Of a DNA stretch of 64,000 nt, positions 1-64,000 are shown in pieces; position 1 is the stretch's first letter; every line of letters begins with the position of its first letter. Position numbers and translations under genes: made by a program. Source of the DNA: Microcella humidisoli (GTDB lineage: Bacteria > Actinomycetota > Actinomycetes > Actinomycetales > Microbacteriaceae); assembly GCF_024362325.1 (NCBI RefSeq), contig NZ_CP101497.1:1798001-1862000 (forward strand), read 5' to 3'. The notes below the pieces were generated by a model. It was given only the letters and a program-made list of their open reading frames with translations. It did no database searches and was not told the origin of the DNA.

Positions 1-75
1 GTGCAGTGGCACCCCGAGGAGTCGCCCGACGACCTGCGGCTCTTCACCGCGCTCGTCGAGGCCGCGCAGCGCTAG
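1..75 (+). CDS. Class I glutamine amidotransferase (PuuD-like), 3' end only
   Basis: Only the last 24 codons lie in the window, ending in TAG. They begin with VQWHPEES, the C-terminal His/Glu motif of class I glutamine amidotransferases, in particular gamma-glutamyl-GABA hydrolase-like (peptidase C26) proteins, where His and Glu complete the catalytic triad with an upstream Cys. The family call rests on this one motif and the exact substrate cannot be told. Its TAG stop overlaps the stop of the convergent phosphotransferase gene in a shared CTAG. Confidence 0.7.
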   Translation: MQWHPEESPDDLRLFTALVEAAQR

Positions 76-1079
76 TACGCCGAACCGGGGGAGCGCGGTG
101 TGCCGCGCTCGAGCAGTTCGTCGACCTCGTCGAGCCCGAGCGAGGCGGTGGGCTCGGCGGCCAGGGGGTTGGTGAGGTCGCCGCTCACGCGATCGAGCAG
201 GGCGTGCAGCATGCCCACGGCGTCGTCGACGATCTCGGTCGAGCGCCGCTCGGTGCCGTGCAGCAGCCAGCGGGCGAGCTCCAGCTCGGCCGCGAACACC
301 GCGCGCCGGCCGACCTCGCGATCGTGCACGCCGCGCGCTTGGTGGTAGGCGTCGAAGGCGGTCTCGGGAACATCCGGGTTGCTCGAGCCGAGCATCCAGA
401 ACAGATCGCGCGCGGGGTCGCCCACCTGCAGGCGCGCCCAGCCGAGCAGGCCCGTGACCGAGTCGCCGACCACGAGGAACGAGGCGGCGCTGAGCGAGCC
501 GTTGATGACGGTGGGCGTGAACTGCCAGAGGGCCGAGTCTTCGGCCGCGAGTTCCCAGCGCCGCAGCAGGGCGGCGGGCACGAGGCCCGTCGCGGCCGCC
601 CGGTCGAGCGTCGTCACGGCCTCGCGCATGACGTCGATCGCGCGCAACTGCGGCAGGCCGACGTCGGCGACGACGCTCGTCGGCAGAGCGTGGATCGCGG
701 CGATCGCCCGCCCGATCGACGCCGCGGTGCCGGGCGTGATCGCGTCGAGCCGCACCGGAGCGCCGTCGACGAACTCGGAGACGATCGCGCGCGTGCCGTC
801 GATGGGCGCTTGGCCGAGCATGCGCGGCACGCCGAACGGCAGCCGGGCGCGCACGCCGTCGCTGAGCGCGCGCACGGCGACGAGATCGGCCGACTGCTCG
901 CTCTCGGCGGCGGCCGTGCGGGGCACGCGGATGACGAGGGTGCGGCCGTCGCGGGTGCTCAGCAGTGCCGAGTCGACCTCGCCCCCCGTGCCGCCGAGCG
1001 GGGCCGCGTGCGTCACGTCGAGACCGGCGACGGCCGAGGTGGCGAGCGCGGCTAGAGTGAGAGGCGATCGGCGGGACAT
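72..1079 (-). CDS. Phosphotransferase of the APH/macrolide-kinase fold
   Basis: 335 aa, read from an ATG at 1079; the open frame runs further upstream to 1382 but that part overlaps the start of nudC and looks non-coding. The protein resembles the aminoglycoside/macrolide phosphotransferase (APH) superfamily: an N-lobe with VIRVPRT, a middle stretch with VSEFVDGAPV, and a C-lobe with NGSLSAASFLV where canonical kinases have HGDLxxxN. The catalytic-loop Asp is therefore not in its usual context, so activity is uncertain. Genes of this family often sit next to nudC-uvrD2 in actinobacteria. It may be a housekeeping small-molecule kinase or pseudokinase rather than a resistance gene. Divergent from nudC; convergent with the gene at the window edge. 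Confidence 0.72.
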   Translation of the reverse strand: MSRRSPLTLAALATSAVAGLDVTHAAPLGGTGGEVDSALLSTRDGRTLVIRVPRTAAAESEQSADLVAVRALSDGVRARLPFGVPRMLGQAPIDGTRAIVSEFVDGAPVRLDAITPGTAASIGRAIAAIHALPTSVVADVGLPQLRAIDVMREAVTTLDRAAATGLVPAALLRRWELAAEDSALWQFTPTVINGSLSAASFLVVGDSVTGLLGWARLQVGDPARDLFWMLGSSNPDVPETAFDAYHQARGVHDREVGRRAVFAAELELARWLLHGTERRSTEIVDDAVGMLHALLDRVSGDLTNPLAAEPTASLGLDEVDELLERGTPRSPGSAY

Positions 1080-1177
1080 ACCGACAGGGTAGGTTGCCCG
1101 GGCCCGCCGGGGCCCCGCGCCACGCGCCGGGGCGCCGATGTGACCACCGCTGCCGTGCGTGACGCTGAGAGGTTTCG

Positions 1178-2131
1178 ATGCCCCGTTCGCTGACGCAGCA
1201 CCTGCCGCTCTCCCGGTACCGCATCGACCGCGATCACGCCGCGCGCGACCGCCCCCAGCTGTTCGACGAGCTCGCGGCCGATCCCGACGCACGCATCGTG
1301 GCGCTGTGGCGCGGCGAGGTGCTGCTGACGACGGCGCGGGATGCGGCCACCGCTCCCGCGCTCGCGCTGCTGCCGTGGGCATCCGCCCCCGCCGAGGCGC
1401 TGCGCATCTACCTCGGCCGCACGCTCGAGGCCGAGGGCGGGGTGCCGGCCGGAGCAGCGATCACGGCGGTCGTGCTGGACGACGAGTCGGGCCCCGCGCT
1501 CGAAGCCGATGTGACGCGCTGGGCCTCGCCGCGCACGCTCGGCCACCGGCTGGGCGACCGCGACGCGGGCCTTGCCATCGAGGCCCTCGGCCTGGCCAAC
1601 TGGCACGACACGCACCGCTTCTCGCCGCGCACGGGCAACCCGACGGTCGCCGCGAAGGCCGGCTGGGTGCGCGTCGATGTCGAGACGGGGGCCGAGCTCT
1701 TCCCCCGCACCGACGCGGCCGTCATCGTCGGCATCACCGATGCCGACGACCGCCTCGTGCTCGGCAGCAACGCGCTGTGGGAGTCGAACCGCTTCTCGCT
1801 GCTCGCGGGCTTCGTCGAGCCGGGGGAGTCGCTCGAGGCCGCCGTCGTGCGCGAGGTCTTCGAGGAGTCGGGCCTGCGCGTCATCGACGCCGAGTACGTC
1901 GGCTCGCAGCCTTGGCCGTTCCCCGCCTCCCTCATGCTGGGGTTCCGCGCGCGCCTCGATCCCGCGCACGCGAACGACCTGCGGCCCGACGGCGCCGAGA
2001 TCCTCGATCTGCGCTGGTTCAGCCGCGACGAGCTCGCCGCGAGCCTCGGCGAGATCCTGCTGCCCGGCCGCACCTCGATCGCCCGCGCCATCATCGAGGA
2101 CTGGTTCGGCGGGTCGCTGGATGCTCCATGA
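1178..2131 (+). CDS. nudC: NAD(+)/NADH diphosphatase NudC (Nudix hydrolase)
   Basis: 317 aa. Hydrolyses NAD(H) to NMN(H) and AMP; the family can also remove NAD caps from RNA. The Nudix box (GX5EX7REUXEEXGU) spans residues 211-233 (GFVEPGES...REVFEESGL), and SQPWPFPAS at about 243-251 is the NudC-specific signature. FPRTDAAVIV precedes the catalytic domain. The zinc-ribbon that normally lies just upstream is degenerate: all four Cys are missing in residues 148-175 (SPRTGNPT...VRVDVETG). Start ATG 1178 has a GAGAGG Shine-Dalgarno 6 nt upstream. The stop overlaps the uvrD2 start (ATGA), so the two are probably translationally coupled. Confidence 0.93.
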   Translation: MPRSLTQHLPLSRYRIDRDHAARDRPQLFDELAADPDARIVALWRGEVLLTTARDAATAPALALLPWASAPAEALRIYLGRTLEAEGGVPAGAAITAVVLDDESGPALEADVTRWASPRTLGHRLGDRDAGLAIEALGLANWHDTHRFSPRTGNPTVAAKAGWVRVDVETGAELFPRTDAAVIVGITDADDRLVLGSNALWESNRFSLLAGFVEPGESLEAAVVREVFEESGLRVIDAEYVGSQPWPFPASLMLGFRARLDPAHANDLRPDGAEILDLRWFSRDELAASLGEILLPGRTSIARAIIEDWFGGSLDAP

Positions 2132-3840
2132 CCGCTGAGCCCGTCGTCAGCCCCGACCGGCTGCTGGCCGCCCTCGACGACCACCAGCGCCAGGTGGCAG
2201 AGGCGCTGCTCGGCCCGGTGTGCGTGCTCGCGGGCGCCGGCACGGGCAAGACGCGTGCCATCACGCACCGCATCGCCTACGGGGTCGCGACGGGCGCCTA
2301 CGACCCGCAGCGCGTCATGGCGCTGACCTTCACGACGCGCGCGGCGGGCGAGCTGCTCGGCCGGTTGCGCGCGCTCGGCGCGGAGGGCGTCGCGGCGCGC
2401 ACCTTCCACTCGGCGGCGCTGCGGCAGCTGCATTACTTCTGGCCCATCGTCGTCGGCGGCACGCCCCCGCGCGTGCTCGAGGGCAAGGGCCCGCTGCTGG
2501 GCCAGGCCGCGGGCGTGCTCAAGCTCAGCCTCGATACCGCGGGGCTTCGGGATGCCGCTGCCGAGATCGAGTGGCGCAAAGTCAGTCGGCTCTCGATCGA
2601 CGACTACGCCCGCGCCGCCCACAGCCGCACCCTTCCCGCCCGCCTGAGCGTGGATGCCATGGTGGCGTTGCAGCAGACCTACGAGCGCATCAAAGACGAG
2701 CGCAAGCAGATCGACTTCGAAGACGTGCTGCTCGCGACGGCGGGCATGATCGAGAACGAGCCGCGCGTCGCCGAGCAGGTGCGCGCGCAGTACCGCTTCT
2801 TCGTCGTCGACGAGTATCAGGACGTCTCGCCGCTGCAGCACGACCTGCTCACCCTGTGGCTCGGCGGACGGCGCGAGCTCTGCGTCGTCGGCGACGCCTC
2901 GCAGACGATCTACTCGTTCGCGGGTGCGACGAGCGACTACCTGGTGCGCTTCGGCAGCGAGTACCCCGAGGCGCGCGTCGTGCGGCTCGAAGACAACTAC
3001 CGCTCGACGACCGCGATCGTGACGCTCGCCAACCGGCTCATGCGCGGGCGGCCGGGCGCGCTGACGCTGCACGCCGCGAGCGAGGGCAGTGAGCGGGGCG
3101 CGGCCCCCTCGGTGAGCAAGCACGTCGACGATGCCGCGGAAGCGGCATCCATCGCGCAGTCGATCGCGCGCCGCATCGCCGACGGCACGCCGCCCGAATC
3201 GATCGCCGTGCTCTACCGCATCAACACGCAGTCGATCGCGCTCGAGTCGGCGCTCGGCCGCTTCGGCGTGCCGGTGCAGTCGCGCGCCGACAGCCGGTTC
3301 TTCGACCAGATCGAGGTCAAGCAGGCGATCATGCTGCTGCGCGGCGCGTCGATCTCGATCACCGACGAGCCGCTCTTCAAGAGCGTGAGCGACGTGCTGC
3401 GCGGGCTCGGCTGGCGACAGGACCCGCCCGAGGGCGGCGGCGCCGAGCGGGCGAAGTGGGAGAGCATGAACGCGCTGCTCGGCCTGGCGGAGGAGTCGCC
3501 GAAGGGCACGACGCTCGCCGACTTCGTGCGCGAGCTGCAGCGGCGCCAGCAGCAGCAGCACGCGCCGACGCGCTCGGCCGTGACGCTGTCGACGCTGCAC
3601 GCGGCGAAGGGCCTCGAGTGGGACTGCGTCTACATCGCGGGCCTCAGCGAGGGGCTCGTGCCGATCACGTTCGCCCAGGGCCTCGAGGCGATCGACGAGG
3701 AGCGTCGGCTGTTCTACGTCGGCATCACGCGTGCGCGAAAGGTGCTCGAGCTGTCGTGGGCGCAACGGGCGACCTCGGCCCGCGCCGAACGCGCACCGAG
3801 CCGGTTCCTCGACGAGGTGCGGGCTCCGGCCACGGGCTGA
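2128..3840 (+). CDS. uvrD2: UvrD2-type superfamily 1A DNA helicase
   Basis: 570 aa. ATP-dependent 3'-5' DNA helicase of the UvrD/PcrA group. Visible motifs: Q-motif DDHQRQVA, Walker A AGAGTGKT (35-42), DEYQDVSP near residue 228, GDASQTIYSF, LEDNYRS, STLHAAKGLEWD and the C-terminal EERRLFYVGITRAR (motif VI). It stops soon after motif VI, so the HRDC domain and C-terminal part found in about 700-aa mycobacterial UvrD2 are absent. ATG 2128 overlaps the nudC stop by 4 nt. The last 116 nt are antisense to the 3' end of the convergent ThiF-like gene. Confidence 0.92.
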   Translation: MTAEPVVSPDRLLAALDDHQRQVAEALLGPVCVLAGAGTGKTRAITHRIAYGVATGAYDPQRVMALTFTTRAAGELLGRLRALGAEGVAARTFHSAALRQLHYFWPIVVGGTPPRVLEGKGPLLGQAAGVLKLSLDTAGLRDAAAEIEWRKVSRLSIDDYARAAHSRTLPARLSVDAMVALQQTYERIKDERKQIDFEDVLLATAGMIENEPRVAEQVRAQYRFFVVDEYQDVSPLQHDLLTLWLGGRRELCVVGDASQTIYSFAGATSDYLVRFGSEYPEARVVRLEDNYRSTTAIVTLANRLMRGRPGALTLHAASEGSERGAAPSVSKHVDDAAEAASIAQSIARRIADGTPPESIAVLYRINTQSIALESALGRFGVPVQSRADSRFFDQIEVKQAIMLLRGASISITDEPLFKSVSDVLRGLGWRQDPPEGGGAERAKWESMNALLGLAEESPKGTTLADFVRELQRRQQQQHAPTRSAVTLSTLHAAKGLEWDCVYIAGLSEGLVPITFAQGLEAIDEERRLFYVGITRARKVLELSWAQRATSARAERAPSRFLDEVRAPATG

Positions 3841-4633
3841 TCCCGCGGCAACCGCACTGCGGGCTCGGGCGCCACTGCCGCACGGTGCGCACGCCGCTCT
3901 CGGCGTCGAGCCGCACGCTCGTCGACAGGGGCGGGGTCGGGATGCCCGCGCGCAGCAGGCGCAGCGCTTCGACCGCCGCCTCCGTCGCGAGCGGCGCCGT
4001 CTCGGCCGCGGCCGCCGTGCCCCAGAGCTGCGCGGCGATGGCCGGCCGCGCCGGGTCGTCGAGCGTGCGCCGCTGCTCGACGCAGGCCAAGCAACCGGAT
4101 TCGCCCGGCAGCACGAGCGGCCCCACGGTCACGGCCGCCTCGCCGAAGACCATCGGCAGGTGCGGAATGTCGCGCCGCAGCCAGCGCTGGTGCTCGATCG
4201 GGTCGACGACGTGCGTGCTCACGAGCACGACGATCGCGGGTCGGGCGCAGCGCGGGCGTGCGGTCATGCTCGGGGTGAGCGTCACGGCGTGCCCCGCCTC
4301 GAGCAGCACGGCCGCGATGCGGCGAGCGCCGAGCCCCGAGCCGATGACCGCGATCGCGCTCGACGGCGCAGGCGCGATGTTCGCCTCGACCAGCGCCGGG
4401 GCGAGCGCCCTGATGATCGCCTCGACGCGGTCCTCGGGCACGATGGCCCGGTCGGCGAGCATCGCCAGACCGTCGCGCGTGACACCGACGGTGAGCGCGT
4501 CGACGAGCCGGGCATCGCCCTCGCTCACGTCGTCGAGCTGTGCGAGCACCGGGTCCACCCCGATCTGCAGGCTGTGCGGCGTTCGCCAGACGAGAGGGCG
4601 GCGGGGGTCGAGGCGCAGGATCATGGCGCACAT
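3725..4633 (-). CDS. ThiF/HesA-like (TOMM cyclodehydratase-type) protein
   Basis: 302 aa. A Rossmann-like segment IAVIGSGLGARRIAAVL (about 94-110) and two cysteine pairs, CLAC (181-184) and CGC (260-262), match the zinc-binding E1-like/ThiF proteins annotated as TOMM leader-peptide-binding or bacteriocin cyclodehydratase-like. Residues 35-85 look like a winged-helix region. No precursor peptide, YcaO or dehydrogenase partner is nearby; instead it occupies the same slot as a conserved actinobacterial gene beside uvrD2 and the DUF2342 gene, so a housekeeping role is more likely than natural-product synthesis. Its last ~38 codons lie antisense inside uvrD2 and look unconserved. An internal ATG at 4624 is an alternative start. 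Confidence 0.65.
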   Translation of the reverse strand: MCAMILRLDPRRPLVWRTPHSLQIGVDPVLAQLDDVSEGDARLVDALTVGVTRDGLAMLADRAIVPEDRVEAIIRALAPALVEANIAPAPSSAIAVIGSGLGARRIAAVLLEAGHAVTLTPSMTARPRCARPAIVVLVSTHVVDPIEHQRWLRRDIPHLPMVFGEAAVTVGPLVLPGESGCLACVEQRRTLDDPARPAIAAQLWGTAAAAETAPLATEAAVEALRLLRAGIPTPPLSTSVRLDAESGVRTVRQWRPSPQCGCRGISPWPEPAPRRGTGSVRVRRGPRSPVAPTTARAPFAHA

Positions 4634-4702
4634 GATGCGGGCGGTGCCGCGGGCGCGCGCCGCGCATCCACAGCCCGCAGCAACGGCGGTCGAGATCCGG
4701 TG

Positions 4703-6106
4703 CTATGCGGTCGGCTCGTCCGGCCGGTTCGGCTCGTCGGGCGCTTCGCCCGGCGCGCCCTCGATGGGTCGATCGCCGCTCTCGTCGGCGAGCAGGTCGC
4801 TGAGGGCCTGATCGAGCGCGTCGGGCTCGACCGTGCCGCCGCCCTGCAGCGTCGCGATGACGCGGCTCGGGTCGTCGATGTCGTCGGCGCCGGGCAGCAG
4901 ATCGGGGTGCGCCCACAGACCGTCGCGCGCATCGGCTCCGACGGCGTCGGTGATGCGCTGCCAGAACTCGGCCGCCTCGCGCAGGCGTCGCGGCCGCAGC
5001 TCGAGTCCGACGAGCGTGGCGAAGGCGCTCTCGGCCGGACCCCCTGCGGCGCGCCGGCGGCGCACGGTCTCGGCCACGGCATCCGCCTTCGGAAGGCGGC
5101 TCGTCGCCTGCGCCGTGACGACATCGACCCAGCCCTCGATGAGGGCGAGGGTGGTCTCGAGCCGGCCGAGCGCCGCGAGCTGCGCCTCGGTCTTCGGCGG
5201 GATGAGCGCACCGCTCGTGAGCGCCTCGCGCAGGCTCTCGGGGTTCGCCGGGTCGAACTCGGCCGCGAGCGACTCGATGCGGTCGGTGTCGATGCGGATG
5301 CCGCGGGCGTACTCGGTGATGGCGCTGATGAGGTGCTGCCGCAGCCAGCGGGCGTGCCGGAAGAGCCGCGCGTGGGCCAGTTCGCGCACCGCCAGGTACA
5401 GCTGCACCTGGTCGGCCGGGATATCGAGGCCCGTACCGAAGTCGGTCATGTTCTGGGGCAGCAGGGCGGCCTGCACGTCGGTGTCGTCGCGGCCCGGCAG
5501 CAGCGGGATTCCGATGTCGCCCCCCGACACGACTTCGGCCGCGAGCTGCCCGACGACGTGCCCGAGCTGCAGCGAGAAGAGGGTGCCGCCGAGCGAGCGC
5601 ATCATCTGGCCGGCGTTGGCGACCATGCTCTTGAGCTCGTCGGGCACCTGCTGGTCGAGCACCTCGGTGAGTGAATCCGAGATCGAGGTCGCCACGGGTT
5701 CGGCGAGCTGGGTCCACACCGGCAGCGTCAAGCGCGCCCAGTCGGCGCGCGTCAGCAGCGTCGGCTCGGAGGTGAGCTGCGTGATCGAGGTGGCCTCGTC
5801 GAGCCACAGCGCGGCGACGTTGAGCGCCTGGCGCAGCTGCTCGAGCTCGGCAGCGCTCGAGCGAATCGAGCCCTGGGCGGCGATGCGCCCCGACTCGTCT
5901 TTCGCGAGCTGCCAGTCGACGCCATCGGCGTTCGCGTTCATGGCTTTCTGCAGCTGCCCCATGAGGCGCGCCACCATGAGCGGATCGGTCGGCAGCCCCG
6001 CGGCGCCCGCAAGCTTGGCCGGGTCGAGATCACCCTCGCCGGCCAGGAAGCGGCGCAGCATTTCGCGGAACTCGTCGTCAGCCCCGCCTAGGGGATCCTC
6101 AGCCAT
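4703..6106 (-). CDS. DUF2342 zinc-dependent metalloprotease-family protein
   Basis: 467 aa, Zincin_2/DUF2342 (sometimes labelled coenzyme F420 biosynthesis-associated). The core RELAHARLFRHARWLRQH carries the family's histidine-containing helix that takes the place of a zincin HEXXH; proteolysis is unproven. The N-terminus is acidic and Gly-rich (EFREMLRRFLAGEGD), and the C-terminus is an acidic Asp/Glu/Pro tail. Start ATG 6106 lies 7 nt after a TAGCGT -10 box (minus strand), so the mRNA is probably leaderless. Divergent from the PDZ/Lon protease gene, an arrangement widely conserved in actinobacteria. Confidence 0.85.
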   Translation of the reverse strand: MAEDPLGGADDEFREMLRRFLAGEGDLDPAKLAGAAGLPTDPLMVARLMGQLQKAMNANADGVDWQLAKDESGRIAAQGSIRSSAAELEQLRQALNVAALWLDEATSITQLTSEPTLLTRADWARLTLPVWTQLAEPVATSISDSLTEVLDQQVPDELKSMVANAGQMMRSLGGTLFSLQLGHVVGQLAAEVVSGGDIGIPLLPGRDDTDVQAALLPQNMTDFGTGLDIPADQVQLYLAVRELAHARLFRHARWLRQHLISAITEYARGIRIDTDRIESLAAEFDPANPESLREALTSGALIPPKTEAQLAALGRLETTLALIEGWVDVVTAQATSRLPKADAVAETVRRRRAAGGPAESAFATLVGLELRPRRLREAAEFWQRITDAVGADARDGLWAHPDLLPGADDIDDPSRVIATLQGGGTVEPDALDQALSDLLADESGDRPIEGAPGEAPDEPNRPDEPTA

Positions 6107-6113
6107 GGTTCCT

Positions 6114-6119
6114 ACGCTA
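6114..6119 (-). promoter_or_regulatory. -10 box for the DUF2342 gene
   Basis: TAGCGT on the minus strand, 7 nt before the ATG at 6106 and with no Shine-Dalgarno between: the leaderless layout seen repeatedly in this window. No clear -35. Confidence 0.5.
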
Positions 6120-6239
6120 GTGCGCGTGCCTCGGCGGCCGATGGGTTTTCGCCTAGGCTGACGCCCGCGGCTCTGCGCCGTGGGCGAACACCTGCCCGAG
6201 GCCCGACCGGCTCGGCAGCGCACCCTCGAGAGGAGCCCG

Positions 6240-7379
6240 GTGAGCCTGTTCACCGCTGAAGAGCGCGGCGGCACGATCGACGACGCGCACGATCCCGCCG
6301 TCGCCGACGCGCGCGTGCGCGGCCGCCGCGTCGGCTGGCTGCTGCTCGCCCTGACGCTGTTCGGGGTCTTCGGGCTGGCCGTGCTGCCCTCGCCCTACGT
6401 CATCGAGCGTCCGGGTCCCGTGTTCGACACCCTCGGTACGGTGACGGTCGACGGTGACGAGGTGCCGCTCATCGAGATCCCGACCGAGCCGACCTACGAC
6501 ACCGAGGGCTCGCTGAGCCTGCTCACCGTCAACGTCTACGGCAACCGCGATCAGCCGCCCTCGTGGTTCGAGGTCATCCGAGCCTGGCTCGATCCGAGCC
6601 AGTCGGTCGTGCCCGTCGAGGCGGTGTTCCCGCCCGGGCTCAGCACGGAAGACCGCCGCGAGCAGAGTCGCATCGACATGGAGAACTCGCAGCAGGAGGC
6701 GGTCGCGGCGGCGCTGCGTGCCATCGGCGAGCCGTACGAGAGCCAGTTGCGCGTCGTCGAGACGCTCGAGGAGAGCCCCGCCGAGGGAATCCTGCGCGGC
6801 GACGACATCATCACCGCGGTCGCGGGCGAGCCCATTCGGGATGTCACGGCGCTGCGCGCCGCGATCGCCGCCAACGGCATCACGCAGCCGGTGTCGATCG
6901 ACATCCTGCGCGCGGGCTCGGAGCGCACCCTCGAGGTCACGCCGGTGCTGAGCGAGGGCGACGAGCCCGTCCCCGTGATCGGCGTGCTCATCGCGGGCGA
7001 GTACGTGTTCCCCTTCGATGTGAACATCGAGCTCGAGAACGTCGGCGGCCCGAGCGCGGGCATGATGTTCGCGCTCGGCATCATCGACAAGCTCACCCCC
7101 GACTCGCTCGCGGGCGGTGCGGAGGTGGCCGGCACCGGCACGATCGGCGCCGATGGCACGGTCGGCCCGATCGGCGGCATCGTGCAGAAGATGCATGGCG
7201 CGGTCGGCGCGGGCGCCGACTGGTTCCTCGCCCCGATCGAGAACTGCGGTGAGGTCGTCGGCAATGTGCCGGGAGACCTCGAGGTGTTCGCGGTGGCGAC
7301 GCTCAACGACGCCATCGGGGTTCTGCAGGCGATCGCCGACGACGAGGGAATCGACGAGCTCGCGCGCTGCGAACGCTAG
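6240..7379 (+). CDS. PDZ domain / Lon-type (S16) serine protease, membrane-anchored
   Basis: 379 aa, YlbL/Rv3194c type. One N-terminal TM helix (about 32-50, VGWLLLALTLFGVFGLAVL) places the rest outside the membrane; a PDZ domain at about 170-240 (SPAEGILRGDDI) is followed by a Lon S16 catalytic domain with the Ser-Lys dyad S272 (GGPSAGMM) and K317 (GGIVQKMHG), 45 residues apart as in Lon. There is no AAA+ module, so it acts without ATP. The preferred start is GTG 6240, preceded by GAGGAG; the frame is open back to 6180. A TAGGCT -10 at 6154 would give a leader of about 75 nt. Confidence 0.88.
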   Translation: MSLFTAEERGGTIDDAHDPAVADARVRGRRVGWLLLALTLFGVFGLAVLPSPYVIERPGPVFDTLGTVTVDGDEVPLIEIPTEPTYDTEGSLSLLTVNVYGNRDQPPSWFEVIRAWLDPSQSVVPVEAVFPPGLSTEDRREQSRIDMENSQQEAVAAALRAIGEPYESQLRVVETLEESPAEGILRGDDIITAVAGEPIRDVTALRAAIAANGITQPVSIDILRAGSERTLEVTPVLSEGDEPVPVIGVLIAGEYVFPFDVNIELENVGGPSAGMMFALGIIDKLTPDSLAGGAEVAGTGTIGADGTVGPIGGIVQKMHGAVGAGADWFLAPIENCGEVVGNVPGDLEVFAVATLNDAIGVLQAIADDEGIDELARCER

Positions 7380-7424
7380 CGGCGAACATCCCCCCACCCC
7401 GGCCACTTCCAAGACTCGCGCCAG

Positions 7425-7430
7425 TAGTCT
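7425..7430 (+). promoter_or_regulatory. -10 box upstream of the UPF0182 gene
   Basis: TAGTCT lies about 36 nt upstream of the GTG at 7466; a short leader with GGGAG-like ribosome binding sequence follows. Confidence 0.4.
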
Positions 7431-7465
7431 GAAGCGGTACGCCCGCCGACTCTGGGAGCAGCCTC

Positions 7466-10360
7466 GTGACGTCCACCGCAACGCCGCCCGCCAACCGTTC
7501 CCGCGCGACTCTCGCGATCAGTGCCGCCATCGTCGGCGCGCTGGTCGTGCTGTTCTTCGTCTTCGCGAACGTGTACACCGACATCCTCTGGTTCGACCAG
7601 CTCGGGTTCCTCAACGTTCTGACGACGCAGTGGTTCGCGACCGGCGGCATGTTCCTCGTCGGGTTCGTCGGCATGTTCCTGCCCGTGTGGGCGAGCCTGC
7701 AGATCGCGTACCGCGCGCGGCCGGTGTACGCCAAGCTCAACTCGCAGCTCGATCGCTACCAGGAGGTCGTCGAGCCCCTGCGCCGCGTCGCCATGCTCGG
7801 CATCCCCGCCGTGCTCGGCCTCTTCGCGGGCGTCACGGCCGCGGGCCAGTGGCAGATGGTGCTGCAGTGGTGGAACCGCACGCCGTTCGGCCAGGTCGAC
7901 CCGCAGTTCGGGCTCGACATCTCGTTCTTCGTCTACGAGCTGCCGTTCTGGCGCGGCGTCATCGCGTTCGCATCCGCCGTCGTGCTGCTCGCCGGCATCG
8001 CCGCCGTGGCCACGAGCTACCTGTACGGAGCCATCAGCGTCAACGGTCGCGAGATCCGCATCTCGCGCACCGCCCGCATCCAGCTCGCTCTCACGGCCGC
8101 GATCTACATCGCCCTGCAGGGCGTCAGCATCTGGTTCGACCAGTACGCGACCGTCATCCAGCCGAGCGACGGCTTCCTCGCCATCGGTGCCGGCTTCACC
8201 GAGGTGAACTCGACCATTCCGAGCCGCGGCATTCTCGCCGGCATCGCGCTGCTCGTCGCCGCGCTCTTCGTCATCACGGCCGTCATCGGGCGCTGGCGCC
8301 TGCCGATCGTCGGCACGGCGCTGCTCCTCGTCAGCGGTCTGCTCATCGGCAGCGTCTACCCGTGGATCGTGCAGCGGTTCCAGGTCGAGCCCAACGCGCG
8401 TGAGTTCGAGGCGCCGTTCATCGAGCGCAACATCGAGGCCACGCGCGACGCCTACAACGTGTCGGGCATCGAAGAGATCTCGTACGACGCCGTCACCGAC
8501 GCCGAGCAGGGCGCGCTGCGGGAGGACGCCGAGACCACGGCGAACATCCGCATCATCGACCCGGCGCTCGTGACCGAGGCCTTCGCCCAGCTCGAGCAGT
8601 TCCGGCAGTACTACCAGTTCCCCGAGTTCCTCGACGTCGACCGCTACGAGATCGACGGTCGCACGCAAGACACCGTCATCTCGCTGCGCGAGCTCAACCC
8701 CGACGGCCAGACGTCGCAGAACTGGTACAACAACACGATCGTCTTCACCCACGGCTACGGCGTGGTGGCCGCCTACGGCAACCAGCGCACCGACGACGGC
8801 CGCCCGCAGTTCCTCGAGGGCGGGATTCCCGCGAGCGGTTCGCTCACGAGCGAGCTGGGCGAGTACGAGCCGCGCGTGTACTTCGGCGAGTTCTCGCCGA
8901 CCTACTCGATCGTCGGCGGCGGTGACAACCTCGAGCTCGACTTCCCCTCGGAGGGCAACGAGGATCAGGCCGGCAACGCCACCTACACCTTCACGGGTGA
9001 CGGCGGACCGACGCTCGACAACGTGTTCAAGCGGCTGCTCTACTCGATCAAGTTTCAGTCGGAGCAGATCTTCCTCTCGGAGGCCGTCACCGACGACTCG
9101 CAGATCCTCTACGAGCGCAACCCGGTCGAGCGCGTGCAGAAGGCGGCGCCGTACCTGACGCTTGACTCCGACCCGTATCCGGCGATCGTCGACGGCCGCA
9201 TCGTCTGGATCGTCGATGGCTACACGACCTCGGCGAGCTACCCCTACTCGACGACCGTGGCGCTCAGCGAGGCGATCGCCGACACCTACACGCCGGCTCC
9301 CGCCTTCCCGCTCGACCAGATCAACTACATCCGCAACTCGGTCAAGGCGACGGTCGACGCGTACGACGGCTCCGTCACGCTCTACGCGTGGGACACCGAG
9401 GACCCGATCCTGCAGACGTGGCAGAAGGTGTTCCCGAACACCCTCGTCGACGCAGACGAGATGAGCGAGGCGCTGCTGTCGCACGTGCGCTACCCGGCTG
9501 ACCTCTTCAAGGTTCAGCGCAACATCCTCGGCGCGTACCACGTGACCGATCCGGGTTCGTTCTTCTCGACCGATGACGAGTGGCGCACGCCGAACGACCC
9601 GACGTCGCTCGCCGCGGCCCCGACCCTGCAGCCGCCCTACTACCTGACGATGCAGGTGCCGGGGGCGGATGCGCCGGGCTTCACGCTGTACTCCACCTTC
9701 ATTCCGCGTACCGCGAGCGAGAACGAGCGCAACGTGCTCACGGGCTATCTCGCGGCGAACGCCGACCCCGGTGAGGACTACGGCAAGCTCACGCTGCTCA
9801 CGCTGCCCTCGCAGACGATTCCCGGCCCGGGCCAGGTGCAGAACCAGTTCAACTCCGACCCGATCGTGGCGAATGACCTGGCCCTGCTGCAGCGCGGTGA
9901 GACCGAGGTGCTGCGCGGCAATCTGCTGACCCTGCCGATCGGCGGCGGCTTCCTCTACGTGCAGCCTGTCTACGTGCAGTCGACGGGTGAGACGAGCTTC
10001 CCGCTGCTGCGCAAGGTGCTCGTGGCCTTCGGCGACTCGATCGCCTTCGAAGACACGCTCGACGAAGCGCTCGACTCGCTGTTCGGCGGCGACTCGGGTG
10101 CTGCGGCGGGCGACGGCGACGTCGATCCGGTCGATCCCACGGATCCGACCGACCCGACCGACCCGACGGAGCCGACCGACCCGACCGACCCCGGCACGGG
10201 CGTCGAGATCTCGGCCGAGCTCGCGCAGGCCCTGCAGGATGCCCGTCAGGCGCTGCTCGATCGCGAGGCGGCCTACGCGGCCAACGACCTCGTCGGCGCG
10301 GCTGAGGCCGATGAGCGCCTGCAGGAGGCGATCGAGCGCGCACTCGCGCTGAGCGACTAG
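7466..10360 (+). CDS. UPF0182 family large membrane protein
   Basis: 964 aa, the family of mycobacterial Rv3193c; function unknown. The first ~300 residues hold about seven TM helices (the first at ~15-37, AISAAIVGALVVLFFVFANV), followed by a ~600-aa soluble region with the conserved YQFPEFLDVDRY and NNTIVFTHGYGVVAAYGNQ patches. Near residues 890-912 is an acidic Asp-Pro-Thr repeat (DPTDPTDPTDPTEPTD) ahead of a helical Ala/Glu-rich tail; such repeats suit a flexible extracytoplasmic or wall-spanning linker. GTG start with GGGAGCA upstream. Lies next to the PDZ/Lon protease as in other actinobacteria; a functional link between the two is plausible but unproven. Confidence 0.9.
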   Translation: MTSTATPPANRSRATLAISAAIVGALVVLFFVFANVYTDILWFDQLGFLNVLTTQWFATGGMFLVGFVGMFLPVWASLQIAYRARPVYAKLNSQLDRYQEVVEPLRRVAMLGIPAVLGLFAGVTAAGQWQMVLQWWNRTPFGQVDPQFGLDISFFVYELPFWRGVIAFASAVVLLAGIAAVATSYLYGAISVNGREIRISRTARIQLALTAAIYIALQGVSIWFDQYATVIQPSDGFLAIGAGFTEVNSTIPSRGILAGIALLVAALFVITAVIGRWRLPIVGTALLLVSGLLIGSVYPWIVQRFQVEPNAREFEAPFIERNIEATRDAYNVSGIEEISYDAVTDAEQGALREDAETTANIRIIDPALVTEAFAQLEQFRQYYQFPEFLDVDRYEIDGRTQDTVISLRELNPDGQTSQNWYNNTIVFTHGYGVVAAYGNQRTDDGRPQFLEGGIPASGSLTSELGEYEPRVYFGEFSPTYSIVGGGDNLELDFPSEGNEDQAGNATYTFTGDGGPTLDNVFKRLLYSIKFQSEQIFLSEAVTDDSQILYERNPVERVQKAAPYLTLDSDPYPAIVDGRIVWIVDGYTTSASYPYSTTVALSEAIADTYTPAPAFPLDQINYIRNSVKATVDAYDGSVTLYAWDTEDPILQTWQKVFPNTLVDADEMSEALLSHVRYPADLFKVQRNILGAYHVTDPGSFFSTDDEWRTPNDPTSLAAAPTLQPPYYLTMQVPGADAPGFTLYSTFIPRTASENERNVLTGYLAANADPGEDYGKLTLLTLPSQTIPGPGQVQNQFNSDPIVANDLALLQRGETEVLRGNLLTLPIGGGFLYVQPVYVQSTGETSFPLLRKVLVAFGDSIAFEDTLDEALDSLFGGDSGAAAGDGDVDPVDPTDPTDPTDPTEPTDPTDPGTGVEISAELAQALQDARQALLDREAAYAANDLVGAAEADERLQEAIERALALSD

Positions 10361-10364
10361 CGCG

Positions 10365-11249
10365 ATGGGGCAGTCCGAGACTCCCGAGTGGGCCCGGCTC
10401 AACCGGGCCCACTGGGATTCGACGGTGCCCGTGCACGTCGCGAGCGAGTTCTACGACCTCGCACCGTTGCGGGCGGGGGAGGGGCGCCTGTATCCCGTCG
10501 AGGAAGCCGAGCTGCCGCGCATCGCGCCGAACGGCTGGGCGGGGCTGCGGGTCCTGCACCTGCAGTGCCACTTCGGGGCCGACACGCTCGTGCTCGCCCA
10601 GCGCGGGGCCGAGGTCGTGGGGCTCGACTTCTCGATGCCGGCCGTGAAGCAGGCGCGAGCCCTCGCCACCGAGCTCGGCCTGGACGACCGCAGCCGATTC
10701 GTGTGCGCCGACCTCTACGATGCCCGGCACGCCCTGCCCGAGCCCGAGGGATTCGACGTCGTCTACACGACGTGGGGCACCATCGGCTGGCTGCCCGACA
10801 TCGTCGAGTGGGCGCGCATCGTCTCCTGGTTCCTCAAGCCCGGCGGTCGGTTCTATTTCGCCGACGGGCATCCCAGCGCATTCGTGTTCGACGACCCCCA
10901 GCCCGGGGCTCCGACGGCGCTGCTCGACGGCGGCCCTGCCGCGTTCCCGACGCCGCGCTTCTCCTACTTCGAGGCGCGCCCCCTCGATCTCGACGAGGCG
11001 GGCGATTACGCCGATCCGGATGCGGAGCTCGAGCACTCGCGCACCGTCGAGTGGATGCATCCGCTCGGCCAGACGCTCACGGCGCTCGTCGATGCGGGCC
11101 TCGCTCTCGACTTCGTGCACGAGCACGACGCCGTGCCGTGGCAGATGTTCTCGGTGCTCGAGCCGCGCGGCGACGGTCTGTGGGCGTGGCCCGGCACGGC
11201 CTGGCTGCCGCTCGGCATGAGCCTCGGGGCCACTCGTCGCGCCGAGTGA
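10365..11249 (+). CDS. Class I SAM-dependent methyltransferase
   Basis: 294 aa. Motif I is VLHLQCHFGADTL followed by the acidic end of strand 2 in GAEVVGLDFS, the SAM ribose-binding position; the central VVYTTWGTIGWLPDI matches motif IV/post-IV of small-molecule methyltransferases. The substrate cannot be inferred. It begins 4 nt after the UPF0182 stop, so it is probably in the same transcript. Confidence 0.85.
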   Translation: MGQSETPEWARLNRAHWDSTVPVHVASEFYDLAPLRAGEGRLYPVEEAELPRIAPNGWAGLRVLHLQCHFGADTLVLAQRGAEVVGLDFSMPAVKQARALATELGLDDRSRFVCADLYDARHALPEPEGFDVVYTTWGTIGWLPDIVEWARIVSWFLKPGGRFYFADGHPSAFVFDDPQPGAPTALLDGGPAAFPTPRFSYFEARPLDLDEAGDYADPDAELEHSRTVEWMHPLGQTLTALVDAGLALDFVHEHDAVPWQMFSVLEPRGDGLWAWPGTAWLPLGMSLGATRRAE

Positions 11250-11337
11250 GCCCGCCGTCATCAGGGGTGTACCGCTCGTTCTGTCCCTCATTCGGGAGTT
11301 CCCCGCTCTGGGGATGACCCCGCACGCCGGGCGCCCC

Positions 11338-11343
11338 TAGCCT
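11338..11343 (+). promoter_or_regulatory. -10 box for the SGNH-GAF gene
   Basis: TAGCCT, 32 nt before the GTG at 11376; a GGAAGGA ribosome binding site (11363-11369) lies between, so this gene should have a short 5' leader. Confidence 0.4.
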
Positions 11344-11375
11344 GGTGCGCGAAGGGGGGCTTGGAAGGAAGCCTC

Positions 11376-12761
11376 GTGTCGGCTCTGACTGCCGCTGCAC
11401 TGCACATCGCTCGTCCTTTCATGTCGGCCTGGGCCGCGTGGCGCGACGACGAACTGTCGTCGATGCCGCGACCGAGCGGGCTGCCGCGCGCGGTCGCCGA
11501 CGGACCGTCGGCCGACCGCATCCTGCTCATCGGATCGGGCCCGGCGGTGGGCTGGGGGGTCGCTTCGCACGACCTGGCTCTTCCCGGCGCACTCGCTCGT
11601 GCACTCCGGGCCACGACGGGCCGCGGAGCGATCGTCGACGTGATCGCCGACCCGCAGATGACCGCGGCCAACCTCGCGGGCGTGCTCGTGGGCACGCGCC
11701 TCGACCGCTACGACGCCGTCGTCACGACGGTGGGCACGAACGACGCGCTGCACTTCACGACCCCGCTCGAGTGGCGACGGCGGATCGCGCGGGCTCTCGA
11801 CCTGTGGAGCTCGCGTGCGCGCGGCGGCACGACGCTGCTCATGGTGGGCATCATCCCCCTGCGGCTGCTGCCGACCTTCACGGGCGTGGCCGCTCGCTCG
11901 GTCGACCGGCTCTCGCTCGTGCTGAACCGCGTGACCGACGAGATCGTCGAGCAGCACCCCACGGTCCGCACGACCCTGTTGCCCGCACCCGCCGGCGGGG
12001 CCTGCGACGCCCTCGGCCGCTTCACCCCCGAGGGGTACGAGTTCTGGGCGGCGCAGCTCGCCGCCGAGCTCGTGGAGCACCTCGATGAGCTTGCGGGAGA
12101 CCTCGATCGCACCGCCGAGATCGCTGAGCGCATGACGACGGGCGTCGACGATGCCGACCGCATCGCCGAACTGCTGAGCGACGACGCGACGAGCCTCGAG
12201 CGCATCGTCACGATCGCCGCCGCGGCCTTCCATACCCCGACTGCGCTCGTGACGGTGCTCGGCCCCGACACGCAGTGGCACGTCTCGCGGTTCGGCATCG
12301 ATCTCGAGTCGCTGCCCATCGAGCAGTCGTTCTGCGCAGTCGCGGTGCGCACCGATGACGGCATGGTCGTGCCCGATGCGACGCACGACCCCCGTTTCGC
12401 CCGCAATCCTCTCGTGACGGGCGCGGCCCAGGTGCGCTACTACGTGGGTGTGCCGATCGAAGACCCCCAAGGGCGCCGCATCGGCGCGCTCTGCGTCGTC
12501 GACACCAAGCCGCGCAACGTCACGACGGATGCCGACCTGAGCATGCTGCGGAGCCTCGCCGAGAAGGTGCAGCGCATCGTCTGGGCGAGTGTCGAGCGCG
12601 CTCAGCGCACCGCGCGCGGCGAGGAGCCGCCGCACTCGCGGGTGCTGCCCGAGCACGTCGACGTGGGCGGGCGCGTCGAGACGCTGCCGGGCAACGCGAG
12701 AGTGCAGGTGGCTGCCGTTCCGCGGTATCGCCCCGCCACGCTCGTCGCCGCTGTCGGCTGA
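11376..12761 (+). CDS. SGNH-fold domain fused to a GAF domain; SGNH catalytic residues not conserved
   Basis: 461 aa from GTG 11376 (GGAAGGA 6 nt upstream; a TTG at 11361 overlaps that RBS). Residues ~48-235 read as an SGNH/GDSL hydrolase fold: block I ILLIGSGPAVGWG, block III TVGTND (120-123), and a block V-like DALGRFTPEGYEFWA (211-225). The block I Asp-Ser is replaced by Ser-Gly (54-55) and the block V His by Thr217, so classical esterase chemistry is unlikely. Residues ~264-405 form a GAF domain (EQSFCAVAV, VVPDATHDPRF, YYVGVPI, GALCVVD) like those N-terminal to sensor kinases and cyclases. No TM or output domain is seen. Probably a cytoplasmic sensor or binding protein. Confidence 0.75.
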   Translation: MSALTAAALHIARPFMSAWAAWRDDELSSMPRPSGLPRAVADGPSADRILLIGSGPAVGWGVASHDLALPGALARALRATTGRGAIVDVIADPQMTAANLAGVLVGTRLDRYDAVVTTVGTNDALHFTTPLEWRRRIARALDLWSSRARGGTTLLMVGIIPLRLLPTFTGVAARSVDRLSLVLNRVTDEIVEQHPTVRTTLLPAPAGGACDALGRFTPEGYEFWAAQLAAELVEHLDELAGDLDRTAEIAERMTTGVDDADRIAELLSDDATSLERIVTIAAAAFHTPTALVTVLGPDTQWHVSRFGIDLESLPIEQSFCAVAVRTDDGMVVPDATHDPRFARNPLVTGAAQVRYYVGVPIEDPQGRRIGALCVVDTKPRNVTTDADLSMLRSLAEKVQRIVWASVERAQRTARGEEPPHSRVLPEHVDVGGRVETLPGNARVQVAAVPRYRPATLVAAVG

Positions 12762-12798
12762 GGCGTCGCCGGTGCATCGGGCCGAGGCCCGGGGTCGA

Positions 12799-12828
12799 TT
12801 CGACCCGGCCAGCGCTGACTGCTACCCT
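12799..12828 (+). promoter_or_regulatory. Promoter of tRNA-fMet
   Basis: TTCGAC (12799-12804) and TACCCT (12823-12828) with an 18-nt spacer, ending 10 nt before the mature tRNA 5' end. Confidence 0.5.
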
Positions 12829-12838
12829 GGAAGCACGC

Positions 12839-12915
12839 CGCGGGGTGGAGCAGCTCGGTAGCTCGCTGGGCTCATAACCCAGAGGTCGTAGGTTCAAATC
12901 CTGCCCCCGCAACCA
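12839..12915 (+). tRNA. Initiator tRNA-fMet (CAT anticodon)
   Basis: 77 nt cloverleaf with CCA encoded. The anticodon loop reads CTCATAA. Two initiator hallmarks are present: the unpaired C1/A72 at the top of the acceptor stem (5' CGCGGGG, 3' CCCCGCA then A and CCA) and three consecutive G-C pairs in the anticodon stem (CTGGG/CCCAG). T arm GTAGGTTCAAATCCTGC. It is therefore the start-codon tRNA, not an elongator Met tRNA. Confidence 0.97.
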
Positions 12916-12934
12916 GTGCCGCGAGTCGCGGCCC

Positions 12935-12968
12935 GAGAAGGCCCGGTCGTTTTCGACCGGGCCTTCTC
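12935..12968 (+). terminator. Hairpin terminator after tRNA-fMet
   Basis: A perfect 15-bp stem (GAGAAGGCCCGGTCG with its complement) with a TTTT loop, 19 nt after the tRNA. No T-tract follows, as is common in high-GC actinobacteria. Confidence 0.75.
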
Positions 12969-12981
12969 GCATGCCGGGGGC

Positions 12982-12998
12982 ATGTTCGATATGCGAAC
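12982..12998. repeat. Inverted repeat GTTCG-N5-CGAAC, copy 1
   Basis: ATGTTCGATATGCGAAC, in the non-coding stretch between the tRNA terminator and the heliorhodopsin 3' end. It matches the copy at 18824-18840 at 16 of 17 positions. It may be an operator or an RNA element; the rest of 12969-13126 shows no gene. Confidence 0.5.
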
Positions 12999-13126
12999 CG
13001 CGCGCGGCGGGCTGGATTGCACGGCCCCGCGCATCCCGAGAGCATGGACCTGCCGGGTTTGGGGACCCGCCCCGGCGTGCGATCGCCCCCCTTCAGGTTC
13101 GTGACTGCACGCCGCCCGGCACCGTC

Positions 13127-13161
13127 GGTGCCCCGAGCCATTCGGGTTGGCTCAGGGCACC
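13127..13161 (-). terminator. Hairpin terminator after the heliorhodopsin gene
   Basis: 14-bp stem with one mismatch (GGTGCCCCGAGCCA paired with TGGCTCAGGGCACC), 7-nt loop, 47 nt downstream of the heliorhodopsin stop on the minus strand. Confidence 0.6.
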
Positions 13162-13207
13162 GACTCCCCCTTTGAGGAGCCGGTGCCGATCGCCAGTGGG
13201 CCGCGGA

Positions 13208-14011
13208 TCAGCTGGTGAGCGCCGGGATGATGGCGCCCGAGAACACCTGCCACGCGAGCGCGGTCTTCGCGACGAGGCTCAGCGTGATGTAGCTGCGCTC
13301 GCCCTGCAGGTAGCTCTTCCACTTGCCGACCTGCTTGTACTGCAGCCACTGGTTGATGGCGAAGGTGTTGAAGAACACGAAGAGCGAGATGACGATGCCG
13401 ACGACGAACTCGGGCGGCGCCGCTTCGCTCTCGCTGCCGGGGCGCAGGAAGTAGATGAGGATCAGGATCCAGGGCACGATGCCGACCATCGAGCCGAAGA
13501 TGAACGGCAGCAGGCCGCCCGAGCCCGGCTGCTCGTACTTCTCCTGCAGGGCGCCGAACAGGATCATCGCGGCGTTGACCGCGAAGATCGAGAACAGCGC
13601 GGCGATGTCGGTGACGCCGTTGATCGCAAGAATGAGCCAGATCATGATCGACGAGCTCAGCGAGTACTCCGTCCAGCGGAAGTAGTTGCGGTTCTGCAGC
13701 AGGCCGTTCTTGTAGCGGCCGAAGAACCACGGGCTCGAGATCAGGAAGTGGAAGAACGCGCTGAGGGCGAGGAAGGCGACGACGCCGATGCCGATGTTGA
13801 CCTCGAAGAGCGTGACGCGCTCGGGCGGGATCGGCACGCCGGGAGGGCCGGAGAGGTAGTCGGCGGTGACAGCGAACAGCACCTGGGTGCTGAGCATCGA
13901 CAGCACGACCGCGAAGCCGATGGCCTGCACGAGGTGCAGGCTGCCCGCGACGATGTTGTAGACGCGCAGGCGATCGATCTGCTGCTCGGGGGTGTAGATC
14001 TTCTTGGCCAT
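13208..14011 (-). CDS. Heliorhodopsin
   Basis: 267 aa with seven TM segments. Family marks are all present: the retinal Schiff-base lysine K249 in TM7 (SLVAKTALAWQ), the TM3 motif R112-W-T-E115-Y-S with E115 as counterion, S245 near the lysine, and the two histidines H26 and H88 of the hydrophilic pocket. E115, S245, K249 and H88 keep the spacing of E107, S237, K241 and H80 in heliorhodopsin 48C12. Other conserved patches are GALQEKYE, GSMVGIVPW and NQWLQYKQVGKW. Heliorhodopsins bind all-trans retinal with the N-terminus inside the cell; a photosensory or enzyme-regulating role is suspected, not ion pumping. ATG 14011 has AAGGAG upstream. Monocistronic, divergent from the DUF998 gene; no carotenoid or retinal synthesis gene is in the window. 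Confidence 0.95.
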   Translation of the reverse strand: MAKKIYTPEQQIDRLRVYNIVAGSLHLVQAIGFAVVLSMLSTQVLFAVTADYLSGPPGVPIPPERVTLFEVNIGIGVVAFLALSAFFHFLISSPWFFGRYKNGLLQNRNYFRWTEYSLSSSIMIWLILAINGVTDIAALFSIFAVNAAMILFGALQEKYEQPGSGGLLPFIFGSMVGIVPWILILIYFLRPGSESEAAPPEFVVGIVISLFVFFNTFAINQWLQYKQVGKWKSYLQGERSYITLSLVAKTALAWQVFSGAIIPALTS

Positions 14012-14051
14012 GTAGGGCTCCTTCGGGGGATGCGCTCCGTCGCGCATGGCG

Positions 14052-14078
14052 TTGACGCTAGCACCGCGGGGCTACGGT
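14052..14078 (+). promoter_or_regulatory. Possible promoter of the DUF998 gene
   Basis: TTGACG (14052-14057), 15-nt spacer, TACGGT (14073-14078), 6 nt before GTG 14085. It lies in the 73-bp divergent region shared with the heliorhodopsin gene. The spacer is short, so this is tentative. Confidence 0.4.
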
Positions 14079-14084
14079 GATGGG

Positions 14085-14705
14085 GTGCAGAGCCCCCCTC
14101 GTCTCGTCCGCCGGCCCGCGATCGTCTCGGCGGCCCTCGCACCCGTCTTCTTCATCGGTGGCACGCTCGTGGCCGAGGCGCTCTGGCCCGGGTTTGACCC
14201 GGTCACGCAGACCATCAGCGAGCTGGCGGCGGGGGATGCCCCCACGCGGGTGTTCATGACGATCATGTTCGCCCTCACCGGCGTCAGCCACCTCGTCACG
14301 AGCGTGTACGCGGTCGGCATCGGGCGCCCCGGTCGCATCGCGCTCGGGCTCGCCGGGCTTGCGACGATCGGGGTCGCGGCCTTCCCCCTGCCGACGATCG
14401 CCTCGAGCTCGACGGCGCACACGCTCGCGGCGCTGGCGGGGTTCGTGCTGCTCGCTGTGTGGCCCGTTCTGGGCATGCGGAGCTCGCGCGACTACCCCTG
14501 GCTCATCCGCCCCGGCGGCGCCGTGCTCGGCACCCTCCTGCTCGGCGGGCTGTGCCTGTGGTTCTTGAGCGTGTGGACCTCGCCCGACAATTCCCTGCTC
14601 GGCGTGAGCGAGCGCGCGGCCGCGAACCTTGAGTCGCTCTGGCCGCTCGTCATCGTCGCGGCGCTCGCCCTGCGGCAGCGCCGCGCGCGGGTGCCGCAGC
14701 CCTAG
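14085..14705 (+). CDS. DUF998 family integral membrane protein
   Basis: 206 aa with about six TM helices and the family pattern FDPVTQTISELAAGDAP near the N-terminus (DUF998, PF06197-like). Function unknown. GTG 14085 is chosen over the in-frame ATG 14046 because a -10-like TACGGT lies 6 nt upstream and no RBS is present. Divergent from the heliorhodopsin gene with only 73 bp between; convergent with the ribokinase gene, sharing CTAG. Confidence 0.82.
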   Translation: MQSPPRLVRRPAIVSAALAPVFFIGGTLVAEALWPGFDPVTQTISELAAGDAPTRVFMTIMFALTGVSHLVTSVYAVGIGRPGRIALGLAGLATIGVAAFPLPTIASSSTAHTLAALAGFVLLAVWPVLGMRSSRDYPWLIRPGGAVLGTLLLGGLCLWFLSVWTSPDNSLLGVSERAAANLESLWPLVIVAALALRQRRARVPQP

Positions 14706-15595
14706 TCGCGCGGGGGCTGGGCGCCGAGCCACTGCACGGCCGCGGCACCCGCGGCGACGCCCCGCTCGACGGCCGTGCGCAGTTCGGCGCTCGCGCCGCT
14801 CTCCGCGAGCTCCGCCGCGACCGCGCCCGCGAAGGCGTCTCCGGCCCCCGTCGTGTCGACCACGGTGACGCGCGGCGCCGGCAGATGGCCGCTCGCGCCC
14901 GGCGCGGCGAAGACCGCGCCGTCGCCGCCGAGCGTGATGACGACGCTGCGGCAGCGATCGAGCAACGCCCCGGCCGCTGCGGCGGCCTCGTCGGGCGTGC
15001 CGATCGTGAGGCCGGTCAGGTCGTGCGCCTCGGCCTCGTTGACGATGAGCGGATCGCAGAGCGCGAGCAGAGCATCCGGAACCTCACGGCTGGGGGAGAG
15101 GTTGAGCACCGTTCGCCCCCCGAGCTCGTCGATCGTCTCGGCGGCCGTGAGAACCGCCGCGAGGGGGATCTCGAGCTGGGCCAGCAGCACCGTTCTGCGC
15201 CCGGCGATCGCGCGGATGCCCGCTTCGACCTCGTGCGCGTTCACGCGGGCGTTGGCCCCGGCCGCCACGACGATCGTGTTCTCGCCGTCGCGTGACACGG
15301 TGATGAGCGCGATGCCCGTGGGGGCGTCGTCGACGACCGCGACGCTCGAGACATCGACGCCGCCAGCGCCGAGGGCGTCGAGCATCTGGCGGCCGTTGCC
15401 GTCATCGCCCACTGCCCCGAGGAACACCGGCATCGCTCCCGACCGGGCGGCCGCGAGCGCCTGGTTCGCGCCCTTGCCGCCGGTCGCGATCACGAGCTCG
15501 TCGCCGAGCAGCGTCTCGCCCGGCAGGGGGTGCCGGTCGACCAGCACGGTGTAGTCGGTGTTGGCCGAGCCGAGAACGATGAGCGAGGCGGTCAT
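14702..15595 (-). CDS. rbsK: Ribokinase (PfkB family sugar kinase)
   Basis: 297 aa. ATP-dependent sugar kinase: N-terminal GSANTDYTV, substrate site GGKGANQALAAARSG, and the C-terminal catalytic motif VDTTGAGDAFAGA with the base Asp. LLAQLEIP and NLSPSREVPDALL match ribokinases better than fructokinases, so phosphorylation of D-ribose to ribose-5-phosphate is the best guess; other PfkB substrates remain possible because no transporter gene is adjacent. The ATG overlaps the stop of the upstream DoxX-like gene, making a two-gene operon. Confidence 0.82.
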   Translation of the reverse strand: MTASLIVLGSANTDYTVLVDRHPLPGETLLGDELVIATGGKGANQALAAARSGAMPVFLGAVGDDGNGRQMLDALGAGGVDVSSVAVVDDAPTGIALITVSRDGENTIVVAAGANARVNAHEVEAGIRAIAGRRTVLLAQLEIPLAAVLTAAETIDELGGRTVLNLSPSREVPDALLALCDPLIVNEAEAHDLTGLTIGTPDEAAAAAGALLDRCRSVVITLGGDGAVFAAPGASGHLPAPRVTVVDTTGAGDAFAGAVAAELAESGASAELRTAVERGVAAGAAAVQWLGAQPPRD

Positions 15596-16068
15596 GGCTC
15601 CATCGTGGCAGAGCGCTCGCCGACAGCGGAGCGTGCGGCCCGGTGCTCGCGCCACGCCCGCCAGGCGCCCGTCGACCACAGCGCCCACACCACGAGAACC
15701 GGTTGGAACAGCAGCCGGATGCCCCGCGCGAGGTCGGTGTCGAGGCCGAAGCCGTCGCGGCCCTCGGTGAACTGCGCGATGTTGCCGGGGAAGATCGCGA
15801 GGAAGAACAGGGCCGTGGCCCACCCGGTCCACACCCGCCAGCGCCCGCGCGCCAGGAGGAGCGCGATCCCGAGCGCGATCTCAGCGACGCCCGAACCGAG
15901 CACGATGAGGTCGGGCTCGATCGGCAGCCATGGCGGCACCTGGGCCAGGAACTCCTCGCGCCCGAAGGTGAGGTGGCCGGTGCCCGCGAAGACCAGGGCC
16001 GCGCCGAGCAGCCAGCGGGCGATCCGCTGCGGCCAACTCGTTCCGCGAGCGCGCGTGTCGGTTGTCAT
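15592..16068 (-). CDS. DoxX-like integral membrane protein
   Basis: 158 aa, four predicted TM helices (WLLGAALVFAGTGHLTF, the GSGVAEIALGIALLLARG segment, TGWATALFFLAIFPGNIAQF, LLFQPVLVVWALW). The GTGHLTF and VAEIALGIAL patches match DoxX/DUF4267-like small membrane proteins, whose function is mostly unknown (DoxX is linked to redox and oxidative-stress complexes). Translationally coupled to ribokinase. A CATACT box 6 nt before the ATG suggests a leaderless transcript. Confidence 0.75.
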   Translation of the reverse strand: MTTDTRARGTSWPQRIARWLLGAALVFAGTGHLTFGREEFLAQVPPWLPIEPDLIVLGSGVAEIALGIALLLARGRWRVWTGWATALFFLAIFPGNIAQFTEGRDGFGLDTDLARGIRLLFQPVLVVWALWSTGAWRAWREHRAARSAVGERSATMEP

Positions 16069-16219
16069 ACGGCGAGTATGCCGCGCGGGGCGAATGCGGT
16101 CCTGGTAGCTACGCGCGAGATCGACTAGCGTGACGTGTCAAAAGGTGCGCAATTCTCAAGCCGTGTTTCCCGGTCGCCGCGCTCTCAGCTCGTCCCCCGC
16201 CTCATGGAAAGGCATCGTG

Positions 16220-16690
16220 ATGACCTCTCGAACGAACATATTGTCTCTCCTGGGCGTGATCTGCGTTGCGCTGAGCGCGTGCTCGACGACCACTGGCGAA
16301 GACCAACTGCGACCGACTGCCGGAGGAGCGATCGAGCTAGCAGTGTCAGAGACCTGTAGTGACGAGTCTGATCCGCAGTGCATTTCGGTCAACGGAGAGA
16401 GCGTGGTGTTTCCTTCTGCCTTTGAGCGAGCGGGTGTCGACGATGCCGTAGCTATCGATGGACAGAACGCCATCGCCTTAACGCTCAATGCCGACGGTGC
16501 GGAGGTCTTGCGCACCCTCACCGAGCAGGCCGCCGAAGCCGCAGACACCGCTCGTTTGGTCATAGCGATTGGTGACGAGATACTCACTGCCGCGCGTGTG
16601 ATTGAACCGTTGACCGACGCCACTGTTCACGTCGTGTTGCCGCCAGACAGGACCGCCCAAGACCTCATCACGCTAATCAGGGAGAACTGA
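16220..16690 (+). CDS. Small lipoprotein with a SecD P1-head-like domain
   Basis: 156 aa from ATG 16220 (GGAAAGG 7 nt upstream; the frame is open from 16130). Signal peptide with lipobox LSAC, so a membrane-anchored lipoprotein. The C-terminal ~70 residues (IALTLNADGAEVLRTLTEQA, ARLVIAIGDEILTAARVIEP, DLITLI) resemble the P1 head subdomain of SecD/SecDF, without any TM channel. Base composition is less GC-rich than neighbouring genes, hinting at recent acquisition or relaxed selection. Two Cys (DETCSDESDPQC-like region) could form a disulfide. The SecD likeness is from pattern reading. Confidence 0.6.
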   Translation: MTSRTNILSLLGVICVALSACSTTTGEDQLRPTAGGAIELAVSETCSDESDPQCISVNGESVVFPSAFERAGVDDAVAIDGQNAIALTLNADGAEVLRTLTEQAAEAADTARLVIAIGDEILTAARVIEPLTDATVHVVLPPDRTAQDLITLIREN

Positions 16691-16743
16691 CGGTCCAGAT
16701 TGCCTGGCGACGAAGGAATGAACAGCCACGAAACCTCGACGCA

Positions 16744-16749
16744 TAGGCT
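16744..16749 (+). promoter_or_regulatory. -10 box for the nitrilase-family gene
   Basis: TAGGCT, 7 nt before GTG 16757, no RBS: leaderless layout. Confidence 0.55.
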
Positions 16750-16756
16750 GGGAATC

Positions 16757-17572
16757 GTGAGCACCGCATCCGTCAGCGCTGTCGTGGCCGTCGCCCAGTT
16801 CGGCCCTGTTGCCGACCGCGACGCCAACCTCGCCGCGATGCGCAGCCTGGCGATGCATGCGGTCGAGCAGGGGGCGGGGCTCGTCGTCTTCCCCGAGTAC
16901 TCGTCCTACTTCTCGCCCGTCATGGGCCCCGACTGGCTCGCCGCCGCCGAACCGCTCGACGGCTCCTTCGTCGAGGGCCTCGGCGATCTCGCGAGCGAGA
17001 CGGGCGCGATCATCGTCGCCGGGCTCATCGAGTCGGGCACGCGCGACGACCGCTTCCGCAACACGGTCGTCGCCGTCGCGCCCGGCGGTGCGCTGCTCGC
17101 CGTCTCGCGCAAGCTGCACCTCTACGACGCCTTCGGCGCGACCGAGTCGGCCTGGGCCGAGCCCGGCGCGATCGAGCCGCCGCAACTGTTCGATGCGATC
17201 GGGCTGCGCGTGGGCATCCAGACCTGCTACGACCTGCGGTTCCCCGAAGTGACGCGCCGCCTCGTCGACGCGGGAGCCGAGCTCGTGCTCGTGCCGAGCG
17301 AGTGGGTCGCCGGCCCCGGCAAGGTGCACGCCTTGACCACGCTCGTGACCGCACGCGCCATCGAGAACACGGTCTACGTCGCGGCCGCCGACCACATCCC
17401 GCCCGTCGGAGTCGGGCACAGCATGATCGTCGACGCGCGCGGCGAGCTGCTCGCCTCGATCGAGACGGCGACGGATGCGGTGGTCGCCCCGGTCTCGCGC
17501 GATCACCTCGACGAGGTGCGCCGCCTCAATCCCGCCCTGCGGTTGCGCCGGTTCGGGGTCGTGCCCCTCTAG
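16757..17572 (+). CDS. Carbon-nitrogen hydrolase (nitrilase superfamily)
   Basis: 271 aa. The Glu-Lys-Cys triad is intact: E47 (FPEYSSYF), K119 (SRKLHLYD) and C157 (QTCYDLRFPE). The CYDLRFPE form and the size suggest the omega-amidase/deaminated-glutathione amidase branch rather than a true nitrilase; the exact amide substrate is not settled. GTG 16757 is preferred over an upstream ATG at 16700 because TAGGCT sits 7 nt before it. The TAG stop is shared as CTAG with the convergent aminotransferase. Confidence 0.85.
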   Translation: MSTASVSAVVAVAQFGPVADRDANLAAMRSLAMHAVEQGAGLVVFPEYSSYFSPVMGPDWLAAAEPLDGSFVEGLGDLASETGAIIVAGLIESGTRDDRFRNTVVAVAPGGALLAVSRKLHLYDAFGATESAWAEPGAIEPPQLFDAIGLRVGIQTCYDLRFPEVTRRLVDAGAELVLVPSEWVAGPGKVHALTTLVTARAIENTVYVAAADHIPPVGVGHSMIVDARGELLASIETATDAVVAPVSRDHLDEVRRLNPALRLRRFGVVPL

Positions 17573-18780
17573 CGGCGCAGGCTCTGCAGGCGGCGCACGC
17601 CCTCGGCGATGACGTGGTCGGGCTTGCAGAAGGCGAAGCGCAGCGCGCTCGCGCTGACGACCGATGCGCCGCCCGCGGCGTCCGCTAGCCCGAAGGCACT
17701 CAGCGGGATCGCGACGACGCCGGGATCGACGGCGAGGGCTCGGGCGCTCGCCGCCGCATCCGTGAGCCCGAGGGGCGACCCATCGGCGACGATGAAGTAC
17801 GAGCCGGCGGTCGGCGCGATCGTGAAGCCGGCGTCGACGAGCCCGGTTGCGAGCAGGTCGCGACGGCGCTGCAGGGTGGCGCGCAGGCCGTCGTAGAAGC
17901 CGTCGTCGAGCTGCAGCCCGCGGGCGACCGCGCCCTGGAAGGGGGCGCCGTTGACGTAGGTGAGCCACTGCTTGACGCCCAGGACGGCGTCGACGAGTTC
18001 GGCGGGACCGGTCACCCAGCCGATCTTCCAGCCCGTGACGTTGAACGTCTTGGCGGCGCTCGACACGGTCAGTGTGCGCTCCGCCGCCCCGGCGTACGAG
18101 GCCGTGGGTCGATGACGCGCGCCGTCGAAGACGAGATGCTCGTAGACCTCATCACTCACGATGACGGCGTCGTGGCGAGCGGCCGCCGCGACGATGCGCT
18201 CGACGTGCTCGGGGGCGAGGATCGAGCCGGTCGGGTTGTGTGGAGAGTTGAGCACGATCACGGCCGTGCGGTTCGTGATCGCGGCGTCGATCGCGTCGGG
18301 GCTCGGCTGGAAGCCCGGCTCGGAGAGCGGGATGGTGATGTGCCGGGCCCCGCTCAGCCCGATGACGGCGGCGTAGGCGTCGTAGTAGGGCTCGACTGTC
18401 ACGACGTCATCGCCTGGGCCCGCGAGCGCGAGCAGGCTCGCAGCGATCGCCTCGGTCGCGCCCGCCGTCACGAGCACCTCCCTCGCGGGGTCGACGCTCA
18501 GGCCGTAGAAGCGCTGCTGGTGCTCGGCGATCGCCTGGCGCAGTTCGGCCACGCCGCGCCCCGGCGGGTACTGGTTCACACCGGCGCGGATCGCCTCCAC
18601 CGCGGCCTCGAGCACCGGGGCGGGTCCGTCGTCGTCGGGGAATCCCTGGCCGAGGTTGACGGCGTCGTGCTCGAGGGCGAGCGCCGACATCTCGGCGAAG
18701 ATCGTGGGCCGCGCGGTGCCGTCAGAACCGATCAGGCCTGCCGCGCGCGAGGCGCGCATCCACGGGGCATCGATGCTCAC
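17569..18780 (-). CDS. PLP-dependent class I/II aminotransferase
   Basis: 403 aa from GTG 18780, 6 nt after a TACGCT -10 box. Fold type I aminotransferase: N-terminal VNLGQGFPD, cofactor residues in TAGATEAI, NSPHNPTG and SDEVYEHL, the PLP-binding lysine in SSAAKTFNVTGWKIGW, and the C-terminal Arg in ALRFAF. The LGQGFPD start places it with kynurenine/methionine/glutamine transaminases and DapC-like enzymes. Omega-amidases act on the 2-oxo amides that such glutamine transaminases produce, so its convergent pairing with the nitrilase-family gene is suggestive. Confidence 0.86.
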   Translation of the reverse strand: MSIDAPWMRASRAAGLIGSDGTARPTIFAEMSALALEHDAVNLGQGFPDDDGPAPVLEAAVEAIRAGVNQYPPGRGVAELRQAIAEHQQRFYGLSVDPAREVLVTAGATEAIAASLLALAGPGDDVVTVEPYYDAYAAVIGLSGARHITIPLSEPGFQPSPDAIDAAITNRTAVIVLNSPHNPTGSILAPEHVERIVAAAARHDAVIVSDEVYEHLVFDGARHRPTASYAGAAERTLTVSSAAKTFNVTGWKIGWVTGPAELVDAVLGVKQWLTYVNGAPFQGAVARGLQLDDGFYDGLRATLQRRRDLLATGLVDAGFTIAPTAGSYFIVADGSPLGLTDAAASARALAVDPGVVAIPLSAFGLADAAGGASVVSASALRFAFCKPDHVIAEGVRRLQSLRR

Positions 18781-18810
18781 GGGGTCAGCGTAGCGGGGAC
18801 CGAAAAATGA

Positions 18811-18840
18811 ATGCGAACGCATGATGTTCGATGTGCGAAC
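18811..18840. promoter_or_regulatory. Nested palindromes in the aminotransferase/response-regulator divergent region
   Basis: ATGCGAACGCAT (18811-18822) is followed directly by ATGTTCGATGTGCGAAC (18824-18840), with half-sites CGAAC, GTTCG, CGAAC. The second element recurs at 12982-12998. Likely operator; the spacing does not fit the CGAAC-N4-GTTCG actinobacterial LexA box. Confidence 0.45.
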
Positions 18841-18893
18841 ACCGCGCCGAGCAGGCTCTGGGCAGGCGTCGCCGCATCCGCAAGACTGACGGT

Positions 18894-19286
18894 GTGGTGG
18901 CGCCCCAACGAGATGTTGTGCTCATCGTCGACGACGAGCCGATTCTGCGCGTCATCCTGCGCCACACCCTCGAAGCCGCCGACTACACGGTGCTCGAAGC
19001 CGCGAACGGGGTCGAGGCGTTCGCCATTCTCGAGAACGCACCGCAGCGCGTCTCGGCCGTGCTGAGCGACATCACGATGCCGCGCATGGATGGGCTCGCC
19101 CTCGTCGACCGGCTGGAGGCCTCGCACCCGACCCTGCCGATCATCCTCGCGAGCGGACTGCATCGGCGCGACACGATTCCGCCCTCGACGGCCAACCGCA
19201 TCCGCGGGTTCCTCGAGAAGCCGTACTCGCGTTCGACCGTTCTCGCCGTTGTCGCCACTGTCGTCAGCGGGGGCGTCGCGGCCTGA
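18894..19286 (+). CDS. Stand-alone response-regulator receiver protein
   Basis: 130 aa if started at GTG 18894 (AAGACT lies 6 nt upstream); an in-frame ATG at 18831 adds 21 unconserved residues. A complete REC domain: acidic pair in LIVDDEP, phospho-acceptor Asp in LSDITMPRMDG, Ser in ILASG, Lys in LEKPYS. There is no DNA-binding or enzymatic output domain, so it is CheY/Spo0F-like and must signal through a partner protein. No histidine kinase is adjacent. Confidence 0.85.
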   Translation: MVAPQRDVVLIVDDEPILRVILRHTLEAADYTVLEAANGVEAFAILENAPQRVSAVLSDITMPRMDGLALVDRLEASHPTLPIILASGLHRRDTIPPSTANRIRGFLEKPYSRSTVLAVVATVVSGGVAA

Positions 19287-19315
19287 CCGCAGCGAGACGG
19301 GGCGCCGTCGCCTGC

Positions 19316-19963
19316 TCAGTCGCCCTCGCGCGGCACGGCGAGCTTCGTCGCCCAGTCGTAGAACACGACCTTGCCCGGCGACGTGTCCTCGACATCGGCG
19401 TCGACCCCGCGCGCCAACAGCGTCGCGAGCCCGTCGATGATGAGCCCCAGGTCGTCGTGCGGCGCCGTCAGGGCGAGGCCGGCCGAGCAGGCCGAGAGCA
19501 CGCTCGACACCGTGCGGGCATCCAGATCAGTGCGCACCATGCCGACCGCCTGCAGGCTCTCGATGAGCTCGCCGCGAATGCCGATCGTGGGGGTGTACGC
19601 GTAGCTGTGCGAGTTGCGCATGATCGCGTTGAGGGCCTCGCGATCGATCACGAACAGCGTCTTCGCGAGCGGACGCTCGTAGACGGCGCTGAGAATGTAC
19701 GTGTACATGCGCGAGAGCAGCCCGCCGCGCGGGTCGCGCTCGATGTTCTGCACGATGAGCCCGTACATGCCGTGGAACTCGCGATTGAGCATCGCGACCA
19801 TGGCGTCGTTGGCGGTCGGAAACATGTCGCTGACCTCGTCGACCGTCGCGCCGCAGCGCGAAGCGATGGAGGCGAGCGTCACGGCCGCATAGCCGTCGTT
19901 CATGATGATGTCGCCGGCGGCATCGAGGATGGCCGTCACATCGGTCACAGGGGACTGCGTCAT
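19316..19963 (-). CDS. TetR-family transcriptional regulator
   Basis: 215 aa from ATG 19963. N-terminal TetR helix-turn-helix at about 12-58 (ILDAAGDIIMNDGYAAVTL, SIASRCGATVDEVSDMF), followed by an all-helical ligand/dimer domain. Target unknown; the REC protein and the lipoprotein gene flank it. A TAGAAT -10 (minus strand, 20004-20009) and an inverted repeat ACAGA-CGAA-TCTGT at 20018-20031 just upstream suggest autoregulation. Confidence 0.8.
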   Translation of the reverse strand: MTQSPVTDVTAILDAAGDIIMNDGYAAVTLASIASRCGATVDEVSDMFPTANDAMVAMLNREFHGMYGLIVQNIERDPRGGLLSRMYTYILSAVYERPLAKTLFVIDREALNAIMRNSHSYAYTPTIGIRGELIESLQAVGMVRTDLDARTVSSVLSACSAGLALTAPHDDLGLIIDGLATLLARGVDADVEDTSPGKVVFYDWATKLAVPREGD

Positions 19964-20017
19964 TCGAGAGCCCTCGGATCGGTGGTTTGTCGGTCTCGCC
20001 CTCATTCTAAATGGCGG

Positions 20018-20031
20018 ACAGACGAATCTGT
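20018..20031. promoter_or_regulatory. Inverted repeat upstream of the TetR gene (candidate operator)
   Basis: ACAGACGAATCTGT, 5-bp arms with a 4-bp centre, placed between the -10 and -35 positions of the minus-strand TAGAAT promoter. Confidence 0.4.
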
Positions 20032-20101
20032 GTACCCCCTTTGGGGCCTAGCCACGGGATGCGTCATGTGGAGAAACGGCGCGGGATGCGGTGCGCATGC
20101 C

Positions 20102-20107
20102 TACCGT
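20102..20107 (+). promoter_or_regulatory. -10 box for the lipoprotein gene
   Basis: TACCGT, 7 nt before ATG 20115, no RBS; leaderless layout. Confidence 0.5.
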
Positions 20108-20114
20108 GACGGGC

Positions 20115-20663
20115 ATGATCCGACGTCTCGCGCTCGTCGCCCTCCCGCTCGCCCTCCTCGCCGGCGCACTGAGCGCCTGCACGGAGTCGACGCGCATCCC
20201 GCCCGCCGAACCGACCGCCGAGGTCGCGCCGCTCTTCGCGACGGATGAGGAAGCCCTCGAGGCGGCGACGGCGGCGTACGAGGAGTACCTGGTGGTCTTG
20301 GATGGGCTCCTTCAAGACCCGCGTGAAGTCACCGCCGAGTTCAATGATGTCGCCGAAGGTGCTGCCCTGGACGCCGCAGTCGCAAGCGTTGCGGACTTCC
20401 TCAGTCAGGGATATGCACTGTCCGGCCCTCGGCGTCTTGGAGGAGCAGACCTTCAGCAGTACTCGGACTCTGTCGAGGCGGCGGAGGTGACTGCATACTT
20501 TTGTGAGGACATCAGCTCGGTGGTTCTGCTCGATCGAAACGGTCAGTCGATTTCCACCGAAGACAGACCCGACTTCACTCTCTTCGAGGCCACCATTCGC
20601 TTCACTGGAAGTAGTGCCCTAGTTATCGAACGGGAGTTCTGGAGCAACGAGACGTCATGCTGA
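20115..20663 (+). CDS. Putative lipoprotein of unknown function
   Basis: 182 aa from ATG 20115. Signal peptide MIRRLALVALPLALLAGALSAC with a lipobox LSAC. After a Pro/Glu-rich linker the mature part starts with a helical stretch (TDEEALEAATAAYEEYL) seen in many Microbacteriaceae lipoproteins, then a region that may adopt an NTF2-like or cystatin-like fold. The 3' two-thirds are less GC-rich than surrounding genes. The stop overlaps the ATG of the next gene (ATGCTGA), so the two exported proteins are probably made together. Confidence 0.72.
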   Translation: MIRRLALVALPLALLAGALSACTESTRIPPAEPTAEVAPLFATDEEALEAATAAYEEYLVVLDGLLQDPREVTAEFNDVAEGAALDAAVASVADFLSQGYALSGPRRLGGADLQQYSDSVEAAEVTAYFCEDISSVVLLDRNGQSISTEDRPDFTLFEATIRFTGSSALVIEREFWSNETSC

Positions 20664-21460
20664 CCACTATTGGTCTTGTCGCGGTCATCACGCTCTCTGG
20701 AGCACTCGGCGTCGGCATGGCTTCTGGTTGCTCCGACGCAGGACAGTTCGGAAGCGGCTGCCCCGACGTGCGCGGCGAGATCGGCGACGGGGCCGCGATT
20801 ATCGACGGCGAGCTCACGAACGGCGGCGGCCCGGGCTCGGGCAGCGGGGGCGGCGGAGGCGGGGCATCCGGACCGCCCGGATCGGTCGAGATGCCCATGC
20901 CCTGCGAAGAGGTCTTCGCGGGCTACTGCTACGGCGAGGGGCAGCCGAAACCGATCGACGCCGAACCGGGCGAGCCCGCGGTCACATGGAACGACCTCGC
21001 CGTCTTCCGCCCGCGGGTGCCGACGCAGTACATGCAGCCCGACGGGTGGATGGTCGTGGGGCTGCCGACCAACTTCGTCGCCCGCACCGAGGCGCACATC
21101 GTGTCGGGCACGCTGCTCGGCGCCCCCGCCGACGTGCGCTTCACGCCGGTCGGCTGGCGATGGCGCTACGGAGACGGCTCGGCCCAGCGCCGCACCACGC
21201 CGGGGTCGAGCTGGCAGTCGCTCGGTCTGCGCGAGTTCGACGCCACCCCGACGAGCCACGTCTACACGGCGCCGGGCACCTACGTGATCGAGCTCGACGT
21301 CGAGTTCGCCGCCGAATACCGGTTCGCGGGCAGCACGTGGCGGTCGCTCGCTGGCATCATCGTCGTGCCCGCCAACGACCTCGTCGCCACGGCCGGAGAC
21401 GCCGTGACCGTGCTCGTCGACCGCGACTGCCGCGAAGGCTCCGTCGGTCCCGGTTGCTGA
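20657..21460 (+). CDS. Exported protein with PKD-like domain
   Basis: 267 aa. N-terminal hydrophobic segment (TTIGLVAVITLSGALGVGMA) as signal peptide or anchor, a Gly/Ser-rich linker at about 55-75, then a Cys-containing region (PCEEVFAGYCYGEG) and a PKD-like beta-sandwich whose WRWRYGDGS and HVYTAPGTYVIELDV match the WDFGDG and HTY...GTYTVTL marks of PKD repeats. Likely extracellular binding or scaffold protein. Overlaps the upstream lipoprotein gene by 7 nt. Confidence 0.7.
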   Translation: MLTTIGLVAVITLSGALGVGMASGCSDAGQFGSGCPDVRGEIGDGAAIIDGELTNGGGPGSGSGGGGGGASGPPGSVEMPMPCEEVFAGYCYGEGQPKPIDAEPGEPAVTWNDLAVFRPRVPTQYMQPDGWMVVGLPTNFVARTEAHIVSGTLLGAPADVRFTPVGWRWRYGDGSAQRRTTPGSSWQSLGLREFDATPTSHVYTAPGTYVIELDVEFAAEYRFAGSTWRSLAGIIVVPANDLVATAGDAVTVLVDRDCREGSVGPGC

Positions 21461-21581
21461 CACCGCCGCATCCTGTCGACCGAGACAGGCTTGGGCGAAG
21501 CGTCGGGCCGCGCTCAGGCGGGGCAAATAGAATGCACAGGTTTGCGGAGGACGCTGACAGCGCCGAAAGGAGCACCTCCCC

Positions 21582-22973
21582 ATGACCGCCACGCCTGAGA
21601 ACCACGAGGCCCCCGAGAACCACGAGAACCACGCCACCCACGACACCGGCAGCCCGGTGACCGCAGATCACGAGACGGTCGCACCCCCGACCGCGTCGCC
21701 TGCGCAGGCCCCTGCGCAGGCCCATGCCGCGCCGGCGATGGCAGGCGCAGCGCCGAGCGCAGCGCCGAAGGCGAAGAGCTCGATGGGTCCGCTTCTCGGA
21801 ATGCTGACGGTCGGTGCTCTCATCGGCGGTGTGGCCGGCGGCGGCGTCGTCGCGGCCGTGCTCGCGAGCGACGGTGCCCCCGTCGTCGGCACGCCCGCCG
21901 CTCCGACGTCGATCACCGTCAACGACCCCGACGACGCCACCCTCGTCACGGGTGTCGTGGCAAAGGCGATGCCCGCCGTCGTCACCCTGACGGTCGCCGG
22001 CGGTGGTTCCTCGGGCAACGGATCCGGCGTCATCCTCAGCGACGACGGATACGTGCTCACCAACAACCACGTCGCGACCCTCGAAGGCGCCACCAGCAGC
22101 CCGAGCATCCGCGTCACCCTCTCCGACGGCCGCATCTTCGACGCGGAACTCGTCGGCAGCGACCCCATCGCCGACCTCGCCGTCGTCAAACTCGAGGGTG
22201 CCGAAGGCCTTCCGACCATCGAGTTCGCTGACTCCGACGCGCTCAACGTCGGCGACCGCACGGTCGTCATCGGCGCACCGCTCGGTCTTGCCGGCTCCGT
22301 CTCGAACGGCATCGTCTCGGCGCTCAACCGCTCGATCACCGTGCGCTCCTCCGCGGTGCCCGACCAGCAGGTCGAGCAGCAGCCCGACGACAGCACGGAT
22401 GCTCCCTTCGACTTCTGGGACTTCGATGTTCCCGGCACCGAGGGCACCGACCCGCGCCCCGTCTCGAGCGGCACCGTCTCGCTGCCGGTGATCCAGACCG
22501 ACGCCGCGATCAACCCCGGTAACTCGGGCGGCGCCTTGCTCGACGACGAAGGCCGACTCATCGGCATCGTCGTGGCCATCGCCACGGCGGGCGGCAGCGG
22601 CGGCCAGTCCGGCAGCATCGGCGTCGGCTTCTCGATCCCCTCGAACTTCGCCCAGCGCGTCGCGACCGAGCTCATCGAGAACGGCACGGCGACGCACGGC
22701 CTGCTCGGAGCGACCGTCACCGACTCGATCAACGACGCCGAGAGCACCGTCGTCGGCGCCCTCATCGACAGCGTCGTGCCCGGCGGCGCGGCCGAACAGG
22801 GCGGCCTCCGCTCGGGCGACGTCATCACGATCTTCAACGGCGTGCCGATCGCGGGCAGCGTCGACCTCACCGCGCAGGTGCGCGTGCTGCCGGCGGGTGC
22901 GAGCGCGACCCTCACCTACGTGCGCGGCGGCGAGGCGCAAGAAGTCACCGTCACGCTCGGCGAGCTGCAGTAG
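21582..22973 (+). CDS. HtrA/DegP-type trypsin-like serine protease with PDZ domain
   Basis: 463 aa. A His/Ala/Pro-rich cytoplasmic N-terminus (1-65), one TM helix (about 68-95), then a chymotrypsin-fold domain with triad H163 (LTNNHVA), D198 (SDPIADLAVVKL) and S315 (GNSGGAL), and a C-terminal PDZ domain (370-460, GGAAEQGGLRSGDVITIFNG). An insert near residues 262-288 (VEQQPDDSTDAPFDFWDF) is acidic. Handles misfolded envelope proteins. AAAGGAG Shine-Dalgarno 10 nt before ATG 21582. A strong hairpin follows the stop. Confidence 0.93.
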   Translation: MTATPENHEAPENHENHATHDTGSPVTADHETVAPPTASPAQAPAQAHAAPAMAGAAPSAAPKAKSSMGPLLGMLTVGALIGGVAGGGVVAAVLASDGAPVVGTPAAPTSITVNDPDDATLVTGVVAKAMPAVVTLTVAGGGSSGNGSGVILSDDGYVLTNNHVATLEGATSSPSIRVTLSDGRIFDAELVGSDPIADLAVVKLEGAEGLPTIEFADSDALNVGDRTVVIGAPLGLAGSVSNGIVSALNRSITVRSSAVPDQQVEQQPDDSTDAPFDFWDFDVPGTEGTDPRPVSSGTVSLPVIQTDAAINPGNSGGALLDDEGRLIGIVVAIATAGGSGGQSGSIGVGFSIPSNFAQRVATELIENGTATHGLLGATVTDSINDAESTVVGALIDSVVPGGAAEQGGLRSGDVITIFNGVPIAGSVDLTAQVRVLPAGASATLTYVRGGEAQEVTVTLGELQ

Positions 22974-22977
22974 TGCG

Positions 22978-23008
22978 GCGGGGGCCGTCTCAGCGAGGCG
23001 GCCCCCGC
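22978..23008 (+). terminator. Hairpin terminator after the htrA-type gene
   Basis: 10-bp perfect stem GCGGGGGCCG / CGGCCCCCGC with an 11-nt loop, 4 nt after the stop codon. Confidence 0.65.
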
Positions 23009-23030
23009 GCTGCTGGCCGTGGTGAGGCAG

Positions 23031-23036
23031 TAGCCT
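23031..23036 (+). promoter_or_regulatory. -10 box for the GT2 gene
   Basis: TAGCCT, 7 nt before ATG 23044; leaderless layout. Confidence 0.5.
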
Positions 23037-23043
23037 CGACGCT

Positions 23044-24093
23044 ATGGGCCAGCCCGCGACGACGCACCCCGGCGTCAGCTTCGTCATGCCCGTCTACAAC
23101 GAGGCCGCCTACATCGACGACGCCATCGAGAGCGTGCTCGCGCAGCAGTACCCCGGTGAGCGTGAGCTCGTCGTCGTGCTGGGCCCCTCCACCGACGGGA
23201 CGACCGAGAAAGTGCAGTCCCGTGCCGCCGCGGATGCCCGCATCCGCATCGTCGAGAACCCGCAGCTGTCGATCCCGCTGGGTCTCAATCTCGGCATCCG
23301 TGCCGCCGCCCACGAGGTGATCGTGCGCGTCGACGCCCACACCGAGATCGAGCCCGACTACACGGCGATCGGCGTCGCCACCCTGCAGCGCACGGGGGCG
23401 GCGAGCGTCGGCGGCCTCATGGTCGCCACCGGTCGAGGGCGGCTGCAGTCGGCGGTCGCGCGGGCCTACAACCACCGCCTCGGGCTGGGAGGCGGTGCGT
23501 ACCACGGCGCCGCATCCGAGGGCCCCGCCGAGAGCGCGTACCTGGGCATCATGCGGCGCGAGGCACTCGTGGCCGTGGGGCTCTACGACGAGGGGCTCAA
23601 GCGCGGCGAAGACTGGGAGCTCAACCTGCGTCTGCGCGACGCCGGCCACCTGGTGTGGCTCGACCCGGCGCTGCGCGTGACCTACTGGCCGCGGTCGACG
23701 TGGGCGAAGCTCGCGCGGCAGTTCCACGCCACCGGCATCTGGCGCGGCGAGCTCGTGCGGCGCCTCGGCGGCCGCAACCCGCTGCGCTACTTCGCTCCGC
23801 CGGCCCTCGTCGTGTCGCTCGCGCTCAGCGCTGTGCTGCTCGTGCTGCAGCTGACCGGCGTGGTCGCGGGCCTGCCGAGCCTGCTGCTGTCGGTCGTGCA
23901 CCTCGGCCCCGCGCTGTACCTGCTCGTGCTGCTGGCCCTGCTCGTCGTGCCGTCGAGCGGGCCGCGGTTCGCCGACCGGTTCACCTTCGCGCGGGTGATC
24001 GCCGTCATGCACGTCAGCTGGGGTGCCGGGTTCGTGCGCGGCTTCGTGCTCGGCGCGCGCGACGCCGTCGACACCTCGCGCATCGAGTCGTAG
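23044..24093 (+). CDS. Family 2 glycosyltransferase (ExoA-like, membrane-anchored)
   Basis: 349 aa. GT-A nucleotide-sugar site SFVMPVYNEAAYIDDAIES, metal-binding acid motif VRVDAHTEIEP, acceptor/catalytic KRGEDWELNLRLRDAG (ED), and two to three C-terminal TM helices (258-320) that tether it to the membrane. The form resembles succinoglycan ExoA/teichoic-acid glycosyltransferases. It opens the wall-glycopolymer locus and probably adds a sugar to a lipid-linked polymer or intermediate. Convergent with the glycerophosphotransferase gene, 6 nt apart. Confidence 0.85.
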   Translation: MGQPATTHPGVSFVMPVYNEAAYIDDAIESVLAQQYPGERELVVVLGPSTDGTTEKVQSRAAADARIRIVENPQLSIPLGLNLGIRAAAHEVIVRVDAHTEIEPDYTAIGVATLQRTGAASVGGLMVATGRGRLQSAVARAYNHRLGLGGGAYHGAASEGPAESAYLGIMRREALVAVGLYDEGLKRGEDWELNLRLRDAGHLVWLDPALRVTYWPRSTWAKLARQFHATGIWRGELVRRLGGRNPLRYFAPPALVVSLALSAVLLVLQLTGVVAGLPSLLLSVVHLGPALYLLVLLALLVVPSSGPRFADRFTFARVIAVMHVSWGAGFVRGFVLGARDAVDTSRIES

Positions 24094-24099
24094 GGCGGG

Positions 24100-26922
24100 T
24101 CAGCCCCGCTCGAGCATCCGCTCGGCGATGATGCGCGCCACGACGCGCTCTGCCGCGCGACCGTCGTCGAGCGCCGTGAAGCGCTGCCGCCAGGCCGAGA
24201 GCGCGGGCGACTCCGCTGCTGGGCCCGGCGCGGCGGCACGCCGAGCGAGTTCGGCGATGAGCCCCGCGCGACTGTCGGTCACCGGCACGGGCGCCTCGGC
24301 CAGCAGGTCGAAGTAGAAGCCGCGCAGCTCGCGCTCGTAGTGCTCGCGGTCGGGGGCGAAGAGTACGAGCGGGGTGTCGGTCGCGGTGATGTCGAACATG
24401 AGCGAGCTGTAGTCGGTGACGACGACGTCGGCCGCGAGCAGCAGTTCGGCCATGTCGGGGTAGGTCGTCACGTCGATGAGGCCGTCGACGGCGAGGTCGC
24501 GACCGTGCCGCAGCGTGCGGCTGTGCCCGCGCACGAGCACGACGTGCTCGCCGGGCAGTGCGGCGAGCGCGCTCGGCAGGCTCGGCAGGTCGAGGTAGTC
24601 GACGATCTCGCGGGCATCGTCGCGCCACGTCGGCGCGTAGAGCACGGCGCGCTGCTCGGGCCGCAGCCCCAGGCGCGCGCGCACCGCCCGGCGCATCGCC
24701 GGGTCTGCCCAGACCAGCACGTCGTTGCGCGGGTAGCCCTCCACCCACAGCGGACCCCGGAACGCGTAGGCGCGGCGCAGAATCGTCGCCGCGTAGTCGT
24801 TCTGCGCCATCAGCACCGTCCACCGGCGGCTCTCGCGGCGCACGGCGATGCGCGTCCGCAGCCCCACGCCCTCGCGGTCGAGCGCGAGCCGCTTCAGCAT
24901 CGTGCCGTGCCAGGTCTGCAGCACCGACTGGTGCGGCCTTGGCATCCACCGCTTGCGCAGCCAGTCGTTCACGACGAGCAGGCGCGCATCGGCCCGCACG
25001 CGCCACCACTCGGCCGAGCCCTCGACGATCGCGACCGCTCCCTCGGGTACCGCGATCGAGCGATCGACGACCGACCAGTAGCGGGTGACGTCGGGGCGCA
25101 CGCGCGCGAGCTCGCGGTCGATCGCCAGGGGGTTGCAGGCGGCCGTCTGACTGTAGAAGCTCTCGAAGAACACGGCGTTCTCGGGGATCGCGGTGCGGCG
25201 GCGGTACTGCGCTTCGAGGCGCTTCTGGGCGGATGCGCCGCGCTCGTCATCGGCCAGCGGCGCCGCGACGCGCAGCACGAGGGTTCCGGCGTCGGCCCGC
25301 AGTTCGGCCCGCAGCAGCGGCGAGCGGAACCCGGGGTCGAGCTCGGTCGCCACCGCGGCCCGCGCGCTCGCGTGCACATCGCCCTCGAGGGTCACCTCGA
25401 GCCGGTAGTCGTCGCTGCGCGGCGGCAACCCCTCGGCCCCCCAGCGCTCGTCGAACAGCGGCGCGCCCGCGGTGAACTCGTCGCGCACCTGCGACACGGC
25501 GAGCTCGATCGTCTGCCGGGGGCCGACGAGCGCGAGACGCGCGATCACCCCGGGCGTCGTGCCGCGCAGGCTCACGGCGTGATCATCGAGCTCGGCGTCG
25601 GTGATGACGAGTCGCCGCCGGCTGGCCGGGGGAGCGGGAACCGCGGGCGCGGTCGCCACGGGGTCGCCGAGCAGGCCGAGGATCGCCTCGAGAACGCGCT
25701 CGGTCGCCCGCCCGTCGAGGTGGTCGACGACTTCGTCACGCAACCACGCCGCGTGCCGGAGGGCGTCGTCGCGGGCGGGGCCGCCCCCGAGCACGGCCTC
25801 GAGCCGCTCGAGGGTCTCGACCCACGTCGTCGCGGGTTCGCCGCCGCTGAACTCGCGGTAGGGCTGGTACAGCCCGCGCGTCGCCAGGTACGAGGCGAGA
25901 TCGGGGGCGAAGAACACGCTCGGCACGCCCGCGATGGCGGCGTCGAAGGCGATCGAGCTGTAGTCGGTGACGAGGGCGTCGAGCGCCGGCAGCGCCGGGG
26001 TCACATCGGTGAGGGCATCGCGGCCGAGCAGGCGGATGCGCGGCGAGCCCGCGGCGCCCTCCGCATACGAGCCCGCGCCGAGCGGGTGCGAGCGGATGAG
26101 CAGGGTCGCGCCCGTGCGGTCGGCCCAGGCGGCGATCTGCGACCACTCCGCGGGGGTCGGGATCGCGGCATCCACCGCCCCGTCGCGCCAGGTGGGGGCG
26201 TAGAGCACGACCGGACTGGCATCCGGAAGCGGAGCGCCGCCGGCCGTGACGAGTGCCGCCGATACGAGCGCGCGCGCCGTCGAGCGCCGGGCCTCGGGCG
26301 TGCCCGCGAGCAGCACGTCGTCGCGCGGGTCGCCCGTCACGATCACGCGCGAGGCCGGCAGACCGAACGCGGAGCGGATGCGCGCGGCCACGAGCTCGGA
26401 CGACACGGGGAACAGGGCGATCTGCGCGCCCGCTCGGCGGTAGAGCGCCGCCATGAGCCGACCGACGCCCGGCAGCGAGCCGATGAGGGGCAGACGCAGC
26501 GCCGCACCCGTGTCGAGGTGCAGGCGCTTGAGCGGGATGCCGTGCCACAGCTGCACGACGCGCGCGCCGCTCACACCGAAGCGGTTCACGTCGCCGAAGC
26601 CGTGCGTCACGACGACGACGCCCGCGCGCAGCGTGGCCCAGAGTCCGCGCGGCCCGCGCTTCGGCAGTGCCCGCAGGCCGCGCGCCCGCGCCGCCGCGAG
26701 CTCCGCGCGGTCGGAGGCGAGCCACGTGAGGTGACGCTCGGGCTCGCGCTCGGCGGTCAGCGCGAGCAGGGCCAGCGCACCTTCGCCGAGCCCGATGCCC
26801 GAGGCGAAGACCCAGCGGCGGGGGCTGCGCGGCACGAGCACGGCGGCGAGCGCCCCGAGCGCGTAGAGCGGGGCGCGAGCGAGAACGCGCGCGTTGCCGG
26901 CGCTGAACGTGAAGCGGGCCAT
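24100..26922 (-). CDS. Tandem CDP-glycerol glycerophosphotransferase-family protein (two domains)
   Basis: 940 aa, about twice the size of TagB/TagF catalytic units. Two copies of the Glyphos_transf (GT-B-like) domain are visible: domain 1 at ~40-420 (VVVVTHGFGDVNRFG, YAPTWRDGAVD, IRSHPLGAG, VTDYSSIAFD) and domain 2 at ~590-930 (VLQTWHGTMLKRLALD, YAPTWRDDAREIV, LVRGHSRTL, VTDYSSLMFDITATD). A ~150-aa beta-rich linker joins them. Such enzymes extend poly(polyol phosphate) chains from CDP-activated units on the cytoplasmic membrane face. Domain 1 has THGFGD where domain 2 has the canonical QTWHGT, although LWHGIPLKRL follows it. Start ATG 26922; divergent from the next family member. Confidence 0.85.
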   Translation of the reverse strand: MARFTFSAGNARVLARAPLYALGALAAVLVPRSPRRWVFASGIGLGEGALALLALTAEREPERHLTWLASDRAELAAARARGLRALPKRGPRGLWATLRAGVVVVTHGFGDVNRFGVSGARVVQLWHGIPLKRLHLDTGAALRLPLIGSLPGVGRLMAALYRRAGAQIALFPVSSELVAARIRSAFGLPASRVIVTGDPRDDVLLAGTPEARRSTARALVSAALVTAGGAPLPDASPVVLYAPTWRDGAVDAAIPTPAEWSQIAAWADRTGATLLIRSHPLGAGSYAEGAAGSPRIRLLGRDALTDVTPALPALDALVTDYSSIAFDAAIAGVPSVFFAPDLASYLATRGLYQPYREFSGGEPATTWVETLERLEAVLGGGPARDDALRHAAWLRDEVVDHLDGRATERVLEAILGLLGDPVATAPAVPAPPASRRRLVITDAELDDHAVSLRGTTPGVIARLALVGPRQTIELAVSQVRDEFTAGAPLFDERWGAEGLPPRSDDYRLEVTLEGDVHASARAAVATELDPGFRSPLLRAELRADAGTLVLRVAAPLADDERGASAQKRLEAQYRRRTAIPENAVFFESFYSQTAACNPLAIDRELARVRPDVTRYWSVVDRSIAVPEGAVAIVEGSAEWWRVRADARLLVVNDWLRKRWMPRPHQSVLQTWHGTMLKRLALDREGVGLRTRIAVRRESRRWTVLMAQNDYAATILRRAYAFRGPLWVEGYPRNDVLVWADPAMRRAVRARLGLRPEQRAVLYAPTWRDDAREIVDYLDLPSLPSALAALPGEHVVLVRGHSRTLRHGRDLAVDGLIDVTTYPDMAELLLAADVVVTDYSSLMFDITATDTPLVLFAPDREHYERELRGFYFDLLAEAPVPVTDSRAGLIAELARRAAAPGPAAESPALSAWRQRFTALDDGRAAERVVARIIAERMLERG

Positions 26923-27023
26923 CGCGCCCGATTCTGTCACCTCGCCAACACAATGCGAACAAGTGGGTAACGGTGTGGTGGTTTGGCCGAATGGGCACGG
27001 CGCTCGCTGAGAGAATCGTGGGC

Positions 27024-28322
27024 GTGAAGATCGTCGGGCAGTTCAAGACGGCACGCCGCATCGTGCGCGACCTGCTGCGCTCGCGCCGCAACCGCAACGC
27101 GCTCGCCGTGCGGCTCGAGACCGAGACGCCTCCGGCTGCCGGCACGATCGAGATCGCCGTGTACTTCGCCGACACGCGCGTGAACCTGTACCAGATCCGG
27201 CAGTGGTACGCGCCCCTCGCCGAGCTCGCGCGCGAGCATCCCGTCGCCATCATCAGCCGCAGCCCCGGAACGATGATGACCCTGCTCGACGAGGCCCCCG
27301 TGCCCGCCGTCTACCTGCGCAAGGTCACCGACCTCGAGCGCTTCGTGGCCGAGCAGCCGCTGCGCATCGTGTTCTACGTCAACCAGAACACCAAGAACTT
27401 CCAGATGTTCCGCTACGGCCGCATGTGGCACGTGTTCATCAACCACGGCGAGTCCGACAAGATGTACATGACCACCAACCAGTACAAGGCCTACGACTAC
27501 GCGTTCATCGCGGGCGATGCCGCCCGCGAACGCCTCGCGCGCAAGCTCTGGGACTACGACCTCGATCGCAAGACACTGCAGATCGGGCGTCCGCAGGCCG
27601 ACCACTTCGCCGGCGAGACGCCCTACACGCCCGACGATCGCACCGTCGTGCTGTACGCGCCCACGTGGGAGGGCGACCGGCCGGCGGCGGCGTACGGCTC
27701 GATCGCGAGCCATGGCGAGGCCCTCGTGGATGCCCTGCTCGCGACCGGCCGCCACCGCATCGTCTACCGCCCGCACCCGCGCAGCGGGGTCGTGAGCCGT
27801 GAGTACCGCGACGCCAATCGGCGCATCATCGCGGCTCTGGAGCGCGCCAACGCCGCCGACCCCTCAGCCCAGCACGTGCACGACACGGGGTCGGCGCTCG
27901 GCTGGCAGCTCGCCGCCGCCGACGTCGCGATCACCGACATCTCGGCGATGGTCTACGACCGGCTCGCGACCGGTCGGCCCCTCATCATCGCGCGGCCGGC
28001 GTCGCCCGAGGCCGAGATCGACGACACGGGCTATCTGAGCGCCTGCGAGTGGCTGCGGGCCGAGGAGGCCCCCGATGTCGTGCCGCTCGTCGACCGCGTT
28101 CTCACGAGCACCGAGGCGCACAAGACGCTCACGCACTGGGTGACGCGCTACTTCGGCGACACGACTCCGGGGGCGGCGACGGCTCGGTTCCACGCCGCGG
28201 TCGACGCGCTCTACGCCGAGTGGGAGCGCGTGGCGGCCATCCACGCGCTCGATCCGATCACGTCGGAGTCGAACCCTTTCGACGACGAAGACGACGAGGA
28301 CGAGGCTCCTTCGGGGGACTGA
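27024..28322 (+). CDS. CDP-glycerol:glycerophosphate glycerophosphotransferase-family protein
   Basis: 432 aa from GTG 27024 (GAGAAT 7 nt upstream, leaderless-type; in-frame GTGs at 27018 and 26973 are alternatives). Single TagB/TagF-like domain: FINHGESDKMYMT, FIAGDAARERL, VLYAPTWEGDRPA, IVYRPHPRSG and ITDISAMVYDRL. The ITDIS form replaces the usual TDYSS, so it belongs to a diverged subgroup. Acidic C-terminal tail (FDDEDDEDEAP). Probably transfers a polyol-phosphate or sugar-phosphate unit in wall-polymer assembly. The last 65 nt overlap the convergent gene. Confidence 0.8.
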   Translation: MKIVGQFKTARRIVRDLLRSRRNRNALAVRLETETPPAAGTIEIAVYFADTRVNLYQIRQWYAPLAELAREHPVAIISRSPGTMMTLLDEAPVPAVYLRKVTDLERFVAEQPLRIVFYVNQNTKNFQMFRYGRMWHVFINHGESDKMYMTTNQYKAYDYAFIAGDAARERLARKLWDYDLDRKTLQIGRPQADHFAGETPYTPDDRTVVLYAPTWEGDRPAAAYGSIASHGEALVDALLATGRHRIVYRPHPRSGVVSREYRDANRRIIAALERANAADPSAQHVHDTGSALGWQLAAADVAITDISAMVYDRLATGRPLIIARPASPEAEIDDTGYLSACEWLRAEEAPDVVPLVDRVLTSTEAHKTLTHWVTRYFGDTTPGAATARFHAAVDALYAEWERVAAIHALDPITSESNPFDDEDDEDEAPSGD

Positions 28323-29109
28323 CGGCATCGAGTTCGGCGGGCCACCGTGCGGGGGCCGGGCCGAAGGCCTGCTGCGCCGTGCGCACGACCTTGCCGCCGA
28401 TGATGCGGTTGCCCGCGCCGCCGATGACGGCGCCGATGCCGAACGGCACGAGCCGACCGGCCATGCTGCCGCCCTGCTTGACGGCCATGTTCTTGACGAG
28501 CTCGTCGCGCAAGCGCTTGTTGAGCAGCCCGACGAGAGCTTTCGGCATGCCGGCCGTGATCGACTCGCCCCAGTACTGCGTGCGGTCGGGCCCCGCTCCC
28601 GTGGCCTGCCCGACGAACTGCTGCACGAGGTCTTTGCCCGGCCCGCCGAGCATGAGGGCCATGACGAGGTTGTGGGCGCGCTCTTCGTCGTCGACGACGA
28701 TGCCGTGAATCTCGGCCACCGACTGCGCGAAGAGGGCGGTCATCTCGAAGAACGCCACGGTCTCGACGCCGATGACGGTGAGTCCGACGGCGGTGCCGAC
28801 GCCGGGGATGAGCGCGGCCGCGCCGCTGCCCGCGCCCGTGAGCGTGACACTGTTGAGAAACCGCCGCTCGAGGATCATGATGACCTGCTCGGGCGTCGCC
28901 GCGGGGTACTGCCGCCGGATCGAGCGGATGTGCAGCAGCACCGCGGGCCGCTGCGCCGACATGGCCGCGCGCAAGCCGCGCACGAGGAGCGGGTCGACGG
29001 CGGGGGCGGCGACCGGCTGCGGCGCGGTCTCGAGCGCATCATCGATCGGGATGCCCCGCAGCGGTTCGCGCGCGCCAGCAGGCTCGTTCTCGCTCGGGAT
29101 GAGGGTCAC
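28258..29109 (-). CDS. Conserved membrane-associated protein, EcsC-like
   Basis: 283 aa. A central hydrophobic hairpin (GAGSGAAALIPGVGTAVGLT, TVAFFEMTALFAQSVAEIHG) and a C-terminal Gly-rich hydrophobic patch (GIGAVIGGAGNRIIGGKVV) resemble EcsC-family and related di-Gly-rich membrane-binding proteins; the assignment is tentative and function unknown. Basic tail (PRPRRLRRRKG). The first ~45 residues are Pro/Ala-rich and probably disordered. It lies between polymer-transferase and exporter genes but need not be part of that pathway. Confidence 0.6.
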   Translation of the reverse strand: MTLIPSENEPAGAREPLRGIPIDDALETAPQPVAAPAVDPLLVRGLRAAMSAQRPAVLLHIRSIRRQYPAATPEQVIMILERRFLNSVTLTGAGSGAAALIPGVGTAVGLTVIGVETVAFFEMTALFAQSVAEIHGIVVDDEERAHNLVMALMLGGPGKDLVQQFVGQATGAGPDRTQYWGESITAGMPKALVGLLNKRLRDELVKNMAVKQGGSMAGRLVPFGIGAVIGGAGNRIIGGKVVRTAQQAFGPAPARWPAELDAVSPPKEPRPRRLRRRKGSTPT

Positions 29110-29184
29110 CGCGGTCCTCCTGATGTCGCTTCCAGTCTACGAGCAGCCGCTGGGCGGTGATCGGGTGCGGCAGTCGGGTGCGGA

Positions 29185-29934
29185 TCAGACCGCGGTGCTG
29201 CCGTAGTCGCGGTTGTAGGCCGCGAGCACCTTGCCGATCGAGGCATCGAGCACCAGGCTGCCCTTGTCGAGGTAGAGCCCGCGCGTGCAGAAGCGCTTGA
29301 GGTCGCGTTCGTTGTGCGAGACGAAGAACAGCGTGCGACCGCCCGCGAGCAGTTCGTCGATGCGCTGGTAGCACTTGTCGCGGAACGCCTTGTCACCCAC
29401 GGCGAGCACCTCGTCGACGAGCAGAATCGGCTCTTCGAGGCGCGAGATGACCGAGAACGCGAGTCGCACCTTCATGCCGCTCGAGAGGTGCTTGTAGGGC
29501 GTGCCGACGAAGTCGCGCAGCTCGGCGAAATCGATGATCTCGTCGTAGCGCGCGTCGATCTCGGCCTTCGTCATGCCGTGGAGCCCGGCCGTGAGGTACA
29601 GGTTCTCGCGCACCGTGAGATCGTCGACGAATCCGCCCGTGATCTCGATGAGCGGGGCGACCCCGCCGTGCACCTCGACCGTGCCTTCGTCGGGCAGCAT
29701 GACCCCCGCGACGAGCTTGAGCAGGGTCGACTTCCCCTGGCCGTTGCGGCCGACGACGCCGATCGCCTCGCCCGCGCGCACCTCGACATCGACGCCGCGC
29801 AGCGCCCAGAACTCGTCGGGGCGCGAGCGGCGCTTCGAGCCCGCGAAGAGGTCTTTGAACGAGCGGCGGCCGCGTCGATTGCGGCGGAACCGGATGCCGG
29901 CGCCCGCGACCCGGATGACCGTCTCGGCCTCCAT
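29185..29934 (-). CDS. Polysaccharide/teichoic acid ABC exporter, ATP-binding subunit (TagH/Wzt-like)
   Basis: 249 aa. Walker A GVVGRNGQGKST, Q-loop region GGFVDDLTVREN, signature LSSGMKVRLAFS, Walker B ILLVDEVLAVGD and H-loop FVSHNERDLKRF. The basic N-terminal stretch (IRFRRNRRGRRSFKDLF) and LIEITGGF are typical of the Wzt/TagH group. No C-terminal polymer-recognition domain is present, as in many Gram-positive TagH proteins. Its ATG overlaps the permease stop (TGATG), so the pair is translationally coupled. Confidence 0.88.
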   Translation of the reverse strand: MEAETVIRVAGAGIRFRRNRRGRRSFKDLFAGSKRRSRPDEFWALRGVDVEVRAGEAIGVVGRNGQGKSTLLKLVAGVMLPDEGTVEVHGGVAPLIEITGGFVDDLTVRENLYLTAGLHGMTKAEIDARYDEIIDFAELRDFVGTPYKHLSSGMKVRLAFSVISRLEEPILLVDEVLAVGDKAFRDKCYQRIDELLAGGRTLFFVSHNERDLKRFCTRGLYLDKGSLVLDASIGKVLAAYNRDYGSTAV

Positions 29935-30731
29935 CAGACCTCCTTCAGCACGGCGGGCACCATGCGCCGGAACACGAGCATGCCGACGCCGAGGATGACG
30001 AGGCTCATGGCGGCCGCGATGAGCACGGCTCGAGCATCCAATTGATCGGGGAAGAAGCTCGCCCGGTACAGCGAGATGATGCCGGCGAGCGGGTTGAACG
30101 ACGCCCACAGGTCGAGCCCGTCGGGCAGGTCGCCGAGCCCGTAGATGATGGGCGATGCATAGAACAGGAAGCGCAGGATGAGCTTCACGGCGCGCTCGAG
30201 GTCGCGGAAGAAGACGACCAACGGCGCGATGATGAGCCCGAGACCCACTGTCAGCACGGCCTGCAGGGCGATCGCGAGGGGCAGCCAGAGCACGCCCGCG
30301 GTGAGTGGTGCCCCGAAGATGATGGCGAACACCGCGATGACGGGCAGCGCCGCGATGAACTCGATGCCCTTCGAGAGCACGATGCGGTTCACCCAGACGG
30401 TGCGGGGGATGCGCGTGGAGCGCACGAGCTTCGCGTCTTTGATGAACGCCCGCGTCGCGTCGCCGACGGCGCCGTTGAACCACATCCACGGCAGCAGGCC
30501 CGCGAGCAGGAACACGATGTACGGCTCGTTGCCGATCGCGCGGTCGACGATCTGCGTGAAGACGAACCAGTAGATGACCGCCATGACGAGCGGGTCGAGC
30601 ACCGACCAGAGGTAGCCGAGCACCGACGTCGAGTAGCGGACCTTGAGGTCGCGGCTCGTCAGCAGCCAGAGCGACTGGCGGTACACCTGCGCGGGGGTGC
30701 GCGCGGGGCGCGGCGGCAGGGCGGAGGTCAC
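29934..30731 (-). CDS. Polysaccharide/teichoic acid ABC exporter, permease subunit (TagG/Wzm-like)
   Basis: 265 aa with six TM helices, ABC-2 type. Typical marks: SLWLLTSRDLKVRYSTSVLG before TM1, LLPWMWFNGAV, and FYASPIIYGLGDLP followed by FNPLAGIISLYRASFF. Together with the downstream ATPase it moves a lipid-linked wall polymer across the membrane. GTG 30731 is preferred because TAGCGT lies 8 nt upstream on the minus strand; GTG 30752 would add seven residues. Confidence 0.85.
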   Translation of the reverse strand: MTSALPPRPARTPAQVYRQSLWLLTSRDLKVRYSTSVLGYLWSVLDPLVMAVIYWFVFTQIVDRAIGNEPYIVFLLAGLLPWMWFNGAVGDATRAFIKDAKLVRSTRIPRTVWVNRIVLSKGIEFIAALPVIAVFAIIFGAPLTAGVLWLPLAIALQAVLTVGLGLIIAPLVVFFRDLERAVKLILRFLFYASPIIYGLGDLPDGLDLWASFNPLAGIISLYRASFFPDQLDARAVLIAAAMSLVILGVGMLVFRRMVPAVLKEV

Positions 30732-30804
30732 GAACGACAACGCTAGCGCCACGCGCGCCGCTCTGCCCGCGAATCAGGGCTCACGGCGTGCGCGAGCCGA
30801 CGGC

Positions 30805-31497
30805 TCAGACGTGCAGGTTGGCGCGCTCGAGGTCTTCGGCGAAGTCGATCTCGACGGCGTAGAGGTCGCTGATGTCGACGGGCTCGACGGTGATGCCGTC
30901 GTGCTCGATCGCGAGCTCGATGCCGCGCTCGAAGTAGTCCTGGTCGGCGCAGCGTGCGAGGTGGTGCATGAGCACGGCCTTGTCGCGGCTCGAGATGTAG
31001 TTGATGCCGACGGCCTCGCCGAGCCCCTCGGCGACGGTCTTCGACAGCTTCTGGATGAAGCCCTCGGCGTCGACGGTGTACTTGACCTCTTCGTCGCTGA
31101 CCGTCGAGGTGTTGACGCTCACGAACGAGCGGTCGGCGTGCACGAGGCTCGCGACCCGCACGAGAACCTGCGGGTCGAAGACGACGTCGCCGTTCATCCA
31201 GAGCACACCGTGCTTGCCGGTGGCTTTGAGGGCGCGCAGCAGGCTCTTCGAGGTGTTGGTCTGGTCGTACTGCTCGTTATAGACGTACTCGACCTCGGGG
31301 AACGCGTCGATGATGTGCTCGAGCTTGTAGCCCACGACGGTCGTGATGGTCACGTCGGTGCCGAACGCGGCGGCGATGTTGTCGTGCTGCTGGCGCATGA
31401 TGGTGCGCCCGTCGCTGAGTTCGGTCAGCGGCTTCGGCAGCTCGCGGCCGAGACGGCTGCCCATGCCTGCGGCGAGAATGACGACCTGAGTGGTCAT
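30805..31497 (-). CDS. NTP-transferase (LicC/sugar-phosphate nucleotidyltransferase-like)
   Basis: 230 aa. N-terminal nucleotide-binding motif VILAAGMGSRLGRELPKPLTE, metal-binding Asp in WMNGDVVFDP, and a C-terminal EIDFAEDLERA ending typical of LicC-type phosphocholine cytidylyltransferases and short sugar-1-phosphate nucleotidyltransferases. It probably makes a CDP- or UDP-activated precursor for the polymer made and exported by the neighbouring genes; the substrate cannot be read from sequence. Start ATG 31497. Confidence 0.8.
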   Translation of the reverse strand: MTTQVVILAAGMGSRLGRELPKPLTELSDGRTIMRQQHDNIAAAFGTDVTITTVVGYKLEHIIDAFPEVEYVYNEQYDQTNTSKSLLRALKATGKHGVLWMNGDVVFDPQVLVRVASLVHADRSFVSVNTSTVSDEEVKYTVDAEGFIQKLSKTVAEGLGEAVGINYISSRDKAVLMHHLARCADQDYFERGIELAIEHDGITVEPVDISDLYAVEIDFAEDLERANLHV

Positions 31498-31667
31498 GTG
31501 ATGGCTCCTGATGTGTCGGATGAAGGTCAGAGGGACACATCGTTGTGCTCTCCCAGGGTACCCGGGAGGTTTCCGCGCCGTCATCCGCTGTTCACCCATT
31601 GTTTCCGAACTGTGACCCGGGCGCCAGGCCTTCCGCGCGCGGGTCGAGGGGTGCTCACGAGGGTTGG

Positions 31668-31673
31668 TAGCGT
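31668..31673 (+). promoter_or_regulatory. -10 box for the ABC ATPase gene
   Basis: TAGCGT, 7 nt before GTG 31681; leaderless layout, and the main reason for choosing that start. Confidence 0.5.
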
Positions 31674-31680
31674 GGACGTC

Positions 31681-32559
31681 GTGGAATCCTCGTCAGCGTC
31701 TCCGAAGCGAACGGGGAAGCCCGTCCGGCCAGCGCGGCCGTCGAAGCCGGGGGCCCGGTCCACGGCCAAGCCCGCCGTGCCGCGGCCGAAGCCGCTCGCG
31801 CCCGTGGTGCTCGAGGTCTCGGGGTTGCGCAAGCGGTTCGGTACCTCCACCGCCGTCGATGACGTGAGCTTGACCGTGCGTCGTGGCTCGATCTTCGGCT
31901 TCGTCGGGCCGAACGGCGCGGGCAAGACCACGACGCTCTCGATGGTGACGGGGCTGCTGCGACCGGATGCGGGCACCGTGGTCGTCGGTGGCACCGACGT
32001 CTGGGCGGCACCCACGACCGCGAAACGCAAGATCGGCGTTCTGCCCGACCGCATGCGGCTGTTCGACCGGCTCACGGGAGCCCAGATGCTCTACTACGCC
32101 GCCGTGCTGCACGGGCTCGACCGTTCCGCCGCACGGTCGCGCAGTGACGACCTGGCGCTCGCGCTCGGCCTCGACGGCTCGCTCGACCGCCCGGTACGCG
32201 ACTACTCCGTGGGCATGGTGAAGAAGATCTCCCTCGCCGCCGCGCTCATCCACTCACCCTCGGTGCTCGTGCTCGACGAGCCCTTCGAGTCGGTCGACCC
32301 GGTCTCGACCGCGCAGGCCGTCGACCTCCTGCAGCGCTTCGCCGCCGCGGGCGGCACGGTCGTGCTCTCGAGCCACAACATGGATCTGGTCGAGCGCGTG
32401 TGCGACAGCGTCGCCGTCATCGTCGAAGGGCGCATCCTCGCCGCGGGCACCCTCGACGAGGTGCGCGCGGGCGAGAGCCTGGAGGAGCGCTTCGTCGAGC
32501 TCGCGGGCGGACGCGTCGCGGTGGAGGGCCTGGAGTGGTTGACCACGTTCTCCGACTGA
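31681..32559 (+). CDS. ABC transporter ATP-binding protein
   Basis: 292 aa from GTG 31681. A basic Pro/Lys/Arg-rich N-terminal tail (~40 residues), then Walker A GFVGPNGAGKTT, signature YSVGMVKKISLAAAL (diverged from LSGGQ), Walker B VLVLDEPFESVDP, H-loop SSHNMDLVERV. DRMRLFDRLTGAQML is typical of CcmA/DrrA-type ATPases working with ABC-2 permeases. The downstream permease gene begins inside its last 25 nt. Confidence 0.85.
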   Translation: MESSSASPKRTGKPVRPARPSKPGARSTAKPAVPRPKPLAPVVLEVSGLRKRFGTSTAVDDVSLTVRRGSIFGFVGPNGAGKTTTLSMVTGLLRPDAGTVVVGGTDVWAAPTTAKRKIGVLPDRMRLFDRLTGAQMLYYAAVLHGLDRSAARSRSDDLALALGLDGSLDRPVRDYSVGMVKKISLAAALIHSPSVLVLDEPFESVDPVSTAQAVDLLQRFAAAGGTVVLSSHNMDLVERVCDSVAVIVEGRILAAGTLDEVRAGESLEERFVELAGGRVAVEGLEWLTTFSD

Positions 32560-34082
32560 AGCTCGCTCTGCTCGGGTCGGCGTTCCGTCCCGGAGCGACG
32601 CTCGCGCGCACGCTCGCAGTCGTGGTGCTCGGGCTCGCGATCGGTGCGGCGGTCATCCTGCTCGCCCTCGAGGTCGACGTGCGCCTCGCGAGCCACCGCG
32701 CGGGCCTCGTGATCGTCGCGAGCGCGCTCTCGGTCGCGATCGCCGTTGCCCCGCTCAGCGCGGGCCTCGGATCGGCCCTCGAGCCCCGCCGGTTCGCCTC
32801 GTACCCGATCGAGCCCCGCCGGCTCGCGGTCACCCTCGCGGCGGCGGCGGCCGTCGGCCTGCCGGGCGTGCTCGCGGCCGTCCTCGGAGTGGGTCTCGAA
32901 CTCGCCTGGGCGGGCACCGGCACGGCCGGTGCGGCAATCGTCGCGGGCGTGCTCGCGGCTGCCGCGATCATCCTCATGACGCAGTACCTCGTCGCGATCG
33001 GCGCCCAGCTCGCGGTGTCGCCCGCGGCGCGGCGCCTCGTCACGGCCATCGCGCGCACCGTGATCGTCATCGCGATCGCCGCGGCGGCCACGACCGTGCT
33101 CGTCGTGCGCGGCGGCGGCGATGACGACGCGCTCATCGCGGTCGCGCGAACGCTCGGCAACACCCCGGTCGGCATGCTCTGGGCGGCGCCCGCGAGCGAC
33201 ACGGGCCCCCTGCTCGCCCGCCTGCTGGGCGGCGCCATCATGCTCGCGGTGCTCGCCCTCGGCTGGGGCTGGGTCGTCGCGCGACTGCTCGAGGCGCCGC
33301 AGCGCACGCGCGAATCGGCCTCGCTCTCGGGTCTCGGCTGGTTCGACCTCGTTCCCGCGACGCCGGCGGGAGTCATCGCGGCGCGCAGCCTGCTCTACTG
33401 GACGCGCGACTCGCGGTACCGTGCGGTGATCCTCGCTCTGCCCGTCGCACCCGTGGTCATGATGCTGGCCTTCGCCGTGGCCGGGGCGCCGCTGCCGCCG
33501 CTGTGGCTCGTGCCCCTACCCGTGCTCGCGCTCTTCCTTGGCTGGTTCAGCCACAACGACGTCGCCTACGACCACACCGCCGTCTGGATGCACGTGGCCG
33601 CCCCCGTGCCCGGGGCCGCCGACCGCTGGGGCCGCTGCGTCCCTCCGCTCGTGCTCGGCGTGCCGATCGTGCTCGTCCTCTCGCCGCTCTTCGCACTGTG
33701 GTCGGGGGTCGACGGCGTGCTGCCCGCGCTCCTCGGCATCAGCATCGGCCTGCTGCTCACCGGGCTCGGGGTTTCGAGCGTCAGCTCGGTCATCGGCGCG
33801 TACCCCGCCGCGCGTCCGGGGGCCGGGCCCTTCGACCAGCCGCCGACGCTGGGCGCGCGCGCCGGGTGGTCGCAGTCGCTCGCGCTGCTCGCGATCCTCG
33901 CGTTCATGGCCCCGTCCGTGCTCGTGGCCGGCTGGGGCTTCGCTGATCCCTCCTGGTTCGCCGTCGCCGGCCTCGCCGGTGCGGCGACGGGGCTCGGGAT
34001 GCTGCTGCTGGGCATCGTCGTCGGCGGGCGGGCGTTCCGGCGCCGGGCGCCCGAGCTGCTCGATCTCGTGATGCGCACCTAG
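32535..34082 (+). CDS. ABC-2-type membrane protein, partner of the upstream ATPase
   Basis: 515 aa with about twelve TM segments in two clusters separated by a soluble part with WFDLVPATPAGVIAARSLLYWTRD-like ABC-2 spacing. GTG 32535 has GGAGG 7 nt upstream and overlaps the ATPase gene by 25 nt. Substrate unknown. Alternating hydrophobic blocks and the SHNDVAYDHTAVWMH patch match Microbacteriaceae export permeases. Confidence 0.78.
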   Translation: MVDHVLRLKLALLGSAFRPGATLARTLAVVVLGLAIGAAVILLALEVDVRLASHRAGLVIVASALSVAIAVAPLSAGLGSALEPRRFASYPIEPRRLAVTLAAAAAVGLPGVLAAVLGVGLELAWAGTGTAGAAIVAGVLAAAAIILMTQYLVAIGAQLAVSPAARRLVTAIARTVIVIAIAAAATTVLVVRGGGDDDALIAVARTLGNTPVGMLWAAPASDTGPLLARLLGGAIMLAVLALGWGWVVARLLEAPQRTRESASLSGLGWFDLVPATPAGVIAARSLLYWTRDSRYRAVILALPVAPVVMMLAFAVAGAPLPPLWLVPLPVLALFLGWFSHNDVAYDHTAVWMHVAAPVPGAADRWGRCVPPLVLGVPIVLVLSPLFALWSGVDGVLPALLGISIGLLLTGLGVSSVSSVIGAYPAARPGAGPFDQPPTLGARAGWSQSLALLAILAFMAPSVLVAGWGFADPSWFAVAGLAGAATGLGMLLLGIVVGGRAFRRRAPELLDLVMRT

Positions 34083-34137
34083 CAGCGCCGCGCGGCGCGG
34101 CGGGCGGATCGCCCGGCGCGAGCATCCGGCCCCGTCG

Positions 34138-34143
34138 TAGACT
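34138..34143 (+). promoter_or_regulatory. -10 box for DUF3039-ftsY
   Basis: TAGACT, 6 nt before ATG 34150; leaderless layout. Confidence 0.55.
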
Positions 34144-34149
34144 GAGGGC

Positions 34150-34428
34150 ATGGCGACACTGGACGAACCGGGCGGAGCAGGCCAGGGCGGCGGCACCGAT
34201 GTGCTCGACCGCGAGCTCGAGAAGCTGCTGAACGAGGAGCAGCTGGAGGACGGCGACCACGAGCGCTTCTCGCACTACGTGCCCAAGAACAAGATCATCG
34301 AGTCGGCGCTGACCGGCAAGCCCGTGCGGGCTCTGTGCGGCAAGAAGTGGACGCCGGGGCGCGACCCCGAGAAGTTCCCCATCTGCCCCGACTGCCAGAA
34401 GATCTACGAGAAGATGCGCGACGAGTAG
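34150..34428 (+). CDS. DUF3039 protein, probable zinc-ribbon
   Basis: 92 aa. Actinobacterial DUF3039: acidic helix (DRELEKLLNEEQLEDGDHE), RFSHYVPKNKI, and a metal-binding C-terminus with one Cys in ALCGKKW and two in CPDCQK plus His residues upstream. Function unknown. Lies directly before ftsY with no gap (TAG then GTG), so the two are likely coupled and DUF3039 may act with the SRP/translation machinery. Confidence 0.88.
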   Translation: MATLDEPGGAGQGGGTDVLDRELEKLLNEEQLEDGDHERFSHYVPKNKIIESALTGKPVRALCGKKWTPGRDPEKFPICPDCQKIYEKMRDE

Positions 34429-35301
34429 GTGGCCGACCGCACCTGGAGCCTCGGCGGCGCCCTCAAGGGCCTCTTCACGAACCCGACGATCGACGACGAC
34501 ACGTGGGACGACCTCGAGTCCGCGTTGATCGGCGCCGACTTCGGGCCCGACCTGGCCGACGAGATCCTCGACGAGCTGCGCGCGAACGTCGCGAAGTACA
34601 AGACCACCGATCCGCGCGATCTCAAGCGCATGCTGCGCGAGGCCCTTGAAGAGCGTCTCGCCGCGCACGACCCGACGCTGACGCTCAGCAACCGCCCTGC
34701 GGTCGTTCTCGTGGTCGGGGTCAACGGTGTGGGCAAGACCACGACGATCGGCAAGTTCGCGAAATTCCTGACCGGATACGGGCGCACGGTCGTCGTCGGC
34801 GCGGCCGACACGTTCCGGGCGGCGGCGGTCGACCAGCTCGCGACCTGGGCCGAGCGCGCGGGAGCGCAGGTCGTGCGGCCGCAGCACGCGGGGCAGGACC
34901 CGGCGAGCGTCGCCTATCAGACGGTGCAGTTCGCGATCGACAACGGTGTCGAGATCGCGATCATCGACACGGCTGGCCGGCTGCAGACCAAGGCGGGCCT
35001 CATGGATGAACTGGGCAAGGTCACCCGCGTCATCGAGAAGCTCGCGCCGATCGCCGAGGTGCTGCTCGTGCTCGACGGTACGACCGGACAGAACGGCCTC
35101 GCGCAGGCCGAGGCGTTCATCGAGAGCGCGGGGGTGACGGGGCTCGTCGTCACGAAGCTCGACGGCTCGGCCAAGGGCGGCTTCGTGCTGCGTGTGCAGC
35201 AGCAGACGGGCATCCCGATCAAGCTCATCGGTCAGGGGGAGGGCATCGGCGACCTGACGGGCTTCACGCCCCACGTCTTCGCCGCGAGCCTGGTGCCTTA
35301 G
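34429..35301 (+). CDS. ftsY: SRP receptor FtsY
   Basis: 290 aa. Receptor GTPase that docks the SRP-ribosome complex at the membrane. NG domain only: N helices 1-90, then G1 GVNGVGKTTTIGK (~98), DTFRAAA insertion box, DTAGRLQTK (G3), TKLDGSAKGG (G4) and GQGEGIGDLTGF (closing loop). The long acidic A domain of E. coli FtsY is missing, usual for many Gram-positives. GTG start follows the DUF3039 stop directly. Confidence 0.96.
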   Translation: MADRTWSLGGALKGLFTNPTIDDDTWDDLESALIGADFGPDLADEILDELRANVAKYKTTDPRDLKRMLREALEERLAAHDPTLTLSNRPAVVLVVGVNGVGKTTTIGKFAKFLTGYGRTVVVGAADTFRAAAVDQLATWAERAGAQVVRPQHAGQDPASVAYQTVQFAIDNGVEIAIIDTAGRLQTKAGLMDELGKVTRVIEKLAPIAEVLLVLDGTTGQNGLAQAEAFIESAGVTGLVVTKLDGSAKGGFVLRVQQQTGIPIKLIGQGEGIGDLTGFTPHVFAASLVP

Positions 35302-35810
35302 CGCTCGAGCGCGGCGTGCTCGGCCGAGAGCATGAGGTACGTCTCGGCGTTGCGCCGGATGCCCGCCACCTCGTCGTCGGTCAGCTCGCGCCGCACCTTC
35401 GCGGGCACGCCTGCCACAAGCGACCGCGGCGGCACGAACGTGCCCTCGAGCACGACGGCGCCGGCGGCGACGAGCGACTCGCGCCCGATGACCGCGCCGT
35501 TGAGCACCGTGGCACTCATGCCGATGAGGCAGTCGTCCTCGATCGTGCAGCCGTGCAGCATCGCGTTGTGGCCGACGCTCACGCCGCGGCCGACGATCGT
35601 CGGCTTGCCGGGGTCGCCGTGCACGGTCACGTTGTCCTGCAGGTTCGAGCCCTCGCCGAGTTCGATGGCGTCGCGATCGGCGCGCAGCACGGCACCGTAG
35701 AACACCGAGGCGCGCGGGTGGATGCGCACCTGGCCGATGAGCGTCGCGGTCGGGGCGACCCACGCCGTGGCATCCACCTGGGGGTCGTGACCGAAGATCG
35801 CGCGTCGCAT
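35298..35810 (-). CDS. Gamma-carbonic anhydrase family protein (left-handed beta-helix)
   Basis: 170 aa. Hexapeptide repeats of the LbetaH fold (ATLIGQVRI, ASVFYGAVLRAD, IELGEGSNLQDNVTVHGD, TIVGRGVSVGHNAMLHGCTI, CLIGMSATVLNGAVIG, LVAAGAVVLEGT). The three metal-binding His of gamma-CA are in TVHGD, VGHNAMLHGC. Could be an active zinc/iron enzyme or an acyltransferase-like relative. Stop codons of this gene and ftsY overlap (TTAG). Monocistronic, divergent from ffh. Confidence 0.87.
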   Translation of the reverse strand: MRRAIFGHDPQVDATAWVAPTATLIGQVRIHPRASVFYGAVLRADRDAIELGEGSNLQDNVTVHGDPGKPTIVGRGVSVGHNAMLHGCTIEDDCLIGMSATVLNGAVIGRESLVAAGAVVLEGTFVPPRSLVAGVPAKVRRELTDDEVAGIRRNAETYLMLSAEHAALER

Positions 35811-35857
35811 GGTGCCTCCTGAGGGTCGGTGCCCACAGTCAACCAGAGCCCGCCGCC

Positions 35858-35863
35858 TAGAAT
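35858..35863 (+). promoter_or_regulatory. -10 box for ffh
   Basis: TAGAAT, 9 nt before ATG 35873, no RBS. Confidence 0.5.
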
Positions 35864-35872
35864 GGGGCCACT

Positions 35873-37462
35873 ATGGCGACTTTCGGCACTCTCTCCGACC
35901 GGCTCACCGCGACCTTCACGGCGCTGCGCACGAAGGGCAAGCTCAGCCCCGCCGATGTCGACGGCACGGTGCGCGAGATCCGCCGCGCGCTGCTCGACGC
36001 CGACGTGGCCCTGCCGGTCGTCAAGGACTTCACTGCGGCGGTGCGCGAGCGGGCGCTCGGCGACGAGGTCAACAAGGCGCTCAACCCGGCGCAGCAGGTC
36101 GTGCAGATCGTCAACGACGAGCTCATCGCCATTCTGGGCGGTCAGCAGCGTCGACTCGAGTTCGCGAAGAACCCGCCGACGGTCATCATGCTCGCGGGCC
36201 TCCAGGGTGCCGGCAAGACGACGCTCGCCGGCAAGCTCGCGAAGTGGCTGAAGGCGGATGGCCACACGCCGTTGCTCGTCGCGGCCGACCTGCAGCGACC
36301 CAACGCCGTGCAGCAGCTGCAGGTGGTGGCCGAGCAGGCCGGGGTCGCGGTGTTCGCGCCCGAGCCCGGCAACGGTGTCGGCAACCCCGTCAGGGTCGCG
36401 ACCGACGCGCTGAAGCACGCGAAGACCTCGCTGCACGACGTCGTCATCGTCGACACGGCGGGCCGACTCGGCGTCGATGCCGAGCTCATGAAGCAGGCCG
36501 CCGACATCCGCAAGGCTGTCGACCCCGACGAGGTGCTCTTCGTCATCGACGCGATGATCGGTCAAGACGCGGTCACGACCGCGAAGGCCTTCCAAGACGG
36601 CGTCGACTTCACGGGCGTCGTGCTGTCGAAGCTGGATGGCGACGCGCGCGGCGGTGCCGCGCTCAGCGTCGCGAGCATCACGGGCCGACCGATCATGTTC
36701 GCCTCGACGGGCGAGGGCCTCGACGACTTCGAGCCCTTCTACCCCGACCGCATGGCGAGCCGCATTCTCGACCTCGGCGACATCCTGACCCTCATCGAGC
36801 AGGCCCAGAAGGCCTTCGATGAAGAAGACGCGCGCAAGACGGCCGAGAAGTTCGCGACCGACAGCTTCACGCTCGAAGACTTCCTCGCTCAGATGCAGCA
36901 GCTCAAGAACATGGGCTCGATCAAGGGCATGCTGGGCATGCTGCCGGGCGCGCGCGGCATGCGCGAGCAGCTCGACAACTTCGACGAGCGCGAGCTCGTG
37001 CGCACCGAGGCGATCATCCAGTCGATGACGCCCGCCGAGCGACGCGTGCCCAAGCTGCTCAACGGCTCACGTCGCCTGCGCATCGCCCGCGGGTCGGGCA
37101 CGACCGTCACCGAGGTCAACTCGCTCGTCACACGCTTCGAGCAGGCGGCGAAGATGATGAAGACCGTCGCGAAGGGCGGCATGCCGCAGATTCCCGGCAT
37201 GGGCCCGATGCCCGGCATGGGCGGCGGCGGGGGAGCGGCGACGGCCCGCAAGGCCGCGGCGAAGAAGAAGGGCAAGGGCGCGTCGAAGTCGGGCAACCCG
37301 GCGAAGCGCGCGGCCGAGGAAGCCGCTCGCGCGCAAGGGCTCAAGCCCGGTACGGCGGCGGGCGCATCCGGAGCCGGATTCGGACTCGGCGGGGGCGCAC
37401 CCGCTGGCGCGCAGCCGAGCGCGGAGGATCTCGCGACCATCCAGAAGCTGCTCGGCCGCTGA
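35873..37462 (+). CDS. ffh: Signal recognition particle protein Ffh (SRP54)
   Basis: 529 aa. GTPase that binds signal peptides and 4.5S RNA and delivers ribosomes to FtsY. N domain, G1 GLQGAGKTTLAGK (~109), DLQRPNAVQQL, DTAGRLGVD, SKLDGDARGG, then the Met-rich M domain (~325-440: LEDFLAQMQQLKNMGSIKGM, MTPAERRVP, SRRLRIARGSG for RNA binding). A further ~90-residue tail has a Gly/Met run, a Lys-rich patch and a Gly/Ala-rich end, longer than in E. coli but common in actinobacteria. Confidence 0.96.
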   Translation: MATFGTLSDRLTATFTALRTKGKLSPADVDGTVREIRRALLDADVALPVVKDFTAAVRERALGDEVNKALNPAQQVVQIVNDELIAILGGQQRRLEFAKNPPTVIMLAGLQGAGKTTLAGKLAKWLKADGHTPLLVAADLQRPNAVQQLQVVAEQAGVAVFAPEPGNGVGNPVRVATDALKHAKTSLHDVVIVDTAGRLGVDAELMKQAADIRKAVDPDEVLFVIDAMIGQDAVTTAKAFQDGVDFTGVVLSKLDGDARGGAALSVASITGRPIMFASTGEGLDDFEPFYPDRMASRILDLGDILTLIEQAQKAFDEEDARKTAEKFATDSFTLEDFLAQMQQLKNMGSIKGMLGMLPGARGMREQLDNFDERELVRTEAIIQSMTPAERRVPKLLNGSRRLRIARGSGTTVTEVNSLVTRFEQAAKMMKTVAKGGMPQIPGMGPMPGMGGGGGAATARKAAAKKKGKGASKSGNPAKRAAEEAARAQGLKPGTAAGASGAGFGLGGGAPAGAQPSAEDLATIQKLLGR

Positions 37463-37488
37463 GGGTCGAGCGGCCCGGGCGCGCGACG

Positions 37489-37494
37489 TAGGGT
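37489..37494 (+). promoter_or_regulatory. -10 box for the amidase gene
   Basis: TAGGGT, 6 nt before ATG 37501; leaderless layout. Confidence 0.45.
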
Positions 37495-37500
37495 GATGCC

Positions 37501-38898
37501 ATGAGCTCGCCCGACGCCGTGCCCGCACCCGCTCTGACCGCTGTCGACACCGCCGCCGCCGTGCGCGCCGGCACCACGACCGCCGTCGCCGAGACTCGCG
37601 CCGCGCTCGCCCGCATCGCCGCGCTCGACCCCGCCCTCGGGGCCTTCCAGGTGGTGCGCGCTGAGCAGGCGCTGGCCGAGGCCGCCGACGTGGATGCGCG
37701 GGTCGCCGCGGGCGAGGCGCTGCCGCTCGCGGGCGTGCCGATCGCCATCAAGGACAACATCCCCGTCGCCGGCGAGCCGATGCGCGAGGGCAGCGCGGCC
37801 ACGAGCGCGGAGCCCCGACCCGCCGACCACGAGGTCGTCGTCCGCCTGCGGGCCGCGGGAGCCATCGTCGTCGGCATCACGCGCGTGCCCGAGCTCTGCG
37901 TGTTCGGCACGACCGACTCGGTCTACGGAACCACCCGCAACCCGCACAACCCCGAGCGCACCTCGGGCGGCTCGTCGGGCGGATCGGCCGCCGCGGTGGC
38001 GAGCGGCATGGTCGCCGTCGCGCACGCCGCCGACGGCATGGGATCCATCCGCATCCCCGCCGCCAACTGCGGGCTCGTCGGCCTCAAGCCCGGCTCGGGC
38101 CTCGTGCCCGCCGACATGGGCGCGCACAGCTGGTTCGGCATGAGCGAGAACGGTCCGCTCGCGACGACCGTGCAGGATGCCGCGCTCATGCTCTCCGTCA
38201 TGGCGGGCCGCCCGGCGCTCGCCGAGATGGCGGCCCCGCGCCCGCTGCGCATCGGGCTCGCGACGGGCATCCCGACCCCGCTCGCGACACTCGACCCCGA
38301 ATGGAAGGCGGCCGCCGAGCGCGCCGCCGCGACCCTGCGGGCCGCCGGGCACGAGGTCGTCGAACTGACGATCCCCTACCCGTCCGACCCCCTGCCCGTG
38401 CTCGCGCGCTGGTTCGCCGGCGCGGCCGATGATGCCGCCCATGAGGGGCTCGACGTGCGCCGCCTCGAGCCGCGCGTGCGCGCCCACGTGCGCGCGGGCC
38501 GCGTGCTGCGGCGGCTCGGCGGCCTGCGCGCCGGCCCCGTCGACCGCCTGCGGGCGCGTGTCGAGGCCGCGACGGCCAACGTCGATGTCATCCTCACGCC
38601 GGGCCTCGCGCAGCCCGGCCCGGTCGCCGAGGGCTGGCACCGGCGCGGCTGGGTCGCGAACCTGCGCGCCAACATCGGCTACGCACCCTACGCGGCCCTG
38701 TGGAACCTGCTCGGGTGGCCGGCCGCCGCCGTGCCCGCCGGGTGGCATGAGGGCGCGCAGGTGCCGCTGAGCGTGCAGCTGGTGGCGCATCCCGCTGCCG
38801 ACGGCGCGGGAGAGGCGCTTCTGTTGAGCGTCGCCGGGCAGCTCGAGGCGGCGAACCCCTGGGTGCGCACCGCGCCTGCGGGCGCGACCGTAGGCTGA
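37501..38898 (+). CDS. Amidase (amidase-signature family)
   Basis: 465 aa. The Ser-cisSer-Lys triad is present: K84 in IAIKDNIPV, the SSGGSAAA run near 160, and the nucleophile Ser in DGMGSIRIPAANCGLVGLKP. The general AS fold is shared by GatA, but no GatB/GatC is adjacent and the VDVILTPGLAQPGPVAEG pattern suits a free-standing amidase acting on small amides or nylon-oligomer-like substrates. Monocistronic. Confidence 0.87.
   Translation: MSSPDAVPAPALTAVDTAAAVRAGTTTAVAETRAALARIAALDPALGAFQVVRAEQALAEAADVDARVAAGEALPLAGVPIAIKDNIPVAGEPMREGSAATSAEPRPADHEVVVRLRAAGAIVVGITRVPELCVFGTTDSVYGTTRNPHNPERTSGGSSGGSAAAVASGMVAVAHAADGMGSIRIPAANCGLVGLKPGSGLVPADMGAHSWFGMSENGPLATTVQDAALMLSVMAGRPALAEMAAPRPLRIGLATGIPTPLATLDPEWKAAAERAAATLRAAGHEVVELTIPYPSDPLPVLARWFAGAADDAAHEGLDVRRLEPRVRAHVRAGRVLRRLGGLRAGPVDRLRARVEAATANVDVILTPGLAQPGPVAEGWHRRGWVANLRANIGYAPYAALWNLLGWPAAAVPAGWHEGAQVPLSVQLVAHPAADGAGEALLLSVAGQLEAANPWVRTAPAGATVG
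38891..38896 (+). promoter_or_regulatory. -10 box for the LLM oxidoreductase gene
   Basis: TAGGCT overlapping the 3' end of the amidase gene, 7 nt before ATG 38904. Confidence 0.5.
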
Positions 38899-38903
38899 GA
38901 GGC

Positions 38904-39692
38904 ATGACTTCTCGACCCGTGCGCCTCGGCGTGCAGCTGCGGCCCCAGCACACCTCCTACGAGCGCATCCGCGACGCGGCCGCCGAGCTCGACGCCCTCG
39001 GGGTCGATGTGATCTTCAACTGGGACCACTTCTTCCCGCTGTACGGCGAGCCTGATGGCCTGCACTTCGAGTCGTGGACGATGCTCGCCGCGATCGCCGA
39101 GCAGACGACGCACGCCGAGCTTGGCGCGCTCGTCAACTGCAACAGCTACCGCAACGCCAACCTGCAGGCCGACATGGCCCGCACGATCGACCACATCAGC
39201 GCCAAGGGCGGAACGGGCCGGTTCATCTTCGGCACCGGTTCCGGCTGGTTCGAGCGCGACTACGACGAGTACGGCTACGAGTTCGGCACCGTCGGGGGCC
39301 GACTGGATGCGCTGGCCGACGCCCTGCCGATCATCCGTGATCGCTGGTCGCGCCTCAATCCCGCCCCCACCCGCGACATCCCCATCCTCATCGGCGGCGG
39401 CGGCGAGAAGAAGACACTGCGCATCGTTGCCCAGCACGCTGACATCTGGCACTCCTTCGCCGATGTGCCGACGCTCGAGCACAAGCTCGGCGTGCTCGCG
39501 GCGCACGGGGAGGCGGTCGGGCGCGACGTGCGCGAGGTCGAGATCTCGGTCGAGATCCGCGAGCGCACGATGCAGCAGGCCGACGAGCTGCACGCCGTCG
39601 GGGCGACGCTCTTCACGCTCGGGCTCGATGGCCCCGAGTTCGACATGGCACCCGTGCGCGAGTGGCTGAGCTGGCGCGACGGGCACCGCTGA
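38904..39692 (+). CDS. LLM-class F420-dependent oxidoreductase
   Basis: 262 aa, luciferase-like TIM barrel. The start [65 protein letters not shown] and [20 protein letters not shown] are the usual F420-binding family pattern (Rv-type F420 oxidoreductases). Substrate unknown. Has its own promoter-like box and sits just before the rpsP ribosomal block without being part of it. Confidence 0.86.
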
Positions 39693-39735
39693 GCGGGGCG
39701 CACCACCCTCGGCGGCGGCGTCGCCGAAAATCTGC

Positions 39736-39791
39736 CAGAATAGGGGGTCGAGTGCTCGCGCGCCCGACCCTCTAATCAGGCAGCGCGAGCA
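39736..39791 (+). promoter_or_regulatory. rpsP promoter and structured leader
   Basis: Extended -10 TGC-CAGAAT (39736-39741). Two hairpins that cannot form together follow: GGGTCG (39745-39750) with CGACCC (39765-39770), and TGCTCGCGC (39753-39761) with GCGCGAGCA (39783-39791). The remaining leader to 39867 shows no further element apart from the RBS. The layout suits regulation of the rpsP block, but this is inference. Confidence 0.45.
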
Positions 39792-39867
39792 TCCATCACG
39801 AGCTTTCGCGCCGAGTGTGCCCCACGCAGCCGGTCGCAACTCATCCCTTCACACATTTCGGAGAAAC

Positions 39868-40416
39868 GTGGCTGTCAAGATTCGCCTCAAGCGCATGGGC
39901 AAGATCCGTGCACCGTACTACCGCATCGTCGTCGCCGACTCGCGCACCAAGCGCGACGGTCGCGCGATCGAGGAGATCGGCAAGTACCACCCCACGGAGG
40001 AGCCCTCGGTCATCGAGGTCAACTCCGAGCGCGCCCAGTACTGGCTGAGCGTCGGCGCCCAGCCGAGCCCGCAGGTGCTCGCGCTGCTCAAGCTCACGGG
40101 CGACTGGGGCATGTTCAAGGGCGAGAAGGGTGCCAAGAGCACCGTCAAGTTCGCCGAGCCCAAGGCCGCGTTCGTCATGGACGAGAAGAAGAAGCCGGTG
40201 CTCAAGCCCAAGGCCGAGAAGCCCGTCGCCGAGAAGGCTCCGGTCGCCGAGGCGCCCGCCGCTGACGAGGCCGCGGAGGCCCCCGCCGCCGAGGTCGTCG
40301 AGGAGGCCGCTGAGGCCCCCGTCGAGGCCCCGGCCGAGGCCGCCGCGGAGGAGGCCCCCGTCGAGGAGGCTGCTGCTGAGGCTCCCGCCGACGACGCCGA
40401 GGCTGAGAAGGCCTGA
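39868..40416 (+). CDS. rpsP: 30S ribosomal protein S16
   Basis: 182 aa. S16 core in the first ~110 residues ([51 protein letters not shown]), followed by a ~70-residue Ala/Glu/Pro-rich acidic tail (repeats of [12 protein letters not shown]), about double the length of E. coli S16 but known in actinobacteria. GTG 39868 with GGAGAAA just upstream. First gene of rpsP-khpA-rimM. Confidence 0.96.
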
Positions 40417-40421
40417 CGCAC

Positions 40422-40661
40422 GTGCTCGCTGACACGCTCGAACATCTCGTCAAGGGGATCGTGGATCACCCCGACGATGTCGCCGTCGTCGCGCAGAGCT
40501 CTGCTCGCGGCGAGGTCCTCGAGGTGCGCGTGCACCCCGAGGACCTCGGCCGCGTGATCGGCCGTGGTGGCCGCACCGCCAAGGCTCTCCGCACGGTCAT
40601 CTCGTCGCTCGCCGACGGGCGACGCGTGCGCGTCGACGTCGTCGACACCGATCAGCTTTGA
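40422..40661 (+). CDS. khpA: KH-domain RNA-binding protein KhpA
   Basis: 79 aa, single KH domain with the GxxG loop (VIGRGGRTAKALRTVI). Works with KhpB/EloR in Gram-positives, binding small RNAs and affecting cell-length control. GTG start 5 nt after the rpsP stop; the stop overlaps the TTG start of rimM (TTGA). Confidence 0.92.
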   Translation: MLADTLEHLVKGIVDHPDDVAVVAQSSARGEVLEVRVHPEDLGRVIGRGGRTAKALRTVISSLADGRRVRVDVVDTDQL

Positions 40662-41260
40662 GCGCCCCCGCGCAGCAGCTGCGGGTCGGTCGCCTCACCA
40701 AGGCTCACGGGCTCAAGGGCGCACTCAAGCTCGAGCTCTTCACGGACGACCCCGACAAGCGCTTCACGCCCGGGGCCGTCTTCACCCTGCAGGTGCCGAC
40801 GAGCTCGCCGTGGCACGGCAAGACGCTCACGCTCGCCGAGTTGCGCTGGTACAACGGCCAACCGGTCGGCTTCTTCGAGGGTGTCGCTGACCGCACCGGG
40901 GCCGAGAGCCTCGTCAAGGCCATCCTCTGGATCGATCAGGACGCCGACGAGCCCGACGAGCCCGACGCCTGGTACGACTTCCAGCTCGTGGGCCTGCGCG
41001 CGCTGCGCGACGGCGTCGAGGTCGGCACCGTCGCCCGCGTCGAGCACTTCCCGGCGCAAGACCTGCTCGTCGTGCGGTCGGGTGAGCGCGACGTGCTCGT
41101 GCCCTTCGTGAGCGCCATCGTGCCCGCGGTCGACATCGCCGCCGGCACCGTCACGATCACGCCGCCCGTGGGCCTCTTCGAAGAGCTGCCCGACGACGAG
41201 GCGACGAGCGACGACCCGGCGCGGGCCGAGCCCGAGGCCGACGTCGCCCCCTCTGCCTAG
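40658..41260 (+). CDS. rimM: Ribosome maturation factor RimM
   Basis: 200 aa. Helps assemble the 30S head and binds S19. N-terminal RimM barrel ([21 protein letters not shown]) and a PRC-barrel C-terminus ([34 protein letters not shown]). TTG 40658 overlaps the khpA stop, pointing to translational coupling. Acidic C-terminal tail. Its TAG stop is also the start of the TAGACT box of trmD. Confidence 0.93.
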
Positions 41261-41263
41261 ACT
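41258..41263 (+). promoter_or_regulatory. -10 box for trmD overlapping the rimM stop
   Basis: TAGACT; its first three bases are the rimM stop codon. Seven nt before GTG 41271, no RBS, so trmD may also be made from its own leaderless mRNA. Confidence 0.5.
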
Positions 41264-41270
41264 GCAGAGC

Positions 41271-41954
41271 GTGCGCCTCGACATCGTCACGATTTTCCCC
41301 GAGTTCTTCGGGGTGCTCGATGTCTCGCTGCTCGGGCGCGCGCGCGCCGCGGGAGTGATCGAGGTCGGCGTGCACGACCTGCGCGACCACACCCACGATC
41401 GCCACCGCACCGTCGACGACACGCCCTACGGGGGCGGAGCAGGCATGGTCATGAAGCCCGAGCCGTGGGGCGAGGCGCTGGATGCGCTGCTCACCCCGCG
41501 CAGCGTGCTCATCGTGCCCAGCCCCGCCGGGCATCCGTTCACGCAGCGGCAGGCTCGCGAGCTCGCCGTGCGCGAGCACCTCGTGTTCGCGTGTGGTCGC
41601 TACGAGGGCATCGACCAGCGCGTCGTCGACCACTACTCTGAGCGCACGGAGGTTCGCGTGCTCAGCATCGGCGACTACGTGCTCAACGGCGGGGAGGTGG
41701 CGACGATGGCGATGATCGAGGCGATCGCGCGGCTGGTGCCCGGTGTCGTGGGCAACCCCGAGAGCCTGACCGAGGAGAGCCACGAAGACGGCCTGCTCGA
41801 GTACCCGAGCTACACCAAGCCCGCATCCTGGCGCGGGCTCGAGGTGCCGCCCGTGCTGCTGAGTGGCAACCACGGCGCGGTCGCCGACTGGCGCCGTGAG
41901 CAGCAGCTCGCGCGCACGCGGGCGATCCGCCCCGACCTGATCGAGAAGCCATGA
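41271..41954 (+). CDS. trmD: tRNA (guanine37-N1)-methyltransferase TrmD
   Basis: 227 aa. SAM-dependent SPOUT enzyme that makes m1G37 and prevents +1 frameshifts. Trefoil-knot motifs: [48 protein letters not shown], and the C-terminal helix with [24 protein letters not shown] [13 protein letters not shown] start 10 nt after rimM. Ends in ATGA overlapping the next gene. Confidence 0.96.
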
Positions 41955-42403
41955 CGGCGGGCGAGCGGATGTGGCTGTGGTCGCAGCCGCTCGTGGCGGT
42001 GCTCGCCGGCGTTGCGGGCGTGGCGGCGTGGTACCTGCAGTTCACGGGCGACCTCAGTGCGCTCCCGACGCTGCAGGCGCTCATCACGGGCTCGTTCGTG
42101 CTTCCCGGGATCGCGCTCTCGCTCACGATCAACCATGTGGCGGTCATGCTGCGGCGCCCGCCCATGCTCACGGTGGGCGAGAAGCTGCTGCTCATCGTCG
42201 AGTTCGCGCTCGTCGTGGCGATCCTCGCCATCTCGCCCAGCCCCGACCTGCTCTTCCTCGGCTATCTGCTCTGGCCCTTGCTGATCGCTGCGGCCGCGAC
42301 CGCATTCGCCTCGATGGTCTCGACGACGATCCGATCGCGCCGCCCGAACTCCGACGGAGGACCCTCCGATGAACTGGCTCTCGAATCTTCTGGGGTCGCC
42401 TGA
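41951..42403 (+). CDS. Small four-TM membrane protein of unknown function
   Basis: 150 aa, four TM helices ([72 protein letters not shown]). No recognised family. ATG overlaps the trmD stop (ATGA) and the next ORF starts within its 3' end, so it sits in the trmD transcript. Polar C-terminal tail. Confidence 0.65.
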
Positions 42404-43007
42404 CGGCAGCCTGCTGACCGCGGGCGAGTTGGCCCGCGGCCACATCCTCGCGCTCTCGTCCTCGAGCCTCAGCATGAGCGTCATGAACGCGCTTCCCGAG
42501 CGCAAGTGCACCTTCACGGTTCAGGTCTACCGCGACGGTCACGAGCCCTACACCGCCACCGCGGTGCAGCGGGTGCAAGAGGTGTACATCCCGCAGCTCG
42601 CCTCCGGCCGCGCGTGGGTTGCGGTGCGCGTCGACGCCGCGAACCCTGCCCGCATCGCTCTCGACTTCGCGACCGAGCCCCCCGAGGTTCGCGTGGAGGC
42701 GGGAGACGGGGACACGACCGCGGCGTCGATTCTCGAGACCGGTCGGCCGGTCGAGGTCGTGCTCGTGCAGGCGCAGCCGCTCGGCATGACGGCGCCCTCC
42801 GGCGACCCGGTCTACGCGCTCACGCTGACGGTCATCGACGGCGCGGAGACCCCCTATCAGACGCAGGTCGGCAACGGCGTTCCCGCCTCGTCCCTCCCCG
42901 TGCTCTATCCTGGCTCGCGACTGCGCGCACGCAGGGGCGAAGGGCCCGGCGACATCGTCGTGGACTGGGCGGCGGGCCCGGTTCCGCCTCCGACCGCTGC
43001 CGGCTAG
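42369..43007 (+). CDS. Conserved hypothetical protein, beta-rich duplicated fold
   Basis: 212 aa, no TM or signal peptide. Two similar beta-rich halves (about 45-105 with CTFTVQVYRDGHEPYTATAV, and 115-205 with YALTLTVIDGAETPYQTQVG, each ending in a R-I-A-L-D-F / D-I-V-V-D-W strand) suggest an internal duplication. Good GGAGGACC RBS before ATG 42369; overlaps the upstream gene by 35 nt. Function unknown. Its TAG stop is shared in CTAG with map. Confidence 0.65.
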   Translation: MNWLSNLLGSPDGSLLTAGELARGHILALSSSSLSMSVMNALPERKCTFTVQVYRDGHEPYTATAVQRVQEVYIPQLASGRAWVAVRVDAANPARIALDFATEPPEVRVEAGDGDTTAASILETGRPVEVVLVQAQPLGMTAPSGDPVYALTLTVIDGAETPYQTQVGNGVPASSLPVLYPGSRLRARRGEGPGDIVVDWAAGPVPPPTAAG

Positions 43008-43771
43008 TCGCGCGCGGTCAGCACGATCGGGCCGTCGGCCGTGATCGCGACAGTGTGCTCGGCGTGCGCGGCGCGGCTGCCCGTGCTGCTGCGCAAGGTC
43101 CAGCCGTCGGCATCCGTGTAGATCTCATCCGTGTCGGGGATGAACCAGGGCTCGATCGCGATGACGAGACCCGCACGCAGCTTGAGGCCGCGGCCAGGGC
43201 GGCCGTCGTTGGGAACGTGCGGGTCGCCGTGCATCGTGCGCCCGACGCCGTGGCCGCCGAAGTCGAGGTTGACGGGGTAGCCGGCGTCAGCCGCCACGTC
43301 GCCGATCGCCGCCGAGATGTCGCCCATGCGCTGGCCGGGGCGCGCCTGCTGGATGCCCGCCGCGAGCGCGCGCTCGACCGTGCTGATCATCGCGAGGTCC
43401 TCCGGTCGCGGCGTGCCGACGACGATCGTGAGCGCCGAGTCGCACACCCAGCCGTTGACCGAGGCCGCGAAGTCGAGGGAGAGCACGTCGCCGTCGTTCA
43501 GCCGGTAGTCGTGCGGGAGCCCGTGCAGGGCCGCGTCGTTGACCGAGGTGCAGATGACCTTGCCGAAGGGCGACCCGCCGAAGGAGGGGTGGTAGTCGAT
43601 GTAGCAGCTGTCGGCGCCTTCCGCGCGAATCATCTCGTGCGCGAGGGCATCGAGGTCGAGCAGGTTGACGCCCACGTCGGCCGCCGCGCTCGTGGCCGTG
43701 AGCACGCTCGCGACGAAGCGGCCCGCCGGTCGCATCTCGTCGATCTCGGCGGGCGTGAGCAGTTCGATCAT
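43004..43771 (-). CDS. map: Type I methionine aminopeptidase
   Basis: 255 aa. Removes N-terminal Met. All five metal ligands are in place: D100 (LSLDFAA), D111 (VCDSALT), H174 (FGGHGVGR), E207 (IAIEPWF) and E238 (AEHTVAI), plus catalytic His83 (ALHGLP) and H181. No N-terminal SH3-binding extension. Directly preceded by a TetR gene (no gap). The usual actinobacterial housekeeping map lies near secY-adk, so this may be a second copy. Confidence 0.93.
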   Translation of the reverse strand: MIELLTPAEIDEMRPAGRFVASVLTATSAAADVGVNLLDLDALAHEMIRAEGADSCYIDYHPSFGGSPFGKVICTSVNDAALHGLPHDYRLNDGDVLSLDFAASVNGWVCDSALTIVVGTPRPEDLAMISTVERALAAGIQQARPGQRMGDISAAIGDVAADAGYPVNLDFGGHGVGRTMHGDPHVPNDGRPGRGLKLRAGLVIAIEPWFIPDTDEIYTDADGWTLRSSTGSRAAHAEHTVAITADGPIVLTARD

Positions 43772-44416
43772 CTACGTCCTCGGCAGGGGGATGTGGGTGC
43801 GCAAGTACGTGCCGCACAGGTCGCGCGTCGCCTCGATGAAGCGCGCATCCCCATTCTTGTCGAGCTGGAAGGCCCGCGTGAGCAGCCCGCTCGCGATCTC
43901 GATCGCCACCTCGAGGTGGAAGACGATGTCGTCGTCGGGCTCGAAGTCGTAGGTGCGGCCGACCTGGGAGGCGAACTCGCGCGCGAGGATCGCGTTGTTG
44001 CTCAGCTCGGGGCTGATGAAGCGCTGGTCGATGACGTCACCGAAGCGCAGCGCGCGAAAGCCCGGCTCATGGCGCGTCATGTCGATGAAGGCGTCGAGCG
44101 TCGCGTCGAACGATGACCACGGCTCGGGCGGGGAGTTCTCGACGCCCTGCCAGACGCGTTCGAGGTAGCGCTCCATGTTGCGCGCGGCGAGCGCCCGCAG
44201 CAGCGATTGGATGTTCGGGAAGTATCGGTAGACGACGCCGACCGACGATGTCGATCGCTTCGCCACCGCGCTCGTCGTGACGCCGTCGATGCCCGCGTCG
44301 TCGATGAGCGTGGCTGCCGCATCGAGCAGCAGCGTGATGCGTTCTGCACTGCGCTGCTGGATGGGCTCGGTGCGCATGACGACTTTGTCGGTCGCCAGTG
44401 CCGGTTGTGCATTCAT
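43772..44416 (-). CDS. TetR-family transcriptional regulator
   Basis: 214 aa. N-terminal HTH ([40 protein letters not shown]) with the YRYF/P tail of helix 4 typical of TetR; C-terminal helical domain with a Trp-rich stretch ([15 protein letters not shown]). The stop abuts the map ATG, so it probably co-transcribes with map; the target is unknown. AGGGGG 9 nt before ATG 44416. Divergent from rplS. Confidence 0.85.
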
Positions 44417-44524
44417 GGTGTACCCCCTGGATCGTCCCCCGACGTCCTTCTTGCCTGTGCGAACATCCTTTCACTGATTGGGCGCGGGGCGCGCGATGTG
44501 GCATCATTTCTCTTTGTGCCTCGG

Positions 44525-44608
44525 CACGGCTCTGCCACAGGGGAGCCGTGGATCTGCGAGTGCCGTGCGATTCTTCGAATTTCCCCGGAACCGCGATCGA
44601 CCTGTGGC
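44525..44608 (+). promoter_or_regulatory. Candidate rplS leader with hairpin-loop pseudoknot
   Basis: An 8-bp hairpin CACGGCTC/GAGCCGTG (44525-44532/44543-44550) has loop bases GCCACAGG (44534-44541) that can pair perfectly with CCTGTGGC (44601-44608), 22 nt before the rplS ATG. A possible promoter (TTGGGC, 18 nt, CATCAT) lies upstream around 44478-44506. The structure resembles autoregulated ribosomal-protein leaders. Confidence 0.4.
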
Positions 44609-44629
44609 GGTTGCAGAGAGCGAATCACC

Positions 44630-44977
44630 ATGCACATCCTCGACCACGTCGACGCCGCCTCGCTGCGCACCGACATCCCCGACTTCCGCCCCGGCGACAC
44701 CGTCAAGGTGCACGTCAACATCGTCGAAGGCAGCCGCTCGCGCATCCAGGTGTTCCAGGGTGTCGTCATCGGCCGTTCGAACGAGGGCATCCGCGAGACC
44801 TTCACGGTGCGCAAGGTGAGCTTCCAGGTCGGCGTCGAGCGCACCTTCCCGGTGCACTCTCCCGTGATCGACCACATCGAGATCGTCACGCGCGGCGACG
44901 TGCGCCGCGCCAAGCTCTACTACCTGCGCAACCTGCGCGGCAAGAAGGCCAAGATCAAGGAGAAGCGCGACGCGTAA
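44630..44977 (+). CDS. rplS: 50S ribosomal protein L19
   Basis: 115 aa. Full L19: [78 protein letters not shown] 44630 is the family start; the open frame upstream to 44207 is not coding. Lies at the intersubunit bridge. Followed by a hairpin terminator. Confidence 0.97.
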
Positions 44978-44997
44978 TCCGCGTTCCGCGCCACTCT

Positions 44998-45031
44998 CGA
45001 GGGCCTCGTCGATTCGTCGGCGAGGCCCTCG
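44998..45031 (+). terminator. Hairpin terminator after rplS
   Basis: CGAGGGCCTCG (44998-45008) paired with CGAGGCCCTCG (45021-45031), 12-nt loop, 20 nt after the stop. Confidence 0.65.
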
Positions 45032-45070
45032 GTCGTTCGTGTCCTCTGAAGCTGCGTGCCGGTAGCCGCC

Positions 45071-45076
45071 TAGACT
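45071..45076 (+). promoter_or_regulatory. -10 box for lepB
   Basis: TAGACT; the ATG at 45099 has GGGGAG upstream, so unlike many neighbours this mRNA should carry a short leader. Confidence 0.5.
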
Positions 45077-45098
45077 GGCGGGGAGCACCTGGGGAGTC

Positions 45099-45839
45099 AT
45101 GACAGAGCAGAATCCGCCCGCCGCGGGCACAGCATCCACCGCGGCGCCGTCGCACCGCGCGACGACGACCCGGGGCCGCAGCGTTCTGCTGTTCCTGCGC
45201 GACGTGCTGGTGATCGTCGTCGCCGCGCTCGTCATCTCGTTCCTCATCAAGACGTTCTTGATCCGCTCGTTCTACATCCCCTCCGAGTCGATGCAAGACA
45301 CCCTGCTCGTGAACGACCGCATCATCGTCAACCAGCTCGTGCCCGACGTCGTGCCGATCCAGCGCGGTGACGTCGTCGTGTTCCGCGACCCGGGCGGCTG
45401 GCTCCCCGCGACCCCCGAGACGCCGCAGGCCCCGCTCGCCGCGGCGGGCGACTGGGTGCTCTCCCTCATCGGGCTCAGCACCTCCGACAGCGACGAGCAC
45501 CTCGTGAAGCGCGTCATCGGGCTGCCGGGCGACCGCATCACGTGCTGCAACGACCTCGGGCAGCTGAGCATCAACGGCGTGCCGCTCGACGAGCCCTACG
45601 TGACGCTGCCGGGCGGCACGACCGACGTGAGCGGGCAAGACTTCCAGGAGGACGTTCCGGAGGGCACGCTCTGGGTCATGGGCGACAACCGCTACGACTC
45701 GGCCGACTCGCGCTTCAACGGCGTCGTGCCGATCGCCGATGTCGTCGGGCGCGCCTTCGTCATCAGCTGGCCCATCGACCGCTGGCAGTGGATCGACAGC
45801 TACCCGATCGTGTTCGACGGGGTCGAGCGCGCCGAGTGA
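45099..45839 (+). CDS. lepB: Signal peptidase I
   Basis: 246 aa. One N-terminal TM helix (about 30-52), then the Ser-Lys catalytic dyad S64 (SFYIPSESMQDTL) and K137 (DEHLVKRVIGLPGDRI), and box E GDNRYDSADSR. The C-terminus lacks the second TM of E. coli LepB. Cleaves signal peptides on the outer face of the membrane; the gene lies between rplS and rnhB as in most actinobacteria. Confidence 0.96.
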   Translation: MTEQNPPAAGTASTAAPSHRATTTRGRSVLLFLRDVLVIVVAALVISFLIKTFLIRSFYIPSESMQDTLLVNDRIIVNQLVPDVVPIQRGDVVVFRDPGGWLPATPETPQAPLAAAGDWVLSLIGLSTSDSDEHLVKRVIGLPGDRITCCNDLGQLSINGVPLDEPYVTLPGGTTDVSGQDFQEDVPEGTLWVMGDNRYDSADSRFNGVVPIADVVGRAFVISWPIDRWQWIDSYPIVFDGVERAE

Positions 45840-45863
45840 CCGGCGCAGCATGATCGGCTCGAC

Positions 45864-46544
45864 GTGAGCGCGGCGCCCACCCTCGAGGTCGAGCAGGGCT
45901 TCTTCGCCGCCGGCGCGCCCGTCGTCATCGGGGTCGACGAGGTGGGTCGCGGAGCGATCGCGGGCGTCGTCGCGGTGGGCGTGTGCGCGATCCTTCCGGG
46001 GGTGGATGCTCCGCCCGCCCGCCTGCGCGACAGCAAGCTGCTCAGCCCCGCGCGGCGGGCCGAGGTCGAGCCTCTTGTGCACGCCTGGGCGGCCGCTGTG
46101 GCGGTGGGGGAGGCGGAGCCCGCCGAGATCGACGAGCACGGCATCGTCGCCGCGCTCGGCATGGCCGCCCGTCGCGGGCTCATCGCCCTCCACGAGGCGG
46201 GCATCGATGTCGGTGCGTCGACGGTGCTGCTCGACGGCAGCCACGATTGGCTAACGCCGGCGCTCAGCTCGCCGCTGCGCATCCTGACCCGCGTCAAGGC
46301 CGACCGCGACTGCGCCTCGGTGGCAGGGGCATCGGTCGTGGCGAAGCAGCACCGCGACGCGCTCATGGTGGCCGATCACGAACGCTGGCCGGTCTACGGC
46401 TGGAGCGGCAACAAGGGCTACGGCAGCCCCGACCACCTGGCGGCGGTCGCTGCGCACGGGGCATCGCCGCGCCATCGCGTGACCTGGCTGCGCGCGCCGT
46501 CGCTCCTCGACGGTCTCGACCCCGCCCCCGGCGCGACGGTCTAG
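45864..46544 (+). CDS. rnhB: Ribonuclease HII
   Basis: 226 aa. Removes RNA from RNA-DNA hybrids and single ribonucleotides. Active-site residues D25 and E26 in VIGVDEVGRGAIAGVV, Asp in LLDGSHDWL, and Asp in VKADRDCASVAGASVVAKQH. GTG 45864. The usual GRGP is GRGA here. TAG stop is the beginning of the TAGACT box of the next gene. Confidence 0.94.
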   Translation: MSAAPTLEVEQGFFAAGAPVVIGVDEVGRGAIAGVVAVGVCAILPGVDAPPARLRDSKLLSPARRAEVEPLVHAWAAAVAVGEAEPAEIDEHGIVAALGMAARRGLIALHEAGIDVGASTVLLDGSHDWLTPALSSPLRILTRVKADRDCASVAGASVVAKQHRDALMVADHERWPVYGWSGNKGYGSPDHLAAVAAHGASPRHRVTWLRAPSLLDGLDPAPGATV

Positions 46545-46547
46545 ACT
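46542..46547 (+). promoter_or_regulatory. -10 box for the DUF2469 gene overlapping the rnhB stop
   Basis: TAGACT begins with the rnhB TAG stop, 9 nt before ATG 46557. The same stop/-10 overlap occurs at rimM-trmD. Confidence 0.45.
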
Positions 46548-46556
46548 CGACTCGCC

Positions 46557-46880
46557 ATGGACGACGAAGAATTCGACGATTACGACCGCGAGGTCGAACT
46601 CGCCCTGTACCGCGAGTACCGCGATGTCGTCTCGCAGTTCTCGTACGTGGTCGAGACCGAGCGCCGCTTCTACCTCGCGAACGAGGTCGAGCAGGTCGTG
46701 CGCGACATGGGCGGCGACTTCTACTTCGAGCTCACGCTCACCGACGTGTGGGTGTGGGACGTCTACCGCGCCGACCGCTTCGTCAAGAGCGTCAAGGTGC
46801 TGACCTTCAAAGACGTCAACGTCGAAGAGCTCGGCAAGAAGGAGCTCAAGCTGCCGAAGGAGCTCGCGCTCGACGAGTAG
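46557..46880 (+). CDS. DUF2469 protein
   Basis: 107 aa, highly conserved small actinobacterial protein always found between rnhB and yraN/comM. N-terminal acidic DDEEFDDYDREVELALYREY, central VVETERRFYLANEVEQVVRD and YFELTLTDVWVWDVYRADRFV. Cytoplasmic. Function unknown. Confidence 0.93.
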   Translation: MDDEEFDDYDREVELALYREYRDVVSQFSYVVETERRFYLANEVEQVVRDMGGDFYFELTLTDVWVWDVYRADRFVKSVKVLTFKDVNVEELGKKELKLPKELALDE

Positions 46881-46977
46881 TCGCGCGAATTCGTCATACG
46901 TTCGAAACGTTCTCGGGTTATTCTGACGACGGCCGTCCCCCCGCGCGCCGAAGCTTGACACCCGAGGCAGGAATCCC

Positions 46978-49701
46978 GTGCTGCGTTCACGCTCGTTCGT
47001 TCGTCGACTCGCCACGGCCACGGCCGTGTCCCTTCTCGCCGGTGCCTCGGTGATCGCTGGCGTGACCGTCGCGAACGCCGCGCCGGGCGCGCCGTCGATC
47101 ACCGCTCCCACCGATGGGTTCGAGACCGTCGCCACGACCTTCACCGTCTCGGGAGATCTGGCCGAGAGCATCGAGCAGGTCGTGACGGTCGAGGCCCGTA
47201 TCAACGGCGCGTACTCCGCGGGATGCAGCGTGCTCGTGGCGTACTTCGACACCACGTACAGCTGCGACATCACCGTGGCGGGCCCCGGCCGGTATGAGCT
47301 CACCGCGACCTCGTACGACGCCGCCGACGTCGACCAGATCCCGAGTCCCGTGAGCAATGCCGTCACCGTGACGGTCGGGGGCACCGCTCCGGCGCTGCTC
47401 GGATACTCGGAGTCGGGCACCGAGTGGTCCACCGTGTCGCCGGGGCTCTCGGGCACCGGCCCGGCCTTCGGCACGGTCGAGGTCGAGATCCTCGCGGGAG
47501 AAGGCTCGGCGACCTACTGCGTGGCGGAGGTGTCCGCATCCGGGGACTGGTCGTGCTCGTCGACCGTGAACCCCTTCTGGACCTGGGGCGACGTGGAGTT
47601 CCGGGCGTACGGCTACGACGTCACCGGAGGGTCGACGGCCGACGACCAGATCGTCGGCGAGCTCGTGCCGCCTCCGCCGACGAGCGGCATCACGCTGGGT
47701 CCGGCGCGCGTGACGCTCACCGCCCAGGGCGCCGCCGACACCTTCTTCCAGACACGGGTCTACCGGGCCGTGCTCAACGGTGAGGGCTCGAGCTTCACGC
47801 TGCGTGAAGAGTGCATGGCCGACGGCGACCCGCCCGTCGTCGACTGCGCGGTCAGCGCGCTGCCCGCGGGAATCTGGAACTTCTACACGGTGCAGGACTT
47901 CGAGGAGCGGTACTTCTCGACCCTCGATGAGTACGTCCGCATCCCGGCGACGCCGACCAGCTTCGCCGCGACCGTGCTCGCCGACCAGCAGGTGCGCTTC
48001 TCGGGCCAGGGCCAGCCGGGCTTCCGGGCCATCGTGCGCGATGCCGACGGCGACGGGGTGTGCTCCGCGACCGTGAGCCCGAGTGGTGCGTGGCAGTGCG
48101 TCGTCCCTCGCCCGATCGGAACCGAGAGCTATCGGGCACTGCAGCAGTCGGTCGGGTTCGACACCGCCGACTTCTTCGTCAGCTCGGATCGCTCGCTCGA
48201 CGGCTTCTCGGCCTACACCGCGGCGCGCACGGTGACGGTCACTGCGCCCGCGCCGCCGGTGGCTCCGGCGGTCGAGCCCACCCCGCTGCCCTGGGTGCTC
48301 GAGGGCTACGACGGTGGTCCGCTCACGCCCGGCCAGCAGTTGACCCTGACGGCCTCGGGGCTGCCCGCCGGCACCGAGGTCGTCGTCGAGATCCGCTCCA
48401 CCCCGCAAGTGCTCGGATCGACCCTCGTCGGCGACACGGGCTCCTTCGCCCTGGATGTCGTGGTGCCGACGGACCTCGAACCCGGTGAGCACACGCTCGT
48501 CGCGATCGCCACGCCCCCCGACGGCGTCGCCTCGCCCGTGGCGATCCCGGTGTCGGTCGTCGCGGCCCCCGCGATCGACCCTGCGAAGGAGACCGCGCCG
48601 TCCAGCGCTCCCGAGAAGACCGAAGCCGCCGCGGCGGCGGGCGAGAGCGGGTCGTCGGACGGCGTGGACCGCAGCGACCCGGCGGCGCCCTCGGCGATCA
48701 GCGACAGCATCCCGACGATCGATCGCATCGTGCGCACCCCCCTCTTCGCGATCACGGCGGGCGGGCTCGCCCTCGCGATCCTCCTGCTCGTCGCGTTTCC
48801 CGCCGAGCTGCTGAACAGCACGCTCGCGTCGAACACGCGCCGCCTCGGACGCTGGTACGCGGCCATCGAGGATCGCGTGGAGCGTGCGACCGAGTGGTTC
48901 GCCGCGGTCACGCGCACGCGCGCGCTCGCCGCCGCCGTGCTCGTCGTGCTGACGGCGCTCATCTTCGGATTCGTCGATCCCGACTACGGCTTCGATCCCG
49001 TCTCGCTGCGCATGACGGTCTCGCTCGCGATCGGGCTCTTCATCATCACCTACGTCTCCGCGTGGATCAGCGGGGCGATCATCCGGCGCGTGTGGAGCAT
49101 CCCGACCCGCGTGAGCCTGCAGCCCGCCGCGCTGCTGTTCGCCGTCATCGGTGTCGTGGTCGCGCGCCTGCTCGAGTTCTCGCCCGGCTTCCTCATCGGC
49201 CTCGTGATCGGGCTCGACCTGCTCACGCGGGTCGGCGCGCAGTACCGCGTGCGCGCCACGCTCACGAGCGTCGGCGTGACGGTGGGTCTCGCGCTGCTGG
49301 GCTGGGTCGGGTATTCGATCCTCGCGGCCGTGGCGAGCGGCGAGCCGACCGTGCTCGACCTGCTCGTGAGCGACGCGCTCGTGGCGACCGCGGCCGAAGG
49401 CCTCACGGCCTCGCTCGCGTCGCTCCTGCCGCTCGGCTTCCTGCAGGGCCACGAGATCTTCCGTCGCTCGAAGGGGCTGTGGGCGGCGACCTTCGTCGTC
49501 GTCGCCACGCTGTTCGCGCTCGTGGTGCTGCCGACGGCGTCGAGCACCGAGGGCGAGGTCGCCGATGTCGGCTTCTGGATGCTCGTCATGGTGATCTTCG
49601 CCGTCGCCACCCTCACACTGTGGGCGGTGCTGCAGTTCACCGGCCGCGGTGACGACGAGCACGACGCGCTCGTCGACGAGCCGGTGGCCGCCGGGCGCTA
49701 G
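46978..49701 (+). CDS. Large exported protein: Ig-like repeats plus multi-TM C-terminus
   Basis: 907 aa from GTG 46978. Signal peptide (RLATATAVSLLAGASVIAG...ANA). Residues ~38-480 consist of beta-sandwich repeats (PSITAPTDGFETVATTFTVS and similar) separated by Cys pairs (GCSVLV...YSCDI; YCVAEV...WSCSS; VCSATV...WQCVV), then an Ala/Ser/Glu linker (540-575) and about eight to nine TM helices (585-890). The layout resembles FGLLP-type Microbacteriaceae membrane proteins; function unknown. TATTCT at 46919 could serve as -10. Confidence 0.72.
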   Translation: MLRSRSFVRRLATATAVSLLAGASVIAGVTVANAAPGAPSITAPTDGFETVATTFTVSGDLAESIEQVVTVEARINGAYSAGCSVLVAYFDTTYSCDITVAGPGRYELTATSYDAADVDQIPSPVSNAVTVTVGGTAPALLGYSESGTEWSTVSPGLSGTGPAFGTVEVEILAGEGSATYCVAEVSASGDWSCSSTVNPFWTWGDVEFRAYGYDVTGGSTADDQIVGELVPPPPTSGITLGPARVTLTAQGAADTFFQTRVYRAVLNGEGSSFTLREECMADGDPPVVDCAVSALPAGIWNFYTVQDFEERYFSTLDEYVRIPATPTSFAATVLADQQVRFSGQGQPGFRAIVRDADGDGVCSATVSPSGAWQCVVPRPIGTESYRALQQSVGFDTADFFVSSDRSLDGFSAYTAARTVTVTAPAPPVAPAVEPTPLPWVLEGYDGGPLTPGQQLTLTASGLPAGTEVVVEIRSTPQVLGSTLVGDTGSFALDVVVPTDLEPGEHTLVAIATPPDGVASPVAIPVSVVAAPAIDPAKETAPSSAPEKTEAAAAAGESGSSDGVDRSDPAAPSAISDSIPTIDRIVRTPLFAITAGGLALAILLLVAFPAELLNSTLASNTRRLGRWYAAIEDRVERATEWFAAVTRTRALAAAVLVVLTALIFGFVDPDYGFDPVSLRMTVSLAIGLFIITYVSAWISGAIIRRVWSIPTRVSLQPAALLFAVIGVVVARLLEFSPGFLIGLVIGLDLLTRVGAQYRVRATLTSVGVTVGLALLGWVGYSILAAVASGEPTVLDLLVSDALVATAAEGLTASLASLLPLGFLQGHEIFRRSKGLWAATFVVVATLFALVVLPTASSTEGEVADVGFWMLVMVIFAVATLTLWAVLQFTGRGDDEHDALVDEPVAAGR

Positions 49702-49806
49702 CGCCGCTCCCTCACACCCGGGCTCCGCCCGCGCCGACCGCCTGGTCCCGCGAGCGGGGCCCCGGGTTCGGCGCGCCCTCCGCCATGCTCCCCGGCGGGA
49801 GGCGAC

Positions 49807-50160
49807 ATGGCACGCAAAGACGAGCTCGGCCGCACGGGCGAGCAGCTCGCAGTCGAGCACCTGGAACGCGAGGGGTACGAGATCCTCGATCGCAACTGGC
49901 GCTGTGCGATCGGCGAGATCGACGTCATCGCGCAGCACGGCCCCACGACGGTCGTCGTGGAGGTGAAGACGCGGTCGGGCGTCGGGTTCGGGCATCCGCT
50001 CGACGCCGTCACCCCGCGCAAGCTCGCGCGCCTGCGCCGCCTCGCGGGGGCGTGGTGCGCGGCCACGGGGCGGGGTGCTTCGGCGCTGCGCATCGACGTG
50101 ATCGGCGTCATCGCCTCGCGTGATGGCGTCGTCATCGACCACGTGCGGCAGGCCGGCTGA
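49807..50160 (+). CDS. YraN/UPF0102 nuclease-fold protein
   Basis: 117 aa. Restriction-endonuclease-like fold: GRTGEQLAVEHLEREGYEIL, then the catalytic-type IGEIDVIAQ...VVVEVKTRSG (D...ExK). Widely conserved before comM/dprA; its role is unsettled. GGGAGG RBS before ATG 49807. Stop overlaps the comM start (TGATG). Confidence 0.92.
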   Translation: MARKDELGRTGEQLAVEHLEREGYEILDRNWRCAIGEIDVIAQHGPTTVVVEVKTRSGVGFGHPLDAVTPRKLARLRRLAGAWCAATGRGASALRIDVIGVIASRDGVVIDHVRQAG

Positions 50161-51680
50161 TGCCTGTCGCGCGCACGCTCGCGGTCGCCCTGCACGGCGT
50201 CGACGGCGCTCTCGTCGAGATCGAGGCCGACCTCGCCAATGGGCTGCCCGCCTTCTCGATCATCGGGCTTCCCGACACCTCGCTCGGTGAGGCGAAAGAC
50301 CGGGTGCGCTCGGCCGCGGCGAACTCGGGCTGCGACCTGCCGACGCGCAAGCTCACCGTCAACCTCTCGCCCGCCTCGCTGCCCAAGCACGGATCGGGCT
50401 TCGACCTCGGCATCGCCGTGGCAGCCCTCGCCACGACCGGCGGCGTGAGCCCGGCGGCGATCGCCGAGATCGTGCATCTGGGCGAGCTCTCGCTCGATGG
50501 TCGGCTGCGTCCGGTGGCGGGCGTGCTGCCCGCTGTGCTCGCCGCGCGCCGGGCGGGGGCCAGGGCGGTCGTGGTGCCGCGCGGCAATGCCGACGAAGCA
50601 GGGCTCGTGGCGGGCATCCGGGTCATCGGGGCGGCGTCGTTGCGCGACGTGCTCATCGCGCACGGAGCGACGCTCGATCCGGTGCCCGTCGAGCCCCTGG
50701 CGGGGCCCGAGACGCCTGCCCCGCCGGCCGAGCCGGGTGACCTCGCCGACGTCGTCGGGCATCCCGAAGCCGTCGAAGGCCTGCAGGTCGCCGCCGCGGG
50801 CGGCCACCACATGCTCATGCTCGGCCCGCCGGGTGCCGGCAAGACGCTGCTCGCGTCGCGCCTCCCCGGGCTACTGCCCGATCTCGATCCCGATGCCGCG
50901 GTCGAGGTGTCATCGATTCGCTCGCTCGCGGGGCTGCCTCTCGGTTCCGCGCTCGTGACCCGGCCTCCTCTCGAAGCACCGCACCACAGCGCGACGATGG
51001 CCGCGCTCGTCGGCGGCGGCAGCGGACTCGTGCGACCGGGGGCCATCTCGCGAGCGGCCCACGGCGTGCTGTTTCTCGATGAAGCGCCCGAGTTCGCGGG
51101 CGCCGTGCTCGACGCGTTGCGCCAGCCGCTCGAGACCGGTGAGATCACCATTCATCGGGCGCGCACGGTCGCACGGTTCCCCGCGCGGTTCCAACTCGTG
51201 CTCGCCGCGAACCCCTGCCCGTGCGGTCACGGCGGCGGTGACGAGTGCACGTGCACCCCGATCATGCGCCGCCGCTACCTCGGTCGGCTCTCGGGGCCGC
51301 TGCTCGACCGCATCGATCTGCACCTCACCGTGCGTCGCGTGTCGGTCGCCCAGATGACGGAGGGAGGGGCCGGCGGCATCACGACCTCTGAAGCCCGGGC
51401 CCGAGTCGTGGAAGCCCGCCGTCGTGCGCGCGAGCGCTGGGGTGATCAGGGCTGGTCGCTGACGGCCCACGTGCCGGGCCCGGCGCTGCGCTCGCCGCGC
51501 TGGCGGCTCGCCGCCGCTGACCGCGCCGCACTCGATCGAGCGCTCGAGCGAGGCGCACTGACGATGCGCGGCTACGACCGCGTGCTGCGCGTCGCCTGGA
51601 CCCTCGCCGATCTCGACGGGGCTGACCGACCGAGCGCCGACCACCTCGGGCGAGCGCTCTACCTGCGAAAGGGGATCTGA
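50160..51680 (+). CDS. ComM/YifB-type Mg-chelatase-like AAA+ ATPase
   Basis: 506 aa. N-terminal Lon-protease-like ChlI domain (AVALHGVDGALVEIEADLANG, NLSPASLPKHGSGFDLGIA), Walker A LMLGPPGAGKTLLA (~224), Walker B GVLFLDEAPEF, zinc-like CPCGH...CTCT patch and a C-terminal Mg_chelatase_C domain. ComM helicases promote branch migration during natural transformation. Adjacent to dprA, as in other bacteria. Confidence 0.92.
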   Translation: MPVARTLAVALHGVDGALVEIEADLANGLPAFSIIGLPDTSLGEAKDRVRSAAANSGCDLPTRKLTVNLSPASLPKHGSGFDLGIAVAALATTGGVSPAAIAEIVHLGELSLDGRLRPVAGVLPAVLAARRAGARAVVVPRGNADEAGLVAGIRVIGAASLRDVLIAHGATLDPVPVEPLAGPETPAPPAEPGDLADVVGHPEAVEGLQVAAAGGHHMLMLGPPGAGKTLLASRLPGLLPDLDPDAAVEVSSIRSLAGLPLGSALVTRPPLEAPHHSATMAALVGGGSGLVRPGAISRAAHGVLFLDEAPEFAGAVLDALRQPLETGEITIHRARTVARFPARFQLVLAANPCPCGHGGGDECTCTPIMRRRYLGRLSGPLLDRIDLHLTVRRVSVAQMTEGGAGGITTSEARARVVEARRRARERWGDQGWSLTAHVPGPALRSPRWRLAAADRAALDRALERGALTMRGYDRVLRVAWTLADLDGADRPSADHLGRALYLRKGI

Positions 51681-51920
51681 ATGAGCATGTGGGGCATCGA
51701 CACGCATCGCATCGCGGCGGCGATCGCGGCCGTGCGGCCGGGCGGCGACGCCGAGTGGAGCGAGGCCGAGCGAGGCCGCGCCGAGGGGAGCGATGCCGAG
51801 AAAGGCGACGCCGAGGGGAGCGGCGCCGCGTGGCAGGATGCCGAGGCTCTCGACGCGCTCGCTGAGCCGGACGCGCTTGCTGAGCCTGACGCGCTTGCTG
51901 AGCCTGACGCGCTTGCTTAG
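51681..51920 (+). pseudogene. 5' fragment in frame with dprA, ended by an internal TAG
   Basis: 79 codons from ATG 51681, right after the comM stop, in the same reading frame as dprA (264 nt = 88 codons to GTG 51945). It begins MSMWGIDTHRIAAAIAAV and then becomes a Glu/Asp/Ala-rich low-complexity stretch ending in copies of AEPDAL. The stop at 51918 falls where the preceding 18-bp repeat units read GAG: a single G-to-T change gives TAG. Without it, the frame runs straight into dprA. It may be the original dprA N-terminus or a separate small ORF. Confidence 0.55.
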
Positions 51921-51932
51921 CCGGACGCGCCC
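51861..51932 (+). repeat. 18-bp tandem repeat, 4 units
   Basis: Units at 51861, 51879, 51897 and 51915 of GCTGAGCCKGACGCGCTT; the fourth reads GCTTAG and ends differently. Being a multiple of three, changes in copy number keep the frame. Confidence 0.8.
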
Positions 51933-51944
51933 GACGAGCCGACC

Positions 51945-53171
51945 GTGCTCGACGCGCTGTTCGCTCGCGCGATCTGGAGCGTGCTCATCGAGCCAGGTGA
52001 CAAGGTCGCGGGCGCGCTCATCGACGCGGTCGGGCCCGTCACGGCCGCGCGCCTGGTCATCGACCGCGTCGCACCGCAGACGATCGCCGATGCGAGCCGC
52101 GGTGAGATCGAGATCGATCGGGCGAGCGAGGGGCTGCGGCGATGGACCGAACGGCTTCGCGCCTCGGACGTCATGCGCAGTCTCGAGAGCGCCGCCCGGT
52201 GCGGTGCCCGCATGCTCGTGCCTGATGACGCTCACTGGCCCGAGCCCCTCGCGGGGCTCGGGCACAGCGCCCCGGTGCTGCTCTGGGCGCGCGGCGACGT
52301 CGAGCTGCTGCGCCGGCCCGGCGTCGCGATCGTCGGGGCGCGAGCCGCGACGGGGTACGGCGAGCATGTCGCCATGGAGCTCTCGGCGGGGCTCAGCGCC
52401 CGCGACGTCGTCGTGGTCTCGGGTGGCGCCTACGGCATCGACGGCATGGCGCACCGCGCGGCGCTCGCCAGCGGCGGAGCCACGATCGCGGTGCTCGCGG
52501 GCGGCATCGACCGCTTCTATCCGAGCGGGCACGAGGCCTTGCTCACGAGGGTCGCCGAGCACGGGCTGCTGCTCTCGGAGGTGCCGTGCGGCACCCCGCC
52601 GACGAAGTGGCGCTTCCTGCAGCGCAATCGCCTGATCGCCGCACTCTCCGCGGCAACGGTCGTCGTCGAGGCGGGCCGGCGGTCGGGCGCGCTCAACACC
52701 GCGAACCACGCGCTCGAGCTCGGGGTGCCCGTCGGCATCGTCCCCGGCCCGATCACGAGCGCCGCGAGCGCCGGGTGCCTCGCGTTCCTCCGCTCCGAGC
52801 CGTCGACCTGCGTCACGAGCGTCGCCGAGATCATGCAGCTCGCCTTCGGTCTCGATGGGGTGCTCGATGTGCCCGAGCCGGTCCCGGCAACCGCCGCGGC
52901 TGAGGGCGGCGATCGTCGCGACGCACACCACCCGAGCGCGACGAGGGAGGATCCGATGCATGTCCGGGTGCTCGATGCGCTCCGACCGCGACGGGGCCTC
53001 GACCCGAGCGAGATCGCCCGAGCGGTCGGCGAGAGCACCGACCGCATCCGTGCGGCGCTCGGCGTGCTCGAGCTCGAGGGTCGGGCGACGCTCGGGGCCG
53101 ACGGTCATTGGCGCCGCACACCGGCTGCGCGCGAGCGGGCTGCGGCAGGCGGAGCGGGCGCCCGATCCTGA
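51945..53171 (+). CDS. dprA: DNA processing protein DprA
   Basis: 408 aa from GTG 51945. Loads RecA on incoming single-stranded DNA. N-terminal helical region (FARAIWSVLIEPGDKVAGAL), Rossmann-like DprA core (VAIVGARAATGYGEHVAM, VVSGGAYGIDGMAHRAAL, LAGGIDRFYP, FLQRNRLIAALSAATVVVEAG, GIVPGPITSAASAGC), and a C-terminal winged-helix (RVLDALRPRRGLDPSEIARA). The catalytic core is intact. Translation must restart after the upstream in-frame TAG; no clear RBS precedes the GTG. Confidence 0.92.
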   Translation: MLDALFARAIWSVLIEPGDKVAGALIDAVGPVTAARLVIDRVAPQTIADASRGEIEIDRASEGLRRWTERLRASDVMRSLESAARCGARMLVPDDAHWPEPLAGLGHSAPVLLWARGDVELLRRPGVAIVGARAATGYGEHVAMELSAGLSARDVVVVSGGAYGIDGMAHRAALASGGATIAVLAGGIDRFYPSGHEALLTRVAEHGLLLSEVPCGTPPTKWRFLQRNRLIAALSAATVVVEAGRRSGALNTANHALELGVPVGIVPGPITSAASAGCLAFLRSEPSTCVTSVAEIMQLAFGLDGVLDVPEPVPATAAAEGGDRRDAHHPSATREDPMHVRVLDALRPRRGLDPSEIARAVGESTDRIRAALGVLELEGRATLGADGHWRRTPAARERAAAGGAGARS

Positions 53172-53191
53172 CGCGGCTTCATCAGCACGGG

Positions 53192-53197
53192 TAGCCT
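53192..53197 (+). promoter_or_regulatory. -10 box for the phosphodiesterase gene
   Basis: TAGCCT, 6 nt before ATG 53204; leaderless layout. Confidence 0.5.
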
Positions 53198-53203
53198 GGG
53201 CGC

Positions 53204-54139
53204 ATGACGCAGATGGGGCAGTATCCACCGGCCGGGCACGTCCTCGTGCACATCTCCGATACGCATCTGCTCGGAGGCGGTCGCGCGCTCTACGGCAAGG
53301 TTCCTGTCGAGGAGCGCCTCGCCGCGGCGCTGCACCGACTCGAGACCGGACCGGTACGTCCCGATGCGCTCGTCTTCACCGGCGATCTGGCCGACCTCGG
53401 TGAGCCCGACGCCTACATCCGCCTGCGCGCGGCCGTCGATCCCGTCGCCGAGCGACTGGGTGCCGAGGTGATCTGGGTCATGGGCAACCACGACGAGCGC
53501 GCCCCGTACGCCTCGCTCTTGTTCGATGAGCCCGAGACGGATGCGCCCCAGGATCGCGTGCACGACATCCGGGGCCTGCGCGTCATCTCGCTCGACACGA
53601 CGGTGCCCGGCTACCACCACGGTGAAATCTCAGCGGAGCAGCTCGAGTGGCTCGCGGGAGTGCTCTCCGAGCCCGCTCCGCACGGTTCGGTGCTCGCCGT
53701 TCACCATCCCCCTGTGCCCACCCCGCTCGAGGTCATGGCGGTGCTCGAGCTGCACGATCAGCCCGCGCTCGCCGCAGTGCTGCGCGGCACCGACGTGCGG
53801 CTCATCCTCGGCGGTCACCTGCACTACTCGACCCACGGCACGTTCGCAGGCATCCCCGTCTCGGTTGCGGCCGCCACCTGTTACACGCTCGACCTGGGAG
53901 CCGACGCGGCGCGCCTGCTCAGCGGCGTCGACGGTGGCCAGTCGTTCGACCTCGTGCACGTCTACGACGATCAGGTGGTCACGTCGACCATCCCGCTCGA
54001 GGCATTCCCCGAGGTCACGGGATTCTCGGTCGAGTACCGGCCCATGATCGACGCCATGCCGGCGGATGTTCGGCTCGAGCAGCTCTCGAGCAAGACCTCG
54101 CACCTCAACCTCAACGAGGCTGCGGCGAGCGACGTCTAG
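53204..54139 (+). CDS. CpdA-like metallophosphoesterase
   Basis: 311 aa. Metal-binding motifs in order: [10 protein letters not shown] (D19, H21), [27 protein letters not shown] and [11 protein letters not shown], the calcineurin-like class III cyclic-nucleotide phosphodiesterase pattern (CpdA, Rv0805). Hydrolysis of 3',5'-cAMP is likely but other phosphodiesters are possible. Shares CTAG stop bases with the convergent marR gene. Confidence 0.85.
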
Positions 54140-54642
54140 CGCGGAGTCGCGTCGGCCCGCCAGCCACGCGGACGCTCCGCGGGCCCCGCGTGGTCGCGGT
54201 AGGCGTCGACCACGCGCTGCAGGTAGCGCGTGATGACGGCACGCTCCTGCTCGTCGAAGTCGTGGATGGCGCTGTCGACCTCGGTGACCATCGGGATGAT
54301 GCGACCCATGGCACGCCCGACCGACGCGGGTGTCGGCACGATGATCGTGCCCCGACGATCGTCGGGGTTGGGGGTGCGATGCACGTGCCCGAGCGACTCG
54401 AGCCGATCGATCACCGTCGTTACCGCGCCCGACGAGAGCTCGAGACGCTCGGCAAGGGCGGTGGGGCTCAGCGGCCCTGCCGCGATGAGGTGCTGCATCG
54501 CGGTGAGGTCGGTGGGGTTCACGGCGAGCTCGTCCCCCAGGGAGCGCTCGAAGTCGCTCGTCACGTCGAGAAACTCGCGCAGCAGCAGCGTGGCGGCGTG
54601 CGATTCGCCGAAGCTGGGAGTCTGCTGATCCGATTGGCTCAC
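54136..54642 (-). CDS. MarR-family transcriptional regulator
   Basis: 168 aa. Winged helix at ~50-110 ([49 protein letters not shown]). GTG 54642 lies 6 nt after TAGACT (54649-54654 minus), so leaderless. Divergent from the MMPL gene, whose -10 overlaps an inverted repeat; the regulator is likely to repress it and itself. Confidence 0.87.
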
Positions 54643-54678
54643 CGCATGAGTCTACCGCTAGCTTCTTCGAAGGTCGAA

Positions 54679-54701
54679 TATCTCGATGGTCAAGGTAAAC
54701 T
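54679..54701. promoter_or_regulatory. MarR-type operator and -10 of the MMPL gene
   Basis: Imperfect inverted repeat TATCTCGA-TGG-TCAAGGTA (54679-54697, 6 of 8 positions paired) overlaps TAAACT (54696-54701), the probable -10 of the MMPL transporter gene. Confidence 0.45.
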
Positions 54702-54782
54702 GTGGCTTGGTCGCCGATCGATACTCGGCGCTGCGCGCCATCCTGCCCCTCACCCCGCCCCGCACCCTTCAGGAGAACTCCC

Positions 54783-56894
54783 TTGATCGCGATCACGCGC
54801 TTCATCACCGCGGCCCGGACGTCGTGGATCGTCCTCGTCGTCGGCATCGCCGCCACCGCCGCCTTGTTCGTCGCGGCGGGCTATCAGAGCGCCGACTCCG
54901 CCCCGCCGGTGGGGCTGCCCGACTCCGCGGAATCGGTCAAGGCGGCAGCACTGCAGGAGCAGTTCGCCGACGATGACGCGACGAGCGGCATCCTGGTCTT
55001 TGGCCGCGAGAGCGGTGAGCTCAGCGACGACGACCTCGCCGCGATCACCGAGCGCACCGTCGAGCTGGGCGACATCGCTCTCGATGGCTTCGTGCCGCCG
55101 CCGACGGTCTCCGACGACGGCACGACCGCGCTCGTGGTCGTGCCCCTCTCGATCGAGGACAGCGTCTCGGCGCAGGCCGAGCGCGCCGACGAGATCCGCA
55201 CCGTCGCGGCCGACGGACTGCCCGACGGCATCATCGTGTGGTTCACGGGAGCCGAGGGCTTCCTCGTCGACATCTCCGCCGTGTTCGAGGGCGCCAACTT
55301 CGTGCTGCTGGGCATCACGGCGCTCGTCGTCGCCGTGCTGCTCATCGTCACGTACCGCAGCCCGATCCTCTGGATCGTGCCGCTCGCCGTCGTCGGCGTC
55401 GCCGACTTCATCGCCGGCATCGTGGCGCGACTCGTGGCCGATGCGGCGGGCATCACCCTCGACGGCTCCGTGACCGGCATCCTGTCGGTGCTCGTCTTCG
55501 GTGCCGGAACGAACTACGCCCTGCTGCTGATCGCGCGGTACCGCGATGAGCTTCGCCTGATCACCGACCGCCGCGAGGCGATGGCGATCGCTCTGCGGGG
55601 CGCCGGGCCCGCGATCATCGCGAGCGGCTCGACCGTCGCGCTCGCGCTCGCAACCCTGCTGTTCGGCGAGCTCTCGGGCAACCGCTCGCTCGGACTCGCC
55701 GGCGCGGTCGGCATCCTCGTCGCGATGGCCTACGCGCTCATCGTGCTCCCTGCCGCGCTCGTGGTCTTCGGCCGCTGGCTGTTCTGGCCCCTCGTGCCGC
55801 GCTACGGTTCGCCCGACGTCATCTCGAAGAGCCCTTGGGGCCGACTCGGTCGCTCGGTGAGCCGTCGGCCGGTGGTCGTTGCGGTCGCGGGCTTCGCCCT
55901 GCTGGGCGTCTTCGCGGCGGGATTGAGCACGCTGAACATCGGACTCGCGCAGAACGATCGCTTCATCGTCAAGCCCGAGGCGGTGCTCGGCCAGGAGCGC
56001 ATTGCGGAGGCCTTCGCCGCGGGCAGCACGGCTCCCGCAGTCGTGATCGTGCCCGCGGGCGACGCCGAGGAGGTGCTCGAGGGTGTCCTCGATGTCGACG
56101 GCGTCGTCGAGGCTCGGCCCGGACCATTCAACGATGACATCGCCCAGATCGACGTGGTGCTCGACGCCGATCCCGAGAGCGCCGAGTCGTTCGCGATCAT
56201 CGGCGAGCTGCGGCTCGCGCTCGACGACCTCGGCGACGGCTCGGGACTCGTCGGCGGCATCGACGCCGAGGGCCTCGACCTGCGCGACGCGCAGCAGCGG
56301 GATCAGAACCTGGTCATCCCGCTCATCCTCGTGCTCGTGCTCGCGGTGCTCATCATCCTGCTGCGGTCGCTGCTCGCCCCGCTGCTGCTGCTCGTCGCGG
56401 TCGTGGCCAGCTTCTTCAGCGCGGTCGGGATCGGATCGGTGCTCTTCGCGACCGTCTTCGGGTTCCCCGGCGTCGACACGAACGTGCTGCTGTTCAGCTT
56501 CCTCTTCCTGGTGGCACTGGGCGTCGACTACTCGATCTTCCTCGTGACCCGAGCGAAGGAGGAGGTGCCGATGCTCGGCACCTCGGAAGGCATGATCCGC
56601 GCGCTCGCCGCGACGGGTGGCGTGATCACGAGCGCGGGCATCCTGCTCGCCGCGGTGTTCGCGGTGCTCGGCGTGCTGCCGCTCATCACGCTGACGCAGG
56701 TCGGAGTGATCGTCTGCATCGGCGTGCTCATCGACACGCTGCTCGTGCGCACGATCATCGTGCCCGCCATGACCTTCATCGCGAAGGATCGCTTCTGGTG
56801 GCCGCGCCGCCCCGAGCTCACCGACGCTGAGGCCGCCCAGCGCGGTGCCGACGGTCAGGCCGAGCGGATGCCCGAGCCGGCGCTCACCGCCTGA
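54783..56894 (+). CDS. MMPL/RND-family transporter
   Basis: 703 aa from TTG 54783 (AGGAG 7 nt upstream, which decides the start over an open frame from 54702). Two repeats of a large extracellular loop followed by five to six TM helices, with the RND-family [18 protein letters not shown] and [17 protein letters not shown] segments in the TM4 region of each half. Proton-driven export of lipids or drugs; the adjacent divergent MarR suggests inducible efflux. Confidence 0.88.
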
Positions 56895-56998
56895 GCCGTC
56901 GCGACGCCGGGAGGAATCCCGTCGCGCCGCTCGTCCTCCCCGCGCCCGCCCGGCTTGTCGCCGCGGCGGGCGCGGTCGTGAGGGCGCATGCTGGAGTC

Positions 56999-57922
56999 GT
57001 GCACGAGCCGACCACCGCGCTGCGCGAGGCCATCGCGCTTTACCTGCGCGCCGTCGAGCTCGAGCGCGGTGCGAGCTTGCACACGGTGCGCGCCTACGCG
57101 GGTGACCTCGAGACCTTCGCGGGGTTCGTCGAGCAGCGCGGAGCCCAGCCCGATCCTGCCCTCATCGACCTCGAGCTGCTGCGCGAGTGGGTGTGGAGCC
57201 AGAACGACGCGGGGCTCGCCGCGTCAACCCTCGCGCGTCGCGCGTCGACGTTGCGCGGCTTCACCGCCTGGCTCGCACGCACGGGGCGCACTCCGGCGGA
57301 TGCGGCGGCACGACTGCGCGCGCCCCGCCCCGACCGGCACCTGCCCCGCGTGCTGTCGCGATCGCAGGTGGATGCCCTCCTCGACGGTCTCGCCGCTCGC
57401 GCCGCGACGCTCGAGCCTCTGGCGCTGCGCGACCTCGCGATGATCGAGCTGCTCTACGCGAGCGCTCTGCGCGTGAGCGAGCTCGTCGGGCTCGATCTCG
57501 GCGACGTCGACGCCGCGCGCCGTGTCGTGAGGGTGCTCGGCAAGGGGGCGAAGGAGCGCGTGGTGCCGTTCGGGCTGCCGGCTGCTCGTGCCCTCGCGGG
57601 ATACCTCGAGCACGGGCGGCCCGCGCTGCTCGGCGAGAAGTTGGGCCCGGCGCTCTTCCTGGGCGCACGCGGGGCGCGTGAGTCGACCCGCGCCGTGTAC
57701 GCCCTCGTGGCGGGCCTGCTCGCCGACCATCCCGGCAGCGGCCCGTCGGGTCCTCACACCTTCCGCCATTCCGCCGCCACGCACTTGCTCGACGGCGGCG
57801 CCGACCTGCGCGCGGTGCAGGAGATCCTCGGCCACGCGAGCCTCGGTACGACCCAGATCTACACGCACGTGAGCGCCGAGCGCCTCGCGTCGGTCTACCG
57901 CACGGCCCACCCGCGCGCCTGA
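56999..57922 (+). CDS. xerC: Tyrosine recombinase XerC
   Basis: 307 aa. Core-binding domain (1-110) and catalytic domain with R158 (SALRVSEL), K182 ([10 protein letters not shown]), H253-x-x-R256 ([12 protein letters not shown]), H279 ([10 protein letters not shown]) and nucleophile Y288 (IYTHV). Resolves chromosome dimers at dif. Position before M23-rpsB is conserved in actinobacteria. GTG 56999; CATGCT 6 nt upstream may be its -10. Confidence 0.93.
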
Positions 57923-57930
57923 GCGGCGCA

Positions 57931-58440
57931 TCAGTCGAGCGGCAGCAGCACGGCGCGCTGCAGCCCGCCCAGGTAGAGCAGCGGCGAGACGTACTCACCG
58001 GCCACGCGAACGCCGAGGTGCACGCAGGGTCGCGCGCAGTGACCCGGCTCGAGCAGGCCGATCACCTGCCCGACCTCGACGCGGTCGCCCGCCGCCACGA
58101 GCGGGGTGACGGGTTCGACGGTCGCGAGCACCTGGCCCTGCCGCACCGTGATGACCGGTCGGTCGACGACGACCCCGGCGAAGTGCACGATGCCGCTCGT
58201 CACGGCGACCACCTCGGCCCCCGAGCCGGAGGCGCCGAGGTCGACCCCCCGGTGGCCGGCCGCGTAGGGGGTCGCGGGCGCGAGGTAGGGCCGCACGATG
58301 ATGCGCGGGCCATCGACGGGCCACACCCAGCCCGGTGCCGCAGGATCCACCGCACCCGGCGCGGCGAGCGCGGCACCAGTCCCGGGCGGGCCGAGCACGA
58401 GCAGAGGCAGCAGGACGAGGGCGAGCAGAGCGTGGCGCAT
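57931..58440 (-). CDS. Secreted M23 (LytM-like) peptidase
   Basis: 169 aa. Signal peptide (ALLALVLLPLLVLGPPGTGAA) then a compact LytM domain: GHRGVDLGASGSGAEVVAVTSG (first His and Asp ligands), ATVEPVTPLVAAGDRVEVGQ, and HLGVRV (second His). Zinc metalloendopeptidase or an inactive amidase-activating version; the ligands look intact. Gene faces rpsB head-to-head across a 317-bp region. Confidence 0.85.
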   Translation of the reverse strand: MRHALLALVLLPLLVLGPPGTGAALAAPGAVDPAAPGWVWPVDGPRIIVRPYLAPATPYAAGHRGVDLGASGSGAEVVAVTSGIVHFAGVVVDRPVITVRQGQVLATVEPVTPLVAAGDRVEVGQVIGLLEPGHCARPCVHLGVRVAGEYVSPLLYLGGLQRAVLLPLD

Positions 58441-58757
58441 GCCGACATGATCGGCGCGCGCGCGGCATCCATGGGGCCATGGCGGCCCTGGGGAGGAAGC
58501 CCGGGATCACGCGGCCCGCGGGGAGGAGCCTGCACCAGGGAAGCGCCGCGGAGCGCGTGGGGGAGCGGTGATATGCTGGCAGATGCAGTCGCGCCTGTCG
58601 CGGCTGACTTCGCGTGTCCATTTCGTGGCGCACACTCCCATCAGTCCCGCCGGTCCCCGAGCAATCGGGGGCTGAACCGTGCGGGTCGGGGGCAGCGCCG
58701 GGCACCAGGGCCCCTCCCGTCGGGCGGGGCGACAACTGAGAACAAAGGAGCACGGCC
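58441..58757 (+). promoter_or_regulatory. rpsB upstream region: extended -10 promoter and leader RNA
   Basis: 317-bp non-coding stretch between the M23 gene and rpsB. Extended -10 TGA-TATGCT ends at 58577; no clear -35. The resulting ~174-nt leader contains a hairpin CCCCGA-GCAA-TCGGGG (58655-58670) capped by a GNRA loop and a GC-rich hairpin around 58715-58735, before AAAGGAG. Such leaders are typical of autoregulated rpsB. No ORF was seen in it. Confidence 0.5.
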
Positions 58758-59810
58758 ATGGCCGTCGTCACTATTCGCCAGCTGCTCGACAGCGGCGTGC
58801 ACTTCGGGCACCAGACCCGCCGGTGGAACCCGAAAGTCAAGCGCTTCATCCTGACCGAGCGCAGCGGCATCCACATCATCGACCTGCAGCAGTCGCTCGC
58901 CTACATCGACAAGGCCTACGACTTCGTCACCGAGACGGTCGCCCACGGCGGCACCATCCTCTTCGTCGGCACCAAGAAGCAGGCGCAGGAGTCGATCGCC
59001 GAGCAGGCCACGCGCGTCGGCCAGCCCTACGTCAACCAGCGCTGGCTCGGTGGTCTGCTCACCAACTTCCAGACCGTGTCGAAGCGCCTCGCGCGCATGA
59101 AGGAGCTCGAAGAGCTCGACTTCGACGACACCACCAAGGGCTTCACCAAGAAAGAGCTGCTGATCAAGAAGCGCGAGCTCGACAAGCTGCACAAGTCGCT
59201 CGGCGGTATCCGCAACCTCACGAAGACCCCGAGCGCCATGTGGGTCGTCGACCCCAAGCGCGAGCACCTCGCGATCGACGAGGCCAAGAAGCTGGGCATC
59301 CCGGTCATCGGCATTCTCGACACGAACGCCGACCCCGATGAGCTGGCCTACCCGATTCCGGGCAACGACGACGCGATCCGCTCGGTGGCGCTGCTGACGC
59401 GCATCATCGCGGATGCTGCTGCCGAGGGTCTGATCCGCAAGCACCAGAAGCCCGAAGCCGAGGGCAACGTCTCGGCCGTCGAGCCCCTCGCCGAGTGGGA
59501 GCGCGAACTGCTCGAGCAGGGTGCTGCCGCTGCTGAGGCGCCCGCCGCGGACGCCCCTGCGGCTGCTGCCGAGGCTGAGGTCGTCGCTGAGGCGCCTGTG
59601 GCCGAGGCTGAGGTCGTCGCTGAGGCGCCTGTCGCCGAGGCTGAGGTCGTCGCTGAGGCGCCTGTCGCCGAGGCTGAGGTCGCTGCCGAGGAGCCCGCTG
59701 CCGAGGAGCCCGCTGCCGAGGAGCCCGCCGCTGAGAAGCCGGCGAAGAAGGCCCCTGCCAAGAAGAAGCCCGCCGCCGAGGCTGACGCCCCGGCTGCCGA
59801 GACCGAGTAA
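58758..59810 (+). CDS. rpsB: 30S ribosomal protein S2
   Basis: 350 aa. S2 core in the first ~245 residues ([71 protein letters not shown]). The C-terminal ~100 residues are a low-complexity acidic/Ala tail with three exact 33-bp repeats and EEPAA units, ending Lys/Ala-rich; about 100 residues longer than E. coli S2. Strong AAAGGAG RBS. Confidence 0.96.
59568..59666 (+). repeat. 33-bp tandem repeat in the rpsB tail
   Basis: Three units (59568, 59601, 59634) encoding [11 protein letters not shown], identical but for one base, followed by a partial unit and three 15-bp units (59685-59729, AEEPA). In frame, so copy-number changes only lengthen the tail. Confidence 0.85.
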
Positions 59811-59820
59811 GGACCCCTCT

Positions 59821-60648
59821 ATGGCGAACGTCAGCCTGGAAGACATCAAGACCCTGCGCGAGCGCCTCGGCACCGGCATGGTCGACACGAAGAACGCTCT
59901 CGTCGAGGCCGAGGGCGACCTCGAGAAGGCGACCGAGATCCTGCGGCTCAAGGGTGCGAAGGGCAACGCGAAGCGTGCTGACCGCTCCACGAGCGAGGGC
60001 CTCATCGCCGCCCACGAGGGTGCCGGTGCGACCACGATGATCGAGCTCGCGTGCGAGACCGACTTCGTCGCCAAGGGCGAGAAGTTCGTCGCCCTCGGTG
60101 AGCGCGTGCTCGCCGCGGTCGTCGCCGCCGGTGCCGCGACGGTCGAGGCGGCTCTTGCCGCTCCGGTCGACGGCTCGACCGTCGCCGCGATCATCGACGA
60201 AGAGGCCGCCATCATCGGCGAGAAGTTCGAGCTGCGCCGCGTGGCGCGCCTCGAGGGCTCGCAGTTCGCGATCTACCTGCACCGCACTAACAAAGACCTG
60301 CCGCCGCAGGTCGGCGTGGTCGTGGCGTACGAGGGGTCGGACGCCGAGACGGCGCGCAGCATCGCGCAGCACATCTCGTTCGCCGACCCGCAGTACCTGA
60401 CGCGCGACGAGGTTCCGACCGAGGCGGTCGAGACCGAGCGCCGCATCGTCGAGGAGATCTCGCGCAACGAGGGCAAGCCCGAGGCCGCGCTGCCGAAGAT
60501 CGTCGAGGGTCGCGTCGGCGCCTTCTTCAAGCAGGTGGCCCTGCTCGAGCAGGACTACGCGCGCGACAACAAGCTCACCGTGTCGACGGTGCTGAAGGAT
60601 GCCGGTCTGACCGTCACGGGCTTCGCCCGTTTCAAGGTCGGCGCCTAG
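59821..60648 (+). CDS. tsf: Elongation factor Ts
   Basis: 275 aa. Nucleotide exchange factor of EF-Tu. N-terminal UBA-like domain (VSLEDIKTLRERLGTGMVDT), the TDFVAKG EF-Tu-contact motif, and the dimerisation subdomains through VALLEQDYARDNKLTVSTVL. Starts 10 nt after rpsB (AGGA RBS). A perfect hairpin terminator follows. Confidence 0.97.
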   Translation: MANVSLEDIKTLRERLGTGMVDTKNALVEAEGDLEKATEILRLKGAKGNAKRADRSTSEGLIAAHEGAGATTMIELACETDFVAKGEKFVALGERVLAAVVAAGAATVEAALAAPVDGSTVAAIIDEEAAIIGEKFELRRVARLEGSQFAIYLHRTNKDLPPQVGVVVAYEGSDAETARSIAQHISFADPQYLTRDEVPTEAVETERRIVEEISRNEGKPEAALPKIVEGRVGAFFKQVALLEQDYARDNKLTVSTVLKDAGLTVTGFARFKVGA

Positions 60649-60660
60649 CTCGCACACGAT

Positions 60661-60697
60661 CGAACGCCCCGGGTCTGGTTCAGACCCGGGGCGTTCG
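60661..60697 (+). terminator. Strong hairpin terminator after tsf
   Basis: Perfect 17-bp stem (CGAACGCCCCGGGTCTG with its complement) and a 3-nt GTT loop; no T-tract. Confidence 0.85.
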
Positions 60698-60733
60698 TCG
60701 TCGGGCGGCGGCTCGCCCGGTGCAGACCGCCCA

Positions 60734-60840
60734 GTGACCTGGTTCGCCCCATAGCGCGGTGACGCGGTGGCGCGGTTCGCCCAATGACCCGACTCGCGCG
60801 GTGACGCGGTGACGCGGTAGCGCGGTGACCCGGTTCATCC
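60734..60840. repeat. Degenerate 9-bp repeat tract
   Basis: Stretch built from variants of CGCGGTGAC (runs such as GCGGTGACGCGGTGACGC) with GGTTCGCCC-type units between. Non-coding, between the tsf terminator and the 3' end of the Clp-N gene. Confidence 0.6.
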
Positions 60841-60863
60841 GCTGGCCCGGCCCGACCCGCTGC

Positions 60864-61349
60864 TCAGCTCGCGGAGACCCCGAGCGCTCGCTCAGCCGCG
60901 GCGATCACGGCGGCCCGGTCGTGCCCGAGCTGCTGCAGCACGCGCGCCACGGTGCCGTGCTCCCGTTCGGCGACGGCGATGAGCACGTGCGCCGCACGCA
61001 GGCCGGTGGGGGAGCGTCGGGCGAGCTCTCGCGCCCGCTGGAAGACCTGCTGCGCGCTGACGTCGGCGCGGTACGCCCCCGAGGCGGCCGGCAGTGCGGC
61101 GGCGTTCGGCGGCGCCTCGACGCCCACGGCAGCGAGGGCCGCGGCGTGCACGGCGGCGATGCCGGCGCGCACGGTCTCCGCATCGGTCGGCACCGCCCGG
61201 CGCGCAGAGTCGTCGTCGAGCAGCAGCGCGGCCAGCAGCAGGTGCTCGGCGCCCGGTTCGGGGTCGCCGAGGGCGCGGGCCTCCCGCTCGGCGGTCGTGA
61301 GCAGGTCGGCGATGAGCCGCAGGTCGTGGCGGGCTGTCGTGAGGGGCAC
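60864..61349 (-). CDS. Orphan Clp N-domain protein
   Basis: 161 aa. Two Clp_N repeats (AEREARALGDPEPGAEHLLLA and AQQVFQRARELARRS...RAAHVLIAVAE) like the substrate/adaptor-binding N-domain of ClpA/ClpC, without any AAA+ module. Might bind substrates or adaptors for ClpC1P, or sense arginine-phosphate-like marks. GTG start with AAAGGA upstream. Follows the HTH gene in the same direction and probably shares its promoter. Confidence 0.82.
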   Translation of the reverse strand: MPLTTARHDLRLIADLLTTAEREARALGDPEPGAEHLLLAALLLDDDSARRAVPTDAETVRAGIAAVHAAALAAVGVEAPPNAAALPAASGAYRADVSAQQVFQRARELARRSPTGLRAAHVLIAVAEREHGTVARVLQQLGHDRAAVIAAAERALGVSAS

Positions 61350-61382
61350 AGTGGATCCTTTCCGGGGGTGCGCGGGGCGGTC

Positions 61383-61430
61383 GGTCAGTGAGGCGGTCAG
61401 TGAGGCAGTCGGCGAGGCAGTCGGCGGGGC
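61383..61430. repeat. 12-bp tandem repeat between the HTH and Clp-N genes
   Basis: Four units of RGTCRGYGRGGC at 61383, 61395, 61407 and 61419; the first two are identical. Confidence 0.75.
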
Positions 61431-61455
61431 GGTCAGCGGTCGATCGGCGTGGCGG

Positions 61456-61671
61456 TCAGCGAGCGGTGCGGCGGGCGGGCGCGAGTCGCTTGTGCGCGGC
61501 CTGCGCGGTCATCCCGAGCGCCTGGCCGATCTCGGCCCAGGTCCAGTGCGCGGCGAGAGCGCTGTCGACAGCGTCGCGTTCGAGGGCGGCGGCGAGCCGG
61601 CGCAGGGCGACGACGGCGGCGAGCGCCTCGGCGGGGTCGTCGGGCGAGGGGATGCGGATGCTCTCGGGCAT
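61456..61671 (-). CDS. Small helix-turn-helix protein, likely autoregulator
   Basis: 71 aa. Most of the protein is one HTH: LAAHWTWAEIGQALGMTAQA followed by AHKRLAP, with a helical region (DPAEALAAVVALRRLAAALE) that may dimerise. No ligand domain. The ATG at 61671 is 6 nt from a TAGGTT -10, so leaderless. Two matching palindromes cover its promoter. Such small HTH proteins often accompany Clp-N-domain genes in actinobacteria; the function of the pair is not described to my knowledge. Confidence 0.8.
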   Translation of the reverse strand: MPESIRIPSPDDPAEALAAVVALRRLAAALERDAVDSALAAHWTWAEIGQALGMTAQAAHKRLAPARRTAR

Positions 61672-61675
61672 GACA

Positions 61676-61716
61676 TCAACCTAGGTTGACGGCGCGCAGC
61701 TGTCAACTCCGGTTGA
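61676..61716 (-). promoter_or_regulatory. Promoter of the HTH/Clp-N pair with two palindromic operators
   Basis: On the minus strand: -35 TTGACA (61701-61706), exactly 17-nt spacer, -10 TAGGTT (61678-61683). Operator 1 TCAACCTAGGTTGA (61676-61689, perfect palindrome) covers the -10; operator 2 TCAACCGGAGTTGA (61703-61716) covers the -35. Both are TCAAC-N4-GTTGA, 27 bp apart centre to centre. Confidence 0.75.
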
Positions 61717-61786
61717 TGCATCTCGCCGCACCTCCGGCGCCGAACGCCCTACGCTGGAGGCACCGCTTGACCTGGAGGAGTTCACT

Positions 61787-62497
61787 GTGGCCGACAAGAA
61801 ACGACGCGTTCTGCTGAAGCTCTCGGGGGAGGCCTTCGGAGGCGGCTCGCTCGGGGTGAACCCCGACATCGTGAGCGGCATCGCGCGCGAGATCGCCGAT
61901 GCGGCGACAGACGTCGAGGTCGCGATCGTCGTGGGTGGCGGCAACTTCTTCCGCGGCGCCGAGCTCAGCCAGCGCGGTATGGACCGCGGTCGCGCCGACT
62001 ACATGGGCATGCTCGGCACGGTCATGAACGCCCTGGCCTTGCAAGACTTCCTCGAGCAGGCGGGCGCCCAGGTGCGCGTGCAGTCCGCCATCCAGATGAC
62101 CCAGGTCGCCGAGCCCTACATTCCGCTGCGCGCCGAGCGCCACCTGGAGAAGGGCCGCGTCGTCATCTTCGGCGCTGGCGCGGGGCTCCCGTACTTCTCG
62201 ACCGACACGGTCGCGGCGCAGCGCGCGCTCGAGATCGGTGCGGTCGAAGTGCTCGTGGCGAAGAACGGCGTCGACGGCGTCTACAGCGACGACCCGCGGC
62301 GCAACCCCGACGCCCGAAAGCTTGACAGCATCACCTATCAAGAGGCGCTCGTGAAGGGCCTCAAGGTCGTCGACTCGACGGCGTTCTCGCTGTGCATGGA
62401 CAACGGCATGCCGATGGTCGTCTTCGGCATGGAGCCGGGCGGCAACATCGCGCGGGCCATCCGCGGCGAGCGCATCGGCACGCGCGTCTCGAACTGA
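61787..62497 (+). CDS. pyrH: UMP kinase
   Basis: 236 aa. Makes UDP from UMP and [18 protein letters not shown] (phosphate loop), [13 protein letters not shown], the [17 protein letters not shown] segment, [20 protein letters not shown], and [18 protein letters not shown] 61787 with GGAGGAG upstream; TACGCT at 61751 may be the -10. Separated from tsf by the HTH/Clp-N pair on the other strand, and frr does not follow within the window. Confidence 0.96.
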
Positions 62498-62518
62498 GCG
62501 AGTGCTCGGCCGGTTAGG

Positions 62519-62524
62519 TATGAT
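62519..62524 (+). promoter_or_regulatory. -10 box for the Asp-box protein gene
   Basis: TATGAT, close to consensus, 51 nt before ATG 62575, which has a GGGAGAG RBS. Confidence 0.5.
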
Positions 62525-62574
62525 CTAAGGGACGCGACCGCGTCGCCCGCCGACGACCTGCCGGGAGAGCATCC

Positions 62575-63831
62575 ATGACCGACGCCGTCACCATCGCCAC
62601 GGGAGTGCCCGGCATCAGCGTGCGGCTGACGCCGACCGAGCGTTTCACCTTCGGAAGCTTCGTCGACTGCAACATGGCGACGGCGTGGGTCGGTGACCGG
62701 TTCCGCATCTTCCCGGGCAAGTACGGGGAGGACCCCGTCTGGGGGCAGGCGAACGAGCTCAAGCACGCCGACGGTGCGACCGTGGCCGAGGCGTTCTCGC
62801 GGCGTCCGGAAGAGTTCGTCGAGCCCGTCATGCCGCCGAACACCCCGCCGGGCGAGCCCGGCCTGCACGGCGCGGTGTGGTTCGAGACGGTCTACCAAGA
62901 GCCCTCCGACCCCACCGGCCGCACCCTCTACGCGCTGTACCACAACGAGAACTACCCCGAGACGCTGCCCTACGACCCGGCGACGGGGGAGGGGCTACGC
63001 GCCGACGACTGGCCGCCCGGGCTGACCGGCCCCGAGTCGGTGCAGGCCGTGCCCCGCATCGGCATCATGAAGTCGACGGACGGCGGAGAGAGCTGGGCCA
63101 ACCACGGCATCCTGCTGGAAGACCGCGATGACCGCATGATCCGCCTGCCCGTCAACCGCAACAACTGCTTTCCCGGCGGGGTCGGCGACCCGAGCGCCGT
63201 CGCGTCGGGCGATCACCTCTACGTGTTCTACGGCGAGTACGCCTACCCCGAGGCGTGGGATGCCCGCACCTGGTCACGCGAGACCGAGGCCGCGGCGCAG
63301 TGCGTGAGTGTGGCTCGCGTGCCGCTCGCCGCGCTCGACGAGCCCACGGGCGCCGCGCGGCGCTGGAGCGGCACCGCCTTCGATGCGCCGTGGGACGGCG
63401 TCGGGCAGCCGATCGCGAGCCTGCGCATCCCGGCATCGGAGGGCGGCGGCGCCGTCTCGCAGGGCGACGAGCTCTACTACTGGGGCCCCTCGGTCAGCTG
63501 GAACGAGCACCTCGAGGCCTGGGTCATGCTGCTCGGGCGCGTCGACGGCAGCTTCTGGGTGGGCGACAGCCTGTTCGTGTCGATCAACCCGCACCGCGAC
63601 CTCGGCGAGGGCGACAACGCGCAGCAGTGGTCGACACCCGTGCGCATCGTGCACCGCCCCGGCCACACGCTCTGGTACCCCTCGCTGCAGCCCACCGACT
63701 CGCCGGAGGATCTCGCGGCGAAGCGCACGTGCCTGCGTCTCGGCCGCGAGGCGCGGCTGTTCTTCAAAGACATGGCGGGCGATGAGCACGTGTACATCAG
63801 CGACTACCGCGTGGAGTTCGTGCGCGAGTGA
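62575..63831 (+). CDS. Asp-box (BNR) beta-propeller protein, possible glycoside hydrolase
   Basis: 418 aa, no signal peptide. One clear Asp-box STDGGESW near residue 165 and repeated blade-like strands (DHLYVFYGEY, DELYYWGPSVSWNEHLEAW, SFWVGDSLFVSINPHRDL) indicate a five- or six-bladed propeller as in sialidases, GH32/43 relatives and DUF4185 proteins. No sialidase FRIP motif or catalytic Asp/Glu/Tyr set can be assigned, so activity is unknown. Ends just before the DMT transporter gene. Confidence 0.7.
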   Translation: MTDAVTIATGVPGISVRLTPTERFTFGSFVDCNMATAWVGDRFRIFPGKYGEDPVWGQANELKHADGATVAEAFSRRPEEFVEPVMPPNTPPGEPGLHGAVWFETVYQEPSDPTGRTLYALYHNENYPETLPYDPATGEGLRADDWPPGLTGPESVQAVPRIGIMKSTDGGESWANHGILLEDRDDRMIRLPVNRNNCFPGGVGDPSAVASGDHLYVFYGEYAYPEAWDARTWSRETEAAAQCVSVARVPLAALDEPTGAARRWSGTAFDAPWDGVGQPIASLRIPASEGGGAVSQGDELYYWGPSVSWNEHLEAWVMLLGRVDGSFWVGDSLFVSINPHRDLGEGDNAQQWSTPVRIVHRPGHTLWYPSLQPTDSPEDLAAKRTCLRLGREARLFFKDMAGDEHVYISDYRVEFVRE

Positions 63832-63893
63832 CGCGCGTCACGCGCGTGCCCGCGGTGCGCCACCGCGCGCGCCCGGGTGCGCCACCGCGCGCC

Positions 63894-63899
63894 TAGGCT
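63894..63899 (+). promoter_or_regulatory. -10 box for the DMT transporter gene
   Basis: TAGGCT, 6 nt before GTG 63906; leaderless layout. Confidence 0.5.
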
Positions 63900-63905
63900 G
63901 ATCGG

Positions 63906-64000
63906 GTGATCGCCGCCCTGCTCATCGCCGGCGCCGCGATCGCTCACGCGACGTGGAACATCGCGATGAAGCGCGCGGGCACGAGCGGCACGCCGTTCAT
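63906..64000 (+). CDS. DMT/EamA-family transporter, 5' end only
   Basis: First 31 codons: IAALLIAGAAIAHATWNIAM then KRAGTSGTPF. A first TM helix ending in AHATWN is typical of EamA (drug/metabolite transporter) proteins. The rest is outside the window. Confidence 0.65.
   Translation, partial: MIAALLIAGAAIAHATWNIAMKRAGTSGTPF

Follow-up and report, generated by a model that had tools for sequence, protein, structure and literature searches.

The role of heliorhodopsins is largely open in general, and the gene at 13208-14011 (minus strand) raises the question of what such a protein does in its cell, and with which partner. It lies in the window, a stretch of 64,000 nucleotides (G000:C1:1798001-1862000) from a Microcella-type genome assembled as a single contig of 2.65 Mb. 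The first-pass annotation had proposed a heliorhodopsin (HeR) here, within a Microbacteriaceae core region; the core region is supported, and the gene is borne out by profile searches far beyond chance. Its product (267 aa from an ATG start) matches Pfam PF18761 with 315 bits (E 3.8e-94, cut-off 26.7), the NCBIfam equivalog NF038020 with 343.5 bits (E 6.6e-103, cut-off 100) and, over its whole length, the PDB sequence of 48C12 with 289 bits (E 3.5e-85). It is an ordinary heliorhodopsin and adds one more member to an established kind of protein. A ribosome-binding site read from the sequence, AAGGAG (14018..14023, minus), precedes the ATG by six bases. Just 3' of the stop codon stands a 14-bp hairpin (13156..13187, minus), a terminator-like stem with no clear T run; the 71 bases at 13140-13210 fold with a z-score of -3.87, and none of 200 shuffles folded equally well. 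Despite not being called by the terminator scan, this hairpin fits the transcription of HeR on its own.

All the hallmarks claimed for the protein, K249, E115, S245, H88 and H26 with the RWTEYS and SLVAKTALAWQ motifs, are present. The Schiff-base lysine of TM7 sits in an SxxxK motif (S245, K249), the TM3 glutamate E115 provides the counterion, and the five residues are invariant in 110 of 110 aligned HeR loci (L001, L003-L111), a set that includes the window's own copy and some genes twice. The spacing had been given as equal to that of 48C12, which holds for H88, E115, S245 and K249 but fails for H26 and H88, 62 residues apart here and 57 in 48C12. The two proteins are alike in the tested retinal-site residues, in the spacing from H88 onwards and in their whole-length match, and differ in that the window HeR has its H26 and H88 further apart, by five residues, and sits alone behind an initiator tRNA. 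With loops set by eye, its cytoplasmic loops hold 13 Lys or Arg residues and its outside loops 2, a bias which indirectly supports the inverted topology, with the N-terminus inside. Positions Q148, Q213 and A240 of 48C12, together with GPPG, accompany a lambda-max above 550 nm in heliorhodopsins (PMC7807009); the window HeR has Q156, Q221 and A248 at the equivalent positions, and GPPG as well.

Taking retinal, topology and the partner leads described below as one reading, we consider it quite probable that the window gene encodes a functional heliorhodopsin working as a slow photosensor rather than as a pump. Family, key residues, topology signal, retinal genes and the locus across the genus are what we observe; retinal binding, sensing, the lack of pumping and the partners are what we infer in this proposal. 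All-trans retinal would be bound through K249, with E115 as its counterion, in a seven-helix membrane protein with its N-terminus inside; the retinal would take up green-yellow light, and illumination would slowly change the cytoplasmic face of the protein, a change that would be relayed to a cytoplasmic or membrane partner.

Regulation by heliorhodopsins has been published for glutamine synthetase and for an ABC transporter (PMC9529153, PMC11109279). The window HeR resembles the actinobacterial proteins concerned, AbHeR (glutamine synthetase) and OcHeR (ABC transporter), in belonging to the same family and in its positive ICL3 (PMC9529153, PMC11109279), and differs from them in standing beside neither a glutamine synthetase nor an ABC transporter gene in the part of the window that was read. 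It might still bind and regulate glutamine synthetase in trans, as AbHeR (IMCC26103) does, where K216, K217 and K220 of ICL3 matter (PMC9529153). When paired by a shared GER motif, the equivalents of K216 and K220 are kept (K226, K230), but those of K217, D223 and R226 are Q, S and Q (the residues being matched from the GER anchor instead of by aligning AbHeR), and glutamine synthetase is absent among the recurrent HeR neighbours that we identified. We regard regulation of this kind as unlikely here.

The same genome carries, outside the window, a second gene of the heliorhodopsin family (G000:C1:2573997-2574743, or L118:3998-4744; minus strand), in which the Schiff-base position of TM7 is a glycine. 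Lysine occupies this site in none of the 135 aligned rows of its relatives (some genes being present twice), and by its sequence the paralogue should be unable to form the usual retinal Schiff base. The TM7 lysine has been stated to be conserved across the heliorhodopsin family (PMC7807009), and our searches of open-licence papers in PubMed Central yielded no description of lysine-less heliorhodopsins. The predicted model of the paralogue nonetheless has the heliorhodopsin fold, including the beta hairpin of ECL1. A profile built from 63 lysine-less rows finds only heliorhodopsins among PDB sequences (6/6), and two scans found no viral relatives. W181 is kept in all 135 lysine-less rows, and N-G and VPWG are invariant in 63 of 63; TM7 is poorly conserved, and the F206 column is Ala in 87 of the 135, a small residue at a place where the pocket would sandwich retinal. 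The copy of this genome passes the Pfam cut-off (38.7 against 26.7) and falls below that of the NCBI equivalog (37.1 against 100). The latter is passed by 4 of the 10 lysine-less proteins tested (of 15), a warning for annotation. Some lysine-less proteins are named heliorhodopsin in databases.

Lysine-less genes were found in 19 of 249 family genomes (8 of 85 genera) and lysine-bearing HeRs in 38, the lysine having been inspected in 30 of these (L001, L003-L031) and the other eight assigned by score; six genomes hold both forms. Two genomes, G095 and G104, have by score second full-length, high-scoring heliorhodopsin copies. Second HeR copies are also reported in Aquiluna (PMC12422013). Within the genus, a sample of 26 genomes contains the lysine-less gene in 23 and HeR in 14, of which 12 were inspected and G644 and G658 assigned by score; every genome with HeR also has the lysine-less gene. 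The lysine-less gene stands alone in nine genomes, three of them 71-81% complete, and three have neither form, two of these being incomplete. The lysine column is readable in 21 of the 23 genus copies and is never Lys; of the other two, L226 is cut by a contig end and L217 was not framed. In a wider sample, 107 of 396 Actinomycetota genomes match the lysine-less profile, and the best 29 loci outside our own genome are all lysine-bearing, a reading that covers those 29 loci and so leaves room for the lysine-less form outside Microbacteriaceae. One further heliorhodopsin stands between an IS6 transposase and a recombinase on a 10.5-kb mobilizable plasmid of Lactococcus petauri (L238, NZ_CP141705.1).

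We built a tree from 89 proteins, 57 of them lysine-bearing and 32 lysine-less. One branch separates the two sets, with support of 100/99 and in all 200 bootstrap trees; a quick tree in which the lysine-less rows were cut from 32 to 18 by removing the longest gives the same split. When the tree was rooted with Lactococcus and Chloroflexota HeRs, 12 of the lysine-less rows (100/100) fell inside the actinobacterial HeRs, with parent forks supported at 98/92, 98/92 and 94/82; this tree left out the long-branch lysine-less lineages, those with Arg at the site (G066, P0063) and the archaeal and viral HeRs. Given this nesting, the data are most simply read as a single loss of the lysine in an ordinary HeR, the exact place of the clade in the tree being unsure because of its long stem (2.19).

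A protein that has lost its key residue may be merely a slowly decaying gene, and the substitution rates bear on this. Among eight HeR copies of the genus, the window's own excluded, dN/dS is 0.03-0.06 in 10 of 28 pairs (five close copies) and 0.10-0.23 in the remaining 18; these genes are under purifying selection. Lysine-less genes form 22 pairs with an identity of 65% or higher; dN/dS is 0.17-0.27 in the 12 of them that reach 79% and 0.36-0.59 in the 10 less similar ones. Three species pairs allow both genes to be compared, and in each the lysine-less value exceeds that of HeR (G652/G655, 0.193 against 0.038; G645/G235, 0.204 against 0.030; G640/G641, 0.229 against 0.120). These ratios, the long branches and the poorly conserved TM7 speak for decay. 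Against it stand the low values of the 12 closest pairs, the absence of internal stops from all 37 lysine-less matches in genus genomes, the invariance of W181, N-G and VPWG, and the presence of the gene in 23 of 26 genus genomes, nine of them with no HeR found. The lysine-less gene is constrained, less so than HeR, and we hold decay to be improbable.

For the window HeR to work with light the cell needs retinal, and the search for retinal-synthesis genes elsewhere in the genome that the first-pass annotation had suggested was successful. A blh gene (G000:C1:1099720-1100448; PF15461, 150.1 bits) directly adjoins a lycopene cyclase gene, crtY (PF05834, 169.2 bits), the two spanning 1099720-1102067 (locus L203). 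Retinal is thus probably made in the same cell through lycopene cyclase and Blh, judging from the last steps being encoded. A type-1 rhodopsin gene is also present (G000:C1:2107747-2108430), with DTE-like letters in TM3 as read by eye. In the family, blh occurs in 28 of the 249 genomes and type-1 rhodopsin in 65 (63 above cut-off); the HeR-bearing genus genome G235 gave no match to blh. Ordinary HeR, in 38 genomes, is accompanied by blh in 10 and by rhodopsin in 29. Of the 19 genomes with the lysine-less gene 13 have blh, compared with 15 of the 230 without it (by genus, 7/8 against 7/77), and 16 have type-1 rhodopsin, compared with 47 of the 230 (7/8 against 19/77); the genera in these counts lack independence, and incomplete genomes may explain some of the non-matches. 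This co-occurrence counts against a role of the lysine-less protein wholly separate from retinal or light biology. That the window HeR itself transports protons or ions under light seems very unlikely: the viral V2HeR3 transports protons (PMC9448325), so membership of the family does not alone exclude transport, but the full-length homologue 48C12 showed no pump or channel activity (PMC6951262), and the genome already has its rhodopsin with DTE-like TM3 letters.

To look for partners we turned to the neighbourhood. On the plus strand, convergent with HeR, lies the tRNA gene at 12839..12915 (ARAGORN anticodon CAU; Rfam tRNA, 62.3 bits). By eye it has a C1-A72 mismatch and a GGG/CCC anticodon stem, features that we take to mark an initiator tRNA-Met, so the earlier statement that HeR stands beside such a tRNA holds. 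Adjoining it, at 11361-12761, a GAF domain is encoded behind a weak SGNH/GDSL-like hydrolase match (below the Pfam cut-off), and further off a 1008-aa open frame (7376-10402, minus) runs opposite a 964-aa ORF (7466-10360) as its antisense, which high G+C probably explains. On the other side, divergent from HeR, is a gene for a DUF998 membrane protein (14085..14705, plus; PF06197, 86 bits; alternative start ATG 14046), followed by a ribokinase-like PfkB kinase (14702..15604, minus; PF00294, 205.8 bits; TIGR02152, 269.3 bits, below its cut-off of 299.65) and a DoxX-like membrane protein (15592..16068, minus; PF07681, 23.9 bits against a cut-off of 23.6). Read along the HeR strand the order is therefore DoxX-like, ribokinase-like, DUF998 (reversed) and HeR, then the initiator tRNA on the opposite strand. 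A divergent promoter region of 73 bp had been proposed between HeR and DUF998; the gap has this length if DUF998 starts at GTG 14085 and shrinks to 34 bp from ATG 14046, and a scan for sigma-70-type promoters around HeR returned zero promoter-like sites.

The same annotation had named DUF998 among conserved neighbours that might act as partners and proposed its synteny as a check. We searched for neighbours (tblastn, E 1e-5) at 80 named HeR loci, the best 80 of 254, some on short contigs: DUF998 was near HeR in 3, DoxX in 9 and ribokinase in 5. Ten loci of the genus type were read closely, the window excluded (L207, L208, L032-L034, L036, L039, L040, L058 and L060); they make nine distinct ones, L208 and L036 being counted as one because they seem to be a single contig. 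DoxX is on the HeR strand in seven of the nine, and DUF998 lies between ribokinase (RbsK) and HeR in three and on the far side in one (L033). The steadier neighbour of HeR within the genus is the same-strand DoxX-like gene, not DUF998. DUF998 is probably not the partner, and a functional partnership with it is hardly credible: it is the divergent neighbour in the window, L034, L039 and L207 (G235), but it was not found beside HeR in 77 of the 80 best-matching named loci (some contigs ending early), changes side in L033 and is missing from the RbsK-HeR interval in L032 and L036.

The DoxX-like gene in its turn is not tied to HeR strictly. In three further loci (L104, L100, L090), the HeRs of which are 65-71% identical, a DoxX-family ORF on the HeR strand begins 11-13 bp after the HeR gene. 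In G137, where a lysine-bearing HeR was not found, UPF0182, MTase, tRNA-Met, ribokinase and DoxX keep their order, and the tRNA lies 125 bp from the ribokinase match; with the neighbours in place and this short gap, HeR is simply absent there. In G074, another genome in which a lysine-bearing HeR was not found, DoxX alone was found within 9.5 kb (L205). Retained in both genomes, DoxX is independent of HeR. HeR also moves between loci, since two Microcella species have an 83% copy with no DoxX found within 16.8 kb (L058, L060). We considered ribokinase, which is near HeR and on its strand in the genus, yet it was not found in L040, where DoxX adjoins HeR, and we rejected it. A universal neighbour was likewise sought, and none appeared among the clusters identified: the recurrent neighbours, namely DUF1684, DoxX, TerC, M23 peptidase, MMPL and GNAT, are bound to lineages. 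DoxX-like proteins presumably correspond to COG4270. A fusion of glutaredoxin and COG4270 has been described among HeR-adjacent genes, and a role in oxidative-stress defence was proposed (PMC8612252). The ten groups of HeR neighbours listed in PMC11109279 include neither DoxX nor DUF1684.

The lysine-less gene has a recurrent setting of its own, and in this genome it is flanked by a CAU tRNA and a DUF1684 gene. In 19 of the 23 genus genomes it is followed, within the flanks seen, by a DUF1684 gene on the same strand, and in 20 of 23 a CAU tRNA lies at most 1.5 kb upstream. As for the other four, DUF1684 is about 1.8 kb off in G074, one gene lies at a contig end and two have none within 1.5 kb. 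In Pontimonas-type loci (L065-L068, L097) it is a lysine-bearing HeR that is followed, within about 10 bp, by a same-strand DUF1684 gene; L065 resembles the lysine-less loci in its upstream CAU tRNA too, and a further stretch beyond DUF1684 is conserved between L065 and L066-L068. Together with the lysine-less loci of the genus, these indicate one sort of locus that holds either version. Near the lysine-less genes of other genera there was no DUF1684 (10 loci, L123-L132, and 4 loci, L192-L195); what these loci share is limited to one stretch common to the g1 and g84 loci and two pairs that are distant or occur among few loci. A Cx7C motif is present in each of the 24 full-length DUF1684 proteins of these loci, and in 23 of them its two cysteines are the only ones (L065 being cut short); the DUF1684 model is moderate, with a pLDDT of 75.2, low near the cysteines. 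In Haloferax, a DUF1684 protein with Cx7C has been placed among the thiol-relay genes to which a regulator of oxidative stress binds (PMC9426492). On the strength of the gene order seen in two lineages, we hypothesize that HeR-family proteins act with DUF1684 in thiol stress. The best leads to a partner, still weak ones, are thiol or redox proteins: the DoxX-like protein at the HeR locus and DUF1684 at the lysine-less locus.

We tentatively propose, giving it somewhat less than an even chance, that the lysine was lost once in Microbacteriaceae and that the protein was kept as a non-light (or constitutive) sensor signalling to the same kind of DUF1684 partner. The lysine-less sister would then be a receptor that lacks retinal or is loaded non-covalently. 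A parallel exists in the opsin-related proteins (PMC4915679), which likewise have the seven-helix opsin fold, have lost the lysine and form a coherent clade, and in which a bulky retinal-site residue has become small (W178 to Ala or Gly there, the F206 column Ala here). They differ in that the lysine-less clade is type-3, of a family with inverted topology, and that no transducer gene was identified beside it; the main difference is that eight haloarchaea with opsin-related proteins and no canonical opsin are without crtY and brp (PMC4915679), whereas the lysine-less clade co-occurs with blh. We also asked whether the lysine-less proteins could themselves be type-1 opsin-related proteins, and rejected this, the 12-row sample nesting inside the heliorhodopsins and the profile retrieving only heliorhodopsins from the PDB.

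The lysine-less clade matters because it has no usual hold on retinal, is found in more genus genomes than HeR, and has a recurrent neighbour with a reported redox link. With a lysine-less version and a recurrent DUF1684 neighbour, the question of the HeR partner becomes testable by comparing the versions, and if the proposal is true nature would have set up an experiment with and without light by placing the two versions at one kind of locus. If the scaffold does serve as a non-light sensor, heliorhodopsin would be a receptor of general use, with the sensing of light as one of its forms.
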